A stretch of 64,000 bases of DNA from Pantoea rodasii (GTDB lineage: Bacteria; Pseudomonadota; Gammaproteobacteria; Enterobacterales; Enterobacteriaceae): positions 1-64,000 of the forward strand of contig NZ_MLFP01000002.1 in assembly GCF_002095465.1 (NCBI RefSeq), read 5' to 3'. Below are positions 1-64,000 of the stretch, piece after piece. Positions within the stretch are counted from its first letter, which is position 1. Each line of letters opens with the position of its first letter. Below the pieces are notes generated by a model that worked only from the letters and a program-made list of their open reading frames with translations, had not been told where the DNA came from and did no database searches. The position numbers and the translations under genes are program-made.

Positions 1-11
1 CTTAATTGAAT

Positions 12-40
12 AGCCCTGACTTAATAAGTCAGGGCTTTTT
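12..40 (+). terminator. Rho-independent terminator of an upstream transcript
   Basis: A perfect 12-bp inverted repeat (AGCCCTGACTTA / TAAGTCAGGGCT) is followed directly by TTTTT. The gene it ends lies outside the window. In E. coli an rRNA operon precedes dkgB, so this may be the end of such an operon, but nothing here proves it. Confidence 0.8.
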
Positions 41-170
41 CATGTGCAAAATCCAGACGCTATTGTTGATTAAATCGCAATATTCTTATGCTTATAAGCG
101 GATTTTTCAGCAACAATAAAGCTGCCACAATGCTCCTCATCACCACCACTAACACTATGATGAGGACATT

Positions 171-974
171 ATGGCCATTCCCGCCTTTGGTTTAGGTACC
201 TTCCGTTTACAAGACGATGTTGTTATTCACTCCGTCAAAACAGCCCTTGAACTCGGCTATCGCGCAATTGATACCGCCCAAATTTATGAAAACGAAGCGG
301 CTGTCGGTCAGGCAATTGCTGAAAGTGACGTATCTCGCACAGAGCTTTTCATAACTACCAAGATTTGGATTGAAAATCTGTCTGCTGAAAAACTGATCCC
401 CAGTCTTAAAGAAAGCCTGACAAAATTACGCACGGATCACGTCGATCTCACGCTGATCCACTGGCCTTCACCAGGTGCAATTGTTTCGGTCAAAGAGAGC
501 ATGCAGGCTTTAATGGCGGCAAAAGAAGCCGGTCTGACACGCAAAATTGGCATCTCAAACTTTCCGATTGCACTGATGAAAGAGGCGATTGAGGCGGTTG
601 GTGCCGAGAACATTGCAACAAACCAGATTGAACTGCATCCCTTCCTGCAAAACCATCAAGTTGTCGAGTTTGCCAGGCAGCAGGGGATACCTATCACTTC
701 ATATATGACTCTGGCTTACGGGCAAGCATTGCAAGACACGACAATTAAAGCCATTGCACACAAGTATCAGGCTACACCGGCACAGATCATTCTGGCCTGG
801 GCGATGCAATCTGGCTATGCGGTGATTCCATCGTCAACCAAACGGGAAAACCTGAGCAGCAATATGGATGCTATCGACCTGGTTCTGGATGCTAAAGACA
901 TGGAGAAGATCAAGGAGTTGGATCGTCAGCAGCGGCTGGTCAGCCCTGAAGGTTTAGCGCCGGATTGGGATTAA
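171..974 (+). CDS. dkgB: 2,5-diketo-D-gluconate reductase B (aldo-keto reductase)
   Basis: NADPH-dependent aldo-keto reductase, cytosolic, acting on 2,5-diketo-D-gluconate and in E. coli also on methylglyoxal and other small aldehydes. The 267-residue product has the E. coli DkgB length. The AKR catalytic tetrad is visible as Asp34, Tyr39, Lys64 and His97, inside a TIM-barrel-like sequence starting with the GLGTFR motif. The start follows a GAGGACATT stretch that can serve as ribosome binding site. It is convergent with yafC, as in E. coli, with only 12 bp between stops. Identification rests on motifs, length and gene order. Confidence 0.95.
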
Positions 975-982
975 AACTTAGC

Positions 983-1015
983 AACATCAGCCTTGGATGC
1001 GCCAGGGCTGATGTT
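983..1015. terminator. Shared hairpin between convergent dkgB and yafC
   Basis: Inverted repeat AACATCAGCC / GGCTGATGTT with a 13-nt loop. It overlaps the last codons of yafC. On the minus strand it is followed by GCTAAGTTTTAA, a partial T-tract, so it probably ends yafC and perhaps dkgB too. Confidence 0.5.
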
Positions 1016-1894
1016 TCACCCATTCACTGAGAAAGTCGATAAAGGCGCGTGCGCGCTGGCTCACACCAAGGTCGCTGTAGTACACCGCATTGAACGGCAT
1101 TTCAACTGATACTCGCTGTTGCGCCAACACCTCAATAAATGTCCCTTCATCAATTTCACTGTCTACCATGTAATCCGATAAACAGGCTATGCCTGATCGT
1201 CCAGACAGAGCTGCTTGATGGTTTCGCCGCTATTCGAGGACATACCCGGTTTGATGTCATAGAGATCGCGGCCATTATCCGATACCGGCCAGCGATTTAA
1301 ACGCGAAGGATCAACAAAACCCAGACATTCATGCGTGCTTAAATCAGCGGTCGAAAGGGGGACGCCGTGTTTTGCCAGATAGGCGGGTGTGGCGACCAAC
1401 TTACGGTAACTGATAAACAGTAAACGCGCGCGTAGGGTGGAATCAGTCAGATTGCCCGCGCGAATCGCCACATCAACTTTACGCTCAATCAGATTAATGA
1501 AGCTTTCAGATGAAATCAGCGATAGCGTGACGTTCGGATAGCGCTCGCGGAAGGGTTTTATCATCGGTAGGATCAAATGCAGGATCACCGGCGTAGCGGC
1601 ATCAATACGCAGCTCACCCTGCGGTGCCAGTTGACGTTCGGTTAATTCATTCTCTGCGGTAGACATCTCTTGCATCAACTTTTGCACACGTCTGAAGTAG
1701 TGCTCCCCTTCATGCGTCAGCGCCAATTGACGGGTGGTGCGCGTGAGTAATGCGACGCCAAGTTTGTTCTCAAGTTTTTTAACGGTGCGACTCACCGCTG
1801 AATTTGCCATCTGCAGTTGTTCAGCCGCACGGCTAAAACTTCCACTTTCGACCACAGCGATAAATACTTTTAGCTCATCTGACGAGGCTTTCAT
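987..1894 (-). CDS. yafC: LysR-family regulator YafC, reading frame interrupted by one missing base
   Basis: LysR-type transcriptional regulator: an N-terminal winged HTH (about residues 1-60, with SFSRAAEQL and [11 protein letters not shown]) and an effector-binding domain containing [20 protein letters not shown]. The start at 1894 ([11 protein letters not shown]) matches the E. coli YafC start better than the ATG four codons upstream. The frame breaks at 1191-1195, where the minus strand reads CAGGC. Restoring one G (CAGGGC) rejoins LDDQ with [17 protein letters not shown] and gives about 302 residues, close to E. coli YafC. A sequencing deletion is more likely than a real pseudogene. It is divergent from the MFS gene at 1995, which it may regulate. 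Confidence 0.85.
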
Positions 1895-1994
1895 TATGCT
1901 CTCCAAAGCAAAAGTCTATTCTCACTTTGCATCTTTTTGTCATTAAAGCATGAGTCGATAATGACGCCCATCAAAACATTCATGGGAGTCAATC

Positions 1995-3173
1995 ATGCCA
2001 CTTGCCCTCTGGGCGCTGACTATTAGCGCCTTTGCTATCGGAACCACCGAATTCGTTATCGTAGGTCTGATTCCGACGATTGCGGAACAACTCAACATTA
2101 CGCTGCCTTCCGCAGGTATGTTGGTCTCCATTTATGCTCTTGGTGTCGCCGTGGGTGCGCCAGTGCTGACTGCTTTAACCGGCAAAGTGCCGCGCAAGCC
2201 ACTGCTGATGGGGCTGATGGCGCTCTTTACAGTGGGCAACTTAGTCGCGTGGTGGGCACCGAACTATGAGACGCTGGTGATTGCTCGATTGCTGACGGGA
2301 TTGGCACACGGCGTTTTCTTCTCGGTCGGTACGACCATTGCGACCAGTCTGGTCAGCAAAGAGAAGGCAGCAAGCGCCATCGCCATCATGTTTGGAGGCC
2401 TGACTGTGGCGCTGGTAACCGGTGTACCCTTGGGGACACTGATTGGCCAGCACTTTGGATGGCGTGAAAGTTTTCTCGCAGTTTCATTACTGGGTGTCAT
2501 TGCCTTGATCAGCAGCATGGTGCTAATACCGCGTAATATAGCGCAGCCACCTGTTACCACATTGGCTCAGCAAGCGCGCGTTATGGTAAACCCGCGTCTG
2601 CTATTAATTTACGCTATCACCGCACTGGGCTACGGCGGCGTGTTTACCGCCTTCACTTTCCTGGCGCCGATGATGCAGTCATTAGCCGGGTTTTCCCCGA
2701 CGGCGGTGAGTGTCATTCTGTTGGGATACGGTATCTCCGTAGCCATCGGTAATATCTGGGGCGGAAAGTTGGCCGATCGTCGTGGCGCAGTGCCCGCGTT
2801 AACCCTGATCTTTAGCGCACTGGCGGTGCTGCTGTTGGTGTTCCAGTTCACCGCAAGCATGCACTTTATGGCACTAGCGACGGTGTTAGTGATGGGGATT
2901 TTTGCCTTTGCAAACGTACCGGGTCTGCAGGTTTACGTGGTGCAAAAGGCTGAGTATTATGCACCCGGTGCAGTTGATGTGGCATCAGGACTGAACATTG
3001 CGGCGTTTAACATCGGCATTGCGCTGGGTTCATTAGTTGGCGGTCACATTGTCGAACACTACGGTTTGGCGCAAACTCCTTGGGTCGGTGCTGTCATCGT
3101 TTTTATCGCGCTAATACTGGTACGACTGAGTGGCCAGCTCGATAAACCCCGCACTGTTTTCGCCACGGAATAA
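1995..3173 (+). CDS. MFS transporter of the DHA1 (AraJ/YdhP-like) drug-efflux type
   Basis: Predicted inner-membrane proton-coupled efflux protein of 392 residues with about 12 hydrophobic segments. The first helix contains AFAIGTTEFVIVGLIP, a signature of the AraJ/YdhP/chloramphenicol-efflux subgroup. The TM4-TM5 region (GLAHGVFFSVG, then MFGGLTVALVTGVPLGTLIG) resembles antiporter motif C. The substrate cannot be read from sequence. It is transcribed divergently from yafC across a 100-bp region, the usual arrangement of a LysR regulator and its target. E. coli has no transporter at this position, so it is an insertion into otherwise conserved order. Confidence 0.85.
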   Translation: MPLALWALTISAFAIGTTEFVIVGLIPTIAEQLNITLPSAGMLVSIYALGVAVGAPVLTALTGKVPRKPLLMGLMALFTVGNLVAWWAPNYETLVIARLLTGLAHGVFFSVGTTIATSLVSKEKAASAIAIMFGGLTVALVTGVPLGTLIGQHFGWRESFLAVSLLGVIALISSMVLIPRNIAQPPVTTLAQQARVMVNPRLLLIYAITALGYGGVFTAFTFLAPMMQSLAGFSPTAVSVILLGYGISVAIGNIWGGKLADRRGAVPALTLIFSALAVLLLVFQFTASMHFMALATVLVMGIFAFANVPGLQVYVVQKAEYYAPGAVDVASGLNIAAFNIGIALGSLVGGHIVEHYGLAQTPWVGAVIVFIALILVRLSGQLDKPRTVFATE

Positions 3174-3185
3174 TGATATCTCCAG

Positions 3186-3205
3186 CCCGCTACCAGGCGG
3201 GTTGT
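3186..3205 (+). terminator. Possible terminator after the MFS gene
   Basis: Short hairpin CCCGC / GCGGG with a 6-nt loop followed by TTGTTG, 12 bp after the MFS stop codon. The stem is short and the T-tract weak. Confidence 0.45.
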
Positions 3206-3321
3206 TGACGTAATATGCTGTGAAACTCATTCCGACAATTAACAACACCAATTGAAACCCAGCCTTAAAATCCCTATAACTGTCAGGTGAAGTTGTAGTC
3301 GTAAATCAGCCAGGCGGGAAA

Positions 3322-4125
3322 GTGCGAAAGAAAACATATGCAATGCGTTACACAGCGGGTCAGCCTGCAGAGCGGATATTTCCGCCTGGGGCGATGTTGC
3401 ATCTGGGGCAAGCGCTGCCGCCCGGTGCACCATTACCTGCGGATCCTACATTGCGGGTTTTAGTCTGGAACATCTTCAAGCAGCAGCGTGCGGATTGGAT
3501 GTCCGTGCTGCAGGGTTTCGGCAAAGATGCTCACCTGGTTTTACTGCAGGAAGCGCAAACCACGCCTGAGTTGGTCAAATTCGCCACCAGTAACTATCTG
3601 GCGGCCGATCAGGTGCCTGCCTTCGTCTTACCCCAACATCCTTCCGGCGTGATGACGCTGGCTTCTGCGCATCCTGTGTATTGCTGTCCGTTGCGTGAGC
3701 GCGAACCTTTATTACGCCTGGCAAAATCTGCGCTGGTAACTGCTTATCCCCTGCCGACCGGCGAAATGCTGATGGTGGTCAACATCCACGCAGTCAATTT
3801 CAGCCTCGGCGTCGATGTCTACAGTAAGCAACTGGGGCCGATTGGCGAACAGATTCAGCATCATCGTGGACCAGTGATCATGGCCGGCGATTTCAATGCC
3901 TGGAGTCGTCAGCGTATGAACGCGTTGTATCGCTTTGCTGAAGATATGACGTTGCATGAGGTGAACTTCACTGATGACCATCGCCGTAAAGCATTTGGTC
4001 GCCCATTAGACTTCGTCTTTTACCGTGATATGAAAGTCAGCGAAGCTTCTGTACTGGTGACGCGAGCCTCCGACCACAATCCACTGCTGGTTGAATTCAA
4101 TTCCACTTATCACACCGGGCGATAA
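3322..4125 (+). CDS. yafD: Endonuclease/exonuclease/phosphatase-family protein YafD
   Basis: Member of the EEP (DNase I-like) metal-dependent phosphoesterase superfamily, 267 residues, nearly the length of E. coli YafD. Family motifs are visible: RVLVWNI, LVLLQEA (metal-binding Glu), [17 protein letters not shown] and the C-terminal [12 protein letters not shown] with the catalytic Asp-His pair. E. coli yafD is regulated by envelope stress, but its substrate is not known. The methyltransferase gene yafE that follows it in E. coli is absent; the next gene is convergent mltD. Confidence 0.92.
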
Positions 4126-4205
4126 GGGCGTCACGCCAAATGGCGATTGAACAAAGAATCGGCTGAAAGAGACGGGTAAGTGGGCGGGTTGAGTTTAGAA
4201 AATGA

Positions 4206-4231
4206 AAAAGGCTGACAAAAGTCAGCCTTTT
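4206..4231. terminator. Bidirectional terminator between yafD and mltD
   Basis: Perfect 11-bp stem AAAAGGCTGAC / GTCAGCCTTTT with an AAAA loop. The A and T ends let it work on both strands, 80 bp after yafD and just beyond the mltD stop. Confidence 0.85.
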
Positions 4232-4238
4232 CGACGCA

Positions 4239-5609
4239 TTAGGTATCAGGTGTTGCGCTATTCTTAACAAACAGCGTGAGCTTGTCGCCCGGCTGAATGT
4301 CTTTAGCGTCACTGTTCCAGCGCATAACATCTTTGGTGTTCACACCATGACGTTTTGCAATACTGGCAAAAGAATCACCCTTACGTACACGGTAGGTGAT
4401 GCTGTTGCCGTTATCAGCCAACTGCGTTGCTTTGCCGCCCACGGTCAAGGTCTGACCGATACGGACTGAAGCGCTGCGCAGATTGTTCTGCTGTTTCAGT
4501 GCACTGACGCTGACGCCAAGCTTGTTAGCAATTGCCGACAAGGTGTCGCCTTTGCGTACCGTGTAGTTATTTCCTGCCGCACTGACTTTCGCCATTTCGG
4601 TAGGCTGCACGGAAGCAATATCACCGGATGCCAGTGAATTGCGCAGCTTAGCAACGTTGGACTTAGGCACCATAATATAGTGCGGTCCGTTTGGCGCAGT
4701 GGTACCGTTTTTATAACCCGCATTGAAGCTCTTCAACTTGTTGAGCGACATGCCGGCCATATCAGCGGCCTGCGTCAGTTCAATTTGCTGTCCCACTTCC
4801 ACACGTGCCAGAGCACGGCTTTCGTTAGGGGTCGGCAACTTGATACCGTACTGCTTGTTGTTCTTGAGGATTTCACTCAAGGCCAACATTTTAGGTACAT
4901 AGACCGTAGTTTCGCGGGGTAACGATAAATGCCAGAAGTCAGTCGGCTTGCCGCGCGCCTTATTCTGTTTCATCGCTTTCAACACACGTCCTTCACCGCT
5001 GTTATAAGCAGCCACTGTTAACAACCAGTCACCGTCAAACATACCGTTCAGACGCTGCATCATATCCAGCGCAACTTTGGTCGAGGCCACCACATCGCGG
5101 CGTCCGTCGTACCATTGGTTCTGTTTCAAACCATAGTTTTTGCCCGTTTGTGCAACAATCTGCCAGATGCCAGCGGCATTCGCAGAAGATGTTGCATGTG
5201 GGTCAAAAGCGCTCTCCACTATGGGTAGCAGTACCAGTTCCATCGGCATTTTACGTTTCTGTATCTGCTCGACAATCCAGTACATGTACGGCTCTGCCCG
5301 TAATGTTACATCGTGGAGATAGCTCTTATTTCTTAAAAACTTTGTTTTTTGTTCGCGGATCCGGGGGTTTTCCGGAATCCCCATCTTCAACTCGTCACTA
5401 ATGTGATTCCAGAGATCGGTATCTTCTGCGAGGCTTGTTCCATCATCCTGCCATCGCTGCGATAATAATTGATCTCCGTACTTTCCATTTTCACCTTGAC
5501 CAGCTGAAGACAGGCTCTGTGCATGCTGTATGGGGATATTGGCGTCATTCCTTGATGCCTGACATCCTACCAGCAAGACTGAGGCGAGTAAGATCGCTTT
5601 AGCCTTCAT
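4239..5609 (-). CDS. mltD: Membrane-bound lytic murein transglycosylase D
   Basis: Outer-membrane lipoprotein that cleaves the MurNAc-GlcNAc bond in peptidoglycan to give 1,6-anhydro ends. The start at 5609 gives a 456-residue protein with a lipoprotein signal (lipobox LLVGC, Cys16); an upstream in-frame ATG at 5726 would bury this signal and is rejected. The SLT catalytic domain covers about residues 100-270, with catalytic Glu132 in VESAFDP. Two LysM peptidoglycan-binding domains follow near the C-terminus (YTVRKGDTLSAIANKLGV and YRVRKGDSFASIAKRHGV). It lies beside gloB, as in E. coli. Confidence 0.95.
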   Translation of the reverse strand: MKAKAILLASVLLVGCQASRNDANIPIQHAQSLSSAGQGENGKYGDQLLSQRWQDDGTSLAEDTDLWNHISDELKMGIPENPRIREQKTKFLRNKSYLHDVTLRAEPYMYWIVEQIQKRKMPMELVLLPIVESAFDPHATSSANAAGIWQIVAQTGKNYGLKQNQWYDGRRDVVASTKVALDMMQRLNGMFDGDWLLTVAAYNSGEGRVLKAMKQNKARGKPTDFWHLSLPRETTVYVPKMLALSEILKNNKQYGIKLPTPNESRALARVEVGQQIELTQAADMAGMSLNKLKSFNAGYKNGTTAPNGPHYIMVPKSNVAKLRNSLASGDIASVQPTEMAKVSAAGNNYTVRKGDTLSAIANKLGVSVSALKQQNNLRSASVRIGQTLTVGGKATQLADNGNSITYRVRKGDSFASIAKRHGVNTKDVMRWNSDAKDIQPGDKLTLFVKNSATPDT

Positions 5610-5680
5610 GTGTGTGTCAATAGTTCGCTTAAAAGACGAGCAACTATACGTTAGGGGTACACACAACACAACCAGAAATA

Positions 5681-6435
5681 TCAATAACGGTCTTTCTTCT
5701 CGCGTAGATCGGCAAATGTTTGCCATAACGGAGACGATGCCACATTAGTCCCTAAAGCCTTTTGTAAATCAGCATCTTGCGTACGGAGAAATAAATTTAT
5801 TTCCCGCTCCAGAGCCAGTTTTGTTGGCAAAGTAATGCGATTTTCTGCACGTAAGTCCTTAATTTGCTGATACCTTGCCAAAATTTTAGGGTCATGGGGC
5901 AGAATAGCCGCAGCAAACTTCATATTGGATAAAGTGTACTCATGAGCGCAACAAACCAGAGTGTCCGCAGGGAGTTGGTTAAGCTTCTGAAATGACTCAA
6001 ACATCTGCTCAGCCGTGCCTTCAAATAACCGTCCGCAACCACCTGAAAACATCGTGTCACCACAAAAAGATAAGGTGAACTGAAATATGAGATATGTCCT
6101 AAAGTGTGTCCGGGTGTTGCGATGACACGGAAATTTAGCCCAAGCAGCGTAAATTCGTCATTCTCAGCAACGATATGTTTTGCACCCTTATCTGCGGTTT
6201 CTTCTGGCCCGTAAACCGCTAAATCAGGATAGTGCTGCAACAGTTCTGCGACACCGCCGACATGATCGTGATGATGGTGGGTAAGCAGAATGGCCACTGG
6301 TTGCCAGTGATTAGCTCTGATTTTATCCAGTACCGGTTGCGCTTCGCCGGGATCGACAATCAGGCAGTTTTTGTCATCGTCTGTTAGTGTCCAGATGTAG
6401 TTATCCTGCAATGCGGGAATACTGGTAAGATTCAT
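5681..6435 (-). CDS. gloB: Hydroxyacylglutathione hydrolase (glyoxalase II), one base missing
   Basis: Zinc-dependent metallo-beta-lactamase-fold enzyme hydrolysing S-D-lactoylglutathione, the second step of methylglyoxal detoxification. The motif [10 protein letters not shown] binds the metals, and [12 protein letters not shown] carries another ligand. The frame breaks at 6064-6068: the minus strand has five T where six are needed to read [15 protein letters not shown]. With one T restored the protein has 251 residues, exactly the E. coli GloB length, and the C-terminal part ([14 protein letters not shown]) is intact. Start 6435 follows GAGAGG at a good distance. It is divergent from yafS. 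Confidence 0.9.
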
Positions 6436-6475
6436 AAACACCTCTCAGGTCGTAGAAAAAGGATGATGGTAGAGC

Positions 6476-7210
6476 ATGAAGCCAGCTAAAACACGCCGAA
6501 TTCTGTCTGCGCCGCGCTCCTGGCGCGACATGCCCATGGGAGACTATTTTCGCGATGCACTCACACAGCAGTTGCAGCCTTACCTTGGAAAGCTTTATGG
6601 CTTTCATATGCTTAAACTTGGCAGCCTCAGCGCAGAAATCAATACCCGTCAGTGTGCCATATCACACCAGGTGAATGTGGGCATTGAGGGCGATGACCTG
6701 CAGGTGATCGCCAGTACCACGCAGTTGCCCTTTGAAGCGAAATCGATTGATGCCTGTTTAATGGCGCATACGCTGGCGTGGAGTCAGGATCCGCATGGCG
6801 TATTGCGCGAGGTCGATCGGGTCTTAATTGACGACGGCTGGATGATTATCAGCGGTTTCAACCCGTTCAGCCTGCTTGGGATAAGCAAGGGGATTCCGGG
6901 GTTGCATGCGCGCGCGCCATGGAGTGGGCGTATGTTCAGTCAGGTACGTTTGCTCGACTGGCTAAGCCTGTTGAATTACGAGGTCGTCTATCGCACCCGT
7001 TTTCAGGTGGTGCCATGGCATCGGCAGGGCGGTAAGGTCATTAGTGCGCACTTGCCGGCGCTGGGATGCCTGAACATTGTGGTGGCACGTAAACGGACAT
7101 TCCCGTTAACGCCCACCAAAGCGAAGAAGAGCATGAACAAAGCACAGGTCCGGCAAACGGTGAACGCGACCCGCCAGTTCCGTGAAGTGAAGGATCAGGA
7201 TTCGGCCTGA
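6476..7210 (+). CDS. yafS: SAM-dependent methyltransferase-like protein YafS
   Basis: Class I methyltransferase-fold protein of 244 residues, near the E. coli YafS length. The central part contains a post-II-type motif ([21 protein letters not shown]) followed by [26 protein letters not shown], typical of the Methyltransf_11 fold. The classical GxGxG SAM loop is degenerate here (LKLGSLSAE), so catalytic activity is uncertain. Its substrate is not known in any species. Its last 16 bases overlap the convergent rnhA 3' end. Confidence 0.9.
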
Positions 7211-7662
7211 TAGCCGATATCATCCTGCGACGGATTACCGGCGGCACTGCGCGCCAATTCGTCGCAGCGTTCGTTTTCTGGGTGACCGGCGTGACCTTTA
7301 ACCCATTCCCATTTAATTTCATGGTTGCTCAGGGCCAGGTCGAGCCGCTTCCACAGATCGACATTTTTTACCGGCTTTTTATCAGCGGTTTTCCAGCCGC
7401 GCTTTTTCCAGTTGTGGATCCAACTGGTGATGCCCTGGCGCACATACTGGCTATCGGTGCTGAGCACCACTTCGCAGGGCTGCGTTAACGCCTCCAGTGC
7501 CACAATCGCCGCCATCATTTCCATGCGGTTGTTGGTGGTGAGTCGATAACCGGTACTGAACTCTTTTTCGTGCGAGCCATAGCGTAAAATGGCGCCATAG
7601 CCGCCGGGGCCGGGATTACCCAGGCAGGATCCATCGGTGAATATTTCTACCTGTTTGCGCAT
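7195..7662 (-). CDS. rnhA: Ribonuclease HI
   Basis: Cytosolic endonuclease that cuts the RNA strand of RNA-DNA hybrids, removing R-loops and primers. The start at 7662 gives 155 residues as in E. coli; eight further codons upstream are in frame but not conserved. All catalytic residues are present: Asp10, Glu48, Asp70, His124 and Asp134. It is divergent from dnaQ with 53 bp between start codons, the arrangement known from E. coli where the two promoters overlap. Confidence 0.97.
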
Positions 7663-7715
7663 CTCTGGTAGACTTCCTTCTGACAAAACGCCAAGTCTGA
7701 CATAAAACGAGTCCT

Positions 7716-8447
7716 ATGAGCACTGCAAATAACCGCCAGATCGTCCTCGATACCGAAACCACCGGCATGAACATGATCGGTGTGCACTATGAAGGACATC
7801 GCATCATTGAAATCGGTGCGGTTGAGGTGATTAACCGTCGCCTGACCGGCAACAACTTCCACATGTACCTCAAGCCGGATCGGCTGGTGGATCCGGAAGC
7901 CTTTGGTGTCCATGGTATTGCCGATGAGTTTCTTGCCGACAAACCGCTGTTTGCTGATATCGCCGACGAATTCCTTGATTACATCCGCGGCGCAGAGTTA
8001 GTGATCCATAACGCCTCGTTCGATATCGGCTTTATGGATTATGAGTTCGGCATGCTGAAGCGCGGCATTGGTAAAACGGACACCTTCTGTCAGGTAACGG
8101 ATAGCCTGGCGATGGCGCGTAAGATGTACCCAGGCAAGCGCAACAGCCTTGATGCACTCTGTAATCGCTACGAAATCGATAACAGCAAACGTACGCTGCA
8201 CGGCGCATTGCTCGATGCTGAGATTCTGGCGGAAGTGTTCCTGATGATGACGGGCGGCCAAACACTGCTGGCCTTCTCTGCGGATGGCGATCAAAACAGC
8301 CAGAGCGCGGGAGATAACATTCAGCGTATCGTGCGTCCGAGTTCGGGGTTACGGGTGGTGAATGCCAGTGATGAAGAGATCATCGCTCATGAAAGTCGTC
8401 TGGATTTAGTGCTGAAGAAGGGCGGAAGCTGCCTGTGGCGCGCCTGA
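7716..8447 (+). CDS. dnaQ: DNA polymerase III epsilon subunit (3'-5' proofreading exonuclease)
   Basis: Proofreading subunit of the replicative polymerase core, of the DnaQ/DEDDh family. The 243 residues match the E. coli length. Catalytic residues are visible as Asp12 and Glu14 (LDTETTG), Asp103 in the second Exo motif (HNASFDIGF), and His162 and Asp167 (LHGALLDAEIL). The C-terminal tail ending LKKGGSCLWRA binds the alpha subunit in E. coli and is conserved here. A QNSQSAGDN stretch near residue 195 matches the known flexible linker region. Confidence 0.97.
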   Translation: MSTANNRQIVLDTETTGMNMIGVHYEGHRIIEIGAVEVINRRLTGNNFHMYLKPDRLVDPEAFGVHGIADEFLADKPLFADIADEFLDYIRGAELVIHNASFDIGFMDYEFGMLKRGIGKTDTFCQVTDSLAMARKMYPGKRNSLDALCNRYEIDNSKRTLHGALLDAEILAEVFLMMTGGQTLLAFSADGDQNSQSAGDNIQRIVRPSSGLRVVNASDEEIIAHESRLDLVLKKGGSCLWRA

Positions 8448-8522
8448 ATCGTCTGATTTTGCGTGGAAAAGCAACGTTAAGCTGAAAAAATCGGCAAATG
8501 ATTCATTCCCACAGAAAAAGCA

Positions 8523-8551
8523 TTGACGGCTAATGAGGCTGCCATTAATAT
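8523..8551 (+). promoter_or_regulatory. Sigma-70 promoter of the tRNA-Asp gene
   Basis: -35 TTGACG (8523-8528), 17-bp spacer, -10 TAATAT (8546-8551), then a GC-rich stretch starting CGCC. This near-consensus arrangement with a GC-rich discriminator is typical of stable-RNA promoters under stringent control. The first tRNA base lies about 25 bp downstream of the expected start. Confidence 0.8.
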
Positions 8552-8581
8552 TCGCCTCGTTCTCGACGGGGAACAAAGCGC

Positions 8582-8658
8582 GGAGCGGTAGTTCAGTTGG
8601 TTAGAATACCTGCCTGTCACGCAGGGGGTCGCGGGTTCGAGCCCCGTCCGTTCCGCCA
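8582..8658 (+). tRNA. aspV: tRNA-Asp (anticodon GTC)
   Basis: A 77-nt tRNA with encoded CCA. The acceptor stem GGAGCGG pairs with CCGTTCC (one G-T pair); the anticodon loop reads CTGTCAC with anticodon GTC; the T-arm carries GGTTCGAGCC. E. coli also has a tRNA-Asp gene (aspV) after dnaQ, so gene order agrees. The 3' part of such tRNAs is a common integration site, but no integrase is seen next to it. Confidence 0.97.
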
Positions 8659-8668
8659 ATCATTAAAG

Positions 8669-8697
8669 AAGCCGATGCAGAAATGCATCGGCTTTTT
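8669..8697 (+). terminator. Terminator of the tRNA-Asp transcript
   Basis: Perfect 11-bp stem AAGCCGATGCA / TGCATCGGCTT with a GAAA tetraloop followed by TTT. It sits 11 bp after the tRNA. Confidence 0.88.
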
Positions 8698-8737
8698 GCT
8701 TTTCCAGGCTGGCATCATTGCCAGCCTGACAAACAGC

Positions 8738-10231
8738 TTAATCCTTTTGCACCGCCACTTCCGGGCGATAGGTGGTCACCGAGACTTCACGGTCGCCGCG
8801 CGCCAGCCAGCGATAACAGCCTGCACCTAATGCCACACCAATAAACCAGCTAAAGTTGGCAACCGCATGCAGTGAGGGGATAAAGCTGATCACCAAACCA
8901 ATCGCAACAGAAGGCAGCAGTGCTGCGATGGCTTTCGGGTTGAAGCCGCCGCGATACCAATAGCGTCCTTTCGGGGTGTCATCAAACAGGTCGTCAACAT
9001 AGACTTTGCTGCGTTTAATCAGATAGAAGTCGGCCACCAGTATGCCAAACAGTGGGCCAATAAAGGCACCTAACACATCCAGCGTGTAATGAATCAATTC
9101 TGGTGACTGGAACAGATTCCACGGCGTCAGCAGCACGGAACCTACCGCAGCAATCATGCCGCCAGTGCGGAAGCTGATCTTCTGCGGCGAGCAGTTAGAG
9201 AAGTCAAAAGCGGGAGAGACAAAGTTCGCTACGATGTTAATACCGATAGTGGCGATGATCATGGTCAGCAGACCAATCGCTACCGCCACATCGTTGCCGA
9301 CCATGCTCACCGTCTCAATCGGATCGGTAATCATGCGGCCGAACAGCGATTGTGTACCAGAGACGATCACCACGGTGACGATGGAGAACAACAGGAAGTT
9401 AAACGGCAGGCCCCAACGGTTACCTCGGCGGATCTCCCCCATGCTCTTACCGTAGCGGGAGAAGTCACCGAAGTTCAGCAGCGGACCGGAGAAATACGAC
9501 ACCACTAATGCGGTGGCGGTGATCATCTGCCAGGTTTGCTCGCCGGTGCTCAGCTGTTTGCTGGCTAAGGTGAAGGAGATACCATCAAAACCGGTTTTGT
9601 ATACAATCCAACCGGCTAACGCTACCATCACCACGTACACCGCCGGACCCGCCACATCGATAAAGCGTTTAATCGCGCTCATGCCGTGCCAGAACACCAT
9701 CGCCTGCAGGAACCACATCACGCCGAAGCAGCACCAGCCGAGTTGAGATAACCCCAGCCAGCTGCTCTGTGTCATGCCGCTCAGTGAAGGGAAGAATTTC
9801 AGCAGCACCAGCATCAACGCGTTAGCCGCTAAATAGGTTTGAATGCCGTACCAGGCAAAGGCGATCAATCCACGGATCACCGCCGGGATATTGGCACCAA
9901 ATACGCCAAATGCCTGACGTGAAATCACCGCATAAGGCACGCCTGCCATCTGGCTGGGTTTGGCGACGAGGTTGGCACACAGCTGCACGATGCAGATCCC
10001 CACCAGCAGGCACAACAGCACCTGCCAGCTCGCCAGTCCCAGCGTAAAGAAGCTGGCGGCAACCACATAGCCGCCCATGCTGTGCACATCCGACATCCAG
10101 AAAGAGAAAATGTTATACCACGACCAATTCTGGTCGCGCGTCGGCGCCAGATCTTCATTACACAGGCGCGGACTGTAGTGGGCGTTGGCTCCAGAGGCCA
10201 CCCCGGAGGTCACTTCAGAATGATTTGGCAT
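8738..10231 (-). CDS. hpxC: NCS1-family nucleobase/allantoin permease
   Basis: Inner-membrane cation symporter of the nucleobase:cation symporter-1 family, 497 residues with about 12 hydrophobic segments. The NCS1 N-terminal signature is present (RDQNWSWYNIFSFWMSDVHS), with YGIQTY and SYFSGPLLNFGDFSRYGKS further on. Start 10231 follows GAGGAG and is preferred to an in-frame ATG 40 codons upstream. It is divergent from the GntR gene and allantoin enzymes, so allantoin is the likely substrate, as proposed for Klebsiella HpxC. Uracil, hydantoin or purines cannot be excluded from sequence alone. Confidence 0.85.
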   Translation of the reverse strand: MPNHSEVTSGVASGANAHYSPRLCNEDLAPTRDQNWSWYNIFSFWMSDVHSMGGYVVAASFFTLGLASWQVLLCLLVGICIVQLCANLVAKPSQMAGVPYAVISRQAFGVFGANIPAVIRGLIAFAWYGIQTYLAANALMLVLLKFFPSLSGMTQSSWLGLSQLGWCCFGVMWFLQAMVFWHGMSAIKRFIDVAGPAVYVVMVALAGWIVYKTGFDGISFTLASKQLSTGEQTWQMITATALVVSYFSGPLLNFGDFSRYGKSMGEIRRGNRWGLPFNFLLFSIVTVVIVSGTQSLFGRMITDPIETVSMVGNDVAVAIGLLTMIIATIGINIVANFVSPAFDFSNCSPQKISFRTGGMIAAVGSVLLTPWNLFQSPELIHYTLDVLGAFIGPLFGILVADFYLIKRSKVYVDDLFDDTPKGRYWYRGGFNPKAIAALLPSVAIGLVISFIPSLHAVANFSWFIGVALGAGCYRWLARGDREVSVTTYRPEVAVQKD

Positions 10232-10311
10232 GAAACCTGCTCCTCTAACATCATGGGAAAAATAATCACAGCGTGAAACGGTATTGCAGGATCCAGGCCA
10301 GAATTGATTTA

Positions 10312-10342
10312 TTGTATACAAAAAATTAATTTCACGTATACG
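10312..10342. promoter_or_regulatory. Two GTATAC palindromes in the hpxC-hpxS divergent region: candidate HpxS operators
   Basis: TTGTATACAA (10312-10321) is a perfect 10-bp palindrome, and CGTATACG (10335-10342) repeats its core. The two GTATAC centres are 22 bp apart, two helical turns, placing both on the same face of the DNA. The region lies between the permease and the GntR-type regulator genes. FadR-subfamily GntR regulators use short GT-N-AC palindromes of this kind; assignment to HpxS is inference. Confidence 0.6.
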
Positions 10343-10376
10343 ATGTGCCATGCACAGCCATTTGCCGGAGCAGGTA

Positions 10377-11099
10377 ATGAAGAGCGAAACAAGCCAGAAA
10401 ACGGCTGCCGATCTGAATGATCGCGACGAACCGATCTATCAGGCGTTGCTAAACGCCATTGTGGAACATCAGTTGCCACCGGGCAGCAAATTGCCGGAAG
10501 AGGCGTTGTCAGAGGTGTTTGGTGTCAGCCGCACCGGCATTCGCAAGGTGTTACAGCGCCTCGCCGCGGTGCAAATGATCACCTTGTCGCCCAGGCGTGG
10601 TGCACAGGTGGCCACGCCGGGCGTTGATGAGGCGCGCGATATCTTTGCCACGCGCAGCTTACTCGAGTGCGCCAATTTGCCGGCGGTACTCACTCATGTT
10701 CAGCCACCGCACCTTGCTGCACTGAGTACCTTAATTGAGGAAGAGCAGCAGGCTCACGAACAGCACGACGGCGCAGCGGCGATCCGGCTCTCGGCCGCCT
10801 TCCATATTCAGCTGCAGGCGATTTCCGGCAATCAGGTACTCACCGATATGGTGACGCGCTTAACCCAACGCTCATCATTAGTGATTGCCGCGTATGGCGC
10901 GCCGTGGCAGCGCGGCTGCCGTTGCGATCATCACGATCGGCTGGTGGATCTGTTACGACAGAAAGATCTGCCTGCGCTCACCGCAGCCTTACAGCATCAC
11001 TTCGAACATATCGTGGCCAGCCTGCATTTTGAGCGCAGCGGCGAAACGCTGCCCGATTTCTCCCGGTTATTTTCCGGTCACAATGGAGCCGCATCATGA
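10377..11099 (+). CDS. hpxS: GntR-family (FadR subfamily) transcriptional regulator HpxS
   Basis: DNA-binding regulator of 240 residues with an N-terminal winged HTH (PIYQALLNAIVEHQLPPGSK, then LSEVFGVSRTGIRKVLQRLA) and an all-helical FadR-type (FCD) effector domain. Its metal-ligand-like residues include HIQLQAISGN and the DHHDRL and HHFEHI stretches. Start 10377 is chosen because GGAGCAGG sits just before it; an ATG nine codons upstream lacks such a site. It overlaps hpxA by ATGA and is divergent from hpxC. By analogy with Klebsiella HpxS it controls the allantoin genes and itself. Confidence 0.85.
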   Translation: MKSETSQKTAADLNDRDEPIYQALLNAIVEHQLPPGSKLPEEALSEVFGVSRTGIRKVLQRLAAVQMITLSPRRGAQVATPGVDEARDIFATRSLLECANLPAVLTHVQPPHLAALSTLIEEEQQAHEQHDGAAAIRLSAAFHIQLQAISGNQVLTDMVTRLTQRSSLVIAAYGAPWQRGCRCDHHDRLVDLLRQKDLPALTAALQHHFEHIVASLHFERSGETLPDFSRLFSGHNGAAS

Positions 11100-11827
11100 G
11101 CCTGATTCAGGTGATCAACCCCAATACCAGCCAGGCGATGACCGAAACCATCGGCGCGGCGGCCCGTGCGGTGGCGGCGCCGGGCACAGAAATCCTGGCG
11201 GTGTGTCCAGATGAGGGCGTGCCGTCGATTGAAGGGCATTTCGATGAAGCGATTGCGGCGATGGGCGTGCTGGAGCAGGTCAGGCTCGGCAAAGCACAAG
11301 GGGTGAGCGGCCACATTATTGCCTGCTTCGGCGATCCGGGTTTGCTGGCGGCACGTGAACTGGCGAGCGGTCCAGTGATTGGTATTGCAGAAGCCGCGAT
11401 GCACACGGCGACGTTGGTGGCGACGCGCTTTTCGATTGTCACCACCTTGCCGCGCACGTTAGTGATCGCCCGCCATCTGCTGCAGCAATATGGCTTTACC
11501 CATCATTGTGCGGCACTGCACGCTATCGATTTGCCGGTGTTGGCGTTGGAAGATGGCAGCGGTGTCGCGCAGGAAAAAGTACGCCAGCGTTGTATTCAGG
11601 CTAAGCGCGAAGATGGCAGCGGCGCAATTGTGCTGGGTTGTGGCGGCATGGCCTCGCTGGCGCAGGAACTGACCAAAGAGCTGGGTTTACCGGTGATTGA
11701 TGGCGTCAGCGCCGCGGTGAAAATGGTGGAGTCGCTGGTGGCGCTGGGCTTTGGCACCAGTAAACACGGCGATTTAGATTATCCGATTCAAAAACCGCTC
11801 AGCGGCGCATTTCAGCACCTAAACTAA
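11096..11827 (+). CDS. hpxA: Allantoin racemase (Asp/Glu/hydantoin racemase family)
   Basis: Cofactor-independent racemase of 243 residues that would interconvert R- and S-allantoin so that both can be used. The family's two catalytic cysteines are visible: Cys77 (IIACFGDPGL) and Cys182 (IVLGCGGM). The N-terminal VINPNTSQAMT is the usual substrate-pocket motif. It overlaps hpxS by four bases and precedes the allantoinase gene by 34 bp, so the three genes form one operon. Hydantoin racemase is the main alternative, but the allantoinase neighbour favours allantoin. Confidence 0.88.
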   Translation: MSLIQVINPNTSQAMTETIGAAARAVAAPGTEILAVCPDEGVPSIEGHFDEAIAAMGVLEQVRLGKAQGVSGHIIACFGDPGLLAARELASGPVIGIAEAAMHTATLVATRFSIVTTLPRTLVIARHLLQQYGFTHHCAALHAIDLPVLALEDGSGVAQEKVRQRCIQAKREDGSGAIVLGCGGMASLAQELTKELGLPVIDGVSAAVKMVESLVALGFGTSKHGDLDYPIQKPLSGAFQHLN

Positions 11828-11861
11828 GGGCTGGTTGAGGACTGACTAAGGAATTTACAGA

Positions 11862-12821
11862 ATGAGCGATGTATCTGAAAAGAAAGAGTACAGCTTCAAC
11901 AAAAACTATCCGCGTGATCTGATTGGCTATGCGAACAATCCGCCGCACGCGCAGTGGCCGGGCAAAGCCAAAGTGGCGGTGCAGTTTGTCCTCAACTACG
12001 AAGAGGGCGCGGAAAACAACGTGCTGCATGGCGACGCCGGTTCGGAGCAATTCCTGTCTGACATCATCGGCGCAGCCAGCTATGCCGATCGCCACATGTC
12101 GATGGACTCGCTGTATGAGTACGGTTCACGCGCCGGTTTCTGGCGCATCCACAACGAATTCCTGAAACGCGGATTGCCGCTGACGGTGTTTGGCGTGGCG
12201 ATGGCGCTGGCGCGTCATCCCGAGATTGTTGAAGCGATCAAAGCAGCCGACTATGACGTGGTCAGTCATGGCTGGCGCTGGATCCATTATCAATCGATGG
12301 ATGCTAAAACCGAACGTCAGCATATGCAGCAGGCGGTGGATGTGCTGCGCGATCTGTTTGGCAAAGCGCCGACCGGCTGGTACACCGGCCGCGACAGCCC
12401 CAACACCCGCCGTTTAGTGGTGGAGAACGGTGGCTTCAGTTATGACAGCGATTACTACGGCGACGATTTACCGTTCTGGACGCAGGTGACCTGTCAGGAT
12501 GGCACGGTGAAGCCGCACCTGGTGATTCCCTACACGCTGGAATGCAACGACATGCGCTTTGCTTCGCCGCAAGGGTTCAACACTGCCGAACAGTTTTTTG
12601 TTTATCTGCGTGACACCTTTGATGTGCTGTATGAAGAGGGCAACACGGCACCGAAGATGATGTCGATTGGTATGCACTGTCGTTTACTGGGTCGACCCGG
12701 CAAATTCCGCGCGCTGCAGCGCTTCCTCGATCATATCCAGCAGCATGAGAATGTATGGATTTGCACGCGTCAGCAGATTGCCGATCACTGGATGGAGACG
12801 CATCCGGCTCCTGTCGTTTAA
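11862..12821 (+). CDS. hpxB: Allantoinase of the polysaccharide-deacetylase type (PuuE/HpxB)
   Basis: Hydrolyses allantoin to allantoate. This 319-residue protein belongs to the PuuE class recruited from NodB/polysaccharide deacetylases, unrelated to the AllB amidohydrolases of E. coli. Typical features are YPRDLIGYANNPPHAQWPG at the N-terminus, FVLNYEEGAENNVLHGD, the VSHGWRWIHYQSM segment and GWYTGRDSPNTRRL. A good RBS (AAGGAATTTACAG) precedes the start. It is the last gene of the hpxSAB operon and is convergent with hpxZ. Confidence 0.92.
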   Translation: MSDVSEKKEYSFNKNYPRDLIGYANNPPHAQWPGKAKVAVQFVLNYEEGAENNVLHGDAGSEQFLSDIIGAASYADRHMSMDSLYEYGSRAGFWRIHNEFLKRGLPLTVFGVAMALARHPEIVEAIKAADYDVVSHGWRWIHYQSMDAKTERQHMQQAVDVLRDLFGKAPTGWYTGRDSPNTRRLVVENGGFSYDSDYYGDDLPFWTQVTCQDGTVKPHLVIPYTLECNDMRFASPQGFNTAEQFFVYLRDTFDVLYEEGNTAPKMMSIGMHCRLLGRPGKFRALQRFLDHIQQHENVWICTRQQIADHWMETHPAPVV

Positions 12822-12847
12822 CAACGTGTAAAACTCCTTGCCGACTC

Positions 12848-12884
12848 TTTGGCCGATACGACATTGATTGTCGTATCGGCCAAA
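12848..12884. terminator. Perfect 16-bp hairpin between convergent hpxB and hpxZ
   Basis: TTTGGCCGATACGACA, loop TTGAT, then its exact reverse complement. Neither side carries a T-tract after the stem (GCCGCAC on the plus strand, GAGTCGG on the minus strand after AAA). It can act as a bidirectional transcription barrier or an RNA 3'-end stabiliser; as a classical terminator it is atypical. Confidence 0.6.
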
Positions 12885-12927
12885 GCCGCACAATTTACGT
12901 CACACTGACGACCGCCGGTTTATCGCG

Positions 12928-13311
12928 CTAGCTCATCAAACTCACCTGTGCCGCCACAATCCGCCAGCCATACGGCATGCGGATCCATGTCTGCTGCTGG
13001 CGACCGATCTTCTCCACGCCGGCACGGGTGAACTCGGTGCTGCACACCGCATAGTCATCACCAAAAGTGGTGATCACCGTATTACGCAGAGTACGATCCA
13101 ATCCTTTTGATGGCCGCGCCGCGCGGAAAGCACGGATTTCATCAATGCCATACAGATTCTCGCCCGCGCCCAGACGCACGGTGCGATCGTCATGCCAGAA
13201 CAGCTCATCCAGTACATCCACATTGTTGCTCACCAGCGCTTCTTCGTAGCGGTAAAACGCGGCGGTGACCTCAGCAAGCACGGCCGGACGATCAATGTGT
13301 TCAGGTGTCAT
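12928..13311 (-). CDS. hpxZ: Oxalurate catabolism protein HpxZ (AtzH-like, NTF2 fold)
   Basis: Protein of 127 residues of the AtzH/HpxZ group (formerly DUF3225) with an NTF2/SnoaL-like fold: VTAAFYRYEEALVSNNVDVL, LDELFWHDDRTVRLGAGENL, and a C-terminal MPYGWRIVAAQVSLM strand. In s-triazine and oxalurate operons it accompanies an amidase and a small AtzG-like partner; its own catalytic role is not established. The start lies only 2 bp after the stop of hpxY upstream on the minus strand, so it is the last gene of hpxWXYZ. Confidence 0.85.
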   Translation of the reverse strand: MTPEHIDRPAVLAEVTAAFYRYEEALVSNNVDVLDELFWHDDRTVRLGAGENLYGIDEIRAFRAARPSKGLDRTLRNTVITTFGDDYAVCSTEFTRAGVEKIGRQQQTWIRMPYGWRIVAAQVSLMS

Positions 13312-13313
13312 GA

Positions 13314-14711
13314 TTATGCATCCATCAGGGTGGTTTGAGGCAGGGTCAGCCCTTGCTGCTGTAGAGCCCAGGCCGCGCGCAGTGCCAAATGTTCTTTAAA
13401 CGGTGCGGCGATCAACTGCAGGCCAATCGGTAATCCGCTGGCAGTTTGCAAAGGCACCGTACACACCGGTAAGCCAAGGAAAGAAATCGGCTGCGTCAGC
13501 ATGCCCATGCTGGCGCGCGTCGGCAAATCCTGGCCGTTGATGTGAATGGTTTCCTGGCCAATGGTGGTGGCGGTGCAGGGGGTGGCAGGCGCGATCAGCA
13601 CATCGAATTGATCAAACAGTGGCATGACTTGCTGCTGGAAGTGACGGCGGAAACGCTGCGCCTGCACATACCACGCAGAAGGCAGCATTGCGCCCGCCAG
13701 CAGACGTTCACGGGAGTTCGGCTCAAACTGTTCGGGCATGCTGCGCAACGCGGGCAGGTAATGGTTTCCCCCTTCTGCCGCCGTCATGATAAAGGCCGCT
13801 GAGCGCGCGATTTCGGCATTTGGCAATGTAACTTCCTCGCTGGCATGCAGCGCTTTTGCCACCACCGCGACGGCCGCGCGTGCTTCCTCGCTGCACCATG
13901 TGGAAAAGAAGCCGCCCAGCACCGCGCTGCGAATGCCTTCTGCACCTTTGGTTAATCCCTCACTGACCGGCTCTACCGCCTGAGCAGCCTGGAAGGCATC
14001 CCCGCTATCACCGCCTTGCAGCGCATCATACACCAGGCTCAAATCTTCTACGGAACGGGCGAAGGGACCAATATGGTCGAGACTGGCGACAAAAGGATGG
14101 CTGCCGCTGCGAGATAAGCGGCCAAAGGTCGGTTTCAGACCAAAAATACCACATAGCGAAGCCGGCACGCGGATCGATCCATTAGTATCCGTGCCCAATG
14201 AGAAGTGCACTAATCCGGCAGCAACCGCCGCCGCCGAACCACCAGAAGAACCGCCCGCTACCCGTGTCAGATCCCGCGGATTATGGGTGGCGCCGTAATG
14301 GGTATTTTCGGTAGTGAAGCCGTAAGCATAGGCATCCATATTCAGCATACCGGAGAGCAGTGCGCCAGACTGGCGGAGTTTGCTGACGGCCCAGGCATCC
14401 TCGCGTGCTGCTGCGCGTTCACTGAACAAACTGGCTCCGGCTAAGGTGCTGTGTCCGGCGACATCAAACAGGTTTTTCACCGCATAGGGAATACCCGCCA
14501 GCAGCGGCAACTCATCGCCGCGCTGGCGCTGCACATCAACCTGCTCAGCCTCACGCAACATGCGCTGGCCGGTGACTTCGGTCCAGGCGTTCAGCGCTGG
14601 GTTATGCTGTTCGATTGCGTTTAGCGTTTGCTGCGCCACATCACGGGCGCTGATCTCACCCTGCTTAAGCGCATGGTGGAGTGACTTAATGGATAGCGAT
14701 GCCAGTTTCAT
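13314..14711 (-). CDS. hpxY: Amidase-signature hydrolase HpxY (AtzE family)
   Basis: Amidase-signature enzyme of 465 residues with a visible Lys-cisSer-Ser triad: Lys79 ([13 protein letters not shown]), Ser155 ([16 protein letters not shown]) and Ser179 ([17 protein letters not shown]). In the Klebsiella urate pathway it is linked to oxalurate breakdown; the exact substrate is inferred. Its start overlaps the hpxX stop by ATGA, implying translational coupling to the small subunit, as for AtzE with AtzG. Confidence 0.88.
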
Positions 14712-14893
14712 GGATGAAACACTCCTGCCACTTCCAGCCGGTCATCCAGTGGCATCGCTATCAGCGGCGCAGCCATGGCGGCGATACGATTGAACTGCAC
14801 CAGCAATTCAGCGCGACGCGCTTCGTCCAATTCCAGTGACAGGATCTGTTCCATTTGAGCGATATAGGCCGCCCAGTCCGGTTGTGAATGCAT
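14708..14893 (-). CDS. hpxX: Small AtzG-like protein HpxX, partner of the amidase
   Basis: A 61-residue, mainly helical protein of the AtzG/DUF4089 type, with WAAYIAQMEQILSLEL and a C-terminal FNRIAAMAAPLIAMPLDD. In the atrazine pathway the equivalent small protein forms a stable complex with the AtzE amidase, and in a Glu-tRNA amidotransferase GatC has the same place. Overlap with hpxY by four bases supports a complex. The function here is inferred from family and position. Confidence 0.82.
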   Translation of the reverse strand: MHSQPDWAAYIAQMEQILSLELDEARRAELLVQFNRIAAMAAPLIAMPLDDRLEVAGVFHP

Positions 14894-14904
14894 GTTGATC
14901 TCCT

Positions 14905-16490
14905 TTAAAAACCGGCCGCGCTGCCGTTGCTGCGTGGATCGAAGGCACCTTCCAGCATGCCGTTGTTATGTCTGACAATGGCGCCGGCATGGCCAACGAC
15001 TTCACTGAAATCAGGCAGGAGTTCCACTTCATGGCCGAGCAGACGCAATTGCGCTAACGTTTCAGGCGCTATGCGGGCTTCCAGCTTGAGCGAATCCGAG
15101 GATTGGCCCCAGGTTCGTCCCAGTAGCCAGCGCGGCGCACTCACCGCCTGCTGCAGCGGCTGGCCCTGAATCACGTGACGGGTAAAGATGGCGGCCTGAG
15201 TTTGCGGCTGACCGTCGCCGCCCATTGAGCCGTACACCATGGTGCGACCATCTTTCAGCCGCGCAGCCGCCGGATTCAGGGTATGGAACGGTTGTTTGCC
15301 CGGCTCAAGCGCCAGCAGGTGGCCCGGCTGCAGGCTGAACGCCGCTCCCCGATTTTGCCAGGTGATGCCAGTGCCAGGCAGCACCACGCCGCTGCCAAAT
15401 TCGTGATAAATACTCTGGATAAAGGAAACGGCCAGCCCGCTGCTGTCCATCACACCCATCCACACGGTATCGCCAGGTCCACGGCCGGTTCCCCACGGCG
15501 CGGCTTGTTGATCATCAATCTGCGCCGCCAGCGTTGAAAGGTGTTCGGCATCCAGCAGGTTTTGCACATCGATATCGATATGGCGTGGATCGGTGATGTG
15601 TTTGTCGCGCAGGGCAAAGGCTTTTTTGGTGGCTTCGACGATGCGGTGCACCGTTTGCGCTTCATCGGCCTCCGCCATGTTCAGACGATCGGTTATCCCG
15701 AGGATAGCCAGCGACACCAGCCTTGCGTTGGCGGCGTCATATTCCAGATATCGCCCTCGCTGTGTGCCAGATGCAAAGGCGTGCAGCGACGCGCGTGTTG
15801 TTTCTGCAAATCCTCCAGCGTGATCGGCATGCCCAGCGCGGACATTTCACGCGCCAAATGATGTGCCAATTCGCCGCGATAAAAACTCTCTAATCCTTGC
15901 TCACACAGCACGCTGAGCGTGTTGGCGAGCGCGGGCTGGGTAAAGCGGCTGCCCGCAGCGGGAACGGTGCCATCGGGTAAGTAGGTGGCGGCAAAGCCTG
16001 GCTGATGCTGTAATTCATGCTGTTTAGCGGCGGTCGCGGCGGCTTGTGAAGCAGTGACGGGAATGCCATCAGCCGCATAGCGAATGGCATCACGCAGCAA
16101 ACGCGTTACAGGCAAGGGCGTGGCGCCCAGCTCTTTGGCCAATGTCAGCGCTTCATGCCAGCCACTGACGGTGCCCGCAACGGTCAGCGCGGCTTTGGGA
16201 CCCCGATGAGGAATGTGACTTTCGCCGTGGTAGAAGTCGAGATGCGCCAGAGCGCCGGCTGCGCCGCTGGCATCAATAGCAATCGGATCGCCTTTCGGCG
16301 GCACCACCAGCCAGAATCCGTCGCCACCTAAACCGTTCATATGCGGATAAACCACCGCGATGGTCGCTGCGGCTGCAACCATCGCTTCAAGCGCGTTACC
16401 GCCTTCACGCAGTACCGCCAGGGCACTTTCACTGGCGAGATGATGTGGGGTAACGGCCATGCCCAGCGGGGCCATGTTGCTCTGTATCAT
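14905..16490 (-). CDS. hpxW: Oxamate amidohydrolase HpxW (gamma-glutamyltransferase family), one base missing
   Basis: Ntn-hydrolase of the gamma-glutamyltransferase superfamily; the Klebsiella homologue hydrolyses oxamate to oxalate and ammonia. These enzymes self-cleave at a Thr that becomes the nucleophile; the candidate is the Thr in RGPGDTVWMGVMDSSG, about residue 342 of 528, leaving a small subunit of about 187 residues. The frame breaks between 15720 and 15721: the minus strand reads CAAGGCTGG where CAAGGCCTGG restores PPTQGLVSLAILGITD. A sequence error is likely. HpxX begins 12 bp downstream. Confidence 0.87.
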
Positions 16491-16521
16491 AGTGAACTCT
16501 TCATCATTGATTCTTATGTAG

Positions 16522-16567
16522 GGTGTGCATTTTGCGCACCTGGCTAGCGGTCGCCCTTAATGGCGAC
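16522..16567. repeat. Paired intergenic palindromes (GGTGTGC and GTCGCC types)
   Basis: Two adjacent inverted repeats: GGTGTGC-ATTTT-GCGCACC (16522-16540) and GTCGCC-CTTAAT-GGCGAC (16550-16567), nine bases apart. Versions of the same two palindromes occur in other gene gaps near 23.9, 31.1 and 39.8 kb, so this is a dispersed REP-like element rather than an operator unique to this site. Confidence 0.65.
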
Positions 16568-16677
16568 ACGACAAATCCGTGGAGTGATCTAAGCAAGAGC
16601 TGTTCCAGTTTTGGTCGGACATCAATGTGGATCGATTTATGCTAGCTTGTGATGAAACGAAAGTTACAGGACCGATA

Positions 16678-17517
16678 ATGAAACAGCTTGATGAACGCCT
16701 TCGCAGTCACTATCCACAATTGTCGCCGCAGGAACAGCGTATTGCGGATTTTGTGTTTGACCATTTTGATGACCTGATCAGCTACAACAGCGCAGAGCTG
16801 GCGCGGCTTAGCGGAGTATCGAAGGCCACAGTCAGCCGGCTGTTTAAACGCCTGGGCTACGAAAAATACAAGGACATGCGTGACGAGTTGCGGACGCTGC
16901 GTCAGAGCGGCATGCCACTCACTGATAATCGTGATGCGGTGCAAGGTAACACCTTGTTATCACGGCACTATAAGCAGGAAATGGCCAATCTCACCCAGTG
17001 GGTGAATAGCATTGATCCCCAGCAGTTTGGCGAAGTGATTCAGGCGCTGGGGGCGGCAAATCGGGTGTTTATCATCGGCATGCGTAACGCCTATCCAGTG
17101 GCCTTGCACCTCAGGCAGCAGCTGATGCAGGCGCGTCCGCAGGTGCATGTCTTGCCTCAACCTGGCCAGACGCTGGGCGAGGAGCTGGTGGACATCACGC
17201 CGGAAGATATTGTGGTGGTGATGGCCTTCCGCCGCCGGCCGCGCATCATCCGTCCGCTGATGCAGCAGCTGCAGCAGAGTAATATCCCGGTGCTGGCGCT
17301 GTGCGAACCGCAGGCGCAGGGCATTATTACGCTGGCGCACTGGCAGCTCTGCGCGCCGCTCGACAGCGTTTCTGCGTTTGATAGTTATGCCTCGGCAATG
17401 AGTTTGATTAACCTGTTGGCTAATGCGCTTTTGCATGAAATGTTGTCGCAGGGTCGCCAGCGCATTCATCAGATTGCCGATCTCTACCAGCATCTTGATG
17501 AGCTGGAACACCGATAG
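16678..17517 (+). CDS. hpxU: RpiR-family transcriptional regulator HpxU
   Basis: Regulator of 279 residues with an N-terminal RpiR HTH domain (LSPQEQRIADFVFDHFDDL, then ELARLSGVSKATVSRLFKRL) and a C-terminal SIS sugar-isomerase-like domain (VFIIGMRNAYPVALHLRQQL). Start 16678 is supported by family alignment from memory (MKQLDERLRSHYPQLSPQEQ) and by ACAGGA upstream; an ATG 17 codons earlier is less likely. It stands between the divergent hpxWXYZ operon and the hpxFGHIJK operon. In Klebsiella the RpiR protein HpxU represses allantoate genes, and the same role is inferred. Confidence 0.87.
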   Translation: MKQLDERLRSHYPQLSPQEQRIADFVFDHFDDLISYNSAELARLSGVSKATVSRLFKRLGYEKYKDMRDELRTLRQSGMPLTDNRDAVQGNTLLSRHYKQEMANLTQWVNSIDPQQFGEVIQALGAANRVFIIGMRNAYPVALHLRQQLMQARPQVHVLPQPGQTLGEELVDITPEDIVVVMAFRRRPRIIRPLMQQLQQSNIPVLALCEPQAQGIITLAHWQLCAPLDSVSAFDSYASAMSLINLLANALLHEMLSQGRQRIHQIADLYQHLDELEHR

Positions 17518-17530
17518 CGGGCACCGTTTT

Positions 17531-17549
17531 GGTGCTTTGCACCTTTTTT
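17531..17549 (+). terminator. Terminator after hpxU
   Basis: Stem GGTGC / GCACC with a TTT loop followed by TTTTTT. The bases just upstream (GCACC at 17521-17525) can pair with the same GGTGC, giving a competing hairpin, so read-through could be modulated. Confidence 0.7.
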
Positions 17550-17602
17550 GATCGCTCAATGCAACCAAGTTTGCCTCATATTATTCCCCTTATCTCTTGA
17601 TT

Positions 17603-17618
17603 GCGGCCCTCAGGCCGC
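17603..17618. repeat. GCGGCC-CTCA-GGCCGC palindrome
   Basis: A 6-bp perfect stem with a 4-nt loop in the hpxU-hpxF gap. A longer version (AGGCGGCC-TTGA-GGCCGCCT) lies between mtnK and fadE at 33559-33578, suggesting a repeated intergenic palindrome class. Confidence 0.5.
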
Positions 17619-17684
17619 CTGCCCATTGCGCACGATGTCGGACGGTTAACGCCATCGCCGTTGTTGGCACATTAGTTGCAAATC

Positions 17685-17699
17685 GATTCATCAAGAATC
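17685..17699. promoter_or_regulatory. GATTC-ATCAA-GAATC inverted repeat upstream of hpxF
   Basis: Perfect 5-bp arms spaced by five bases, 34 bp before the hpxF start codon and next to the hpxU gene. It could be an operator for the RpiR regulator HpxU, but no second copy was found in the hpxW-hpxU gap, so this is weak. Confidence 0.3.
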
Positions 17700-17732
17700 T
17701 TTTGTTTCACGATAAACTCACCGGGGTGCATA

Positions 17733-18517
17733 ATGAAAAAAGTTTACTGGCAGTCGCAGGCGCAGCATTGTTGATGGCACAGGTTGGAAGCGCGATGGCC
17801 GATCAGCTGCAAGACATTCAGAAACGTGGCGTGCTGCGCATCGCCGTGCCACAGGATTTTCCGCCGTTTGGTTCAGTGGGTACCGATTTACAGCCGCAGG
17901 GTTATGACATCGACATGGCGAAGTACCTCGCTAAACAGATGAAACTGAAGTTGCAGCTGGTGCCGGTTTCCAGCGCCAACCGCGTACCGTATCTGCAAAC
18001 CGATAAGGTCGATTTGGTGATCTCCAGCATGGGCAAAAATGCGGAGCGCGAGAAAGTGATCGACTTCAGTCGTGCCTATGCCCCGTTCTTCCTTGGCGTG
18101 TTTGGCCCGAAAGGCGAAACATTGAAAGATGCAGCCGCGCTGAGCGGTAAATCGATTGGTGTCACGCGCGGCGCGGTAGAAGACATGGTGCTGAGCGATA
18201 TCGCGCCAAAAGATGCGCAGGTGAAACGTTACGAAGATAACAACACCACGCTGTCAGCTTATCTGTCTGGTCAGGTGCAGTATGTGGCGACCGGTAACCT
18301 CGTGGTCGCCGCGATTGCTCGTCAGAACGCCGAAAAAGCACCGGTTCCCCAGTTCATGCTGAAAGATTCACCGTGCTTCATCGGTCTGAAGAAAGATGAG
18401 CCGGCGCTAAAAGACAAAGTGAATGGTTTGATCGAGCAGGGCATCAAAGACGGCACGCTGAACAAGCTGTCGGAAGAGTGGCTGAAAGCACCACTGCCCG
18501 CCAACCTCGGCGCATAA
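17733..18517 (+). CDS. hpxF: ABC transporter periplasmic binding protein of the polar amino-acid family, one base missing near the start
   Basis: Periplasmic solute-binding protein (SBP_bac_3 type), about 261 residues. The mature part begins after a signal peptide ending MAQVGSAMA and has RGVLRIAVPQDFPPFGSVG and YDIDMAKYLAKQM. The signal peptide reads MKKSLLAVAGAALL only if one A is added to the six-A run at 17736-17741; as given, ATG at 17733 is out of frame. An in-frame GTG at 17726 is an alternative start. The single-A deletion fits the other errors in this window. It is first of the hpxFGHIJK operon, so the ligand is probably allantoin, allantoate or a related ureide. Confidence 0.82.
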
Positions 18518-18521
18518 CACG

Positions 18522-19190
18522 ATGATTGGGCAACTTAACTTTGCAGAGCTCTGGCCGCACTGGCCAGAGTTGCTGGCCGGGCTGTGGGTCACGATTCAGA
18601 TAACGGTGCTTGCCACCGTCGGCGGGGTGAGCCTCGGGATTCTCGGTGCTGCACTGCGCAGCGGTAAACCGAGCTGGGCGAGTCGCCTCTGGGGCGTTTA
18701 TGTCGAGCTGATCCGTAACACGCCATTCGTGGTACAGCTGTTTTTTATCGTCTTTGGTTTGCCCAATCTTGGTCTGAAACTGACGGCGGGCGAAGCTGCG
18801 CTGCTGGCGATGTTGATTAACCTCGGCGCCTACAGCACCGAAATTATTCGTGCCGGTATTCAGGTGACGCCGCGTGGACAGTGGGAAGCGGGTCGCGTGT
18901 TGGGCTTAACCCGCACCCAGACGTTTATTCGCGTGGTATTACCGCCGTCTTTGCAGCGCATTTATCCGGCGCTGGTGAGCCAGTGCATTATCGTGATGCT
19001 CGGTTCGTCGGTGGTATCGCAGGTGTCGTACGAAGAACTCACCTTTGCCGCCAACCTGATTCAGTCACGCACCTTTTTGAGTTTTGAAGTCTATCTGGTG
19101 ACCACGTTGATTTATCTGGCGTTGTCGATTGCCATGCGACAGCTGCTGCTGGCGCTGGGACGTAAATGGTTTGGAGCGCAGCCCGCATGA
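18522..19190 (+). CDS. hpxG: ABC transporter permease, polar amino-acid type (first)
   Basis: Inner-membrane permease of 222 residues with about five hydrophobic segments. The HisM/GlnP N-terminal motif (LLAGLWVTIQITVLATVGG) and the ATPase-contacting EAA loop (GQWEAGRVLGLTRTQTFIRV) are present. It begins four bases after hpxF and overlaps hpxH by ATGA. It would form a heterodimeric channel with HpxH. Confidence 0.87.
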   Translation: MIGQLNFAELWPHWPELLAGLWVTIQITVLATVGGVSLGILGAALRSGKPSWASRLWGVYVELIRNTPFVVQLFFIVFGLPNLGLKLTAGEAALLAMLINLGAYSTEIIRAGIQVTPRGQWEAGRVLGLTRTQTFIRVVLPPSLQRIYPALVSQCIIVMLGSSVVSQVSYEELTFAANLIQSRTFLSFEVYLVTTLIYLALSIAMRQLLLALGRKWFGAQPA

Positions 19191-19843
19191 CCACGTTTAC
19201 TGACTGGGACATCCTGCGCAACCTGCTGCTGGCGGCGCGCTGGACGATTTTACTGTCGCTGGTGGCCTTTTTCGGCGGCACGCTGGTGACCTTACCGTTG
19301 CTGTTTTTACGTTTGCTGAAACGTCCCTGGCTAACGCGCTGCGTTCGCTGTTACACCGAGCTGTTTCAGGGCACACCGCTGTTGATGCAGCTGTTCCTCG
19401 CCTTCTTTGGTGTCGCGTTGTTTGGTATTGATGTTGCGCCCTGGACTGCGGCCTCGCTGGCATTAACTTTCTACACCAGCGCGTTTCTGGTGGATATCTG
19501 GCACGGCAGTATTCGTGCTTTACCAAAAGGGCAATGGGAAGCGTCGCGTTGCCTCGGGCTGACTTTTGGTCAAACGCTGTTTCGCGTCGTGGCACCGCAG
19601 GCGATCCGCATCGCCATCGCGCCCACCGTGGGCTTTGCCGTGCAGGTGATCAAAGGCACCGCGCTGGCATCGATTATCGGTTTCGTCGAGCTGACCAAAG
19701 CCGGCACCATTTTGAATAACGTGACTTATCAGCCTTTCAAGGTATTTGGCCTGGTGGCGCTGGGTTACTTCCTGATGTGTTATCCGCTGTCGCGTTACAG
19801 CCAGTACCTGGAGAAAAAATTCAATGCCGCTCATCACCATTAA
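19187..19843 (+). CDS. hpxH: ABC transporter permease, polar amino-acid type (second)
   Basis: Second permease, 218 residues, with LLLAARWTILLSLVAFFGG at the N-terminus, ELFQGTPLLMQLFLAFFG and the EAA loop GQWEASRCLGLTFGQTLFRV. The start at 19187 overlaps the hpxG stop (ATGA); an ATG seven codons upstream is also in frame but would extend into hpxG without a ribosome binding site. Its end overlaps hpxI by 20 bases. Confidence 0.87.
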   Translation: MTTFTDWDILRNLLLAARWTILLSLVAFFGGTLVTLPLLFLRLLKRPWLTRCVRCYTELFQGTPLLMQLFLAFFGVALFGIDVAPWTAASLALTFYTSAFLVDIWHGSIRALPKGQWEASRCLGLTFGQTLFRVVAPQAIRIAIAPTVGFAVQVIKGTALASIIGFVELTKAGTILNNVTYQPFKVFGLVALGYFLMCYPLSRYSQYLEKKFNAAHHH

Positions 19844-20555
19844 TCAGGTCCAGAAGTACTACGGCGACAACCACGTTCTGAAAGGCGTCGATCTGGATAT
19901 CGACAACGGCGAGGTGATCTCGATCATCGGCCGCAGCGGCTCGGGCAAAAGTACCTTACTGCGCTGCATGAACGGACTGGAAGGCTATCAGGAAGGCAGC
20001 ATCAAACTCGGTGGCATGACGATCACCGATCGTGAGTCGCAGGCGCGTGACATCAGCCGCTCGGTGGGCATGGTGTTCCAGAACTTCAACCTGTTCCCGC
20101 ACATGACCGCGTTGGAAAACGTGATGCTGGCGCCGCGCCGCGTATTGAAGAAAAGCGAAGCCGAATGCCGCGAACTGGCAACGCAAATGCTGGAAAAGGT
20201 CGGCCTTGGCGAACGCATCAACTACTATCCGGCCAATTTATCCGGCGGTCAGCAGCAGCGTGTGGCGATTGCCCGTGCGCTGGCGATGCAGCCGAAAGTT
20301 TTACTCTGTGATGAGATCACTTCAGCGCTCGATCCTGAGCTGGTGGGCGAAGTACTGAAGGTGCTGGAACAACTGGCTGCCGAGGGCATGACGTTGATCC
20401 TCGTTACCCATGAAATGAACTTCGCCCGTGATGTGGGCGATCGCGTGGTGTTTATGCATCAGGGCCGCGTCTGGGAGCAGGGCGACAGCAAAACGCTGTT
20501 TGCCAATCCGCAGACCGCCGAGCTTAAACAGTTTATCTCCACCGTCCGTCTTTAA
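19824..20555 (+). CDS. hpxI: ABC transporter ATP-binding protein, polar amino-acid type
   Basis: Cytosolic ATPase of 243 residues energising the HpxF-G-H importer. Walker A GRSGSGKSTLLRCMNGLE, Q-loop VFQNFNLFPHMTALENV, signature LSGGQQQRVAIARAL and Walker B KVLLCDEITSALDPEL are all intact, followed by the H-loop THEMNFARDV. Closest family is GlnQ/HisP. The position before hpxJ and hpxK suggests ureide import. Confidence 0.9.
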   Translation: MPLITINQVQKYYGDNHVLKGVDLDIDNGEVISIIGRSGSGKSTLLRCMNGLEGYQEGSIKLGGMTITDRESQARDISRSVGMVFQNFNLFPHMTALENVMLAPRRVLKKSEAECRELATQMLEKVGLGERINYYPANLSGGQQQRVAIARALAMQPKVLLCDEITSALDPELVGEVLKVLEQLAAEGMTLILVTHEMNFARDVGDRVVFMHQGRVWEQGDSKTLFANPQTAELKQFISTVRL

Positions 20556-20575
20556 GTCTTCAAAAGGAATAGCAC

Positions 20576-21811
20576 ATGGATATCAGTCAGTTTTCGCAAA
20601 TTAATCCGCCACAACGCCTGCTGATGGGGCCGGGACCGATCAACGCCGATCCGCGCGTTCTGCGTGCCATGTCGAGCCAGTTGCTGGGGCAGTACGATCC
20701 TGCAATGACCCATTATATGAATGAAGTGATGGCGTTGTACCGTGGCGTATTCCGGACCGAAAACCGCTGGACCCTGTTGATTGACGGCACCTCGCGTGCC
20801 GGTATCGAAGCGATTCTGCTCTCGGCGATCCGTCCGGGTGACAAAGTGCTGGTGCCGGTGTTTGGGCGCTTTGGTCATCTGCTGTGTGAAATTGCCCGCC
20901 GCTGCCGTGCGGAAGTGCACACCATTGAAGTGCCGTGGGGCGAAGTGTTCACCCCGGATCAGATTGAAGATGCGATCAAAAAAGTGCGGCCGCGCCTGCT
21001 GCTGACGGTGCAGGGCGATACCTCTACCACCATGCTGCAACCGCTGGAAGAGCTTGGTGCCATCTGCCAAAAACATGGCGTGCTGTTTTACACCGATGCC
21101 ACCGCATCCATCGGCGGTAACGTGCTGGAAACGGATGCCTGGGGATTAGATGCCGTTTCCGCCGGGATGCAGAAATGCCTCGGTGGCCCGTCGGGTACTT
21201 CGCCGATCACGCTGAGCGCGCAGATGGAAGCGGTGATCCGCAAACGTAAGTGCGTGGAAGAGGGCATTCGCACCGCCGATCATCAGGATGGCGATGACGA
21301 GATGATCTACTCCAACTATTTCGATCTCGGCATGATCATGGATTATTGGGGACCGGAGCGTCTGAACCATCACACGGAAGCGACCACCGCGCTGTTTGGT
21401 GCACGTGAGTGTGCGCGTCTGATGATGCAGGAAGGACTGGATGTCGGTATCGCGCGCCACAAGCTGCATGGCGATGCAATGCTGAAAGGCATTCAAGGCA
21501 TGGGTCTCGAAACCTTCGGCGATCTCAAACACAAAATGAATAACGTACTTGGCGTGGTGATCCCGCAGGGTGTCAACGGCGATCAGGTGCGCAAGTTGGT
21601 ACTGGAAGATTTCGGTATTGAGATCGGCACCTCGTTTGGCCCGCTGCACGGCAAAGTGTGGCGTATCGGTACCATGGGCTATAACGCGCGCAAAGATTGC
21701 GTGATGCAAACCCTGAGCGCGCTGGAAGCCGTGCTGAATCATGTGGGTTATCGCTCGACTCAAGGTGCAGCGTTGCAGGCCGCCTGGGATCATTACGGGA
21801 GCCACGCATGA
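20576..21811 (+). CDS. hpxJ: Ureidoglycine-glyoxylate-type aminotransferase HpxJ
   Basis: Class V PLP-dependent aminotransferase of 411 residues related to serine-glyoxylate aminotransferase and Bacillus PucG. The PLP lysine is Lys200 in AGMQKCLGGPSG, and Asp174 (FYTDATASIGG) contacts the pyridine nitrogen. The N-terminal LLMGPGPINADPRVLRAM is typical. In purine-degrading bacteria such enzymes convert ureidoglycine and a 2-oxo acid to oxalurate and an amino acid, which would feed the hpxWXYZ products. It overlaps hpxK by ATGA. The exact substrates are inferred. Confidence 0.88.
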   Translation: MDISQFSQINPPQRLLMGPGPINADPRVLRAMSSQLLGQYDPAMTHYMNEVMALYRGVFRTENRWTLLIDGTSRAGIEAILLSAIRPGDKVLVPVFGRFGHLLCEIARRCRAEVHTIEVPWGEVFTPDQIEDAIKKVRPRLLLTVQGDTSTTMLQPLEELGAICQKHGVLFYTDATASIGGNVLETDAWGLDAVSAGMQKCLGGPSGTSPITLSAQMEAVIRKRKCVEEGIRTADHQDGDDEMIYSNYFDLGMIMDYWGPERLNHHTEATTALFGARECARLMMQEGLDVGIARHKLHGDAMLKGIQGMGLETFGDLKHKMNNVLGVVIPQGVNGDQVRKLVLEDFGIEIGTSFGPLHGKVWRIGTMGYNARKDCVMQTLSALEAVLNHVGYRSTQGAALQAAWDHYGSHA

Positions 21812-23067
21812 GCAGTAGCCTGATGACCGCCAGCGAGGCGCAAACCGCCGCCGCCCGTGTCATGGCGCGCTGCGATGCCCTGGCTGAAATCAGTGAAAGT
21901 GAGGATGGCCTGACGCGCGTCTATCTCTCGCCAGAACAAGTGCGTGCCAACGCCCGCGTGGCAGAATGGATGCAGGCGGCTGGCATGACCACCTGGCAAG
22001 ATGCGGTGGGCAATATCTGCGGTCGCTATGAATCTGCTGAACCCGGCGCGCAGGCGCTGCTGCTGGGCTCACATCTGGATACGGTACGTAATGCTGGCCG
22101 TTATGACGGCATGCTGGGCGTGCTGAGTGCCATCGAAACCGTGCAGTGGCTGCACGATCGTCATCAGCGTCTGCCGCTGGCGATTGAAATTATCGGATTC
22201 GGTGATGAGGAAGGCACGCGCTTTGGTATTACGTTATTGGGCAGCCGGGGCATTACTGGCACCTGGCCGGAGAGCTGGGTGACGCATCCAGATGGTAACG
22301 CGATTACCGTGGCGGAAGCGATGCAAGATGTCGGGCTCGATGCCGCGAACATTCTGCAGGCCGCGCGTGACGTCAATGACATTGCGGCTTACCTCGAACT
22401 GCATATTGAGCAAGGGCCGTGTCTGGAACAGGAAGATCTGGCACTGGGCGTGGTGACTGCGATTAACGGCGCGCGTCGCCTGAATTGCCGCTTTGTCGGT
22501 GAAGCTGGCCATGCGGGCACCGTGCCAATGAATCATCGCAAAGATGCGCTGGCCGCCACCGCCGAGTGGATGGTGTTTGTCGAACACACCACCGCTGAGC
22601 ACGATCCGCAGCTGGTGGCCACGGTTGGCACTCTGAGCTGTTTGCCGGGCGCGGTGAATGTTATCCCTGGTGAAGTACAGTTTTCACTGGATGTGCGCGG
22701 ACCGCAGGATGAGCCGCTGGAGCGCCTGTTGTCCACGCTGCTGACGCAAGCAGAAGCGATTGCCTTGCGTCGTGGACTGACCTTCACCGCCAATGAGTAT
22801 TATCGTATTGCGGCGACTGCCTGTGATACGCGTTTGCAGCAGGCATTGAGCCACGCGGTGGAAACGGTGCAAGGCCGCAGTGTCTCACTGCCGAGCGGCG
22901 CGGGGCACGACGCGATTGCCATCGCAGAGCGCTGGCCGGTTGGCATGCTGTTCGTGCGCAACTATCGCGGTATTAGCCATCATCCAGCCGAGTCAGTGCA
23001 GGTCGCCGATGTGGCAATCGGCGTGCAGGCTTATCTGCAGGCGGTCAACGATTTGGCACACGCTTAA
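21808..23067 (+). CDS. hpxK: Allantoate amidohydrolase HpxK (M20 family)
   Basis: Zn- or Mn-dependent amidohydrolase of the M20/hydantoinase-carbamoylase group, 419 residues, expected to hydrolyse allantoate to ureidoglycine, CO2 and ammonia. Metal ligands are visible as His89 (LGSHLDTV), Asp100 (GRYDGMLG), Glu135 (GFGDEEGTRFG), His199 (LHIEQGP) and a C-terminal His in RGISHHPAE. Start 21808 overlaps the hpxJ stop by four bases; an in-frame ATG 37 codons earlier lies within hpxJ and is rejected. N-carbamoyl-amino-acid hydrolase is the alternative reading; context favours allantoate. Confidence 0.9.
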   Translation: MSSSLMTASEAQTAAARVMARCDALAEISESEDGLTRVYLSPEQVRANARVAEWMQAAGMTTWQDAVGNICGRYESAEPGAQALLLGSHLDTVRNAGRYDGMLGVLSAIETVQWLHDRHQRLPLAIEIIGFGDEEGTRFGITLLGSRGITGTWPESWVTHPDGNAITVAEAMQDVGLDAANILQAARDVNDIAAYLELHIEQGPCLEQEDLALGVVTAINGARRLNCRFVGEAGHAGTVPMNHRKDALAATAEWMVFVEHTTAEHDPQLVATVGTLSCLPGAVNVIPGEVQFSLDVRGPQDEPLERLLSTLLTQAEAIALRRGLTFTANEYYRIAATACDTRLQQALSHAVETVQGRSVSLPSGAGHDAIAIAERWPVGMLFVRNYRGISHHPAESVQVADVAIGVQAYLQAVNDLAHA

Positions 23068-23078
23068 GGAGCCGCGGC

Positions 23079-23573
23079 ATGGAGTTAGCGGAGTTTAACC
23101 GATCTACTGCAACGGATGCGCAAGCGTCGATAGCCCACTGTGTGGCGATTCCCGATTGGCAGCAGGCGCTGGTGGCAGCGCGGCCTTATGCCGATGTGGC
23201 GGCGTTGTATCGCGCTGCCGACCTGCTGGCAAAACATTGGCAAGGCGCAGAACTGGCACAAGCCCTGAGCGCGCATCCACGCATTGGTGAAAAAGCCGCG
23301 GGCGCGGGCAAAGAGGCAGCATTGTCACGCAATGAACAGTCGGCGATGCAGCAGGCCGATGGCGCGCTGCAGTTTGCCATGCTGGCGGGCAATCAATCCT
23401 ACGAGCAGCGCTTTGGCCGGGTGTTTTTAATCCGGGCGAAAGGGCGCAGTGGCGAGGAGATGCTGGCGGAATTGCAGCGCAGGCTCAACAATGATGAGGT
23501 GACAGAACAGCAGGAAGCGCTGACGCAACTGCGTGAAATCACCCTGTTACGGTTAAAGGAGAGCATTGTATGA
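23079..23573 (+). CDS. uraD: 2-oxo-4-hydroxy-4-carboxy-5-ureidoimidazoline (OHCU) decarboxylase
   Basis: Third enzyme of the urate-to-allantoin path: decarboxylates OHCU to S-allantoin. The 164-residue protein carries the family hallmark AHPRIGEKA (His66-Glu71) and FAMLAGNQSYEQRFGRVFLI. It follows hpxK by 11 bp and overlaps uraH by ATGA, so it is in the same operon. In Klebsiella this function sits in the hpxPQT operon (HpxQ) with urate hydroxylase elsewhere; here no urate-oxidising enzyme is adjacent. Confidence 0.92.
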   Translation: MELAEFNRSTATDAQASIAHCVAIPDWQQALVAARPYADVAALYRAADLLAKHWQGAELAQALSAHPRIGEKAAGAGKEAALSRNEQSAMQQADGALQFAMLAGNQSYEQRFGRVFLIRAKGRSGEEMLAELQRRLNNDEVTEQQEALTQLREITLLRLKESIV

Positions 23574-23905
23574 GCACCATTACCACACACATTCTGGACA
23601 CCGCGCTGGGCAAACCGGCGATCGGCGTGGCCATTTCGCTGGAACAGAACAGCCCGGAAGGCTGGCTGCCGATCGCGGAAGGCGACACTGACAGCGATGG
23701 CCGCATCAAGGATTTAACCCCAGAGCCGTTAGCGCCAGGCCACTATAGACTGACGGCGGAGATCGGTGACTACTTTGCCGCCGATGGACGTGATGCGCTG
23801 TATGTCAGCGCGCAGATTGATTTTGTGATTGGTGCATCGGGCAGCCATTATCATCTGCCGTTTCTGATATCCCCGTGGTCGTGGTCGACCTACCGCGGCA
23901 GTTAA
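23570..23905 (+). CDS. uraH: 5-hydroxyisourate hydrolase (transthyretin-like)
   Basis: Transthyretin-related enzyme of 111 residues that opens 5-hydroxyisourate to OHCU. The defining C-terminal tetrapeptide YRGS is present, together with His7 (THILDT), Arg45 (DGRIKDL) and His95 (GSHYHLPFLISP). No signal peptide is seen, so it is cytosolic, unlike the periplasmic E. coli HiuH. It is the last gene of the hpxF-uraH operon. Confidence 0.94.
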   Translation: MSTITTHILDTALGKPAIGVAISLEQNSPEGWLPIAEGDTDSDGRIKDLTPEPLAPGHYRLTAEIGDYFAADGRDALYVSAQIDFVIGASGSHYHLPFLISPWSWSTYRGS

Positions 23906-23929
23906 TTAGGCTTAGCTGCACGTTTGACA

Positions 23930-23991
23930 GTCGCTATAAATGGCGACGCTACGATCCCGCTCACTACCGTAGAGTGCGCATTCAGGCGCAC
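23930..23991. repeat. Paired intergenic palindromes (GTCGCC and GTGCGC types)
   Basis: GTCGC-TATAAATG-GCGAC (23930-23947) and GTGCGC-ATTCAG-GCGCAC (23974-23991) lie in the uraH-katG gap, 26 bp apart. They are the same two palindrome types as at 16522-16567 but in the opposite order. Confidence 0.65.
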
Positions 23992-24139
23992 CAAAGTGTA
24001 AACCTCCACTTTTTGTGCGCCATGTCACACGCTGCGCTTGAAAGACAGTAACTATCAAAACCTTCGGTTCATCCAAATATATTCTTTCACAATGTGCGGT
24101 TATCTTTACCGGACAATGTGAAGCAAACGGAGCCGAAAA

Positions 24140-26338
24140 ATGAGCACGCAAGATAATAACGATAATGTAGCCGCCTCAGGCAAATGCCCCTTCCATCATG
24201 GGGCGTCTGAAGAAAAAAGCGTACTGGCACGCGGCGCCGGAAGCGGGACAACCAACCGCGACTGGTGGCCGAATATGTTACGTGTCGATCTGTTAAATCA
24301 GCACTCCAGCCGTTCCAATCCCCTCAGTGAAAACTTCAATTACCGCGACGAGTTCAGCAAGCTGGATTATCCGGCGCTGAAAGCTGACATCCGCGCTATC
24401 CTCACCGATTCTCAATCCTGGTGGCCAGCCGACTGGGGCAGCTATATTGGGCTGTTCATTCGCATGGCGTGGCACAGTGCCGGTACTTACCGCACCGTGG
24501 ATGGTCGTGGCGGTTCCGGCCGTGGTCAGCAGCGTTTTGCACCGCTTAACTCCTGGCCAGATAACGTCAGCCTCGATAAAGCGCGTCGCCTGCTGTGGCC
24601 GGTGAAGCAAAAATACGGTCAGAAAATTTCCTGGGCCGACCTCTATATCCTCGCGGGTAACGTCTCTCTGGAGAACGCAGGCTTCCGCACCTTCGGCTTT
24701 GGTGCCGGTCGTGAAGACGTGTGGGAACCGGATATGGATGTGGATTGGGGTAACGAGACCGAATGGCTGGCGCACCGCCATCCAGAAAGTCTGGCCAACG
24801 CACCGGTGGGTGCCACCGAAATGGGCCTGATTTACGTCAACCCGGAAGGGCCAGAAGCGAGTGGCGATCCGAAGTCAGCGGCGCCAGCGATTCGCGCCAC
24901 CTTCGGCAATATGGGCATGAACGATGAAGAGATCGTCGCGCTGATTGCCGGTGGTCATACCTTGGGCAAAACGCATGGTGCGGCAGCTGCCAGCCATGTG
25001 GGTGTCGATCCAGAAGCTTCACCGCTGGAAGCGCAGGGCCTCGGCTGGAACAGCAGCTACGGCAGCGGTGCCGGTGCGGATGCCATTACTTCCGGCCTTG
25101 AAGTGGTGTGGACGCAGACGCCAACGCAGTGGAGCAACTACTTCTTCGAGAACCTGTTCAAATACGAATGGGTGCAGACACACAGCCCAGCGGGCGCGAT
25201 CCAGTTTGAAGCGGTGAATGCAGAAGCGATCATTCCTGACCCATTCGATCCTGAGAAAAAGCGCAAGCCAACCATGTTGGTGACCGACCTGACGCTGCGA
25301 TTCGATGAAGAGTTCGGCAAGATCTCGCGTCGCTTCCTCAACGATCCGCAGGCCTTTAATGAAGCCTTTGCCCGCGCCTGGTTCAAATTGACGCACCGCG
25401 ATATGGGGCCAAAAGCGCGTTACATCGGCCCGGAAGTGCCAAAAGAAGATCTGATCTGGCAGGATCCGTTGCCAGCTGCCATCCATCAGCCAACCGCCGA
25501 TGAGATCACCGATCTGAAAGCGAAAATTGCCGCATCCGGCCTGAGCGTGAGCCAATTGGTTTCGGCTGCCTGGGCTTCGGCATCGTCCTTCCGTGGCGGC
25601 GACAAACGCGGCGGTGCGAACGGTGCGCGTCTGGCACTGGCACCGCAAAACACTTGGGCGGTGAATGCCAGCGTGGTACACGATGTGCTGCCAACCCTGC
25701 AGAAAATTCAGCAAGAGTCTGGCAAAGCGTCACTGGCCGATATCATCGTACTGGCGGGCAGCGTGGGCATTGAACTGGCTGCGGCAGCGGCGGGTGTGGC
25801 GGTGCAAGTGCCGTTTACGCCAGGTCGTGTGGATGCGCGTCAGGATCAGACTGAGGTTGAGTCATTCGACGTGCTGCAACCGCTGGCAGATGGTTTCCGC
25901 AACTATCGCCGTATTGCGGGCGGCTCATCAACTGAAACCCTGCTGCTGGATAAAGCCCAACAGCTGACGCTGAGCGCACCGGAATTAACCGTGCTGCTGG
26001 GTGGCCTGCGCGTGCTAGGCACCCACTTCGACGGCAGCCAGCAAGGTGCATTCACCGACCGTGTTGGTGTATTGAGCAATGATTTCTTTGTGAATCTGCT
26101 GGATATGCGCACTGCATGGCGCGCTACCGATGAGAGTGAAGAGCGTTTTGAAGGTCGCGATCGTGCCAGCGGTGAAGTGAAGTTCAGTGCCACGCGTGCC
26201 GATCTGGTATTTGGTTCCAACGCCATCCTGCGCGCACTGTCTGAAGTCTACGCCAGCAGCGATGCCAAACAGAAGTTCGTCAATGACTTCGTGGCCGCCT
26301 GGACCAAAGTGATGAATCTGGACCGCTTCGAGCTGTAA
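24140..26338 (+). CDS. katG: Catalase-peroxidase
   Basis: Bifunctional haem enzyme that removes hydrogen peroxide, cytosolic, 732 residues. The distal haem residues Arg108, Trp111 and His112 ([11 protein letters not shown]), the proximal His273 ([10 protein letters not shown]), and the Met258 and Tyr232 that form the covalent Met-Tyr-Trp adduct with Trp111 are all present. The C-terminal half is the degenerate duplicated peroxidase domain typical of the family. GGAG precedes the start. It interrupts the E. coli-like gene order between the hpx and mtn blocks. An OxyR site was not identified. Confidence 0.97.
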
Positions 26339-26345
26339 TCGAACT

Positions 26346-26375
26346 AAAGCCGCAGCGCTCACACGCTGCGGCTTT
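26346..26375. terminator. Bidirectional terminator between katG and higA
   Basis: Perfect 12-bp stem AAAGCCGCAGCG / CGCTGCGGCTTT with a 6-nt loop. Plus-strand continuation is ACTTTTAA; the A-rich flank allows use on the minus strand as well. Confidence 0.8.
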
Positions 26376-26379
26376 ACTT

Positions 26380-26796
26380 TTAATCTTCGCGAAAGGCTTC
26401 GAATGGCAGGTTAAAACGCTTAGCCAGTGCGGCTTTGTGTTTATCGGTTAGCATACGTTCACCTTTCAAAATACGGCTAACATAAGAGCGCTGACCAATT
26501 TCCTGAGTGAAAGATGATTGATTTAAACCATGTTGATCCATCAAAACTCGCAGCAGCGCGACTCCGCCCGGCAGGATCTTAACGCGTGAATTGAAGGCTG
26601 CAAACTCCGGCGCATGCTCTTCGTATTTCGCGACTTTATCAGTCAGCATATCAATCAGCGGATGAGAAGGTTGATGCTCCACCAAATACTCAACCAGCTC
26701 TAACGCTTGCTCATAATCTGCTTTCGATTGACTACCGCCAAGCAGGGGCACGGCTTTAATCAGGTTATCTGAGGCCTGAATAGCTTCGGCGATCAT
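26380..26796 (-). CDS. higA: HigA-type antitoxin (XRE family)
   Basis: Antitoxin of 138 residues with a C-terminal HTH (LNQSSFTQEIGQRSYVSRILKGE) and a helical N-terminal part, as in the E. coli HigA group. It would bind and neutralise the HigB ribonuclease and repress its own promoter. Its start overlaps the higB stop region by four bases, so toxin comes first and antitoxin second, the order typical of higBA. Confidence 0.9.
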   Translation of the reverse strand: MIAEAIQASDNLIKAVPLLGGSQSKADYEQALELVEYLVEHQPSHPLIDMLTDKVAKYEEHAPEFAAFNSRVKILPGGVALLRVLMDQHGLNQSSFTQEIGQRSYVSRILKGERMLTDKHKAALAKRFNLPFEAFRED

Positions 26797-27104
26797 TCTT
26801 TGTTCTCCCGATAGAACTTAACCAATTTATCGTATTCAGCATGAGTACTGATGTGCTTAATGAAAATACGCCCAGCGATGAAGTCGGCAAAAAACATCAA
26901 CCTAAGATTGTTGCCACCAACATTGATCACCCACCATTTCACCCGATACTTCATTCGATCCAGGCTTGGAAAAAAGTCTTTAAGTGCCTCTGGATCGGCA
27001 AAATCTCTGCCATGTAAAGTGCGGTAAGTGGCGTCCAGTGCAGCTGCATCATTGGGAAAGCGCAGTGCAGCTTCAGCAAACATCTTCCTTGAAATAACGT
27101 GCAT
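26793..27104 (-). CDS. higB: HigB-type toxin, ribosome-dependent mRNA interferase
   Basis: Toxin of 103 residues of the HigB/RelE superfamily, expected to cut mRNA on ribosomes. Recognisable parts are MHVISRKMFAEAALRFPND, FFPSLDRMKYRVKWWVINVG, GGNNLRLMFFADF and the C-terminal HISTHAEYDKLVKFYRE, in the pattern of E. coli HigB. Start 27104 (MHVISRK) is chosen by family; the ATG one codon earlier and another at 27128 are alternatives. GAGGG precedes the start. Confidence 0.88.
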   Translation of the reverse strand: MHVISRKMFAEAALRFPNDAAALDATYRTLHGRDFADPEALKDFFPSLDRMKYRVKWWVINVGGNNLRLMFFADFIAGRIFIKHISTHAEYDKLVKFYRENKE

Positions 27105-27119
27105 CATTCCCTCGGCATG

Positions 27120-27172
27120 TTCCAACATGGAAACATTGTAGTCGAAACGAGGGGTGTTTCCAATGTGGAAAC
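27120..27172 (-). promoter_or_regulatory. higBA promoter with two HigA operators
   Basis: Two inverted repeats share TTCCA-N3-TGGAA: 27120-27133 and the longer GTTTCCA-ATG-TGGAAAC at 27156-27172. On the minus strand a promoter lies between: -35 TTGGAA (27158-27163) inside the outer repeat, a 17-bp spacer, and -10 TACAAT (27135-27140). The inner repeat follows the -10, so HigA bound to both would block initiation. The layout is directly visible; the protein assignment is inferred. Confidence 0.75.
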
Positions 27173-27194
27173 AAAAAATAATGAGAGAGATAAA

Positions 27195-27215
27195 GCCGCG
27201 TCAGAGAGACGCGGC
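27195..27215 (-). terminator. Terminator of yafV
   Basis: Stem GCCGCGTC / GACGCGGC with a 5-nt loop, followed on the minus strand by TTTATC, eight bases after the yafV stop codon. Confidence 0.7.
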
Positions 27216-27222
27216 AAGACAT

Positions 27223-27993
27223 TTACTTCAATGTATACCCATCGGCATCGCGCCACGCCGGGAAGCGTTCGCGGTAGGCTTGCAGATCGTCCAGCGACAA
27301 CTCTGCGTCCAGACGAGTGCGGGCGAAAGGTTCGCCTGCGGCCAGAATCTCGCCCAGTGGCGAAATGATCCGGCTATCACCGCTGTATTGATGGCTGTTG
27401 CCGTCGCTGCCGACGCGGTTGCAACCCGCAACGTAGGCCTGATTTTCAATGGCACGCGCTAATAGTAAAGACTGCCAATGCAGCGCACGTGGCGCGGGCC
27501 AGTTGGCGACGTACAGCGCCAGATCGTAATCATTGTGATTGCGGGAGAACACCGGGAAACGCAGGTCGTAGCAAATCTGCGGCAGAATGCGCCAGCCACG
27601 CCAGGTAAACACTTCGCGCGTGTCACCCGCGACATAATGCTCATGCTCATTGGCCATGCGGAACAGATGGCGTTTGTCATACTGATGCACGGTGCCATTC
27701 GGCTCCACCAGCAGAAAACGGTTCACGGCGCCTTTTTCGGTTTGAATCGCCGCGCTGCCGCCCACTAACGCATTGCTGGTTTTGGCATGGCCGTGCAGCC
27801 AATCGATCACCTGCTGCTGCGGCAGCGAACTCTCCGCCGCTTCCATGGCAAAACCCGTGGTGAACATTTCAGGCAGCAGAATCAGATCGCGGCCTTCAAT
27901 GCCTTTCAATACGCCGTCAAAGTGTCGCAGATTGGCTTCACCATCCATCCAGCTCAGGGTTTCTTGCAGAACGGTAATTTTCAAAGCTGACAT
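27223..27993 (-). CDS. yafV: Omega-amidase YafV (nitrilase superfamily)
   Basis: Carbon-nitrogen hydrolase of 256 residues, Nit2/omega-amidase type, expected to hydrolyse 2-oxoglutaramate and 2-oxosuccinamate. The catalytic triad is Glu42 (LLPEMFTTGF), Lys107 (YDKRHLF) and Cys141 (PQICYDLRFPVF). Start 27993 is the conserved one; in-frame codons upstream belong to mtnE DNA. It overlaps the 3' end of mtnE by 13 bases. The pairing makes sense: a glutamine-using transaminase makes 2-oxoglutaramate from glutamine when it aminates the methionine keto acid, and the omega-amidase removes it. Confidence 0.92.
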   Translation of the reverse strand: MSALKITVLQETLSWMDGEANLRHFDGVLKGIEGRDLILLPEMFTTGFAMEAAESSLPQQQVIDWLHGHAKTSNALVGGSAAIQTEKGAVNRFLLVEPNGTVHQYDKRHLFRMANEHEHYVAGDTREVFTWRGWRILPQICYDLRFPVFSRNHNDYDLALYVANWPAPRALHWQSLLLARAIENQAYVAGCNRVGSDGNSHQYSGDSRIISPLGEILAAGEPFARTRLDAELSLDDLQAYRERFPAWRDADGYTLK

Positions 27994-29141
27994 AAGCGCT
28001 CCGCAGCGGCGATAAGCGTCGCTTCCTGTTTGGCAAAGCACAGGCGAATCAGCTTGTGCGGGAACGGATCGGCGCAGAACACCGACAGCGGAATCGCCGC
28101 CACGCCGACTTCTTTGGTCAGCCACTGGCAGAAACTCACGTCATCCAGATCGGAAATGGCGCTGTAATCCAGCAGCACGAAATAGGTGCCTTCGCACGGC
28201 AGGACCTTGAAGCGACTGCCTGACAAGGCTTCCACCAGGCAATCACGGCGTGCGCGGTAAAATGCTGGCAAATCACGATAGTGTTCCGGCTCCTGACGCA
28301 GCATATCGGCAATCGCTAACTGCGCCGGGGTATTCACCGAGAAGGTAAGATATTGATGCACCTTGCGGATTTCCGCGCTGATCGCTGCAGGCGCGATGCA
28401 GTAGCCGACCTTCCAGCCGGTCATATGGAACGTTTTACCGAATGATGAAACGGCAATCGCGCGCTGGCGCAGCTCAGCATGCGCCAACACGCTGGCATGG
28501 CCTTCTTCATCAAAGCAGATGTGCTCGTAGACTTCATCGCTCAGCACATAAATTTCCTGCTCGGCGATGGCCTGCCACAGCTCGGCATAATCGCTCTTAC
28601 GCCACACGGTAGCGGAAGGATTGTGCGGGGTGTTCAGGATCACTAAACGGGTTTTCGCGCTCAGCAGGCTGCGGAATTCGCTCCAGTCCACGCGAAATCC
28701 CGGTGGCTGTAATGCAATACGTTTCAGCACGCCACCAGCCAGTTGCACCGCCGGTGCGTAACTGTCATAGCTAGGATCGAAACAGATCACTTCATCGCCC
28801 GGACGCACCAGCGCGGTGATAGCGGCATACAGCGCTTCAGTCGCGCCTGCGGTGACGGTGATATCACTGTTTACATCGGGTTTGTGCCCATACAGCTCGA
28901 CGGTTTTATCGGCAATCGCTTCGCGCAGTGGTAACACACCGGTCATTGGCGCATATTGGTTTGCGCCCTGGCTAACATGATAAGCCAGACGATCCTGTAA
29001 ATAACGCGGGCCGTCAAAATCCGGAAAACCCTGTGAAAGGTTGATGGCGTTGTGCTGCGCGGCAAGGGCGCTCATTTGCGTAAAAATCGTGGTGCCGAGC
29101 GCCGGTAGCTTGCTCTCGGGGATCAGGTTGTGCTGCGTCAT
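27981..29141 (-). CDS. mtnE: Methionine aminotransferase (YbdL/MtnE type)
   Basis: PLP-dependent class I aminotransferase of 386 residues, expected to aminate 4-methylthio-2-oxobutyrate to methionine, the last step of methylthioadenosine salvage. Visible motifs are NLSQGFPDFDGP, TAGATEALYAAI, NTPHNPSATVW, LSDEVYEHICFD and the PLP lysine in SSFGKTFHMTGWK. It corresponds to E. coli YbdL. A MetJ-like operator lies in the 132-bp gap to the divergent mtnB gene. Confidence 0.92.
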   Translation of the reverse strand: MTQHNLIPESKLPALGTTIFTQMSALAAQHNAINLSQGFPDFDGPRYLQDRLAYHVSQGANQYAPMTGVLPLREAIADKTVELYGHKPDVNSDITVTAGATEALYAAITALVRPGDEVICFDPSYDSYAPAVQLAGGVLKRIALQPPGFRVDWSEFRSLLSAKTRLVILNTPHNPSATVWRKSDYAELWQAIAEQEIYVLSDEVYEHICFDEEGHASVLAHAELRQRAIAVSSFGKTFHMTGWKVGYCIAPAAISAEIRKVHQYLTFSVNTPAQLAIADMLRQEPEHYRDLPAFYRARRDCLVEALSGSRFKVLPCEGTYFVLLDYSAISDLDDVSFCQWLTKEVGVAAIPLSVFCADPFPHKLIRLCFAKQEATLIAAAERLCQL

Positions 29142-29227
29142 TATTAGATGGCCTTAAGCGCGAATGTCGATGCGGAGAAACCCTGTGTTGCTGCCACTCT
29201 ACACAGGATGCTAATATTTGGCAATCG

Positions 29228-29251
29228 AGACGCTTAGACGTCTAAAACTAA
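29228..29251. promoter_or_regulatory. MetJ operator (tandem met boxes) between mtnE and mtnB
   Basis: Adjacent 8-mers AGACGCTT (29228-29235) and AGACGTCT (29236-29243) match the met box AGACGTCT in 6 and 8 of 8 positions, followed by a weak third unit AAAACTAA. Tandem met boxes bind MetJ with S-adenosylmethionine. The site lies between divergent salvage genes and can control both. Confidence 0.85.
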
Positions 29252-29273
29252 CCTGCGGAGCTTCACCCTCACT

Positions 29274-29888
29274 ATGACGGATTTTCTCCCACTGGAACAT
29301 TTAGTGGCCGCGTGTCACTGGATTGGCGCGAAAGGCTGGGCACCGGCCACCGGCGGCAACATGTCGGTGCGTCAGGACGCCGAGTATTGTCTGCTGAGCG
29401 CATCGGGCAAAGATAAAGGCAGCCTGACGCGTGATGATTTCATACAGGTTGAAATTGCCACCAACAGCGTACCTTCCGGGCGTAAACCCTCGGCGGAAAC
29501 CGGGCTGCATACTTTGATTTATCGCCTGTTTCCGCAGGCTGGCGCCGTGCTGCATACGCACACGGTGAACTCCACCGTGCTGTCGCGAGTGGAAAAAGGG
29601 CATGCGCTGTTACTGAGCGGTTATGAAATGCAGAAAACCCTCGCCGGACAGGACACGCATCTGAATACCATCGCCATTCCCCTGTTTGATAACGATCAGG
29701 ACATTGATGCGCTGGCGCAACGTATTGAAACCTTCGCGGCGGACGCACCGATGCAATATGCCTTCCTGCTGCGCGGACATGGCTTGACCTGTTGGGGTAA
29801 AGACGTCAACGAAGCGCGTCGCCATTTGGAAGGTCTGGAATTCCTGTTTGAATGTGAACTGCAACGTCGATTGCTGGAGACGAAATGA
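29274..29888 (+). CDS. mtnB: Methylthioribulose-1-phosphate dehydratase
   Basis: Class II aldolase-fold zinc enzyme of 204 residues that dehydrates 5-methylthioribulose-1-phosphate. Zinc ligands His94 and His96 lie in [15 protein letters not shown], and a third His in [12 protein letters not shown]. The motif GNMSVR is the usual phosphate-binding loop. It overlaps mtnC by four bases (ATGA). Confidence 0.95.
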
Positions 29889-30568
29889 TTCGCGCGATTG
29901 TTACCGATATTGAAGGCACCACCAGTGATATTCAGTTTGTGCACAACGTCCTGTTCCCTTATGCACGTCAGCATCTGGCGGCATTTGTGCGTGAAAACCA
30001 AGCGGATGAGAAGGTCATTGCGGCGCTGAACGCCGTGCGTGAAGAATCAGCGGCGCCACAGGCATCACTGGATGAGGTGATCGCCACGCTGATTGGTTAC
30101 ATCGATGAGGATCGCAAATCACCGGGCCTGAAAGCGTTGCAGGGGATGATCTGGCGTGCCGGTTACGTTGAAGGCCAGTTCACCGGTCACCTCTATCCGG
30201 ATGTGCTGCCCGCTTTTGAGCGCTGGCAGCAGCAGGGCATCGCGCTGTATGTATATTCCTCGGGTTCTGTGCCTGCGCAGAAACTGTTATTTGGCTACAG
30301 CGATGAAGGTGATTTAACCTCGCTGTTTAGCGGCTATTTTGATACCGCCGTCGGTGCCAAGCGTGAAACCCAGTCGTATCACAACATCGCCGAACAGATT
30401 GGCCTGGCGCCTTCATCGCTACTGTTCCTGTCTGATATTCATCAGGAACTGGACGCCGCGACGGAAGCCGGCTGGCACACATTGCAGTTAATTCGTGGCG
30501 AGGCCGATAACGCCAGTCGCCATCATCAGGTAAACGATTTTTCGCAGATTAATCCGGAGTCGATTTAA
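29885..30568 (+). CDS. mtnC: Enolase-phosphatase E1
   Basis: HAD-superfamily bifunctional enzyme of 227 residues: enolises 2,3-diketo-5-methylthiopentyl-1-phosphate and removes its phosphate to give the acireductone. The HAD motif I is [11 protein letters not shown] with Asp8 and Glu10, typical of E1, with motif II YSSGS and motif [15 protein letters not shown]. It follows mtnB with overlap and precedes mtnD by one base. Confidence 0.95.
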
Positions 30569-30569
30569 C

Positions 30570-31112
30570 ATGAGTGCACTGACTATTTTTAGCGATACCG
30601 AATCCAGCCAGCCGGTGTGGCACAGTACCGATGCCGAGGCAATTCGTGAGCGTCTGAATGCCAAAAACGTCCGCTTCGAACGCTGGGAAGCCGATCGCGA
30701 TCTGGGAAAAGATCCTGACGCGGATACGGTGATCAAAGCCTATCAGCACGCCATTGATCGTCTGGTGGCAGAGAAGGGCTATCAGAGCTGGGATGTGCTG
30801 AGCATGCGGGCCGATAACCCGAACAAAGCGACGCTGCGTGAAAAATTCCTCAACGAGCATACGCACAGCGAAGATGAAGTGCGTTTCTTCGTCGAAGGTT
30901 CTGGCCTGTTCTGCCTGCATATTGGCAACGAGGTGTACCAGATTCTGTGCGAGAAGAACGATCTGATTTCAGTGCCTGAAGGCACGGCGCACTGGTTTGA
31001 TATGGGTTCTGAACCGCACTTCACCGCGATTCGTATTTTCGATAATCAGGAAGGCTGGGTCGCTAACTTTACGGGCGACAAGATTGCGGATGCCTATCCC
31101 CGTCTGGCGTGA
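30570..31112 (+). CDS. mtnD: Acireductone dioxygenase
   Basis: Cupin metalloenzyme of 180 residues. With iron it makes the keto acid of methionine and formate; with nickel it gives methylthiopropionate and CO. Metal ligands are His97, His99 and Glu103 ([11 protein letters not shown]) and His141 (PEGTAHWFD), the same set as in the Klebsiella enzyme with a shift of one. It is the last gene of the mtnBCD operon. Confidence 0.96.
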
Positions 31113-31118
31113 CGAAAA

Positions 31119-31182
31119 GTGCGTTTAACGCGCGCACGGTAAAATGAGATAAGCCATTTAAGGGTCGCCATTGATGGCGACC
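31119..31182. repeat. Paired intergenic palindromes between mtnD and mtnA
   Basis: A degenerate GTGCG...CGCAC repeat (31119-31137), then 26 bases later GGTCGCCAT-TG-ATGGCGACC (31164-31182; 9-bp perfect stem). These are the same two palindrome types found near 16.5 and 23.9 kb. The second may also act as the end of both convergent transcripts. Confidence 0.6.
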
Positions 31183-31200
31183 TTGTCATTCATGGCGCGT

Positions 31201-32220
31201 TTAAGGCTGGAAAATCCCTTCCTTAACCTGTTCAGGCGTCACCACGCCGGTATCCAACACCCAGCCGCTGATCAAGGCGGCAGGCGTGACATCAAACGCC
31301 GGGTTATAGACCGCTGCATTCTCCGGTGCCCACTGCACGCTACCAAAACTGCCTGACACGCCGGTCACTTCGCTGGCGGCACGCTGCTCAATCGGAATCG
31401 CATCGCCGTTCGGGCAGAGGCGATCCAGCGTGGTGTGCGGCGCAGCGACATAGAACGGAATACCGTGATAATGCGCCAGCACCGCCAGGCTATAGGTGCC
31501 AATTTTGTTGGCGACATCGCCATTGGCGGCAATTCGATCCGCGCCGACCCAAATCGCATCGACCACGCCGCGCGCCATCAAACTCGCGGCCATCGAGTCA
31601 GTGATCAGTTGATAAGGAATGTTCAGCTCGCCCAGTTCCCACGCGGTTAAGCGACCGCCCTGCAACAGCGGACGCGTTTCATCCACCCAAACGTTTTTCA
31701 CTAAACCTTGCTGATGGGCATGCGCAATCACCCCTAGCGCCGTACCGACACCTGCGGTGGCGAGGCCGCCGGTATTGCAGTGCGTCAGCAGCTGGCTGCC
31801 GGGCTTGACCAGCGCCGTACCGGCACGGGCAATGTTGTCACACAACAACTTATCTTCCGCCACCAGACGCAACGCTTCGACGCTCAGGGCGCTAACGTGG
31901 TCACTCTCCGCCAGCGCAATCTTCATGCGATCCAGATTGTTCATCAGATTGACGGCAGTAGGGCGCGACGCACGCAACACCTCCAGCGCCTCCGCCAATT
32001 CCGCGCGGTTCACACCTTGCTCGCCCAGCAGCGCCAGCAGCAAGCTGGCTGATAGGCCAATCAGCGGGGCTCCACGTACACGCAGCGCATGGATATGATC
32101 GACCAGCTGCGCCACAGTGTGCGCAGGCAGCCAGTTTTGTTGTTGTGGTAGTGCTTGCTGGTCGAGGATCCACAGTTGGTTATCGCGGACCTCAAGGCTG
32201 GTGGTACGAAGTGTTTGCAT
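31201..32220 (-). CDS. mtnA: Methylthioribose-1-phosphate isomerase
   Basis: Aldose-ketose isomerase of 339 residues in the eIF2B-alpha-like family, converting 5-methylthioribose-1-phosphate to the ribulose form. The catalytic Cys148 ([12 protein letters not shown]) and Asp228 ([19 protein letters not shown]) are present, as is [11 protein letters not shown]. It is divergent from mtnK with 105 bp between starts and shares its operator region. Confidence 0.95.
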
Positions 32221-32272
32221 GGTGTGAAATCCCTGTTGCGTTAATAGCGGCTATTGTGCCAACATGCGTGAC

Positions 32273-32296
32273 GGATGTATAGACGTCCAAACGGCT
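32273..32296. promoter_or_regulatory. MetJ operator (tandem met boxes) between mtnA and mtnK
   Basis: Three adjacent 8-mers, GGATGTAT, AGACGTCC and AAACGGCT, match AGACGTCT in 5, 7 and 6 of 8 positions. The array ends 29 bp before the mtnK start and lies between divergent mtnA and mtnK. Confidence 0.8.
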
Positions 32297-32325
32297 TATT
32301 ACTATCGAATGTCGAGGAACAGGCA

Positions 32326-33525
32326 ATGTCGCAATACCGTACCTTCACCGCTGCTGATGCGGTGGAATATGCTAAAAAATTTGGCGGTGTGGACGATCCG
32401 TCAGCGCTGGTGAGCGCAGAGGAGATCGGCGATGGCAATCTCAACCTGGTCTTTAAGATTTTTGATAACCAAGGCCAGAGCCGCGTAGTGGTGAAACAGG
32501 CGCTGCCATACGTACGTTGCGTGGGTGAATCCTGGCCGTTAACGCTGGATCGCGCGCGCCTTGAAGCGCAGACCCTGGTCGAACATTACAAACACTGTCC
32601 GGAACATACGGTTAACGTCACGCATTACGATGCCGAACTGGCGGTGATGGTGATGGAAGATCTCTCCAGCCAGCGTATCTGGCGCGGTGAACTGGTAAAG
32701 GGTGCTTATTATCCAGAAGCGGGCCGCCAGTTAGGTGAGTATCTGGCGCAGACGTTGTTCCATACCTCTGATTTCTTCCTGCACCCGCATAAGAAAAAAG
32801 CGGAAGTGGCGCGTTTCATCAACCCGGAAATGTGCGAAATCACCGAAGACCTGTTCTTCAACGATCCGTTTATCGATCACGAGCGTAATAAATACCCGGC
32901 AGCGCTGGAGTCGCTGGTGGTGAGTCTGCGCACCGACAACACATTAAAAATCGCCGTGGCCGGGCTGAAACATCGTTTCTTTGCGGATGCTGAAGCGTTG
33001 CTGCACGGCGATGTGCACAGCGGTTCCATCTTCGTGGCTGATGGCAGCCTGAAAGTGATCGATGCCGAGTTCGGTTACTTCGGCCCGATGGGCTTTGATA
33101 TCGGCAGTGCGATCGGCAATCTGCTGATCAACTACTGCTGCCTGCCGGGCCTGCTGGCCCCGCGTGAAGCGGCAGAAGGGCGTGAGCGTCGTCTGAGCGA
33201 CGTACATGAAGTGTGGAGCCAATTCTCCAGCCGCTTCCTGGAACTGGCTCATGCCAGGACGTCCGATGTGGCGCTGGCCTATCCGGGCTATGCGGAAGCC
33301 TTCCTGCGTAAAGTGTGGAGTGACACCATTGGCTACTGTGGAACCGAGTTGATTCGCCGTACGGTGGGCATGTCACACGTGGCAGATTTCAAACAGATTG
33401 CTGATGATACGATGCGTACCGAATGTATCCGTAACTGCATCACGCTAGGTCGCACGCTGATTCTGGCATCGGACCATATTGCGGATGTGGATGCACTGAT
33501 CGCGCGGATTCGTCAGGCGGGTTGA
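32326..33525 (+). CDS. mtnK: 5-methylthioribose kinase
   Basis: Cytosolic kinase of 399 residues, the usual MtnK length, which phosphorylates 5-methylthioribose at carbon 1. It has an aminoglycoside-phosphotransferase-like fold: [11 protein letters not shown] (nucleotide loop), [16 protein letters not shown] (hinge), [10 protein letters not shown] (catalytic loop) and [17 protein letters not shown] (the DxE metal motif that replaces DFG). Start 32326 follows GAGGAACAGG; an ATG 17 codons upstream lies within the met-box array and is rejected. Confidence 0.96.
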
Positions 33526-33558
33526 ACCGATCTGTAGCGGCGAAAAATCACATGCCAG

Positions 33559-33578
33559 AGGCGGCCTTGAGGCCGCCT
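33559..33578. repeat. AGGCGGCC-TTGA-GGCCGCCT palindrome
   Basis: Perfect 8-bp stem with a 4-nt loop after mtnK. A shorter relative lies at 17603-17618. No T-tract follows. Confidence 0.55.
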
Positions 33579-33585
33579 GAAACGA

Positions 33586-33613
33586 ATAATGGCGCACCAG
33601 GGCGCGCCATTAT
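33586..33613. terminator. Shared terminator of mtnK and fadE
   Basis: Perfect 10-bp stem ATAATGGCGC / GCGCCATTAT with an 8-nt loop, 18 bp beyond the fadE stop on the minus strand, where TTCGTTTC follows. Partial T-tracts make it plausible for both convergent genes. Confidence 0.6.
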
Positions 33614-33630
33614 AATCCTCTTCGGTACGG

Positions 33631-36075
33631 TTATGCCGCTTCACTGGCACGAGGGCTGCGCTTCTCCTGCGGCTTCGGTGCGGCCAGCGCTTCCGGCGCA
33701 AAGTCATCCACGTTAATCACTTTCAGGCGACTGACTTCTGCGCGCGTCAGCACTTTGGCTTCGCTTTCGTCAATCCAGCCCTCTTTCAACGCACGCTGTG
33801 CCAGAACATCCAGTTGAGTGAACGACAGATGTTTTTTCTGCTGTTTACAGATTCTGTCATGAATCACCTCAGCCGCCATCACATCCTGCAACGCCTGCTC
33901 CAGCTGACCTGCCGGATTGTGCTCACTTGGCGTTAAATACATGCCACGACCCAAACGTGTGCGAGTAGCAGACGGCAGCTGCAGCAGTTTCGCAAGCTGA
34001 TGATCCAGCTTGTCTGATGGTGCCGGGCAGTGTTTGCCACCGGCGAAAATCACCAGGCGCAGTGCACCCGCCACTAAACGATTAGGGAAGTTGCGCAGCA
34101 GATCGTCCATCGCCACTTCAGCCTGATGCAGCGCATCCTGCACACCCCAATGAACCAGCGGCAGATCGGCCACATTACGGCCTTCGTCGTCATAGCGTTT
34201 CAGGGTGGCAGAGGCCAAATACATCTGGCTCAACACATCACCCAGGCGGGCTGATATGCGTTCACGACGCTTCAGGCTGCCGCCCAGCACCGCCATCGAC
34301 ACATCCGACAGCAGCGCAAGGTTAGCGCTCAGGCGGTTCAGTTGCTGATAGTAGCGGCGCGTCACGTCACGAGTAGGCGCTGAGCTGGTCCGGCCGCCGG
34401 TCAGGCCGAGCCACAGGCTGCGCACTTTGTTACTGCCAACATGGCCAATATGGCTGAACAGCGCGCGGTCAAAGGTCACTAAATCGTTGTTCGCAGCGGC
34501 ATTCATCTCTTCCAGCACCCACGGATGACAGCGAATTGCACCCTGGCCAAAGATAATCATGCTGCGGGTCAGAATGTTTGCGCCTTCCACGGTAATCGCT
34601 ATTGGTGCACCCTGATAAGCGCGCGCCAGGAAGTTGTTTTCGCCGAGCATGATGCCTTTGCCGCCCGCGATATCCATTGCATCAATAATCGCGCGCTGGC
34701 CGCGATGGGTGCAGTGGTACTTCACGATGGCCGACAGAACCGCCGGTTTTTCACCAAGCATGATGCCGCTGGTGATCAGCGTAGCCGCCGCATCCATCAC
34801 GTAAGTGTTACCCGCAATACGCGCCAGGGGTTCCTCGATCCCCTCCATCTTGCCAATGGAAACTTTGAACTGACGACGAATATGGGCATAAGCACCGGTG
34901 GCCAGCGCAATGCTTTTCAGGCTGCCGGTCGAGTTGGAAGGCAAGGTGATGCCGCGACCCACTGACAGACACTCCACCAGCATGCGCCAGCCCTGACCGG
35001 CCATGACGGGTCCACCGATGATGAAATCAATCGGCACAAAAATATCTTTGCCGCGCGTTGGGCCGTTCTGGAACGGGACGTTGAGTGGGAAGTGGCGTTG
35101 ACCAATCTCCACGCCCGGCGTTTGTGTGGGTATCAGCGCACAGGTGATGCCCAACTCTTCGGTGTCACCCAGCAGATGATCGGGATCGGAGAGTTTGAAC
35201 GCCAGGCCCAGCACGGTGGCAATCGGTGCCAGCGTAATGTAACGCTTGTTCCAGGTCAGGCGCATCCCCAGCACCTGCTGTCCTTGCCATTCACCCATGC
35301 ACACCACGCCGGTGTCCGGAATGGCACCGGCATCTGAACCGGCTTCCGGGCTGGTCAATGCGAAGCACGGAATTTCATCCCCACGCGCCAGACGCGGCAG
35401 ATAGTGATCTTTCTGTTCGTCAGTGCCGTAATGCTGCAGCAATTCGCCTGGGCCGAGTGAGTTAGGCACGCCTACGGTAATCGCCAGGATGCCGGAGACA
35501 CCGGCCAATTTTTGCAACACGCGCGCCTGAGCATAGGCAGAGAATTCCAGTCCGCCATACTCTTTCTTGATGATCATGGCGAAGAAACGATGCTGCTTGA
35601 GATAAGCCCACAGCTCCGGCGGTAAATCGGCCAGTTCGTGGGTGATCTGGAAATCATTGGCCATTCGACAGGCTTCTTCCACTGGACCTTCAAGGAAGGC
35701 TTGCTCCTCTTCCGTCAAACGCGGCTGCGGATAGCTATGCAGCTTCTGCCAGTCTGGCTTGCCACGGAACAAATCGCCTTCCCACCAGGTTGTACCCGCG
35801 TCGATGGCTTCTTTTTCGGTGCGTGACATCGGCGGCATCACTTTCTGGAAGCTGTGCAACGCCGGTTTGGAGAACATGCTGCGACGCATCGCGGGCAGAT
35901 TGAAAGGCAGCAGTATGATCGCCAGTGGCAGCAACAGCCAGGGCGTCCATAAGCCAGCGGCAGCGATGGCAGCTGTCCACAACAGCAATATCATGCTGCT
36001 CAGCCGCAGTGAGACTTGATGATAAAAGAGGACGCTAATTAAAATCAGCGTCGCGACAATCGAGGCAAGCAACAT
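33631..36075 (-). CDS. fadE: Acyl-CoA dehydrogenase FadE
   Basis: FAD-dependent enzyme of the first step of fatty-acid beta-oxidation. The 814 residues match E. coli FadE exactly. Two N-terminal hydrophobic helices (residues about 1-60) anchor it to the inner membrane. The acyl-CoA dehydrogenase core includes [40 protein letters not shown] and the long C-terminal extension typical of FadE. A FadR-like operator lies 23-40 bp upstream. Confidence 0.97.
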
Positions 36076-36097
36076 AATGAACCGCTCCGTAAGTTGT

Positions 36098-36115
36098 AAG
36101 AGGTCTGACCTGTTA
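36098..36115. promoter_or_regulatory. FadR operator upstream of fadE
   Basis: AAGAGGTCTGACCTGTTA contains the core GGTC-N-GACC expected for FadR sites of the type AACTGGTCNGACCTGTT. It starts 23 bp before the fadE start codon. Repression by FadR, relieved by long-chain acyl-CoA, is the known E. coli control. Confidence 0.7.
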
Positions 36116-36318
36116 TGCGTTAAGGTTTAGAGCAGTGGGCGGGTTTTAGCAATCTGTTTACATCGCAATTACAACGGAACTCACAAAATCGCACTCAGTG
36201 GACATCAACAGAGCAATTACGGCTAACCCTGTGCATTTTTCCCCGATGCAGGCGCTTTGCGGCTTTCTCCCATTCCGTTAAACTTGCTGGGCAAATCTTT
36301 CCTCTAAAGGACATCCCT

Positions 36319-36897
36319 ATGTATCAGGACATTATTCGCTCAGAACTTAATGAAGCAGCCGATACGCTCAACAAGTTCCTGAGTGACGAAGCGAACATTC
36401 ATGCGATTCAGCGCGCGGCCGTGCTGCTGGCAGACAGCTTCAAAGCGGGCGGCAAAGTGCTGTCCTGCGGCAACGGTGGCTCTCACTGTGATGCGATGCA
36501 CTTTGCTGAAGAGCTGACGGGTCGCTACCGTGAAAATCGTCCTGGCTACCCGGCGATTGCCATTTCTGATGTCAGCCATCTTTCCTGCGTCAGTAATGAC
36601 TTTGGCTATGATTACGTCTTCTCGCGTTACCTTGAAGCCGTGGGCCGCGAAGGTGATGTGCTGCTGGGTCTGTCGACTTCAGGCAACTCCGCTAACATCA
36701 TCAAAGCCGTGGAAGCCGCACGTGAGAAAGGCATGAAAGTGATCACGCTGACCGGCAAAGATGGCGGTAAAATGGCAGGCACGGCGGATATTGAAATTCG
36801 CGTCCCACACTTTGGCTATGCCGACCGCATTCAGGAGATCCATATTAAAGTGATCCACATCCTGATGCTGCTGGTCGAAAAAGAGATGGTTAAGTAA
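36319..36897 (+). CDS. gmhA: Sedoheptulose-7-phosphate isomerase (phosphoheptose isomerase)
   Basis: First enzyme of ADP-heptose synthesis for the LPS inner core, 192 residues as in E. coli (gmhA/lpcA). The SIS domain shows [39 protein letters not shown] and [11 protein letters not shown] at the C-terminus. The RBS AAGGA precedes the start. It lies between fadE and yafJ as in E. coli. Confidence 0.97.
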
Positions 36898-36906
36898 TGA
36901 CGTGTT

Positions 36907-36926
36907 CCTCCCGTTACGGCGGGAGG
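36907..36926 (+). terminator. Hairpin after gmhA
   Basis: CCTCCCG / CGGGAGG stem of 7 bp with a 6-nt loop, followed by TTCT, 10 bp after the gmhA stop. The weak T-tract may allow read-through into yafJ. Confidence 0.5.
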
Positions 36927-36947
36927 TTCTGACTTAAGGCGGTTGCT

Positions 36948-37715
36948 ATGTGCGAATTGCTCGGGATGAGCGCCAATGTCCCCACGGACATCTGTTTCAG
37001 TTTTACTGGCCTGGTGCAGCGTGGCGGCGGAACCGGGCCGCACAAAGATGGTTGGGGCATTACGTTTTACGAAGGTAAGGGGTGCCGCACCTTCAAAGAT
37101 CCGCAGCCGAGTTACAATTCACCCATTGCGCGATTGGTGCAAGAGTATCCGATCAAATCGCACTCCGTGGTGGCGCATATCCGCCAGGCGAATCGTGGTG
37201 AAGTGTCGCTGGAAAACACCCATCCGTTCACGCGTGAGCTGTGGGGCCGAAACTGGACCTACGCGCACAATGGGCAGTTGAAAGGCTATAAACAGCTGGA
37301 GACCGGCACCTTCCGTCCTGTGGGTGAAACCGACAGTGAGAAAGCATTTTGCTGGATCTTGCATAAATTAGCCGAGCGCTATCCGCGCACGCCGGGTAAC
37401 TGGCCTGCGGTATTCCGCTACATCGCTGAACTGGCCGCCGAGATGCGTGAAAAGGGCGTGTTTAATATGTTGCTGTCGGACGGACGTTATCTGATGGCAT
37501 TCTGTTCCACCAATCTCTACTGGATCACGCGTCGTGCGCCGTTTGGCACCGCGAAGCTGCTCGATCAGGATGTGGAGATTGATTTTATGCAGCAAACCAC
37601 GCCAAAAGATGTCGTGACAGTGATTGCGACACAGCCGCTGACGGGAAATGAAACCTGGCACCGGATAGTGCCAGGCGAATGGGCATTATTTTGCCTGGGT
37701 GAGCGCCAGGAATGA
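36948..37715 (+). CDS. yafJ: Class II glutamine amidotransferase YafJ
   Basis: Ntn-hydrolase of 255 residues, same length as E. coli YafJ. The N-terminal Cys2 ([19 protein letters not shown]) is the expected nucleophile after Met removal, and [19 protein letters not shown] with [18 protein letters not shown] are family hallmarks. The acceptor substrate is unknown. Its last 30 bases overlap the convergent yafK gene. Confidence 0.93.
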
Positions 37716-38429
37716 CTTCGAGGCAGCATCCGGTGTGGAAATCACCGGCGTGCTGTTCACCGCATATTGACCTGTGGTCGTCACGTTCACCGTTGGGGGG
37801 ACGTGATACTTCTCAAAGTAGGCATAACCCGGCTGCAGTTCGCGCCAGAAGTTGATGTACGTTGAGTAGCGATGACGCTGCATGTTGCTGTCGGTCATAT
37901 GGAACGGATAGATATTAATCTGCACATCCTGCTGGCCGTTACGCAGCGCAGCATTGACGTAAGTAAAGATCTCATCCATCGATGCATTGGTCATGGCGTA
38001 GCAGCCAATCGATACGCAATCACCGTGAATCATCAGATAGTTGCCGTCATAACCTTTATCACGATCGTATTGATTCGGGAATCCGGTATTAATCGCGCGG
38101 TAGAAACGGCTGTCAGGTTTTAACTGATTCAGCTTAACGTTATAAAACCCTTCCGGACTTTTAAAATCGCCCTGACGACGCTTAGGCCCTAAACCGCCAG
38201 AGAAATTACAAATGCGATAGCTGTCCAGCAAACGATATTCATTACCGATTTTGCCGTACAGTTCCAGCGTACGCTCTTCCTTGAAAATCTGAATAAAAAC
38301 AGGGGTGCCAAGTAATTGTTTCTTTAACTCTTTGCTCACCGGCGCCGACGGTTGCGTTGGCTCTGGTGAAATGGCCCAGCTAAGGACTGGCATAAGAATC
38401 ATCGCAAGCAACAATGCGATTCTGCCCAT
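37686..38429 (-). CDS. yafK: L,D-transpeptidase-family protein YafK (DpaA/LdtF)
   Basis: Periplasmic YkuD-fold protein of 247 residues with a signal peptide ([19 protein letters not shown]). The active-site motif is [20 protein letters not shown] with the catalytic Cys at SIGC. The E. coli homologue cleaves the Lpp-peptidoglycan bond rather than making cross-links. It is tail-to-tail with yafJ as in E. coli. Confidence 0.93.
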
Positions 38430-38642
38430 TCTGTGTGTACCTTGAAGTGAAGAGAGACGATGACGCTAAGCGTCTGGGTATTGCATTATCGGAAATATCC
38501 GCTACCGCAGCGCAACATTAACATTGTCTGAGGTTTAATCAAGACAGTGTCCGTGAAAATGGTGCATTCCTAAAGGGATTACGACCAGAATTTTGTAAAC
38601 TTTAATTCGCCGCTCAACAATTATTGCCGAACTTTTTCTCTG

Positions 38643-38658
38643 CTGTATACTTATCCAG
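38643..38658 (+). promoter_or_regulatory. LexA (SOS) box upstream of dinB
   Basis: CTGTATACTTATCCAG fits the LexA pattern CTGT-N8-ACAG with one deviation (CCAG), the same deviation that the E. coli dinB box has. It ends 14 bp before the start codon. Confidence 0.85.
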
Positions 38659-38672
38659 TATTCGGAGGGCGT

Positions 38673-39728
38673 ATGCGCAAAATCATTCATGTTGATATGG
38701 ACTGCTTTTTCGCAGCAGTTGAAATGCGCGACGATCCTTCATTACGTGATATTCCCATCGCCATTGGCGGCAGCCGGGTACAGCGTGGCGTGATCAGCAC
38801 TGCCAACTATCCGGCCCGAAAATACGGCGTACGCAGCGCGATGCCAACGGCGACGGCGCTCAAGCTCTGCCCGCATCTGAAACTACTGCCTGGACGCTTT
38901 GATGCCTACAAAGAGGCGTCGCGCCAAATCCGCGATATCTTTTCCCGCTATACCGCGCTGATTGAACCCCTGTCGCTTGATGAAGCCTACCTTGATGTCA
39001 CGGACAGCCTTCACTGTCAGGGCTCGGCCACGCTGATGGCGCAGGCGATACGGGCCGATATCCTGCGTGAAACCGGGTTAACCGCCTCGGCGGGTATTGC
39101 ACCGATCAAATTCCTCGCCAAGATTGCTTCCGATCTCAATAAGCCTGACGGGCAGTATGTGATCACCCCGCAAGTGATGCCGGACTTTTTACTGACGCTG
39201 CCGCTTAGCAAAATCCCCGGCGTTGGCAAAGTGGCGACCAAAAAGCTGGAAGAGATGGGACTGCGCACCTGCGCCGATGTGCAGAGAGCCGATCTCGCTT
39301 CGCTGCTTAAAAGATTCGGTAAATTTGGCCGCGTGCTGTGGGAACGCAGCAACGGCATCGATGAGCGCGATGTGGTGGTGGAGCGCGAACGTAAATCGCT
39401 CGGCGTTGAGCGAACGCTAATGGAAGATATTCATAGCTGGGAACAGTGTCTGGAAATTATTGATTTTCTGTATGCGGAGCTGGACCGGCGGCTGACCAAC
39501 ATTCGGCCGGACAAACAGATTGCTCGTCAGGGCGTAAAACTCAAATTTAATGATTTCCAGCAAACCACCCAGGAGCACGTCTGGCCGGTGTTGAATAAAG
39601 ACGACATGATTGCGGTAGCGCGTCAGGCCTGGGATGAACGGCGTGCAGGACGCGGCGTGCGGCTGGTGGGATTGCACGTGACGATGCTGGATCCACAGCT
39701 GGAGCGGCAGCTGGTGTTGGGTTGGTAA
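38673..39728 (+). CDS. dinB: DNA polymerase IV
   Basis: Y-family translesion polymerase of 351 residues, the E. coli length. Catalytic Asp8, Asp103 and Glu104 ([10 protein letters not shown]), steric gate Phe13 (MDCFFAAVE) and helix-hairpin-helix region ([20 protein letters not shown]) are present. The C-terminal QLVLGW is the beta-clamp-binding motif. GGAGGG precedes the start and an SOS box lies just upstream. Confidence 0.97.
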
Positions 39729-39781
39729 TAACCGGGGCACAACGCATCGTGACCCGGTTGATTTCAACAGCCCATGATAAA

Positions 39782-39799
39782 GTGCGCATTGAAGCGCAC
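39782..39799. repeat. GTGCGC-ATTGAA-GCGCAC palindrome
   Basis: Single copy of the GTGCGC-type intergenic palindrome in the gap between convergent dinB and the ABC binding-protein gene. The other copies are at 16522, 23974 and 31119. Confidence 0.6.
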
Positions 39800-39810
39800 C
39801 TGGCGTTAAA

Positions 39811-40875
39811 TCACTTCTTACCGTACTTGGCTTCCAGCGTGGCAAACCACGGCGCCACGAAATCACTGTTCTCGCCCCAGCCTGGAATAATCTTGTTCAA
39901 CGAGGCCACGTTCACTGCACCTTGCTGGCTGTTCAACTGCTGCTGCGAAATGGCAGACGCTTTGAACTCATAGCTTGCTGGCGTGGTTTCGCCGGCAATC
40001 TTATTCGCCACCAGACGCATATTCACTGCGCCGATGGTTTTAGGATCCACCGCCACCGTCTGCACCCACGGACTGTTTTTCTGGTGCATCAACTGCAGAT
40101 CCTGGTTAGAGACGTCGATGCTGTACAGTTTGATTTCAGTACGGCCATTCTCCTGCAGTGCTTTGTAAGCACCCTGGCTAAAGGCATCCCACGAACCCCA
40201 AATGGCATCAATCTTACCTTTCGGGTACTTCGCCAAAATTGCGCCAATCTTGTTGGCGGTATCGCCCTGTACGTCAGAAGAAACCGCACCAATCGACTCC
40301 AACTGATGAATACCAGGATTCTCTTTCAGCAATTTTTCATACACCACCTGGCGACGATCCATAGCCGGGAAACCCGCGACCCACAGCTTGACGATGTTAG
40401 CTTTGCCGTTGAAATCTTTGATCAGGCTACCGAGTGATTCCTGCGCCAGTGAGGCATCATTCTGTGCGGTGACGGTCACGCCTTCGACAGGCGTATTCAC
40501 CGGGGTGTCAAACACCGACAGCTTAATACCGGCCGCCGCAATGTGCTGCACTAACGCGGTAGAGTAGGGATCTTTACCGTGCGACAGGATGATGCCGTCA
40601 TATTTCTGGCTGATCGCCTGATTGACGAAATCCTGGAAACGCGCGTCATCGCCGTTGCTGAGGAAGGTGCTCACCTTGAAGCCCAGCTTGCGGCCTTCCT
40701 GAATGGCACCGGCCACGAACTGCGTGGTGTTGTCGTCAGAACCGAGGTTACGGATGATGGCAATGCGAACCGGGCCTTCATGATTGGCAATCACGGCAGG
40801 CACCGTTGCGTCAGCGAAAGCGGCCGTGGCGTTCAGCAGGCTTAAGGCCAGCAGCGAAAGGGGTATTTTTTTCAT
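39811..40875 (-). CDS. ABC transporter periplasmic sugar-binding protein (RbsB/YphF type)
   Basis: Periplasmic binding protein of 354 residues with a signal peptide ending about ATAAFA. The fold is the Peripla_BP_4 ribose/autoinducer type: VRIAIIRNLGSDDNTTQFV, AISQKYDGIILSHGKDPYS and IDAIWGSWDAFSQGAYKAL. It is the last gene of a three-gene operon after ATPase and permease. No sugar kinase or isomerase is attached, but a MetJ-like site lies upstream of the operon, so 5-methylthioribose is a candidate ligand. That link is inference. Confidence 0.85.
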   Translation of the reverse strand: MKKIPLSLLALSLLNATAAFADATVPAVIANHEGPVRIAIIRNLGSDDNTTQFVAGAIQEGRKLGFKVSTFLSNGDDARFQDFVNQAISQKYDGIILSHGKDPYSTALVQHIAAAGIKLSVFDTPVNTPVEGVTVTAQNDASLAQESLGSLIKDFNGKANIVKLWVAGFPAMDRRQVVYEKLLKENPGIHQLESIGAVSSDVQGDTANKIGAILAKYPKGKIDAIWGSWDAFSQGAYKALQENGRTEIKLYSIDVSNQDLQLMHQKNSPWVQTVAVDPKTIGAVNMRLVANKIAGETTPASYEFKASAISQQQLNSQQGAVNVASLNKIIPGWGENSDFVAPWFATLEAKYGKK

Positions 40876-40902
40876 TAGAATCTCTTTCTCAGTAAACGCG
40901 CC

Positions 40903-41901
40903 TTAACGGCGCTGAATGTAGGTAATCGCCAGGGCCAGAGCCAGCACCAGGCCTTTGATAATGTCCATGGCGTAATAAGGCACCGACAGCATCACCAGTC
41001 CGTTCTGTAACACACCCAGAATCACCGCGCCGACCAGCGTCCCGAGCGCGTTAGGCTTGCCGGAACCGGCCAGCGAGAAGCCGATCCATGCCGCAGCAAC
41101 GGCATCCATCAGGTAGCCGCCGCCCGCGTTGACCTGCGAAGAGCCAATGCGCGATGCCAGCAGAATGCCGCCTAAGCCCGCCAGCAGCGATGCCAGCACA
41201 TAGGCCAGTACGCGATAGCGCGTGGTACGAATGCCCGAAAGACGCGCGGCTTCTGGATTGCCACCCAGCGCATACATGCGACGACCGTGCTTGGTTAACG
41301 ACAGCGCTAACTGTGCCACAATCGTTACCACCAGCATGATAATCACAATGGTTGGTACCTGACCCAGCAGGCCAAACGCCGCCGGAATGGTGCCTTCGGC
41401 CATATCGCCGCTTGGCATCACCATGTTCTCCGTAATCGAACCGCCGAAGCTGTACGTCATCGCCACGCCCTGAATCACGAACAGGGTCGCCAGCGTGGCT
41501 AACATGTCGGGAATGCGCAGGATCACAATCAGGAAGCTGTTAAACAGCCCGACCAGAGTACACAGCAGCAGGGTGATGATGATCGCTTCAGTGGTGCCAA
41601 AGCCGTGCCAGACAAACAGCGAAATCACCAGCGCGTTGGCCAGCGAAGCGGTTGAACCCACCGACAAATCGAAACCGCCGATGGTCAGCGAAATCGACAC
41701 CCCAATCGCAATTACCGTGACGATGGCGATTGAGCGCAGGATGTTGATGATGTTTGTGGGTTCGAGGAAGCTGTCCGACGCGAGGCCAAACCCGGCGATC
41801 AGGATCACCACGGTCAGCAACATGCCCCATTTATAGAGAAAATCAAAAAGCTGATGACGCAGAGAAGGCTGCGGGGTTAGGGATTGTTCTTTGCTGCTCA
41901 C
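40903..41901 (-). CDS. ABC transporter permease (RbsC type)
   Basis: Inner-membrane permease of 332 residues with about ten hydrophobic segments, BPD_transp_2 family. Typical parts are IGVSISLTIGGFDLSVGS (the GGIDLSVG family motif), LGGNPEAARLSGI and DAVAAAWIGFSLAGSGKPN. Its start overlaps the ATPase stop by four bases. It would form the homodimeric channel of the importer. Confidence 0.9.
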   Translation of the reverse strand: MSSKEQSLTPQPSLRHQLFDFLYKWGMLLTVVILIAGFGLASDSFLEPTNIINILRSIAIVTVIAIGVSISLTIGGFDLSVGSTASLANALVISLFVWHGFGTTEAIIITLLLCTLVGLFNSFLIVILRIPDMLATLATLFVIQGVAMTYSFGGSITENMVMPSGDMAEGTIPAAFGLLGQVPTIVIIMLVVTIVAQLALSLTKHGRRMYALGGNPEAARLSGIRTTRYRVLAYVLASLLAGLGGILLASRIGSSQVNAGGGYLMDAVAAAWIGFSLAGSGKPNALGTLVGAVILGVLQNGLVMLSVPYYAMDIIKGLVLALALAITYIQRR

Positions 41902-43403
41902 GCAGGGGTTCCTCCGGTGGAATAAAGCAATAGCATCTCTTCTGTGGCCTCACGACCTTCCATCTCTGCCACAATGCGCCCATCCCAGAGCACACAAATA
42001 CGGTCACATAAGCCGACCAGTTCAGAAAACTCGCCCGAGGCGTAAATGATGCCTTTGCCTTCGCGCGCCAGGCCGTCAATCAGGCTGAACAGATCGGTCT
42101 TCGCTTTGATGTCGACGCCTTTGGTCGGCTCATCGAAAATCAGCACGTCAGCGTTATTACGCAGCCATTTACCAATCGCCACTTTTTGTTGGTTACCGCC
42201 TGACAGACGACGCAAAATCTGCGCCGGTCCTGTGGTACGCACGTTGAGGCGCTGAATCACCTCTTCAGCCCAGCGCCACGCCTGACGATGGCCAAACAAG
42301 CTCCAGCGCGAAAAGCTGCTATCGGCGCTGACGCTCAGGTTCATACTGACCGGTTCATCGATAAAAATGCCTTCCTTGCGGCGCTCTTCCGGCACCAGCG
42401 CCATGCGGTTTTCCACCGAGTCGTGCGGTGAGCGAGGGCGCCACGGTTTGCCGTGCAGCTCGCCTTTTTCCACGCGGCTTTTATTGGCGCCAAACAGCGC
42501 CTTGCACAGCTCGGTTTTCCCCGCGCCGGCTAATCCGGCAATGCCGAGGATTTCGCCTTTGCGCAGATGCAGTGAAATATCTGCCAGCAGTTGATCATCA
42601 TGCAGGCCTTCCACCGACAGCAGCAGCGGTTGTGCGCTGCGTTCACGGCGTGGCGGATAGACATCGGTCAGCTGATGTCCCAGCATTTTCTCGACGATCT
42701 GCTCGCCGCTCAGCGCCGCCATTGGGCTGCTCTCAATTAAGCGGCCATCGCGCAGCACGGTTAAGCGATCGCAAATCGCTTTCAGTTCGTGAATGCGGTG
42801 GGAGATAAACACCACGCCAATACCGTTGTTTTGCAGGCGGCGCACCACGGTAAACAGGCGCTCGCTTTCATGCTGATCGAGCGGCGCGGTGGGTTCATCA
42901 AGGATCAAAAAGCGGCAGTGGTGGGAGAGGGCGCGCGCCAGCAGGATTTGCTGTTTTTCCGCCAGCGAGCAGCGTTCCACCAGACGATTAACATCGATGT
43001 TCACTTCCAACTGATTGAGCAGAGCACGCGCCTGGCGACGAATCTCGCGCCAGCTGTAAACATGGCCGGGTTCTGCCAGCTGATCGAGCAGGATGTTTTC
43101 CGCCACGCTCAGCTGCGGCACCAGCGCCACATCGACTTCCTGCTGTACCAGATGAATACCGAGTTTTTTGGCATCACGCGGTGTGCGAATCGAGACTGGG
43201 ACATCATCCAACAGAATCTCACCACTGTAATGATGGTGTGCGCCCGACAGCACCGCCATCAGCGTGGATTTCCCCGCGCCATTGGCGCCGGTCAGCGCAT
43301 GCACCGATCCGCCTTCGGTCAGAAAATCGACCTGAGTCAGTGCGGCAAAACCGCCAAAAGCGATGGAGATATTGCGCATCTCCAGGCGGTTAATCGCACT
43401 CAT
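41898..43403 (-). CDS. ABC transporter ATPase, double domain (RbsA type)
   Basis: Sugar-import ATPase of 501 residues with two nucleotide-binding domains. Domain 1 has Walker A GANGAGKSTLMAVLSG, the signature-like CSLAEKQQILLARAL and Walker B LILDEPTAPLD. Domain 2 has GLAGAGKTELCKALFG (Walker A), LSGGNQQKVAIGKWL and VLIFDEPTKGVD. It is the first gene of the operon, about 100 bp after a MetJ-like array. Confidence 0.92.
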   Translation of the reverse strand: MSAINRLEMRNISIAFGGFAALTQVDFLTEGGSVHALTGANGAGKSTLMAVLSGAHHHYSGEILLDDVPVSIRTPRDAKKLGIHLVQQEVDVALVPQLSVAENILLDQLAEPGHVYSWREIRRQARALLNQLEVNIDVNRLVERCSLAEKQQILLARALSHHCRFLILDEPTAPLDQHESERLFTVVRRLQNNGIGVVFISHRIHELKAICDRLTVLRDGRLIESSPMAALSGEQIVEKMLGHQLTDVYPPRRERSAQPLLLSVEGLHDDQLLADISLHLRKGEILGIAGLAGAGKTELCKALFGANKSRVEKGELHGKPWRPRSPHDSVENRMALVPEERRKEGIFIDEPVSMNLSVSADSSFSRWSLFGHRQAWRWAEEVIQRLNVRTTGPAQILRRLSGGNQQKVAIGKWLRNNADVLIFDEPTKGVDIKAKTDLFSLIDGLAREGKGIIYASGEFSELVGLCDRICVLWDGRIVAEMEGREATEEMLLLYSTGGTPA

Positions 43404-43509
43404 TGGGTTCGGCCTTAATTAGAGGGAGTGGGTCGCATTTTTTCTGAAGCCGTAACGCTGGGCAACAAACGAAAGCGCATAAGCTAGCACGAAATCTTAT
43501 TAGCCATCC

Positions 43510-43533
43510 AGACATCTGGGTGTAACGGCGTCT
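43510..43533. promoter_or_regulatory. MetJ-like box array upstream of the sugar-type ABC operon
   Basis: AGACATCT (43510-43517) and CGGCGTCT (43526-43533) match the met box AGACGTCT in 7 and 6 of 8 positions and are in phase, with a poor unit GGGTGTAA between. They lie 107 bp upstream of the ATPase start on the minus strand. The match is weaker than at mtnB and mtnK but keeps the tandem 8-bp phasing. Confidence 0.55.
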
Positions 43534-43633
43534 AAAACTGGTGAGGCGGAAATGACTGGTGAATTACAGGGGTAAAGGATCGGTTTTTTAGGGGTTTATG
43601 CTGGTATCGGGCGATGCATTGCAAATAGCAGGC

Positions 43634-43660
43634 ATAAAAAAACCAGGCCGAAGCCTGGTT
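43634..43660 (-). terminator. Terminator of pepD
   Basis: Perfect 8-bp stem AACCAGGC / GCCTGGTT with a 4-nt loop, followed on the minus strand by TTTTTTT. It begins 20 bp after the pepD stop codon. Confidence 0.88.
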
Positions 43661-43680
43661 CAATCTCGTAATCCGAACGC

Positions 43681-45141
43681 TTACGCCTTTTCAGGCACCA
43701 CACTCAGCAACGCGGTCAGCAACTTCCAGTACAGGCCGACGCTCTCGATATGTACTTGCTCATCCGGTGAGTGCGGACCGGTGATGGTCGGCCCAATCGA
43801 CACCATATCCATGTTCGGATACGGTTTCTTGAACAGACCACACTCCAGACCCGCGTGAATCACCTGAATGTTTGGCGTCTTGCCAAACAGCGCTTCGTAG
43901 GTCTTGCGCGTCAGCGCCATCACCGGTGAGTCGGCGTCTGGCTGCCAGCCTGGGTAGCCGCCTTTCGGTGCGGTTTTCGCGCCAGCCAGTTGGCCGAGCG
44001 AGGTCAGGGTTTCCACCACCCAATCTTTACCGGTATCGATCAGCGAACGAATCAGGCAGATGATTTCGGCATTGTCCTGATCCATGGTCACCACACCGAC
44101 GTTCAGTGAGGTTTCCACCACGCCTTTGGCCACGTCTGAGTTGCGGATCACACCGTTTGGCGTGCTGTTCAGCAGGTTGATAAAACGGTCACGGCTGTCA
44201 GTGGTCAGCGCCTGAGCCTGATGTGCCAGCGGCTCGGTGGTTAAGGCGATGTTCTTCTCTTTAATGCCCAGCTCATTGAGCAGCGTTGCCTGGAAATGAG
44301 CGGCAGCCGATTTCAGGGCATCCACTTTCTGACCGTCGACAGCCAGCGTGGCGAAGGCTTCACGCGGGATGGCATTACGCAGCGTACCGCCGGTGAACTC
44401 AATCAGACGCACATCCAATTCTTGCGCATACACCGCAAAGAAGCGGGCCAGCAATTTGTTGGCATTGCCCAGACCATGATGGATATCGGCACCAGAGTGA
44501 CCGCCTTTCAGGCCTTTCAACGTCAGCTTAAGGGTTTCAAAGCCGGCAGGAATCGCTTCACGGCTTAACGGCAGGGTGGTGATGAAATCAATGCCACCCG
44601 CGCAGCCCATATAGATCTCACCTTCCTCTTCCGAGTCGGTATTGATCAGAATGTCGGCCTGCAGCCAGTTCGGCTGGAGACCAAAAGCGCCGTCCATGCC
44701 GGATTCTTCGGTCATGGTCAGCAGCACTTCCAGCGGGCCGTGGATCAGCGAGTTATCCGCTAACGCAGCCAGGGCCGACGCCATACCAATGCCGTTATCT
44801 GCGCCCAGCGTGGTACCACGCGCTTTGACCCATTCGCCATCAACGTACGGTTGAATCGGATCTTTGGTGAAGTCGTGCACCGTGTCGCTATTCTTCTGCG
44901 GCACCATATCAAGGTGTGCCTGCAGCGCGACAGGGGTACGATTTTCCATGCCCGCAGTGGCCGGTTTGCGAATCAGGATATTGCCAACCTGATCGCGCTC
45001 AACCCACAAGCCTTGCTCTTTTGCCCAGCTAACCACGTGTTCAGCCAGTGCTTCTTCATGATAAGAAGGGTGCGGAATGGAGCAGATTTTAGCGAAAATA
45101 TCCCACAGCGGTTGGGGGGAAAGTTGCGACAATTCAGACAC
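43681..45141 (-). CDS. pepD: Aminoacyl-histidine dipeptidase (peptidase D)
   Basis: M20C-family zinc dipeptidase of 486 residues (E. coli 485), broad for dipeptides including carnosine-like X-His. Metal-site motifs are VALQAHLDMVPQ, GTTLGADNGIGMA, LLTMTEESGMDGAFG, INTDSEEEGEIYMGCAGG and the C-terminal IHAGLECGLF. It is divergent from gpt as in E. coli. Confidence 0.96.
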   Translation of the reverse strand: MSELSQLSPQPLWDIFAKICSIPHPSYHEEALAEHVVSWAKEQGLWVERDQVGNILIRKPATAGMENRTPVALQAHLDMVPQKNSDTVHDFTKDPIQPYVDGEWVKARGTTLGADNGIGMASALAALADNSLIHGPLEVLLTMTEESGMDGAFGLQPNWLQADILINTDSEEEGEIYMGCAGGIDFITTLPLSREAIPAGFETLKLTLKGLKGGHSGADIHHGLGNANKLLARFFAVYAQELDVRLIEFTGGTLRNAIPREAFATLAVDGQKVDALKSAAAHFQATLLNELGIKEKNIALTTEPLAHQAQALTTDSRDRFINLLNSTPNGVIRNSDVAKGVVETSLNVGVVTMDQDNAEIICLIRSLIDTGKDWVVETLTSLGQLAGAKTAPKGGYPGWQPDADSPVMALTRKTYEALFGKTPNIQVIHAGLECGLFKKPYPNMDMVSIGPTITGPHSPDEQVHIESVGLYWKLLTALLSVVPEKA

Positions 45142-45397
45142 AATGCATCTCCTGTGTCAGCGCGGCGGACATACCGCTCGCACGCCGGGTTCCAGTGAAA
45201 GATCGCCGTCAGCACATCTGACGTGATAAGGCTGAGAATATCACTGTTTTTCACCGGGCGCGTACTCAGGCGCGCTAAAATCCTGCATCCAGTGCGACAG
45301 ATGCTGGTTTTTAACGCGTCAGATCCTTATAATCTCGCGCAACCTTTTCCCCCTTGTCTATTTTTTAAACCAACGATTGTTGGTCGGGATTTCTTTT

Positions 45398-45856
45398 ATG
45401 AGCGAAAAATACGTCGTCACCTGGGACATGTTGCAGATCCATGCCCGTAAACTGGCCCAGCGCCTGCTGCCTGTGGAACAGTGGAAAGGTATCATTGCGG
45501 TGAGCCGTGGTGGTCTGGTTCCTGCATCGTTGCTGGCGCGTGAGTTGGGTATTCGCTATGTCGATACCGTGTGCATCTCCAGCTACGATCACGATCATCA
45601 GCGCGAAATGAAAGTGCTGAAGCGCGCAGAAGGCGACGGTGAAGGCTTCATCGTGATTGATGACCTGGTGGATACCGGTGGTACCGCGCAAGCGATCCGC
45701 GACATGTATCCCAAAGCCCGTTTCTGCACCATTTTCGCTAAGCCGGCTGGCCGATCGTTAGTGGATGACTATATTGTCGATATCCCGCAGGACACCTGGA
45801 TCGAACAGCCGTGGGACATGGGCGTGGTGTACATTCCGCCAATCGTCAAAAGCTGA
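45398..45856 (+). CDS. gpt: Xanthine-guanine phosphoribosyltransferase
   Basis: Purine salvage enzyme of 152 residues, the E. coli length, converting guanine and xanthine to nucleotides with PRPP. The PRPP-binding motif is [12 protein letters not shown], and [19 protein letters not shown] lies near the N-terminus. Start 45398 is the conserved MSEKYVV; an ATG seven codons upstream is rejected on family length. A -10-like TATAAT at 45328-45333 may serve it, but no good -35 is seen. Confidence 0.96.
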
Positions 45857-45870
45857 TTGATGCAACGCAA

Positions 45871-45903
45871 ACAACGCCCGGTTATGCCGGGCGTTGTGCT
45901 TTC
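45871..45903 (+). terminator. Terminator after gpt
   Basis: Perfect 11-bp stem ACAACGCCCGG / CCGGGCGTTGT with a 5-nt loop, followed by GCTTTCT, 14 bp after the gpt stop. Confidence 0.75.
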
Positions 45904-45977
45904 TATGCCTCGCACCCAACATGCGGGTGCAGTATACTCTTAGACATCAATGCGACTATCGCGGGAGAACGTCTAAG

Positions 45978-47225
45978 ATGTCGGATAAAAACCTCAGCGA
46001 AGAGCTTTTTAAGCCCCGCTTTAAACACCCTGAAACCTCCTCTCTGGTGCATCGTCAGCACCACCATCCGGTGCAGGTCCACAATACCCTCGAAGGGGAC
46101 ACCCAGCCCTGCTGGTATCGCATGCTCAATAAGCTGCTGTGGACGTGGCGCGGACTGTCACCGCAGGAGATCAGCGAAGTGCTGGCGCGTATTGCCATCA
46201 GTGAGTATGAGCACACCGATGAAAATCAACTGGATACGGTGATTGGCTATCGCGGTGGCAACTGGAACTACGAATGGTCGAAACAGGCCGCATTGTGGCA
46301 GCAGCGGGCGATGCAGAATGAGGATCACGAAGAGGCGGGGCATCAGTGGATGCGCGCGTCAAATCTCTACAGCATCGCCGCCTATCCGTATATCAAAGGG
46401 GATGATCTGGCCGATCAGGCACAGGTGCTGGCGAACCGTGCGTATGAAGAGGCCACACAGCGTCTGCCCGGCGAGCTGAAGTCACTCACCTTCCAGATCA
46501 GCGGCGGCAGCCCAGTGACGGGCTTTCTGCATATGCCTGCGCAGGCAGAAGCGCCGTATCCTACCGTGCTGCTGTGTGGCGGCCTGGATTCATTGCAGAG
46601 CGATCACTATCGCCTGTTCCACGATTACCTGGCGCCACGCGGCATTGCTATGCTGACGCTGGATATGCCCTCTGTCGGCTTCAGCAGTAAATGGCCGCTG
46701 AATCAGGATACCAGCCAGGTACATCAACAGGTGCTGCGTGAACTGAGCAACGTGCCGTGGATCGATCACACCCGAGTGGCATTGTTTGGTTATCGCTTCG
46801 GTGCCAACGTGGCCACGCGATTGGCTTATCTGGAAGTGCCGCGTCTGCGGGCGGTTGCCACGTTGGGCGCGATGGTGCACAACATATTTGTCGATGAGCA
46901 GCGCCAACAAAAGCTGCCGGACATGTATATGGATATGCTGGCCAGTCGCCTGGGTATGTCATCGGCTTCTGACAATAACCTGCGCGTTGAACTGAGTCGC
47001 TATTCGCTGAAAGTGCAGGGCTTGTTGGGCCGCCGCACGCCAACGCCGATGCTGGCGGCATACTGGCCGGACGATTTGTTCAGCCCCGAAGAGGAAGCGC
47101 AGTTGATCGCTAACTCCTCCGCGCAGGGCAAGGTGCTGGCGATTCCCGTCAAGCCGGTTTTCTCCAGCTTTGAGAAGGCGCTGAACCAAATCTGCGACTG
47201 GCTGGCAAAACAATTGGGTGTCTGA
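45978..47225 (+). CDS. frsA: Fermentation-respiration switch protein FrsA (alpha/beta hydrolase)
   Basis: Esterase-like alpha/beta-hydrolase of 415 residues (E. coli 414). The N-terminal lid region is followed by [20 protein letters not shown] and the elbow [19 protein letters not shown]. The serine expected in a classical GxSxG elbow is replaced by Arg (GYRFG), as known for this family. E. coli FrsA binds dephosphorylated EIIA-Glc. Start 45978 ([19 protein letters not shown]) is the conserved one. Confidence 0.95.
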
Positions 47226-47334
47226 CTGGCAAAAAACCAACGCTCTGCTACAACTTATATCCGGGATAGTTTGCGTTGCGCGCGAGAACCGCGTAGCGAG
47301 AGACAATTTACGGTTTATTTGAGGGAGAATTAGC

Positions 47335-47736
47335 ATGACGTTACCGAGTGGTCATCCCCGTAGTCGCCTGCTGAAGCGCTTCACCGAATTGGGGCCGTAT
47401 ATTCGTGAAGGGAAATGTGAAGAGACACGTTTCTTTTTTGATTGCCTGGCGGCGTGTGTCAATGTCAAACCTGCACCTGAACTCCGCGAGTTTTGGGGCT
47501 GGTGGATGACACTGGAAGCGCACGAGGACCATTTCACCTACGAATACCACTTTGGTTTGTTCGACAAAGACGGTGACTGGGGTGTCGCGACAATCAAAGG
47601 CAAAGAGAATAACGAAAGAGTGGAGAGTACGCTGCGTAACTTCCATGAACGCCTGAAAGCGGTGTTAAAGGATCTGAAGCTGGAACTCAAACCCGCCGAG
47701 GGATTCAAAGAAGAACCGGTTAAGCTAAGCGCTTAA
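47335..47736 (+). CDS. crl: Sigma factor-binding protein Crl
   Basis: Protein of 133 residues, the E. coli length, that binds sigma-S and promotes its holoenzyme, favouring curli and stationary-phase genes. Conserved stretches are [38 protein letters not shown] and [28 protein letters not shown] precedes the start. Confidence 0.96.
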
Positions 47737-47787
47737 GCGAGAAATGGTGGGACGCGGCTGTGCTGCCTCCCAAAGAGACAAAAAGAA

Positions 47788-47817
47788 AGAGCCGGTGATG
47801 AGCCGGCTCTTTTTTTA
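47788..47817. terminator. Bidirectional terminator between crl and the porin gene
   Basis: 8-bp stem AGAGCCGG / CCGGCTCT with a 7-nt loop; TTTTTTT follows on the plus strand, and TTTCTTTTT on the minus strand. Confidence 0.88.
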
Positions 47818-47845
47818 TAGACACAACAAGGGTAATGCTAACGAC

Positions 47846-48964
47846 TTAGAACTGGTAAGTCAGACCAACAGCAACCACGTCGTCGTTGTTCAGTGACAGA
47901 CGGTTGTCGTCGTTCAGCTGGTTGATTTTGTAATCAACGAAGGTAGACATGTTTTTGTTGAAGTAGTAAGTCGCGCCAACGTCGATGTATTTAACCAGGT
48001 CAGCATCGCCGATACCTTCGATATCTTTGCCTTTGGTCTGTACATAGCCAATGGACGGACGCAGACCGAAGTCGAACTGGTACTGTGCAACCAATTCAAT
48101 GTTCTGTGCTTTGTTTGCTGCACCTGACACGGTTGCACCGGTCACGGAGTTGGTGCCGCTGATTGGGGTCATGTTGCGGGTTTCGGTGTAGATTGCGGCC
48201 AGGTAAACGCTGTTAGCGTCATACTTGATGCCTGCGCCCCATGAATCCGCTTTATCGCCAGAGCCGTAAGCACGCGCTTGCTGCTGGTTGGTGCGGTCAG
48301 AAGAGGTGATAGCTGACATCAGGCTGATGCCGGTGCTGCCGATGGTGTAGCCCAGTGACGCACCGTAGCCGTCGCCGTTCTGGCGAGAGGTGTCAGTGGC
48401 GCTACCACGTGCGTTAGCGCTGGTCGCATCGTTTTTGCCCTGGTATTGCAGCGCGAAGCGCAGGCCATCAACCAGACCGAAGAAGTTGCTGTTACGATAA
48501 GTCGCAACACCAGTAGCACGCGCAGTCATGAAGTTATCAGTACGTGCAGTACCGTCACCACCAAACTCTGGGAATACGTCAGTCCAAGCCTCAACGTCGT
48601 ACAGCACGCCGTAGTTACGACCGTAGTCGAATGAACCGTACTGACCGAATTTCAGACCGGCAAAGCCCAGACGGGTTTTGTTGCCTGAGTTAGCGTCAGA
48701 GCCTTCAGAGTTGTTGACGTTGTACTGATATTCCCACTGGCCGTAGCCGGTCATCAGGTCGTTGATCTGCGTCTGACCTTTGAAACCGATACGAACGTAA
48801 GATTTGTCACCGTCGTTTGACGCTGAATCACTGAAGTAGTGCTCAGCTTTAACGCGGCCGTAGAAGTCCAGTTTGTTACCGTCTTTGTTATAAACTTCTG
48901 CGGCGTGTGCGGTGGAAGCCATTGCCAGCGCAGATACGACTAATGCCAGTGTGCTCTTCTTCAT
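47846..48964 (-). CDS. phoE: General outer-membrane porin at the phoE position
   Basis: Trimeric 16-strand porin of 372 residues. The signal peptide ends STAHA before [17 protein letters not shown]. The L3 constriction loop shows [15 protein letters not shown], and the protein ends with Phe (VGLTYQF), as needed for BAM assembly. Sequence alone does not separate PhoE from OmpC or OmpF, but it occupies the E. coli phoE locus between crl and proB and has a Pho box upstream, which supports the phoE name. Confidence 0.85.
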
Positions 48965-49043
48965 TTGCTATCAATCCCAATGAGTAAAATTTGTTGTACC
49001 CTTGAAAGGGTTTGTAAAACAGGGGACTTTTTACCGATTAGAG

Positions 49044-49061
49044 ATGAAAGTTTTATGACAG
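49044..49061 (-). promoter_or_regulatory. Pho box (PhoB site) of the porin gene
   Basis: The minus strand reads CTGTCATAAAACTTTCAT, matching the PhoB pattern CTGTCAT-N4-CTGTCAT with one difference in the second half. It lies 80 bp upstream of the porin start. A TAAAAA that can serve as -10 follows 10 bp after the box, the spacing used at PhoB-activated promoters. Confidence 0.82.
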
Positions 49062-49210
49062 TTTTTCTGATTTCTTGTTAATCGCGAACTTTTGGTCTAC
49101 CGCATTGTCAGGGGATTTTTGTGCTTTTCCCCTTGCTGCTGTTGGCTTCCTCGCTGACTCCTGATAAAACGTCCCTTCGCAGAATTTTTTTCTTACATGG
49201 CAGGAAAAAC

Positions 49211-50313
49211 ATGAGTGGCAGTCAGACCCTAGTGGTCAAATTGGGTACCAGCGTCCTCACCGGCGGTTCACGTCGGCTGAATCGTGCGCACATGGTGGAG
49301 CTGGTTCGTCAGTGTGCACAACTGCACGCGGCGGGCCATCGTATCGTTATCGTTACCTCTGGCGCGATTGCCGCCGGACGCGAACACCTGGGTTACCCCG
49401 AACTGCCGCCTACCATCGCCTCAAAGCAGCTGCTGGCTGCGGTGGGGCAGAGCCGTTTAATTCAGCTGTGGGAACAACTGTTCTCCATTCACGGCATTCA
49501 CATCGGGCAGATGTTGCTGACGCGTGCTGACATGGAAGATCGTGAACGCTTCCTCTACGCGCGTGACATGCTGCGAGCGCTGCTCGACAACCACATCGTG
49601 CCGGTGATTAACGAAAACGATGCGGTGGCGACCGCTGAGATTAAAGTGGGCGATAACGATAACCTGTCAGCGCTGGCGGCGATGCTTGGCGGTGCTGATA
49701 AACTGCTGCTGCTGACCGATCAGCAGGGCTTGTTCACTGCCGATCCGCGCACCAATCCAGAAGCTGAGCTGATCAGCGATGTGCACCAGATTGATGATGC
49801 ATTGCGCACGCTAGCCGGAGGCAGTGTCTCTGGCCTCGGCACGGGTGGCATGGCGACAAACTGCAGGCGGCGGATGTCGCGTGCCGCGCCGGTATTGACG
49901 TGATCATCGCGGCAGGCAGCCGGCCGGACGTGATCAGCGATGTGCTGTATGGCAAGCCGGTTGGCACCCGTTTTCACGCGCAGCAATCGCCGCTGGAAAA
50001 CCGCAAACGCTGGATCTTTGGCGCGCCACCGGCGGGCGAAATCGTCATTGATGATGGCGCACTGGCTGCTGTGCTGGAACGAGGCAGCTCACTGCTGCCG
50101 AAAGGCGTCCGCGAAGTGCAGGGTAATTTCTCGCGCGGTGAGGTGATCCGTATTCGTAGCCTTCAGGGCCGCGATATTGCCCACGGCGTGACGCGCTACA
50201 ACAGCGATGCCATGCGCATGATTGCCGGTCATCATAGCCAGGAAATCGGCGATATCCTCGGTTACGAGTATGGCCCGGTTGCGGTGCATCGTGACGACAT
50301 GATCGTCAGTTAA
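49211..50313 (+). CDS. proB: Glutamate 5-kinase, one base missing
   Basis: First enzyme of proline synthesis, feedback-inhibited by proline. The N-terminal kinase domain ([45 protein letters not shown]) is followed by a C-terminal PUA domain ([20 protein letters not shown]). The frame breaks at 49858-49860, where ACAAACTG needs one more A to read [19 protein letters not shown]. With it the protein has 367 residues, the exact E. coli length. Start 49211 ([12 protein letters not shown]) is the conserved one. It is followed by proA 10 bp downstream. Confidence 0.93.
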
Positions 50314-50323
50314 GGAGCAGATG

Positions 50324-51576
50324 ATGTTAGAAGAAATGGGTAAAGCGGCGCGCGCAGCGTCGTACAAACTGGCAGAACTCTCTACCGAACAAAAAATCAG
50401 GTGCTGCTGACCATCGCCGATCGTCTGGAAGCGGAAAGTGCCGATATTCTGGCGGCTAACGAGCAGGATCTGGCCGATGCGCGCCAAAACGGCATGAGTG
50501 CGGCCTTGCTGGATCGCCTGACGCTCAATCCGCAGCGTTTAAAAGGTATTGCTGATGATGTGCGTCAGGTATGTCGTCTGGCCGATCCGGTCGGACAACT
50601 GATCGATGGCGGCGTGCTGGACAGCGGCTTGCGTATTGAGCGCCGCCGTGTGCCATTGGGCGTGATTGGGGTAATTTATGAAGCCCGCCCTAATGTCACC
50701 GTCGATGTGGCTTCCCTGTGCCTGAAAACCGGCAATGCGGCGATTCTGCGCGGCGGCAAAGAAACGTATCGCACCAACGCGGCCACCGTTCGCGTGATTC
50801 AAAACGCGCTCAGCGAGCATGGTTTACCCAAGGGCGCTGTACAGGCGATTGAAAATCCGGACCGTGAGTTAGTTAACCAGTTGCTGAAGCTCGATCGCTA
50901 CGTCGATATGTTGATCCCGCGCGGCGGAGCAGGGCTGCATAAACTGTGCCGCGAAAACTCGACCATCCCGGTGATCACCGGCGGTATCGGCGTGTGCCAT
51001 CTCTATCTCGATGAAACTATGGAGATCGAACCGGCATTGGACGTGATTGTTAACGCCAAGAAGCAGCGCCCAAGCGCGTGTAATTCGCTGGAAACGCTGC
51101 TAATCCATCAGCATCAGGTCGAACGCTTTATTCCTGCCTTCCTGCAACGTATGGCGCAGGAAAATATCCCGCTGCACGCTGATGAAAATGTACTGGCGCT
51201 GCTGCAAAACGGCCCGGCCAGCGTAGTGGCGGTGAAAAATGAACAGTATGACGATGAGTGGTTATCTAACGATCTTAACGTCAAACTGGTGGCCGATCTG
51301 GATGAGGCGGTTGCCCACATCCGCGCGCACGGCACTCAGCACTCTGACGGCATCCTGACGCGCAGCATTGGTAACGCCAACCGCTTCGTCAATCAGGTTG
51401 ATTCCTCGGCGGTCTACGTGAACGCCAGTACCCGCTTCACTGACGGCGGCCAGTTTGGATTGGGCGCGGAAGTGGCGGTCAGCACCCAGAAGCTACATGC
51501 GCGAGGCCCAATGGGGCTGGAAGCGCTGACCACCTACAAGTGGATTGGCTGGGGTGACGACACGTTGCGCGGCTAA
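50324..51576 (+). CDS. proA: Gamma-glutamyl phosphate reductase, one base missing
   Basis: Second proline enzyme, an NADPH-dependent aldehyde-dehydrogenase-fold reductase. The start [19 protein letters not shown] lies after AAGGAG. The frame breaks at 50391-50396, six A where seven are needed to read [17 protein letters not shown]. With one A added the length is 417 residues, as in E. coli. The catalytic Cys lies in [14 protein letters not shown], and the C-terminus [17 protein letters not shown] is intact. Confidence 0.93.
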
Positions 51577-51595
51577 TTTTTACGTCTGCAACACC

Positions 51596-51625
51596 ATGGG
51601 CACCTAACAGGTGCCCATTTTTTTG
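51596..51625 (+). terminator. Terminator of proBA
   Basis: Perfect 10-bp stem ATGGGCACCT / AGGTGCCCAT with a 3-nt loop, followed by TTTTTTT, 20 bp after proA. Confidence 0.9.
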
Positions 51626-51626
51626 C

Positions 51627-51927
51627 TTTCGATCCAATTATTTCCAGAGCTTTTTGATTTATTTCTGTCATCTATGGCGTCTCAGCGTCTTTTCGATCAT
51701 TTTTTCCTTGGGGTGCTGGTCTTAGCGCCACAGAACAATCCTGAAAACCCCTGTCAGAACAAGCTGTCGGGCATTCATTACTGGTTTCCACCCAGCCGAA
51801 GGGGATAATGATTATCCAACTTCATTGATAAAAGCGGTTGGGTAGTAAACTGACGGTAATATAAAATGAACTGGTAGCAAAAACGAAAATAACATTCAGT
51901 CTTTTACTGAAGGCAGATTATTAACTG
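51627..51927. other. Gap between proA and the accessory region
   Basis: About 300 bp without a supported gene. In E. coli a tRNA-Thr gene used for phage integration follows proA; no tRNA is seen here. The only structure found is the operator-like repeat TAAACTGACGGTAAT at 51846-51860, part of the set linked to the S24 repressor. Confidence 0.6.
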
Positions 51928-51935
51928 ATGGTTAA
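51846..51935. promoter_or_regulatory. Operator-like repeats before and over the start of the S24 repressor gene
   Basis: TAAACTGACGGTAAT (51846-51860) and the near-perfect palindrome TTAAC-TGATG-GTTAA (51921-51935). The second contains the ATG start codon at 51928 itself. Related copies lie after the gene at 52710 and 52733, so they look like binding sites of this repressor, with autoregulation at its own start. Confidence 0.65.
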
Positions 51936-52658
51936 AAAAGAGAGTACGAGACAAGCTTTTACTGCCAGGCTGATTGCCGCGTGTGATAGTGCGGGAATTG
52001 TCGGACATGGACGAAACAAACAGGTTGCTCAGGCACTGCAGCAAAGGGGATGCAGGATCTCAACACCGGGGGTCTGGAAATGGTTTAACGCTCAATCAAT
52101 TCCAGATGATAACAACATGCTGGCGTTAAGCCAGTTACTGGATGTGCGCGTCGAGTGGCTGCAATTCGGCATGGAAAAGCCCGATGCTGCGATTGGCCAT
52201 CCTGCGCTGAACGATTCAAAACACATGTTCCGTGTTGTCAGTCTGGATATTGGGCAGCGCAGCGTCCAGGGCATCGCCGCGCGTGATGATTTAGTTGAAA
52301 CCATTCAGGCGATTGAATACGGGCTGGATGAAGCACGCGTCCTGTTCAACGGCCGACCCGCCGAGAACATCCGCCTGATTGCGCTGAACAATGACTCGAT
52401 GGCGGGCACCTTTGCGCCGCGCGATCAGCTGTTTGTCGATATCAGCGTCCATCGTTTTGATGGCGATGGAATTTATCTGTTCACGCTGGACCAACAGCTG
52501 TATCTCAAACGCTTGCAGCTGCAACACAAAAGGTGGCGGTCATCTCTGACAACAAGCGTTATGAGACCTGGTATCTCACGCTGGATGAGGCGGCATCTTT
52601 GCAGGTGGTGGCGCGCGTCATCATGAGCCAGGCGCGTGATTACCAGATTTTAGGCTGA
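51928..52658 (+). CDS. CI-like S24 (LexA-type) repressor, one base missing
   Basis: Phage-type repressor of about 243 residues: an N-terminal HTH (NKQVAQALQQRGCRISTPGV, then WLQFGMEKPD as linker) and a C-terminal S24 peptidase-like domain with Ser in ALNNDSMAGTFAPRD and Lys in QLYLKRLQL, the Ser-Lys pair that drives RecA-stimulated self-cleavage. The frame breaks at 52528-52531; one added A restores KKVAVISDNKRYETWYLTLD and a normal end at 52658. Codon context and neighbours suggest phage origin. Control of the downstream lysis genes is inferred. Confidence 0.82.
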
Positions 52659-53072
52659 TCACATAACGCGCTAAGCAGTCAAAAAAATATTCTGGCTGAA
52701 ATCATAAATTTAACTGATGGTAAATAAAAAAATTAACTGTTGGTGTTTGCCAATGCATTAGAACCTGTTAATAATTTGAGCATGGAAGGACGACATCACT
52801 GCTCTCGGATGAGCCCGCTCTTAAACAATTGAGGCGCTGCACAAGCGCGATACCAACCACCCAAAGTCAGTGGATTTTGGGATGGGGTGGATGCGCATTT
52901 TGCAGCGTCGTCAGTTCTCCTCTGACTTCACTCTCCTCTGCTTATCCCTGGCCGCGAATGCAGCCGGGCGGGTCGATGACGAGTGTATGCAGTGGAACCC
53001 CGGACGCCTCGGCTTCAGCCGACATGCCGCGCCTGCCACCCCATCGCCAAAGACTCATTTACAGGAGGAGTT
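52659..53072. other. Regulatory gap before the lysis cassette
   Basis: About 410 bp with two operator-like repeats near its start and no gene that can be supported. Open frames exist at 52829-53161 and 52870-53184, but they have low-complexity Ser/Pro/Ala-rich products, overlap each other and run into the next gene, so they are not called. Confidence 0.5.
52710..52747. promoter_or_regulatory. Two further operator-like repeats downstream of the S24 repressor gene
   Basis: TTAACTGATGGTAAA (52710-52724) and TTAACTGTTGGTGTT (52733-52747), 23 bp apart. They share TTAACTG(A/T)TGGT with the repeat over the repressor start codon. Their place ahead of the lysis genes fits a repressed rightward promoter, though a clear -35/-10 was not identified. 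Confidence 0.65.
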
Positions 53073-53351
53073 ATGGCGATTATCCAGTATGGCAAGTCAG
53101 TCTTCACCGGGAATGCGCGCACCCGCCGTCACCGACGCCGCCAGTCCCTCAGCCGTCTTAAGTGCAGTATCGACAGCGCCTTAGGCCTTGAATCCGAAAA
53201 CGTCACCTTACGCACCGCTGAGCGCATCTGCCAGCGCCAGACACGCTCGCGTGCCGACTGTGCCGTCATGGCCCCCAAGCGAACGCAAACCGAGGGCGCG
53301 AGCTTCGATAACTGCTGTTTACCCCATGTCCATTTGTACGCCGTGCGCTAA
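53073..53351 (+). CDS. Unknown Arg- and Cys-rich 92-residue protein
   Basis: Not recognised. The start is well supported by AGGAGGAG just upstream. The N-terminal third is strongly basic (RTRRHRRRQSLSRLKCSID), and the protein has five Cys, with AERICQRQTRSRADCAVM and FDNCCLPHVH. No signal peptide or membrane segment is seen. The basic stretch and its position between repressor and lysis genes are compatible with a nucleic-acid-binding regulator such as a late-gene antiterminator, but this is only a positional guess. Confidence 0.65.
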   Translation: MAIIQYGKSVFTGNARTRRHRRRQSLSRLKCSIDSALGLESENVTLRTAERICQRQTRSRADCAVMAPKRTQTEGASFDNCCLPHVHLYAVR

Positions 53352-53535
53352 ATCTTTTGCTGCATTTTCCCAGTTTTTAAGCGGAACGCTTAATCATTGC
53401 TCACTAATTAGTCTCGCTTGAGCGTTGCGCGGTGCTCGCGTGGCGTCGGAGGGCGGACAGATCAGTGAGATTTATGTTTTTACCTTGTTTGCGCAGAGAT
53501 TTTCAGACTATTGCGCCCGTCAAAGAGGAATCGTT

Positions 53536-54003
53536 ATGAGCCAGATTATTGCCATTTTAAATTTTGAAGAGGGCTACCGTGAGGCGCCCTACCTTGATAC
53601 GCAGGGCTTTCCCACCGTGGCGGGCGGCATCCGCATCGGGCCGAAAGGTGCCTCACTCAGCAACTACATCTTCCAGGTCCCGCGACGCGTTGGCGATGTG
53701 TGGAAGCAGTGCATCGTTGAAAACAAGGTGCTGGAGATGAATCAGCGAGCCCTGGTTCAGCAGGCGCTGGGTAAGTGCAGTGAGGCGCGCTGTGATGTGC
53801 TGATCAGCATGGCGTATCAATTGGGGGTGGATGGCGTATCGATGTTTCGCGGCATGCTCAGCGCCATCACCCAGGGAGACTTCAACAGTGCGGCCAATGC
53901 CATGCTCGACAGCTTATGGGCACGACAAACGCCAGGGCGTGCGCGACGCCACGCGGAGGTGATGCGCAGCGGCACCTACGACATCTATCGGGGGCTGTTA
54001 TGA
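53536..54003 (+). CDS. Phage-type lysozyme (GH24 endolysin)
   Basis: Muramidase of 155 residues cleaving peptidoglycan. The T4-lysozyme-like catalytic set is visible as Glu12 (NFEEGYREAPY), Asp21 (LDTQGFPTVAGG) and Thr27; the C-terminal half has CDVLISMAYQLGVDGVSMF and RHAEVMRSGTYDIYRGLL. No signal peptide or SAR helix is evident, so release would need the holin. Start 53536 follows AGAGGA; an in-frame ATG 37 codons earlier is rejected. Its stop overlaps the holin start by four bases. Confidence 0.88.
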   Translation: MSQIIAILNFEEGYREAPYLDTQGFPTVAGGIRIGPKGASLSNYIFQVPRRVGDVWKQCIVENKVLEMNQRALVQQALGKCSEARCDVLISMAYQLGVDGVSMFRGMLSAITQGDFNSAANAMLDSLWARQTPGRARRHAEVMRSGTYDIYRGLL

Positions 54004-54350
54004 ACATGAAATGGCTGATGTTTGTCATCGCGGTGTTAGCAGCGGTGATTGTGTTGCTGCTGCTTCAGCGCTTCACCACGCTGGAGTTCGTGAAGCATGC
54101 GCGACTGTTATTCAAAACCTGGTCAGTGTGGCTGGCTTCATTGGGTTCGATGCTCAGTGCCTGGGCGCAATCCTTTCCGTCCTCGGCACTGGACGCCTGG
54201 AACGCCTTACCACAAGACGTCAAAGATGTGCTGCCCCACAACTACCTTGGCATGATTGGCGCCTTTATGGTGGCGATGGGCGTGCTGGCGCAGTTTGTAC
54301 GCCAGAAAACCCTGATTGAACAGCGTAAGACGCTGGAGGAGAAACCATGA
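54000..54350 (+). CDS. Putative phage holin
   Basis: Small membrane protein of 116 residues. An N-terminal hydrophobic helix (MFVIAVLAAVIVLLLLQ) is followed by an amphipathic stretch (LLFKTWSVWLASLGSMLSAW) and a second hydrophobic helix (YLGMIGAFMVAMGVLAQFV), with a charged tail (RQKTLIEQRKTLEEKP). It lies between lysozyme and Rz genes and overlaps both by four bases, the usual place of a holin. Identification rests on topology and position. Confidence 0.78.
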   Translation: MNMKWLMFVIAVLAAVIVLLLLQRFTTLEFVKHARLLFKTWSVWLASLGSMLSAWAQSFPSSALDAWNALPQDVKDVLPHNYLGMIGAFMVAMGVLAQFVRQKTLIEQRKTLEEKP

Positions 54351-54640
54351 CTTTTCTCACCACGCTGCTCGGTGGTAGCTGGCATTGGCTGGCTGCGCTG
54401 GGGGGCATTGTTGCCGCATTGGTTGCCAGCTACTTCGGTGGCAGAAAAATCGGCAAGGTGCAGCAGCAAGCAAAATCAGACGTTGAATCGGCAAACAAAG
54501 CGGCGGTGCAAGCCGTTGCGGTAAATCAGCAGCAGCAACAGCTGCGCGAGGAGGCCAAACGTGTGGAAGCCAATAATCTTAATCTTGATGACACTGCTGC
54601 TCGCGACAAGCTGCAGCAGTCGAAATACCACCAGCCCTGA
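54347..54640 (+). CDS. Rz-like inner-membrane spanin subunit
   Basis: Protein of 97 residues with one N-terminal transmembrane helix (WLAALGGIVAALVASYFGG) and a Gln/Ala-rich coiled coil (residues about 35-75). This is the standard shape of an i-spanin, which spans the periplasm to link inner and outer membranes at the last step of lysis. The start overlaps the holin stop by four bases. The Rz1 gene begins inside it in another frame. Confidence 0.8.
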   Translation: MTFLTTLLGGSWHWLAALGGIVAALVASYFGGRKIGKVQQQAKSDVESANKAAVQAVAVNQQQQQLREEAKRVEANNLNLDDTAARDKLQQSKYHQP

Positions 54641-54791
54641 ATCTCCCGTCGTTATCGACTCTGCTTGTACTCTTTTTTCCCCGATTTACACCCACGGCAA
54701 TGACGCCGAGCGCATGGACGTTCGCACCGTGCGCGCCATCAACAATCACAACGATCTTTGGGATCAGCACTGCGCCCCCTCGGCGCACTAA
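54561..54791 (+). CDS. Rz1-like outer-membrane lipoprotein spanin subunit
   Basis: Lipoprotein of 76 residues with a lipobox ending LLLATSC (Cys18). It starts inside the Rz-like gene in a different frame and ends 151 bases beyond it, a partially embedded Rz/Rz1 arrangement. The mature part contains three more Cys-type or acidic motifs (DSACTLF, HCAPSAH). It would pair with the i-spanin to fuse the membranes. Confidence 0.8.
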   Translation: MWKPIILILMTLLLATSCSSRNTTSPESPVVIDSACTLFSPIYTHGNDAERMDVRTVRAINNHNDLWDQHCAPSAH

Positions 54792-54841
54792 GGCTGTTCC
54801 TTCATCTGAATTGCAAACCTGAAAAGGCCGAGGAGGCTATG

Positions 54842-56587
54842 ATGATCGAAGTTAACTCTTATGCTGAACTGCGTACCACCGTCCCCAGCAAAAACGGCGA
54901 TTTGGCGTTTTTGCGTCGCTATAACGCCGACTCAACCTTCCACGGTGGCGGTGACTTCACCGGTTTTATCGGCACCACCACCGCCACGGATGATGGCGGG
55001 ACGCTGGCGGTGGGTAACGGTTTTTACTGGAAACGTGTGATTAACGATCCTTCCGACATCAACGTTTACCACTTTGGTGCGAAAGGGGATGGCTACGCCA
55101 ACGACACTGACTCCTTTACGCGCATGCTGGCATGGACCCAAACCTACAGCGGTAACATCAAAGATTTGCCGGTGCGTTTTCCGGGAGGGAAATTTTTAAT
55201 TAACCCGATCGACATCAGCGCCACAGACAATGCCTTCTTTGGCTTGCAGGGCGATGATGTTGAGCTGGGTTCCCTGCCGCGCACCACCATCATCTCGGAT
55301 AAAAGTGCCAACACGGTATTTAAGGTGAAGGCACGCCGTACTTCAATCCGAGGTATCGCGTGGAATGGCCAGGCGACGGCCGATATCACCACCAACAAAG
55401 GCACCATCACCGCGGCCATGTGCAGCAACGTGCAGCCGTTCTTCGAAAATACCTGTATCGAAGGCACCACGGTAAATATCTACTGTTTCCGCGCGCAGAA
55501 TAACGGCGGTACGGTGATCAAGGTGTTGGATACGCTGGACAGTAAATTTGACCAGATTTATACCCTGTACACCTATGCGCGCGTATTTGATGTCGGCTGG
55601 TCTAACTCACCGAATGGCGCGTGGGATCACTCCACGGCGATTGAGATTTGTAACTGTAATTTCCAGACCGGCTATGGCGATGCCACGCTTTACATGCCGC
55701 GCTGTACGCAAGGGATTTTGCGCAATGTGTGGATTGAGCACACGCGCAATCCGGGGGATTTGTCGGATGGCGGTTGGACCATTGATACGCTCAATATTGA
55801 GGACTGCGGCAACGCCTTCAATCTCAACAATGCGCGCGTGCTGATGCGCCAAATCAACCTGCAATCGGGCGCGAAGATCTCTAACGATTTGGCGGCAGGT
55901 CGGTGGTTATCTACCTTTGAATATGGCTATCGCCGTGACGAAAGCTATGGCAGCTTCCTGACCGGTTCACTGCGAGCTGGATATTACAGCGGCTACAAAA
56001 TTACCAACAACACGTCGACAGATAACTGGTATCGCCTGGGACAACTGTTCTTCCCCAATGCGAACCAGCAATGGGTGATGGAGTTTATTGGTAAGGCCGA
56101 TGCCACTCAGCCCACCGGCACGGCGGGCACCCCGGTTAACGTGGCCAGCAGCGGTAAAACCTGGATCAACCTGCAGCGGCTGGAAACAGTGTGGGCGGAT
56201 GCCTTTCATATGGGGCAGCCCGCCATCCTGGATATGCGTTACGGCCGTGTCGGCACCACTTATGCCGTGGTGTGGGTGAAGCTGAAAGCCAACAGTGGCG
56301 ACACCATGCTTAACCTGAAAAACACGGGCCCGACGCGTTTCGATTCCGGCTCCTGCTCGCTGTTCCAGTCCGATCTGTCGGTCGTTACCGATACCACCAC
56401 CATGGGCACCCTGAAGCCAGCCGCACGCTTCGGCATGCACAATGGTCTGGCAGGGATTGGGGCCAATGAGAAGGGGGTGCTGACGCTGGCAACGGCAGAC
56501 GGTACGCCAACCAACAAAACCACGCCAACAGGCTTTGTGCTGGTCAATATCAACGGTGTCGATCGTAAACTTCCCTATTACGATTGA
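54842..56587 (+). CDS. Tailspike-like right-handed beta-helix protein
   Basis: Protein of 581 residues. The N-terminal 75 residues (LAFLRRYNADSTFHGGGDF, DDGGTLAVGNGFYWKRV) form the adaptor-like part common in phage tail fibres and spikes. Then comes the pectate-lyase-superfamily opening INVYHFGAKGDGYANDTDSF, and a repetitive beta-helix. Such proteins bind and often depolymerise surface polysaccharide. No signal peptide is seen. Start 54842 lies five bases after AGGAGG; an ATG three bases earlier is too close. The substrate is unknown. Confidence 0.82.
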   Translation: MIEVNSYAELRTTVPSKNGDLAFLRRYNADSTFHGGGDFTGFIGTTTATDDGGTLAVGNGFYWKRVINDPSDINVYHFGAKGDGYANDTDSFTRMLAWTQTYSGNIKDLPVRFPGGKFLINPIDISATDNAFFGLQGDDVELGSLPRTTIISDKSANTVFKVKARRTSIRGIAWNGQATADITTNKGTITAAMCSNVQPFFENTCIEGTTVNIYCFRAQNNGGTVIKVLDTLDSKFDQIYTLYTYARVFDVGWSNSPNGAWDHSTAIEICNCNFQTGYGDATLYMPRCTQGILRNVWIEHTRNPGDLSDGGWTIDTLNIEDCGNAFNLNNARVLMRQINLQSGAKISNDLAAGRWLSTFEYGYRRDESYGSFLTGSLRAGYYSGYKITNNTSTDNWYRLGQLFFPNANQQWVMEFIGKADATQPTGTAGTPVNVASSGKTWINLQRLETVWADAFHMGQPAILDMRYGRVGTTYAVVWVKLKANSGDTMLNLKNTGPTRFDSGSCSLFQSDLSVVTDTTTMGTLKPAARFGMHNGLAGIGANEKGVLTLATADGTPTNKTTPTGFVLVNINGVDRKLPYYD

Positions 56588-56602
56588 GGTTCAGCACATT
56601 TT

Positions 56603-56628
56603 GGCGAGGCTTCGGCCTCGCCTTTTTT
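56603..56628 (+). terminator. Terminator of the lysis-tailspike operon
   Basis: Perfect 8-bp stem GGCGAGGC / GCCTCGCC with a TTCG tetraloop, followed by TTTTTT, 15 bp after the tailspike stop. It closes the cassette as one transcription unit. Confidence 0.9.
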
Positions 56629-56724
56629 GTTTGTGGCGTAAGGCGGGCACCTGTTTTCGTGGAGGCGGACTTCGGACTTCGGGTTGCGTGAAGGGCGCTA
56701 TCACTGTGCCTCAGCCGCGTTACA

Positions 56725-58632
56725 TTACCCCTGCAATAAGGTCAGCACCTGTTGCGGCTGCAGGTTGGCTTTAGCCAGCACGGAAGAACTGGCTTGCTGC
56801 ACAATCTGTGCCCGGGTCAGCGCGGAAACCTCCGCCGCATAATCTGCATCTTCAATACGTGAGCGAGCACTTGCCAGGTTGGTCGTTGCACCACTTTGTA
56901 AGCTTTGCGCCGAACTCAACCGGTTTGCCGCTGCACCTAACTCACTGCGCTGGCTATCAACGCGTGCAATCGCTCTATCCAGTGTCGCCAGTGGATCATC
57001 AGGATGCTTCAGGCGGATCTCGTCACCCACTTCTTTTACGCTGGTGGTGGTGAGATTAGTTGAGGTATCCGTAACCGAGGACACATTGGCCATATAGTAG
57101 ATTTGAACATCACCAACGCCGCGTAACGTCTTCAGCATCAAGGCGTTCGGGGCACTGTCTTCCGTCACAAAGGTGGCGGTTTTGCTCTCACGCCCGTCAG
57201 GCACCCCCATGTAGTAATTGCCGTCACTGTCCAGCCGCAAAACGTCATTGCTGCTGACGCCCTGGGCATCGGTATACCTGACATCGACATTGGCGGGATC
57301 CAGCGTGATGTATGAAGTACCGGTGACGCTGGTGACGTCATTAAAACTGTTGATGCTGCTGCTGCTACTGGTGGCTTTAACACTCAGGCTAACGTCGTTG
57401 CCATCCGAGGTGGTGGTCACCGTGGCGTTGTAATATTGGTAGTTGCCGCCGCCGCTATCCACTTCCATCACATATTGTCCGCCTGTGGTGCGGAGTAAGC
57501 GTGCATCGCTGCTGGCGACGGCGTTGTTTAAGCCATCGGTAAAACTCAGGGTCGCACTACTGGTGGTGACGGTTGGCGTGGTGTTCACCGCGGTTGGCAG
57601 TGTGGCGAAATCACCGTCCGTTTTCACAGGATCGGTGGTCATTGTCGCCGTAATCGCGCCACTGGAGCCGTAACTTATAGTGGCAGGATAATAATTATCA
57701 TCCTGTTCAATATAATACTGGCCACTGTCTTCAGTCAGCGTTGGGGCGGGCGTGTTGCTCAACGCGGTGCCAGTATTATCCTGGTAGTTAATCGAGGTCA
57801 TGCTGCGGGAAGCAATGGTCTCCACCGGGCTGTAAAGCGGCACGCTGGTGCTTCTACTGATTAAAACATTACCCGCCGCTGAAGAGGTATCCCAGCGGGC
57901 GCTGACACTGGCCAGATAATAGGTCGGCTTGCCATCGCTGCCGGTGGTTTGAATAAATTGCTGACCATTGTTACTACTTTGCACCAGCTGTGGCGAGTCC
58001 GCTGCAGGAGAGTAGTTCACGGTAATGGCCGGACTGCTCAATGACATGTTCAGCGCCAAACCGGTCAGGCTCGGAACCGCCGTAACCTTGCCACTGATAC
58101 CGCTGATCACGAAGTCATCCAGACCTAACTCACTGACGCTGAATCCGCTCGATAAATCGACGCCAATCTTTTGATTATCATTGGCACCCACCTGAATTCC
58201 CACGCGACCCGCGCTGCCATCCAGAAGTTTTAGCCCGTTAAAGCTCGAACTGCTGTTGAGGCGATTAATCTCTTTGAGATTCAGGTTTATCTCCGCCTGA
58301 ATGGAATCGGTATCTTCCTGAGAGTTGGTGCCGTTCAACCCTTGCACCGTTAGCTGACGGATACGCTGCAAGCGATTGTTGACTTCATCCAGCGCGCTGC
58401 TGGCCGTATCTACCATCGATAAACCATCGCCGGTGTTGCGCTGCGCCTGCGCCAGGCCACTCTGCTGGCTGGTAAAACGGTTTGCTATCGCCTGGCCTGC
58501 TGCATCATCACGGGCACTGTTGATGCGCATCCCTGAGGACAGGCGCTCAATCGCCACGCTCAGAGCGGAACCATTTTGGTTCGACTGCTTCGTCGCGATC
58601 ATCGCAGAAACGTTGGTTTGAAGGCTGATCAT
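56725..58632 (-). CDS. fliC: Flagellin with an enlarged variable region
   Basis: Flagellar filament protein of 635 residues. The conserved D0/D1 ends are clear: MISLQTNVSAMIATKQSN, ERLSSGMRINSARDDAAGQ at the N-terminus, and SRIEDADYAAEVSALTRAQI with a final VLTLLQG at the C-terminus. The central 350 or so residues are Ser/Thr-rich beta-type sequence with repeated G-x-YY units. Start 58632 is the conserved Met; a TTG six codons upstream is rejected. No other flagellar gene (fliD, fliS, fljA) is next to it. A sigma-28 promoter lies upstream. Confidence 0.93.
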   Translation of the reverse strand: MISLQTNVSAMIATKQSNQNGSALSVAIERLSSGMRINSARDDAAGQAIANRFTSQQSGLAQAQRNTGDGLSMVDTASSALDEVNNRLQRIRQLTVQGLNGTNSQEDTDSIQAEINLNLKEINRLNSSSSFNGLKLLDGSAGRVGIQVGANDNQKIGVDLSSGFSVSELGLDDFVISGISGKVTAVPSLTGLALNMSLSSPAITVNYSPAADSPQLVQSSNNGQQFIQTTGSDGKPTYYLASVSARWDTSSAAGNVLISRSTSVPLYSPVETIASRSMTSINYQDNTGTALSNTPAPTLTEDSGQYYIEQDDNYYPATISYGSSGAITATMTTDPVKTDGDFATLPTAVNTTPTVTTSSATLSFTDGLNNAVASSDARLLRTTGGQYVMEVDSGGGNYQYYNATVTTTSDGNDVSLSVKATSSSSSINSFNDVTSVTGTSYITLDPANVDVRYTDAQGVSSNDVLRLDSDGNYYMGVPDGRESKTATFVTEDSAPNALMLKTLRGVGDVQIYYMANVSSVTDTSTNLTTTSVKEVGDEIRLKHPDDPLATLDRAIARVDSQRSELGAAANRLSSAQSLQSGATTNLASARSRIEDADYAAEVSALTRAQIVQQASSSVLAKANLQPQQVLTLLQG

Positions 58633-58665
58633 CGGGGTTCTCAAGGCCAAATTGCACTGTATGCA

Positions 58666-58691
58666 TTATCGGCATCTCATCTCAGACTTTA
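58666..58691 (-). promoter_or_regulatory. Sigma-28 (FliA) promoter of the flagellin gene
   Basis: On the minus strand TAAA (58688-58691) and GCCGATAA (58666-58673) are separated by 14 bases. The -10 matches the FliA consensus in all eight positions; the spacer is one base shorter than the usual 15. The start codon lies about 34 bp beyond it. Confidence 0.85.
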
Positions 58692-59541
58692 AAAAAGATT
58701 TGAGCTAAGTAACCTTCATTGGCTACGCTTCGCTTAAATTTGCAGTGTTTTATACTATTGGTTTGATTTTATATTTAATGTTGCTCTGCAATGTGTTGCA
58801 GGAGTGGATTTTTATGGAGATATGGGAAACAGACTACTAAATATAGTAGGTCCGAAAGTAACTGAAGATTAATTACAGTTTAATTTAATGAGATTATTCG
58901 CCTGATAACTTATAGAACAACGTGTTAGCGACGGATGGCCTTTTAAACTGATTTCTATCTTATTATTCCTAACAATCTGTTACAGCTGCACTTATCAATT
59001 TGAAGAATCCCAATTCATCACGGCTAATCTTTGCCTCCCTGCTTAATCCGTTTATCAGCTAAGTAAATTCCGTATTGGCAGGGTGCCCATTGACCTAATT
59101 ACCGTGCCTGGTGAGAATGCCAGTGAAAGTTTTGAATTAGATCGCAAATTTGGGGCTGCTAGCCCATTGCAATACGGCTGCGAGGGCCGTGTTGAATTAA
59201 CGCCACTTGCCCTTAACGGACAGCGAATGACGCACCGAAATGATTAAAGGGCAGGGCATACAGCAAAAATCGTTAATGTCGTGATGTTCATTGAGAAGGC
59301 CGTCTTTAGATGTACCTTTTTAATCCCGAACGGCATGTCCTGTGAACCCTGACAAATCAGCGCAATGCGGCTGAATTTATCAGGCTAATGATAAAGAACA
59401 TTATTAATTAATGCCTTGAAAGGCGCGAGGGTTGCGAAACGCTACTTTCCCGCTGAAAGTTTTTAACTGGCTGATATTTAACTGAACTCTTATGAGCGCA
59501 GCGCGGTCTCTTTACGTCAAAAATAGCCTGAATCATGCAGT
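58692..59541. other. AT-rich gene-poor gap between flagellin and polysaccharide genes
   Basis: About 850 bp without a supported gene. It is more AT-rich than its surroundings. One reading frame at 59083-59247 (GTG start, 54 residues, RKFGAASPLQYGCEGR, ending TPLALNGQRMTHRND) looks protein-like in composition and may be a gene remnant, but it has no ribosome binding site and was not recognised. Confidence 0.5.
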
Positions 59542-59580
59542 CAGTACACTGGTAGCTGTAAGCCAGGGGCGGTAGCCTGT
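59542..59580 (+). promoter_or_regulatory. JUMPstart element with ops (RfaH recruitment site)
   Basis: The stretch closely follows the 39-bp JUMPstart sequence of enterobacterial polysaccharide operons: CAGTACACTGGTAGCTGT near the start, then AAGCCAGGGGCGGTAGCC. The ops core GGCGGTAGCCTG (59568-59579) is the element that pauses RNA polymerase and recruits RfaH. It lies 243 bp ahead of the first glycosyltransferase gene. Confidence 0.9.
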
Positions 59581-59822
59581 CTATTTTGCAGCCTGAATTA
59601 AAAATAAAACTGCACGATTTACCTGGCGAAATTCTTATTTTCGTTGTGGTTTCGTGAGTATTTAAAGGCCATATTTATTTTCCTGAGGATACTCCTAAAT
59701 ATGCTATCCATCATTGTTAAGCCGGGTGACAGTAATCTGAAGTGTGGACTGCGTAAATCGCTTCCCGTTTCACTTATCTTTATTTACCCGCTTTTTTAAT
59801 ACCGACAGAGTCCAGAGGTCAT

Positions 59823-60800
59823 ATGCAAAATCCCGTTAACGACGTTTTACTGAGCGTCATCGTGCCGGTGTACAACGCCGCGGCGTATCTGGAGCGATGC
59901 ATCGAAAGTCTGATAAAGCAGGATGAAATTCGCTTTGAAGTGATATTCATCAATGACGGCTCAACCGATCATTCGCTGGCCATATTACAGAACTATGCCC
60001 ATTACCCGCATTTCCACCTGATTAATCAGCCAAATGGCGGAGTGTCGTCTGCCCGCAATCAGGGGATTCGCGCCTCGCGTGGCAAACTGCTGTGTTTCCT
60101 CGACGCCGATGATTTTCTGCCGCCCACCGCTTTCTCAACCTATGTGCGCCTGATGCAAAACAATGTGGGCCTGGTGGTGGGTGAGTCTCAGCACTTTACG
60201 GCGCAGGGCAAACCGCTCGATTTCCCGCCGAATGCGGAGGCTTCACGCACGCTGAATGCCTCAGCAGCGATTAACGATCTGCTCTATTTCAACCCGCGTC
60301 ACGGCATCTGCGACAAGGTGTTTCGCGGCGACGTGATCCGTCAGCATCAGCTGTGTTTTAACGAGGAGATTTATAACTTCGAAGACCTGCTGTTTGTGAT
60401 GAATTATCTGCACCTGCAGCAGGCAAGCGACGTGGTCTTCACTCAGCGGGTGGTTTATCACTATGTGGTATCGGACAACTCGGCGACCCGGTCGATGTTG
60501 CGCGAAAAACACTTCTCTTTTGCTCGCTCATTTGGCGGCATGAAAGCGTTTTTATCCACTCAGCACGACCGCTGCTATTACCACCTCTATTTAAAAGTCA
60601 CCTCGTCATACATCTATAAGGCGTTGCATAGCGACGGCTTTAGCCGCGCGTTTGTTGATGAATATATCGCGCTCTATCGTCGCAGCTTTAAGTCCTGGTG
60701 CTCATCAGGGCCGATGCTCAATCCGTGGAGTCTCTACTTTGCGCTGTTTTTCGTCAGCCCGCGTCTCGTCTCACGCTTACGCAAACTGGCACAAAAATAA
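59823..60800 (+). CDS. Family 2 glycosyltransferase (first)
   Basis: GT-A-fold transferase of 325 residues, probably peripheral at the inner membrane, adding a sugar to a lipid-linked glycan. The N-terminal LLSVIVPVYNAAAYLERCI and FINDGSTDHSLAIL bind the nucleotide sugar, NGGVSSARNQGI is typical, and the metal motif is DADD at residues 94-97. The sugar cannot be predicted. It is the first gene after the JUMPstart leader and starts 16 bp before the flippase gene ends the gap. Confidence 0.88.
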   Translation: MQNPVNDVLLSVIVPVYNAAAYLERCIESLIKQDEIRFEVIFINDGSTDHSLAILQNYAHYPHFHLINQPNGGVSSARNQGIRASRGKLLCFLDADDFLPPTAFSTYVRLMQNNVGLVVGESQHFTAQGKPLDFPPNAEASRTLNASAAINDLLYFNPRHGICDKVFRGDVIRQHQLCFNEEIYNFEDLLFVMNYLHLQQASDVVFTQRVVYHYVVSDNSATRSMLREKHFSFARSFGGMKAFLSTQHDRCYYHLYLKVTSSYIYKALHSDGFSRAFVDEYIALYRRSFKSWCSSGPMLNPWSLYFALFFVSPRLVSRLRKLAQK

Positions 60801-60816
60801 ACGCTGAGGGTGATCT

Positions 60817-62124
60817 GTGAAAGATAAATTAAAGAATTCGATGTGGATGATCGCGGAAAAACTGATCGCGGTATTTGGCCTGATCTTTGTCACCTCCTAC
60901 GTGGCGAAATATGTCGGGCCAACCACCTTCGGCATTATCTCGGTTTCCATGCTGGTGTTTCAGTTTATCCAGTCGATTGCCGCGATGGGCAGTGATGTGA
61001 TTCTGCTAAAACGCATTTCACAAAACCGCCACTCAGGGATTCGTCTGATGATGGCCACGTTTTTATTGGTGCTGGTGTTGTATTGCGCGCTGGCGGCCAG
61101 TGGCATGGTGATTATGGGGGAAGAGTGGAGCCGGGAAGCACTGATCTTTATCTGTGCGGCGGCGGTGGCTTGCCTGTTCTCTTCGCTCGATCTGGTCAAT
61201 ATCTATAACGAAGCGATGCTCAATGCGCGTTTGAATGTGATCGCCAATGTCGCAGGACTGGCAATCAGTTTGACTGTGCGCTTCTTTATTTCCTGGTACG
61301 AACTGGATCCTCACTATCTCGCCATCCCTATCGTGTTGGCGACTTTGCTTCCCTTCAGCATCAAACTTGCCATTTTCATGCATTACCACCGGCAAATTCC
61401 GGTTCCCGCCTTGCGACAGATGAAGAAATATTCGCGCTATATGGTGGCATCCGGAATATCACTGGTTTTCTCAGTGATCGCGGTGGCGATTTATACCCGT
61501 GTCAACCAGGTCAGCGTCTCCTATTTTCTCGGTATTAAAGAGGCCGGTATTTTCGCCGTGGCGATGACACTGGCAACGTCGTGGGTCTTTCTCCCCAACG
61601 CGTTATTAGCCTCTTTCTTCCCGGCCTTCTTCGCCGAGCGAGACAGTGAGCAGTCGATCATTAAAGCGCAAAAGCTCCATCTGTTGGTACTGGGCGTATC
61701 CGGTGGGGTGATCATGGCGATTTGGCTGCTGTCCGGCTGGTTCATTCGTGACTTTTATGGTGAGGCGTATCTGGATGCCGTGGCGCCAACGTTGCTGCTG
61801 AGCGTGGGTGCCATGTGCGCAGTGCTGAGCAGTGTGATGGACCGCTTTATTATTAAATATAACGGTTACCGTTATCTGGTGAAAAAAACCTTCGCCGTCT
61901 TAATTATTTGCCTGGCATCTTCCGTGATATTGGTGCCGATTTTTGGTTTAACCGGCGCCGCCATGAGCGTGGTATTAACCGAATTCCTTTCCTTCTCGCT
62001 GCTTAATTACTTTTTTGCTGCACAACCTGTCATGCGTATTCATCAAATATTTTTCAACCCCAGGAAGCTATGGCTGCTCTTTAGCAATATTAAAACCTCA
62101 GACAGTAAAGAGAGTTTATCATGA
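60817..62124 (+). CDS. Polysaccharide flippase of the Wzx/MVF type
   Basis: Integral membrane protein of 435 residues with about 12-14 hydrophobic segments, expected to move an undecaprenyl-linked oligosaccharide to the periplasmic side. The N-terminal region (SMWMIAEKLIAVFGLIFVTS, YVGPTTFGIISVSMLVFQF) is typical of polysaccharide biosynthesis flippases. Its end overlaps the next gene by four bases. No polymerase (Wzy) gene is present in the cluster. Confidence 0.87.
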   Translation: MKDKLKNSMWMIAEKLIAVFGLIFVTSYVAKYVGPTTFGIISVSMLVFQFIQSIAAMGSDVILLKRISQNRHSGIRLMMATFLLVLVLYCALAASGMVIMGEEWSREALIFICAAAVACLFSSLDLVNIYNEAMLNARLNVIANVAGLAISLTVRFFISWYELDPHYLAIPIVLATLLPFSIKLAIFMHYHRQIPVPALRQMKKYSRYMVASGISLVFSVIAVAIYTRVNQVSVSYFLGIKEAGIFAVAMTLATSWVFLPNALLASFFPAFFAERDSEQSIIKAQKLHLLVLGVSGGVIMAIWLLSGWFIRDFYGEAYLDAVAPTLLLSVGAMCAVLSSVMDRFIIKYNGYRYLVKKTFAVLIICLASSVILVPIFGLTGAAMSVVLTEFLSFSLLNYFFAAQPVMRIHQIFFNPRKLWLLFSNIKTSDSKESLS

Positions 62125-63116
62125 ATGAAAACCCACTATTTAGTATTATCATTCCCGTCTATAACTCACAAAAAACCATCAAGCGAACATTGCTGAGCGT
62201 GCTTAATCAGACTTACGGCAATTATGAAGTTGTGGTGGTTAATGATGGTAGCAATGATTCAAGCGTGAAAGTCCTGGAAGAGTTTTTACCTTTTTCTCAG
62301 GTCAGTGTCATTCACCAGATTAATGCCGGCGTCAGTGCAGCCCGCAACAGTGGATTGCAACAGGCCCGTGGGGATTATGTGCTTTTCCTCGATGCAGATG
62401 ATTGGGTCGATGATAATTTCCTGATGCTGTTCAAGCAGAATCTGGATGCGTGGCCAGCAGAGACCGTCGATTTAATGGTCGGCAACCTCAACGATAACCG
62501 TGTGGGTAAGGTTTCGCAGGCAGGCTTCTTTAGCAACGAGGATATCCCTTATGTTCTCGGTGAGCTGGAGATGAGTGATAACATTGGCTATCTGCATAAT
62601 AAATGTTATCGCCGTCAGATTTTAAGTGAATTAAATCTGCGTTTCATGGAAGGCATCTCCATGAGTGAAGATCTGCTGTTCAACCTGAAGTTCTTTAGCT
62701 GTATCAGTAATTTTCTCGTGACACCGGGTGCGGCTTATCATTATGAAGACGTCGCGGGCTCGTTATCTAAGCAGAAAGTACAGTACAGTGAATTGAAGGT
62801 GCGAAAGCAATTTCTCACGACGTTGTATGATTCGATTGTTGATAAATATCAGGGAAGCAATCTCGATTATTTGCTGAAGGGCATTTCTAAACGCGTCCTG
62901 GCGTTGGATATGCAAATCGTAACGGCAATGTATCATTCGTCCTTTTCACCTGCGGATATTGCGCAGGAAATAAATGAAATAAAGCGGGGTAAATACTCGA
63001 AAGGGATTTTCATTCTGCTCAATAAAAATGAAAAATTGAAGTACATGATTATGAATTTGAATACTATCACAGCGTACTATTTTCTTTATGCACTCTACAG
63101 AATGCGCGCATTCTGA
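62121..63116 (+). CDS. Family 2 glycosyltransferase (second)
   Basis: GT2 enzyme of 331 residues. NPLFSIIIPVYNSQKTIKR, VVVNDGSNDSSVKVLEEF, NAGVSAARNSGLQQARGDY and the DADDW motif (residues 91-95) are present. The C-terminal part resembles the first glycosyltransferase in layout (GISMSEDLLFNLKFFSC compared with IYNFEDLLFVMNYLHL), so the two may be related by duplication. The gene is clearly more AT-rich than the housekeeping genes, suggesting transfer. It ends the operon. Confidence 0.88.
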   Translation: MNENPLFSIIIPVYNSQKTIKRTLLSVLNQTYGNYEVVVVNDGSNDSSVKVLEEFLPFSQVSVIHQINAGVSAARNSGLQQARGDYVLFLDADDWVDDNFLMLFKQNLDAWPAETVDLMVGNLNDNRVGKVSQAGFFSNEDIPYVLGELEMSDNIGYLHNKCYRRQILSELNLRFMEGISMSEDLLFNLKFFSCISNFLVTPGAAYHYEDVAGSLSKQKVQYSELKVRKQFLTTLYDSIVDKYQGSNLDYLLKGISKRVLALDMQIVTAMYHSSFSPADIAQEINEIKRGKYSKGIFILLNKNEKLKYMIMNLNTITAYYFLYALYRMRAF

Positions 63117-63614
63117 TTTGAAATTCCTCCGGAATTATTCTCTGAAATTGTCTGCCGCTGTTAATCCTCCAGGATACAGGGTGGAACGATTGCTGCGTCA
63201 GAGAGCAGTTGCCGGGGGAGTTTCACCCTTGTTGACTGCAGCACCTGTGGCAACGGTTTGCCGTTGCCACATTTTCCCTGCCAATCCTGCTTTTTCGCCA
63301 TACCGCTCACTCACCCCTTTCTGATTGTTCTGCACGCTCGCCACGCTTTCCCCGTGGCCGACAAGTCCTTGCACTCTCCCCACGTCTCATGTCAAATAGC
63401 GCCCCATGCAATCGTTTGCGTGCGCGAATCATGCATTTTTGTCGATTAATTCGCCAGTTCAAGCATTTTTAGCCTGTTTGTGATGCATGTCTTGCGTTCA
63501 GGCAACCTTAACGCGCGAAAAACGCGTAGCATGTGCCCGGTCGCGTTAATCGCCTATTTAGCAGCCGTGATTGCGGTTGCATTGTTGATGAAGCTTTACA
63601 TTGTGGAGAGACAG
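63117..63614. other. Gap between the polysaccharide operon and sdaC
   Basis: About 500 bp. It holds the terminator at 63246-63276 and then presumably the sdaC promoter, which I could not place. Short open frames here have no ribosome binding site or recognisable product. Confidence 0.6.
63246..63276 (+). terminator. Terminator of the polysaccharide operon
   Basis: Perfect 11-bp stem TGTGGCAACGG / CCGTTGCCACA with a TTTG loop, followed by TTTTCC. It is 130 bp after the second glycosyltransferase stop. Confidence 0.75.
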
Positions 63615-64000
63615 ATGGACAACTCACAAACCGTTGCGCAGGGCACGGTTGAGGCCAGCACAACAGGCTGGCGCAAGAGTGATACCGTGTGGATGCTGGG
63701 TCTGTACGGTACGGCGATTGGCGCAGGCGTGCTGTTCCTGCCAATCAATGCGGGTGCAGGTGGATTGATTCCCCTGATTATTATGACGATCCTTGCCTTC
63801 CCGATGACCTACTATGCACACCGCGCACTGACGCGATTTGTGCTGTCGGGTAAAAATCCCGGTGAAGACATCACTGAAGTGGTGGAAGAGCACTTTGGCG
63901 TGGGCGCCGGCAAGATCATCACGTTGCTCTATTTCTTCGCCATCTTCCCGATCCTGCTGATGTACAGCGTGGCAATCACCAACACCGTTGATAGCTTTAT
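63615..64000 (+). CDS. sdaC: Serine transporter SdaC, 5' part
   Basis: Proton-serine symporter of the HAAAP family, inner membrane. Only the first 128 residues are in the window. [40 protein letters not shown] and [20 protein letters not shown] match E. coli SdaC closely, while YhaO/DlsT-like relatives differ more. Start 63615 follows GGAGAG; an in-frame ATG at 63531 would add 28 residues with a hydrophobic stretch that the family lacks. The E. coli locus is elsewhere, so order differs here. Confidence 0.9.

Follow-up and report, generated by a model that had tools for sequence, protein, structure and literature searches.

The DNA analysed here (the window) comprises 64,000 nucleotides of Pantoea rodasii, positions 1-64,000 of the forward strand of contig NZ_MLFP01000002.1 (GCF_002095465.1). 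The block at 51928-56628 lies directly behind proA and measures about 4.7 kb, as in the 54 Pantoea cassettes described below; its features are collected in Table 1. The genes named in the initial annotation were recovered by profile matches (Pfam and PHROGs) where it had placed them, the lysozyme/holin and holin/Rz overlaps are real, and the terminator it proposed was located as an intrinsic terminator behind the spike. Its "unknown regulator-like protein" is an N-family antiterminator that starts at 53073 (PF25694, 3.6e-20).

Table 1. Features of the block behind proA, in window coordinates
Feature	Position	Strand	Basis
Operator-like site TTAACnnnnnGTTAA	51921..51935	.	Overlaps repressor start; pattern in 54/55
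S24/CI-type repressor	51928..52626	+	Pfam Peptidase_S24, 9e-8; PHROG repressor, 2.5e-21
Operator-like site 1 TTTAACnnnnnGTAAAT	52709..52725	.	Kept in 47/55
Operator-like site 2 AATTAACnnnnnGTG	52731..52745	.	Kept in 52/55
pL-like promoter-like site TTGCCA-17-AATAAT	52747..52775	+	10/12 consensus, alone not above chance
nut boxA CGCTCTTAAACA	52816..52827	+	Kept in 51/55
nut boxB hairpin GCGCTGCACAAGCGC	52834..52848	+	Kept in 54/55; stem same as P22 nutL
Predicted N-leader stem, 5' arm	52874..52890	+	Consensus fold
Predicted N-leader stem, 3' arm	53036..53053	+	Consensus fold; stem probability 0.17 in window sequence
N-type antitermination protein, 92 aa, arginine-rich motif GNARTRRHRRRQ	53073..53351	+	PF25694 and phrog_271 (matches obtained on longer ORF 52983-53351); P22 N alignment
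Lysozyme, T4-type	53536..54003	+	PF00959, 1e-4, just over curated cut-off
Holin	54000..54350	+	phrog_1356 (9e-20), DUF7940
i-spanin Rz	54347..54640	+	phrog_1026
o-spanin Rz1 lipoprotein, other frame, overlaps Rz	54561..54791	+	phrog_1275
Beta-helix tailspike / exopolysaccharide depolymerase, 582 aa	54839..56587	+	phrog_4250 'EPS depolymerase', 1e-166
Intrinsic terminator	56603..56622	+	Terminator prediction

Lysis genes and spike

Holin, peptidoglycan hydrolase and spanins are grouped by order and overlaps as in type 10 secretion systems (T10SS), a likeness of gene arrangement. The residues E12/D21/T27, taken here to be the lysozyme triad, are kept in 45/45, and the lipobox Cys of Rz1 likewise in 45/45; Rz gave no match in Pfam. 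Terminator prediction placed no intrinsic terminator for N to overcome in the window's N-lysozyme interval, a point against the antitermination model given below. N, the lysis genes and the spike may be expressed as one unit. Apart from the spike, virion genes were recognised neither among the seven scanned proteins (PHROGs) nor by eye in the window. Integrase, capsid, tail-tube and terminase genes, which the initial annotation had reported absent, were not recognised between proA and fliC in the window, and tail tube, sheath or baseplate genes, the mark of a tailocin, were not found at the proA site. The distance from the proA start to 120 bases beyond the spike is 6.0-6.7 kb in 52/54 cassettes and therefore leaves no room for virion or tail genes.

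The spike matches WceF (6tgf) with E 7e-101, the alignment covering WceF residues 169-732. WceF cleaves stewartan, according to the available part of PMC7949094. By this homology the cassette spike would be enzymatically active, and its probable substrate is stewartan-like. A WceF homologue was identified in 58/61 genomes, five of the matches being partial, and those genomes hence probably contain an EPS system; the window genome holds both WceF and the cassette spike. Pantoea and Erwinia comprise plant, insect and clinical isolates in which EPS matters, and EPS is the first receptor for many of their phages. Phage records with a relative of the spike belonged, in 118 of 122 cases, to Erwinia or Pantoea phages. 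In phages phiEaP8 and Yoloswag the homologous spike is likewise short at its N-terminus, beginning at the same point as the cassette spike, and the missing virion anchor was therefore rejected as proof of free release. No export signal was recognised on the spike by inspection.

Control region and repressor

The early-control elements include, as in P22, an N antiterminator and a boxA/boxB nut site, and both N and boxB match P22. N had no match at E 1e-3 among the phage records. The control-region comparison took in 55 cassettes; the operator-like sites, promoter and nut had a mean pairwise identity of 0.82-0.99, the stretches compared beyond the conserved islands one of 0.37-0.70, and GTTAATAATTT of the pL-like promoter site was present in 55/55. 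The putative operators over this promoter are proposed from sequence patterns and conservation, and the operator-like site TTAACnnnnnGTTAA may serve auto-control of the repressor. By consensus scan alone the region does not stand above chance, with 2 promoters found and 3.3 expected, and 9 terminators found and 5.8 expected. The predicted leader stem has a predicted counterpart at the same position in P22, of other sequence. Its probability is above 0.5 in 35/47 sequences tested, the exact arms are lacking in 8/55, and the best single-sequence fold of the window leader pairs differently from the consensus stem. A short peptide upstream of N was considered and discarded, the conserved stretch having frame-changing gaps between species; an RNA explains it better. 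The initial annotation included neither the N/nut control nor the genus-wide conservation and parallel cassettes.

The closest phage homologues of the repressor are those of Citrobacter phage Omnitron (43%) and the HK022 CI (37%). In the window it shifts frame near residue 202, its relatives being mostly of 243 aa, and it is unbroken in 51 of 53 other proA-site copies. Because proB and proA, directly upstream, have one frame break each in the same assembly, the break in the window strain is probably an assembly or sequence error, and a true biological change is disfavoured. In repressors of intact cassettes the Ser-Lys dyad is nearly invariant (Ser in 43/44, Lys in 44/44); Ala replaces the Ser in 4/53 repressors read (L050, L082, L085 and L091). 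RecA-stimulated self-cleavage would be expected at an Ala/Cys-Gly site; ahead of that glycine the repressors vary, with A, Q, S, H, E, C or yet another residue, and some have no glycine there. The single site-B Erwinia-group repressor read (L088) showed no dyad and no S24 domain by Pfam, with weak UmuD-like matches in PHROGs. A LexA box in the repressor-N intergenic region was also rejected, a LexA-box-like pattern being present in just 5/55. Induction of the cassette by SOS (DNA damage), which the initial annotation held possible, has weak support.

Distribution and selection

The initial annotation proposed a search for the block at proA in related genomes. Repressor, P22-type N antiterminator, lysozyme and holin were identified behind proA in 54 of 61 Pantoea genomes, 53 of them with the spike as well; almost all species of the genus thus have the set at this one position. 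The lysozyme, present in 54/61 genomes, occupies the same site in 54/54, and second copies are scattered elsewhere in 10/61; set against these, its fixed position is more than chance. In 44/54 cassettes each of the seven genes has its full length; in the other 10, one or more genes are broken, missing or off-length. Median dN/dS goes from 0.05 (repressor) to 0.27 (Rz1), with proA at 0.09, and the seven cassette genes are under purifying selection. Random truncation, relaxed selection and patchy occurrence, the marks of a decaying remnant, were not observed at the proA site. Complete prophages around the block and frequent random truncation in sister strains had been named as what would speak against the initial annotation; the 61 genomes and the viral contigs gave the opposite outcome, in support of a virion-free lysis cassette under selection with a depolymerase-type spike as its final gene.

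Five proA-bearing genomes lack the cassette and form, together with G033, a single nested clade in the proA tree. In four of them a tRNA-Thr lies 0.8-1.1 kb after proA, the stretch in the fifth being short, and cassette DNA was found in none of the five. Loss is the likeliest explanation, since these genomes are nested in one clade, have the tRNA-Thr near proA and are devoid of cassette DNA. The G033 cassette stops at the holin. Replacement of its spike within the cassette was rejected, as the tRNA-Thr lies between the holin and a 34% spike, which is hence outside.

Similar payloads were identified at two further Erwinia-group loci with different repressors, one of them with Q. Beside a GGDEF gene, the cassette with Q has a lysozyme of 155 aa in 18/18 regions having lysozyme and a full-length spike in 22/22; beside dinI/ldcA, with another CI, the lysozyme is full length in 6/7. 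dN/dS in the Erwinia-group cassettes is 0.07-0.24, several genes having few pairs. Apart from the 54 Pantoea cassettes, 40 regions were compared, of which four from site B and three from site C have a spike but no lysozyme match; these regions and G033 show that spike and lysis genes can separate. The fourth type, read at one Erwinia-group locus near pdxJ, is a tailocin-like cluster in which a related spike and lysis genes accompany contractile-tail genes. At sites A-C the spike is usually the last gene and no tail genes were recognised nearby in the loci read, nor among the scanned L087 and L088 proteins. In the spike tree, computed without the divergent spike near the G033 cassette, each of the sites B, C and D forms a monophyletic group, as does A apart from one sequence nested inside it.

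In IMG/VR, four contigs were matched by the spike and another five by the repressor. The former carry site-B or site-C cassettes; in one of them (L180), phage tail-like reading frames, as judged by eye, lie upstream as well. In L184 a proA cassette adjoins transposable-phage-like genes. On the contigs read, the idea of the cassette as a piece of a complete phage was set aside. L187 combines a 44% repressor with remote matches to holin and Rz1 and shows none to the spike, and L185, L186 and L188 have repressor matches of 42-44%. Plasmids gave no megablast match to the block.

Interpretation and comparison with known systems

The cassette is best read, with a probability of about 0.6, as what remains of a P22-type lambdoid prophage after its domestication and whose early switch would drive suicidal lysis and the release of an EPS depolymerase in a T10SS-like manner. 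The repressor would hold the pL-like promoter shut; with its inactivation in some cells, transcription would run across the boxA/boxB nut and the N leader, and the N so made would load onto RNA polymerase. The modified polymerase would then read lysozyme, holin, spanins and spike through to the terminator. The spike would build up in the cytoplasm until holin, lysozyme and spanins open the cell and let it out along with the cell contents, after which it would trim the stewartan/amylovoran-like exopolysaccharide of the surrounding colony. A few cells would die and their kin would gain a loosened matrix.

Every part of the block is of phage descent and 10/54 copies have a defective gene, some perhaps by assembly error, yet an ordinary prophage remnant without selected function is very improbable given the dN/dS values, the 44/54 intact copies, the conserved non-coding control, the fixed site in 54/61 and the parallel cassettes. 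Altruistic lysis as phage defence is somewhat less improbable, though still unlikely: an infecting phage would inactivate the repressor through an antirepressor or supply antitermination, and early lysis would free a depolymerase that strips the EPS receptor and protects kin. The conserved phage-type immunity and N/nut control, the different repressors between sites and the predominance of Erwinia and Pantoea phages among spike relatives fit it, whereas the lineages with a spike and no lysozyme match do not.

The two remaining explanations are about equally doubtful, standing below phage defence and above the remnant. Holin and lysozyme could form a type 10 path by which the spike leaves living cells entirely or mainly without lysis, as is claimed for a Salmonella T10SS (PMC13284979); most copies, however, keep a complete spanin pair, which points to full lysis, and lysis is the mode of the Yersinia and Serratia T10SS in the part available of PMC10847048. 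Alternatively, the lysis genes could help other cargo out, such as a tailocin or a large protein in trans, the spike merely easing passage through the matrix. The tailocin-like cluster near pdxJ agrees with this, but not the cassettes of sites A-C, with their usually terminal spike and no tail genes recognised nearby in the loci read.

If the domesticated-relic reading is true, a phage early-gene switch including nut site and N leader has been kept genus-wide as the bacterium's own altruistic-lysis program, and type 10-like secretion gains a polysaccharide-degrading cargo. A wider claim, for and against which the chances are about even, is that Erwiniaceae own a class of such devices: a lambda/P22-type switch (repressor, operators, nut and N; elsewhere repressor and Q) rewired to lysis and a matrix depolymerase, fixed at at least three loci with different regulators in tens of species, by which a few cells would burst on cue and dissolve the EPS they share, for biofilm dispersal or anti-phage receptor stripping. 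A built-in matrix-dissolving program would bear on how biofilms work, on sensitivity to phages and on what becomes of domesticated prophages.

"Silent" lysozyme genes on Erwinia chromosomes were reportedly the subject of a 2012 paper. No description of the proA cassette was found among the matches listed in searches of the open-licence PMC literature. P. stewartii has an Lrp-controlled lysozyme/holin on a plasmid (PMC12285263, available in part), taken by this location as a different system. WceF/AmsF glycosidases belong to the same beta-helix family as the spike; in the available part of PMC7949094, WceF has a Tat signal and a head domain and sits in the EPS cluster, whereas the alignment with the cassette spike starts no earlier than WceF residue 169, and the spike lies at the proA locus behind lysis genes. 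The detachable RcGTA tailspike TspA is also a domesticated phage element by which lysing cells deploy a biofilm-degrading tailspike, although it is loosely bound to GTA particles (PMC13420450, in the part available) and the cassette has no recognised particle genes.

The P22 region c2-OL/PL-nutL-N (NC_002371) shares with the cassette the order and orientation of repressor, operator-like sites/promoter, nut and N, a similar N, the boxB stem and a predicted leader stem that follows nut and precedes N. A further likeness is the location of the cassette next to proA and tRNA-Thr(CGT), P22 attaching at thrW. Unlike in P22, the cassette N directly precedes lysis genes and spike, the repressor is nearer to the HK022-type CI, and genes for cro, integrase, replication or virion were not recognised in the cassette. 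In the T10SS of Serratia (ChiWXYZ) and Yersinia entomophaga (YenLC), as given in the available part of PMC10847048, lysis of a cell subpopulation lets out large proteins or toxins, and what they have in common with the cassette is a holin, an endolysin and a spanin pair encoded on the chromosome outside a prophage. The regulators named there are ChiR and RoeA, whereas the cassette would be controlled by a phage repressor and N antitermination, with operators and nut; its endolysin is a T4-type lysozyme, and its proposed cargo, a depolymerase-type spike, lies within the same gene block.

Composition and conservation of the cassette

The cassette behind proA comprises seven genes, each found where the initial annotation had placed it, and a terminator (table below). 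The gene contents it gave hold for the named genes, and the label of an unknown regulator-like protein fell, as Pfam puts this protein in the N antitermination family. No integrase, terminase, capsid or non-spike tail gene was recognised by eye in the reading-frame list of the window, in agreement with the claim that virion genes other than the spike are missing, and the observation of a lysis cassette is confirmed.

Features of the cassette in the window, with dN/dS given as the median over pairs of 0.2<dS<1.2 (Nei-Gojobori) from 44 intact cassettes and the window, the latter left out for the repressor
Feature	Window position	Median dN/dS	Remarks
proA		0.088	
S24-type repressor	51928-52626	0.051	
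N antitermination family protein	53073-53351	0.115	92 residues; Pfam, 3.6e-20
Lysozyme	53536-54003	0.120	
Holin	54000-54350	0.159	
Rz	54347-54640	0.188	value biased by the Rz/Rz1 overlap
Rz1	54561-54791	0.266	overlaps Rz in a different frame, which biases the value
Spike	54839-56587	0.107	
Terminator	56603-56622		

Upstream lie proB and proA (proA by NCBIfam TIGR00407, proB of a relative by TIGR01027), preceded by a porin gene of the PhoE/OmpF/OmpC type. Downstream, on the opposite strand, is a flagellin gene (window 56725-58650; 641 residues, with a long stretch separating the N- and C-terminal domains), followed by genes which we take to be glycosyltransferase- and flippase-like; the genes behind the cassette vary from species to species. 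Compared with a relative, proB and proA of the window (49121-51576) contain one frame break each and the repressor is broken likewise, which suggests assembly errors of this genome stretch.

A lysozyme match (E<=1e-10) was identified in 54 of 61 Pantoea genomes, and the 53 loci besides the window were fetched and read for cassette order. The core formed by proA, repressor, N, lysozyme and holin keeps its order in 54/54; the spike follows in 53, nearly always after Rz and Rz1. The span from the start of proA to a point shortly beyond the spike is 6.0-6.7 kb in 52 of the 54, being longer in L113 and shorter in L115. Full-length copies of all seven genes are present in 44/54. The ten exceptions are the window, whose repressor frame is broken; L042, L050 and L120 (spike affected, in L120 the repressor too); L084, L085 and L086 (lysozyme affected, with further genes in L084 and L086); L045 and L077, where Rz/Rz1 gave no match; and L115, from a 2.9-Mb genome where proA is broken as well. 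In L113 (G456) about 1.3 kb of additional sequence separates N from lysozyme in an otherwise intact cassette. The lysozyme E/D/T triad and the Rz1 lipobox Cys are retained in 45/45. Sequence comparison gives good support to a lysis-plus-depolymerase device kept by selection.

The block was also identified behind proA in another genus (L091, G079) and in the Erwinia group (L172), in one genome each. Lysozyme is absent from seven of the 61 Pantoea genomes, two of them lacking a proA match. The other five form with G033 one clade within the genus (proA tree, support 1.0); tRNA-Thr lies 0.8-1.1 kb behind proA in four of them, the stretch of the fifth being short, and DNA comparison identified no cassette sequence in the five post-proA stretches, which together points to loss. 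G033 contains the only cassette of the 54 without a spike in the block (L045): it is cut down to repressor, N, lysozyme and holin, with tRNA-Thr(CGT) after the holin and a 34% spike beyond, which groups with the spike of Pantoea phage Kyle (support 0.888). Its repressor identity is 77%, versus 92% for proA.

Control region and trigger

The interval between repressor and N was compared in 55 sequences (54 cassettes and L091) and comprises conserved islands: two operator-like sites (pattern in 47/55 and 52/55), GTTAATAATTT within a promoter-like site (55/55), boxA (51/55), boxB (54/55) and the ribosome-binding site of N (54/55). Another operator-like site, the third, lies across the start of the repressor (54/55). 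Mean pairwise identity is 0.82-0.90 in operators and promoter and up to 0.99 in the nut site, against 0.37-0.70 in non-island windows; a consensus scan by itself identified neither promoters nor terminators in excess of chance. Between nut and N the consensus fold of 53 leaders (L085, with no exact boxB, and the short L045 left out) predicts a long stem, each pair retained in 49-53 of the 53; such near invariance in the genus gives little information on covariation. Single-sequence folds also speak against the predicted stem, giving it a probability above 0.5 in 35/47 and of 0.17 in the window, whose best fold has other pairing (z -2.1), and exact stem arms are missing in 8/55 leaders.

The Ser-Lys pair of the repressor is spaced 37 residues, with Ser present in 43 of the 44 intact cassettes. 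The putative cleavage residue is variable, and Ala replaces Ser in 4 of 53 repressors read. DNA damage is a putative trigger: SOS induction is possible for some lineages and unlikely as a general rule, and the cassette could just as well respond to an antirepressor or to a signal from the host.

The spike and parallel cassettes

The best solved relative of the spike is the tailspike-like WceF of P. stewartii (6tgf, E 7e-101). The alignment starts at WceF residue 169, the spike lacking the Tat signal and head of WceF. PMC7949094 describes WceF as a stewartan glycosidase whose loss leads to longer stewartan. The window genome also encodes a WceF homologue (736 residues, Tat-like start by eye), and matches were identified in 58 of the 61 Pantoea genomes, five of them partial; the five genomes with proA but no cassette are among the 58. 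An exported EPS enzyme is therefore probable in these species. The cassette would add a second, putative EPS enzyme that would need lysis to leave the cell, since its sequence has no recognised signal. A third spike paralogue (31%) is present in the window genome (L003/L194, C3:104717-106480). Of 122 phage records with a spike relative, 118 are Erwinia or Pantoea phages.

Spike matches were identified in 25 of 37 Erwinia-group genomes (E<=1e-120; one partial with stops), and in 14 of 392 genomes of a wider family sample (E<=1e-20, WceF-type matches counted in). Of the 40 regions read, 37 come from the 38 places identified in the Erwinia group; the other three belong to two additional genera (G079, G229).

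The 22 regions of site B lie next to a GGDEF gene, and 14 of them also have a CheW/response-regulator gene within reach. All 22 show a match to a Q antiterminator (PF06530, assigned on one member); 18 have a repressor pointing the other way, 18 the lysozyme and 17 a holin. Q and spike alone remain in four (L165, L167, L168 and L170, genomes of ~3.8-4.1 Mb), with a full-length spike and no lysozyme or holin match; apparently the depolymerase-type spike was kept and lysis lost.

Site C comprises 10 regions beside dinI and ldcA, seven with a different S24 repressor and lysozyme; in the other three just the spike and two additional holins are seen. Such a pair of additional holin-family genes is present in 8/10 (in L087, 6907-7648: phrog_198, phrog_217), and in L089, L151 and L152 they lie directly 5' of the spike without a lysozyme match. 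For sites B and C dN/dS is 0.07-0.24, several genes having few usable pairs.

Of the remaining regions, L172 is a proA-site cassette and L176-L179 represent a fourth type. L092 shows a repressor match along with lysis-type genes of other kinds, these judged by eye; L094 has a repressor as well as a spike, and L175 has the spike alone. At one fourth-type locus close to pdxJ (L176 with L189, G472), the lysis genes and spike are followed by genes for sheath, tape measure, baseplate and fibre, and the ten proteins scanned include neither a capsid nor a terminase; by gene content this is a tailocin-like cluster. Repressor, Q-like gene, holin, endolysin and EPS-depolymerase spike precede the tail genes, the spike being 55% identical to that of site C. 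A tree of the spikes shows site B (22), C (11 including L094) and D (5 including L092) each as monophyletic, as is the proA-site group (47, L045 left out) with the exception of L175 nested inside.

Origin and likeness to known systems

Phage P22 shares the order of repressor, operators with promoter, nutL and N. Its boxB has a stem identical to that of the cassette (GCGCTGACAAAGCGC and GCGCTGCACAAGCGC), and its N aligns with the cassette N across the arginine-rich motif. At the position equivalent to the leader stem P22 has a predicted stem that differs in sequence and in which nine pairs reach a probability >=0.97. In phage lambda, translation of N is controlled by a stem at the equivalent place that RNase III cuts.

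In 24 of the 53 loci other than the window, tRNA-Thr(CGT) lies a short way past the spike, and in L091 it comes after the cassette; the stretches fetched for 28 of the 53 contain none, and none is present in the window. The ancestral site was therefore probably between proA and tRNA-Thr(CGT), and insertions behind the cassette probably came later. The integration site of P22 is thrW, and its tailspike gene sits at one end of the prophage map. The simplest history would be shrinkage of a P22-like prophage, which would have lost all DNA between N and the lysis genes and between these and the spike, leaving the early operon to drive lysis. No intermediate was seen among the loci read.

The device would work like a type 10 secretion system, of which it is a candidate member with putative cargo release.
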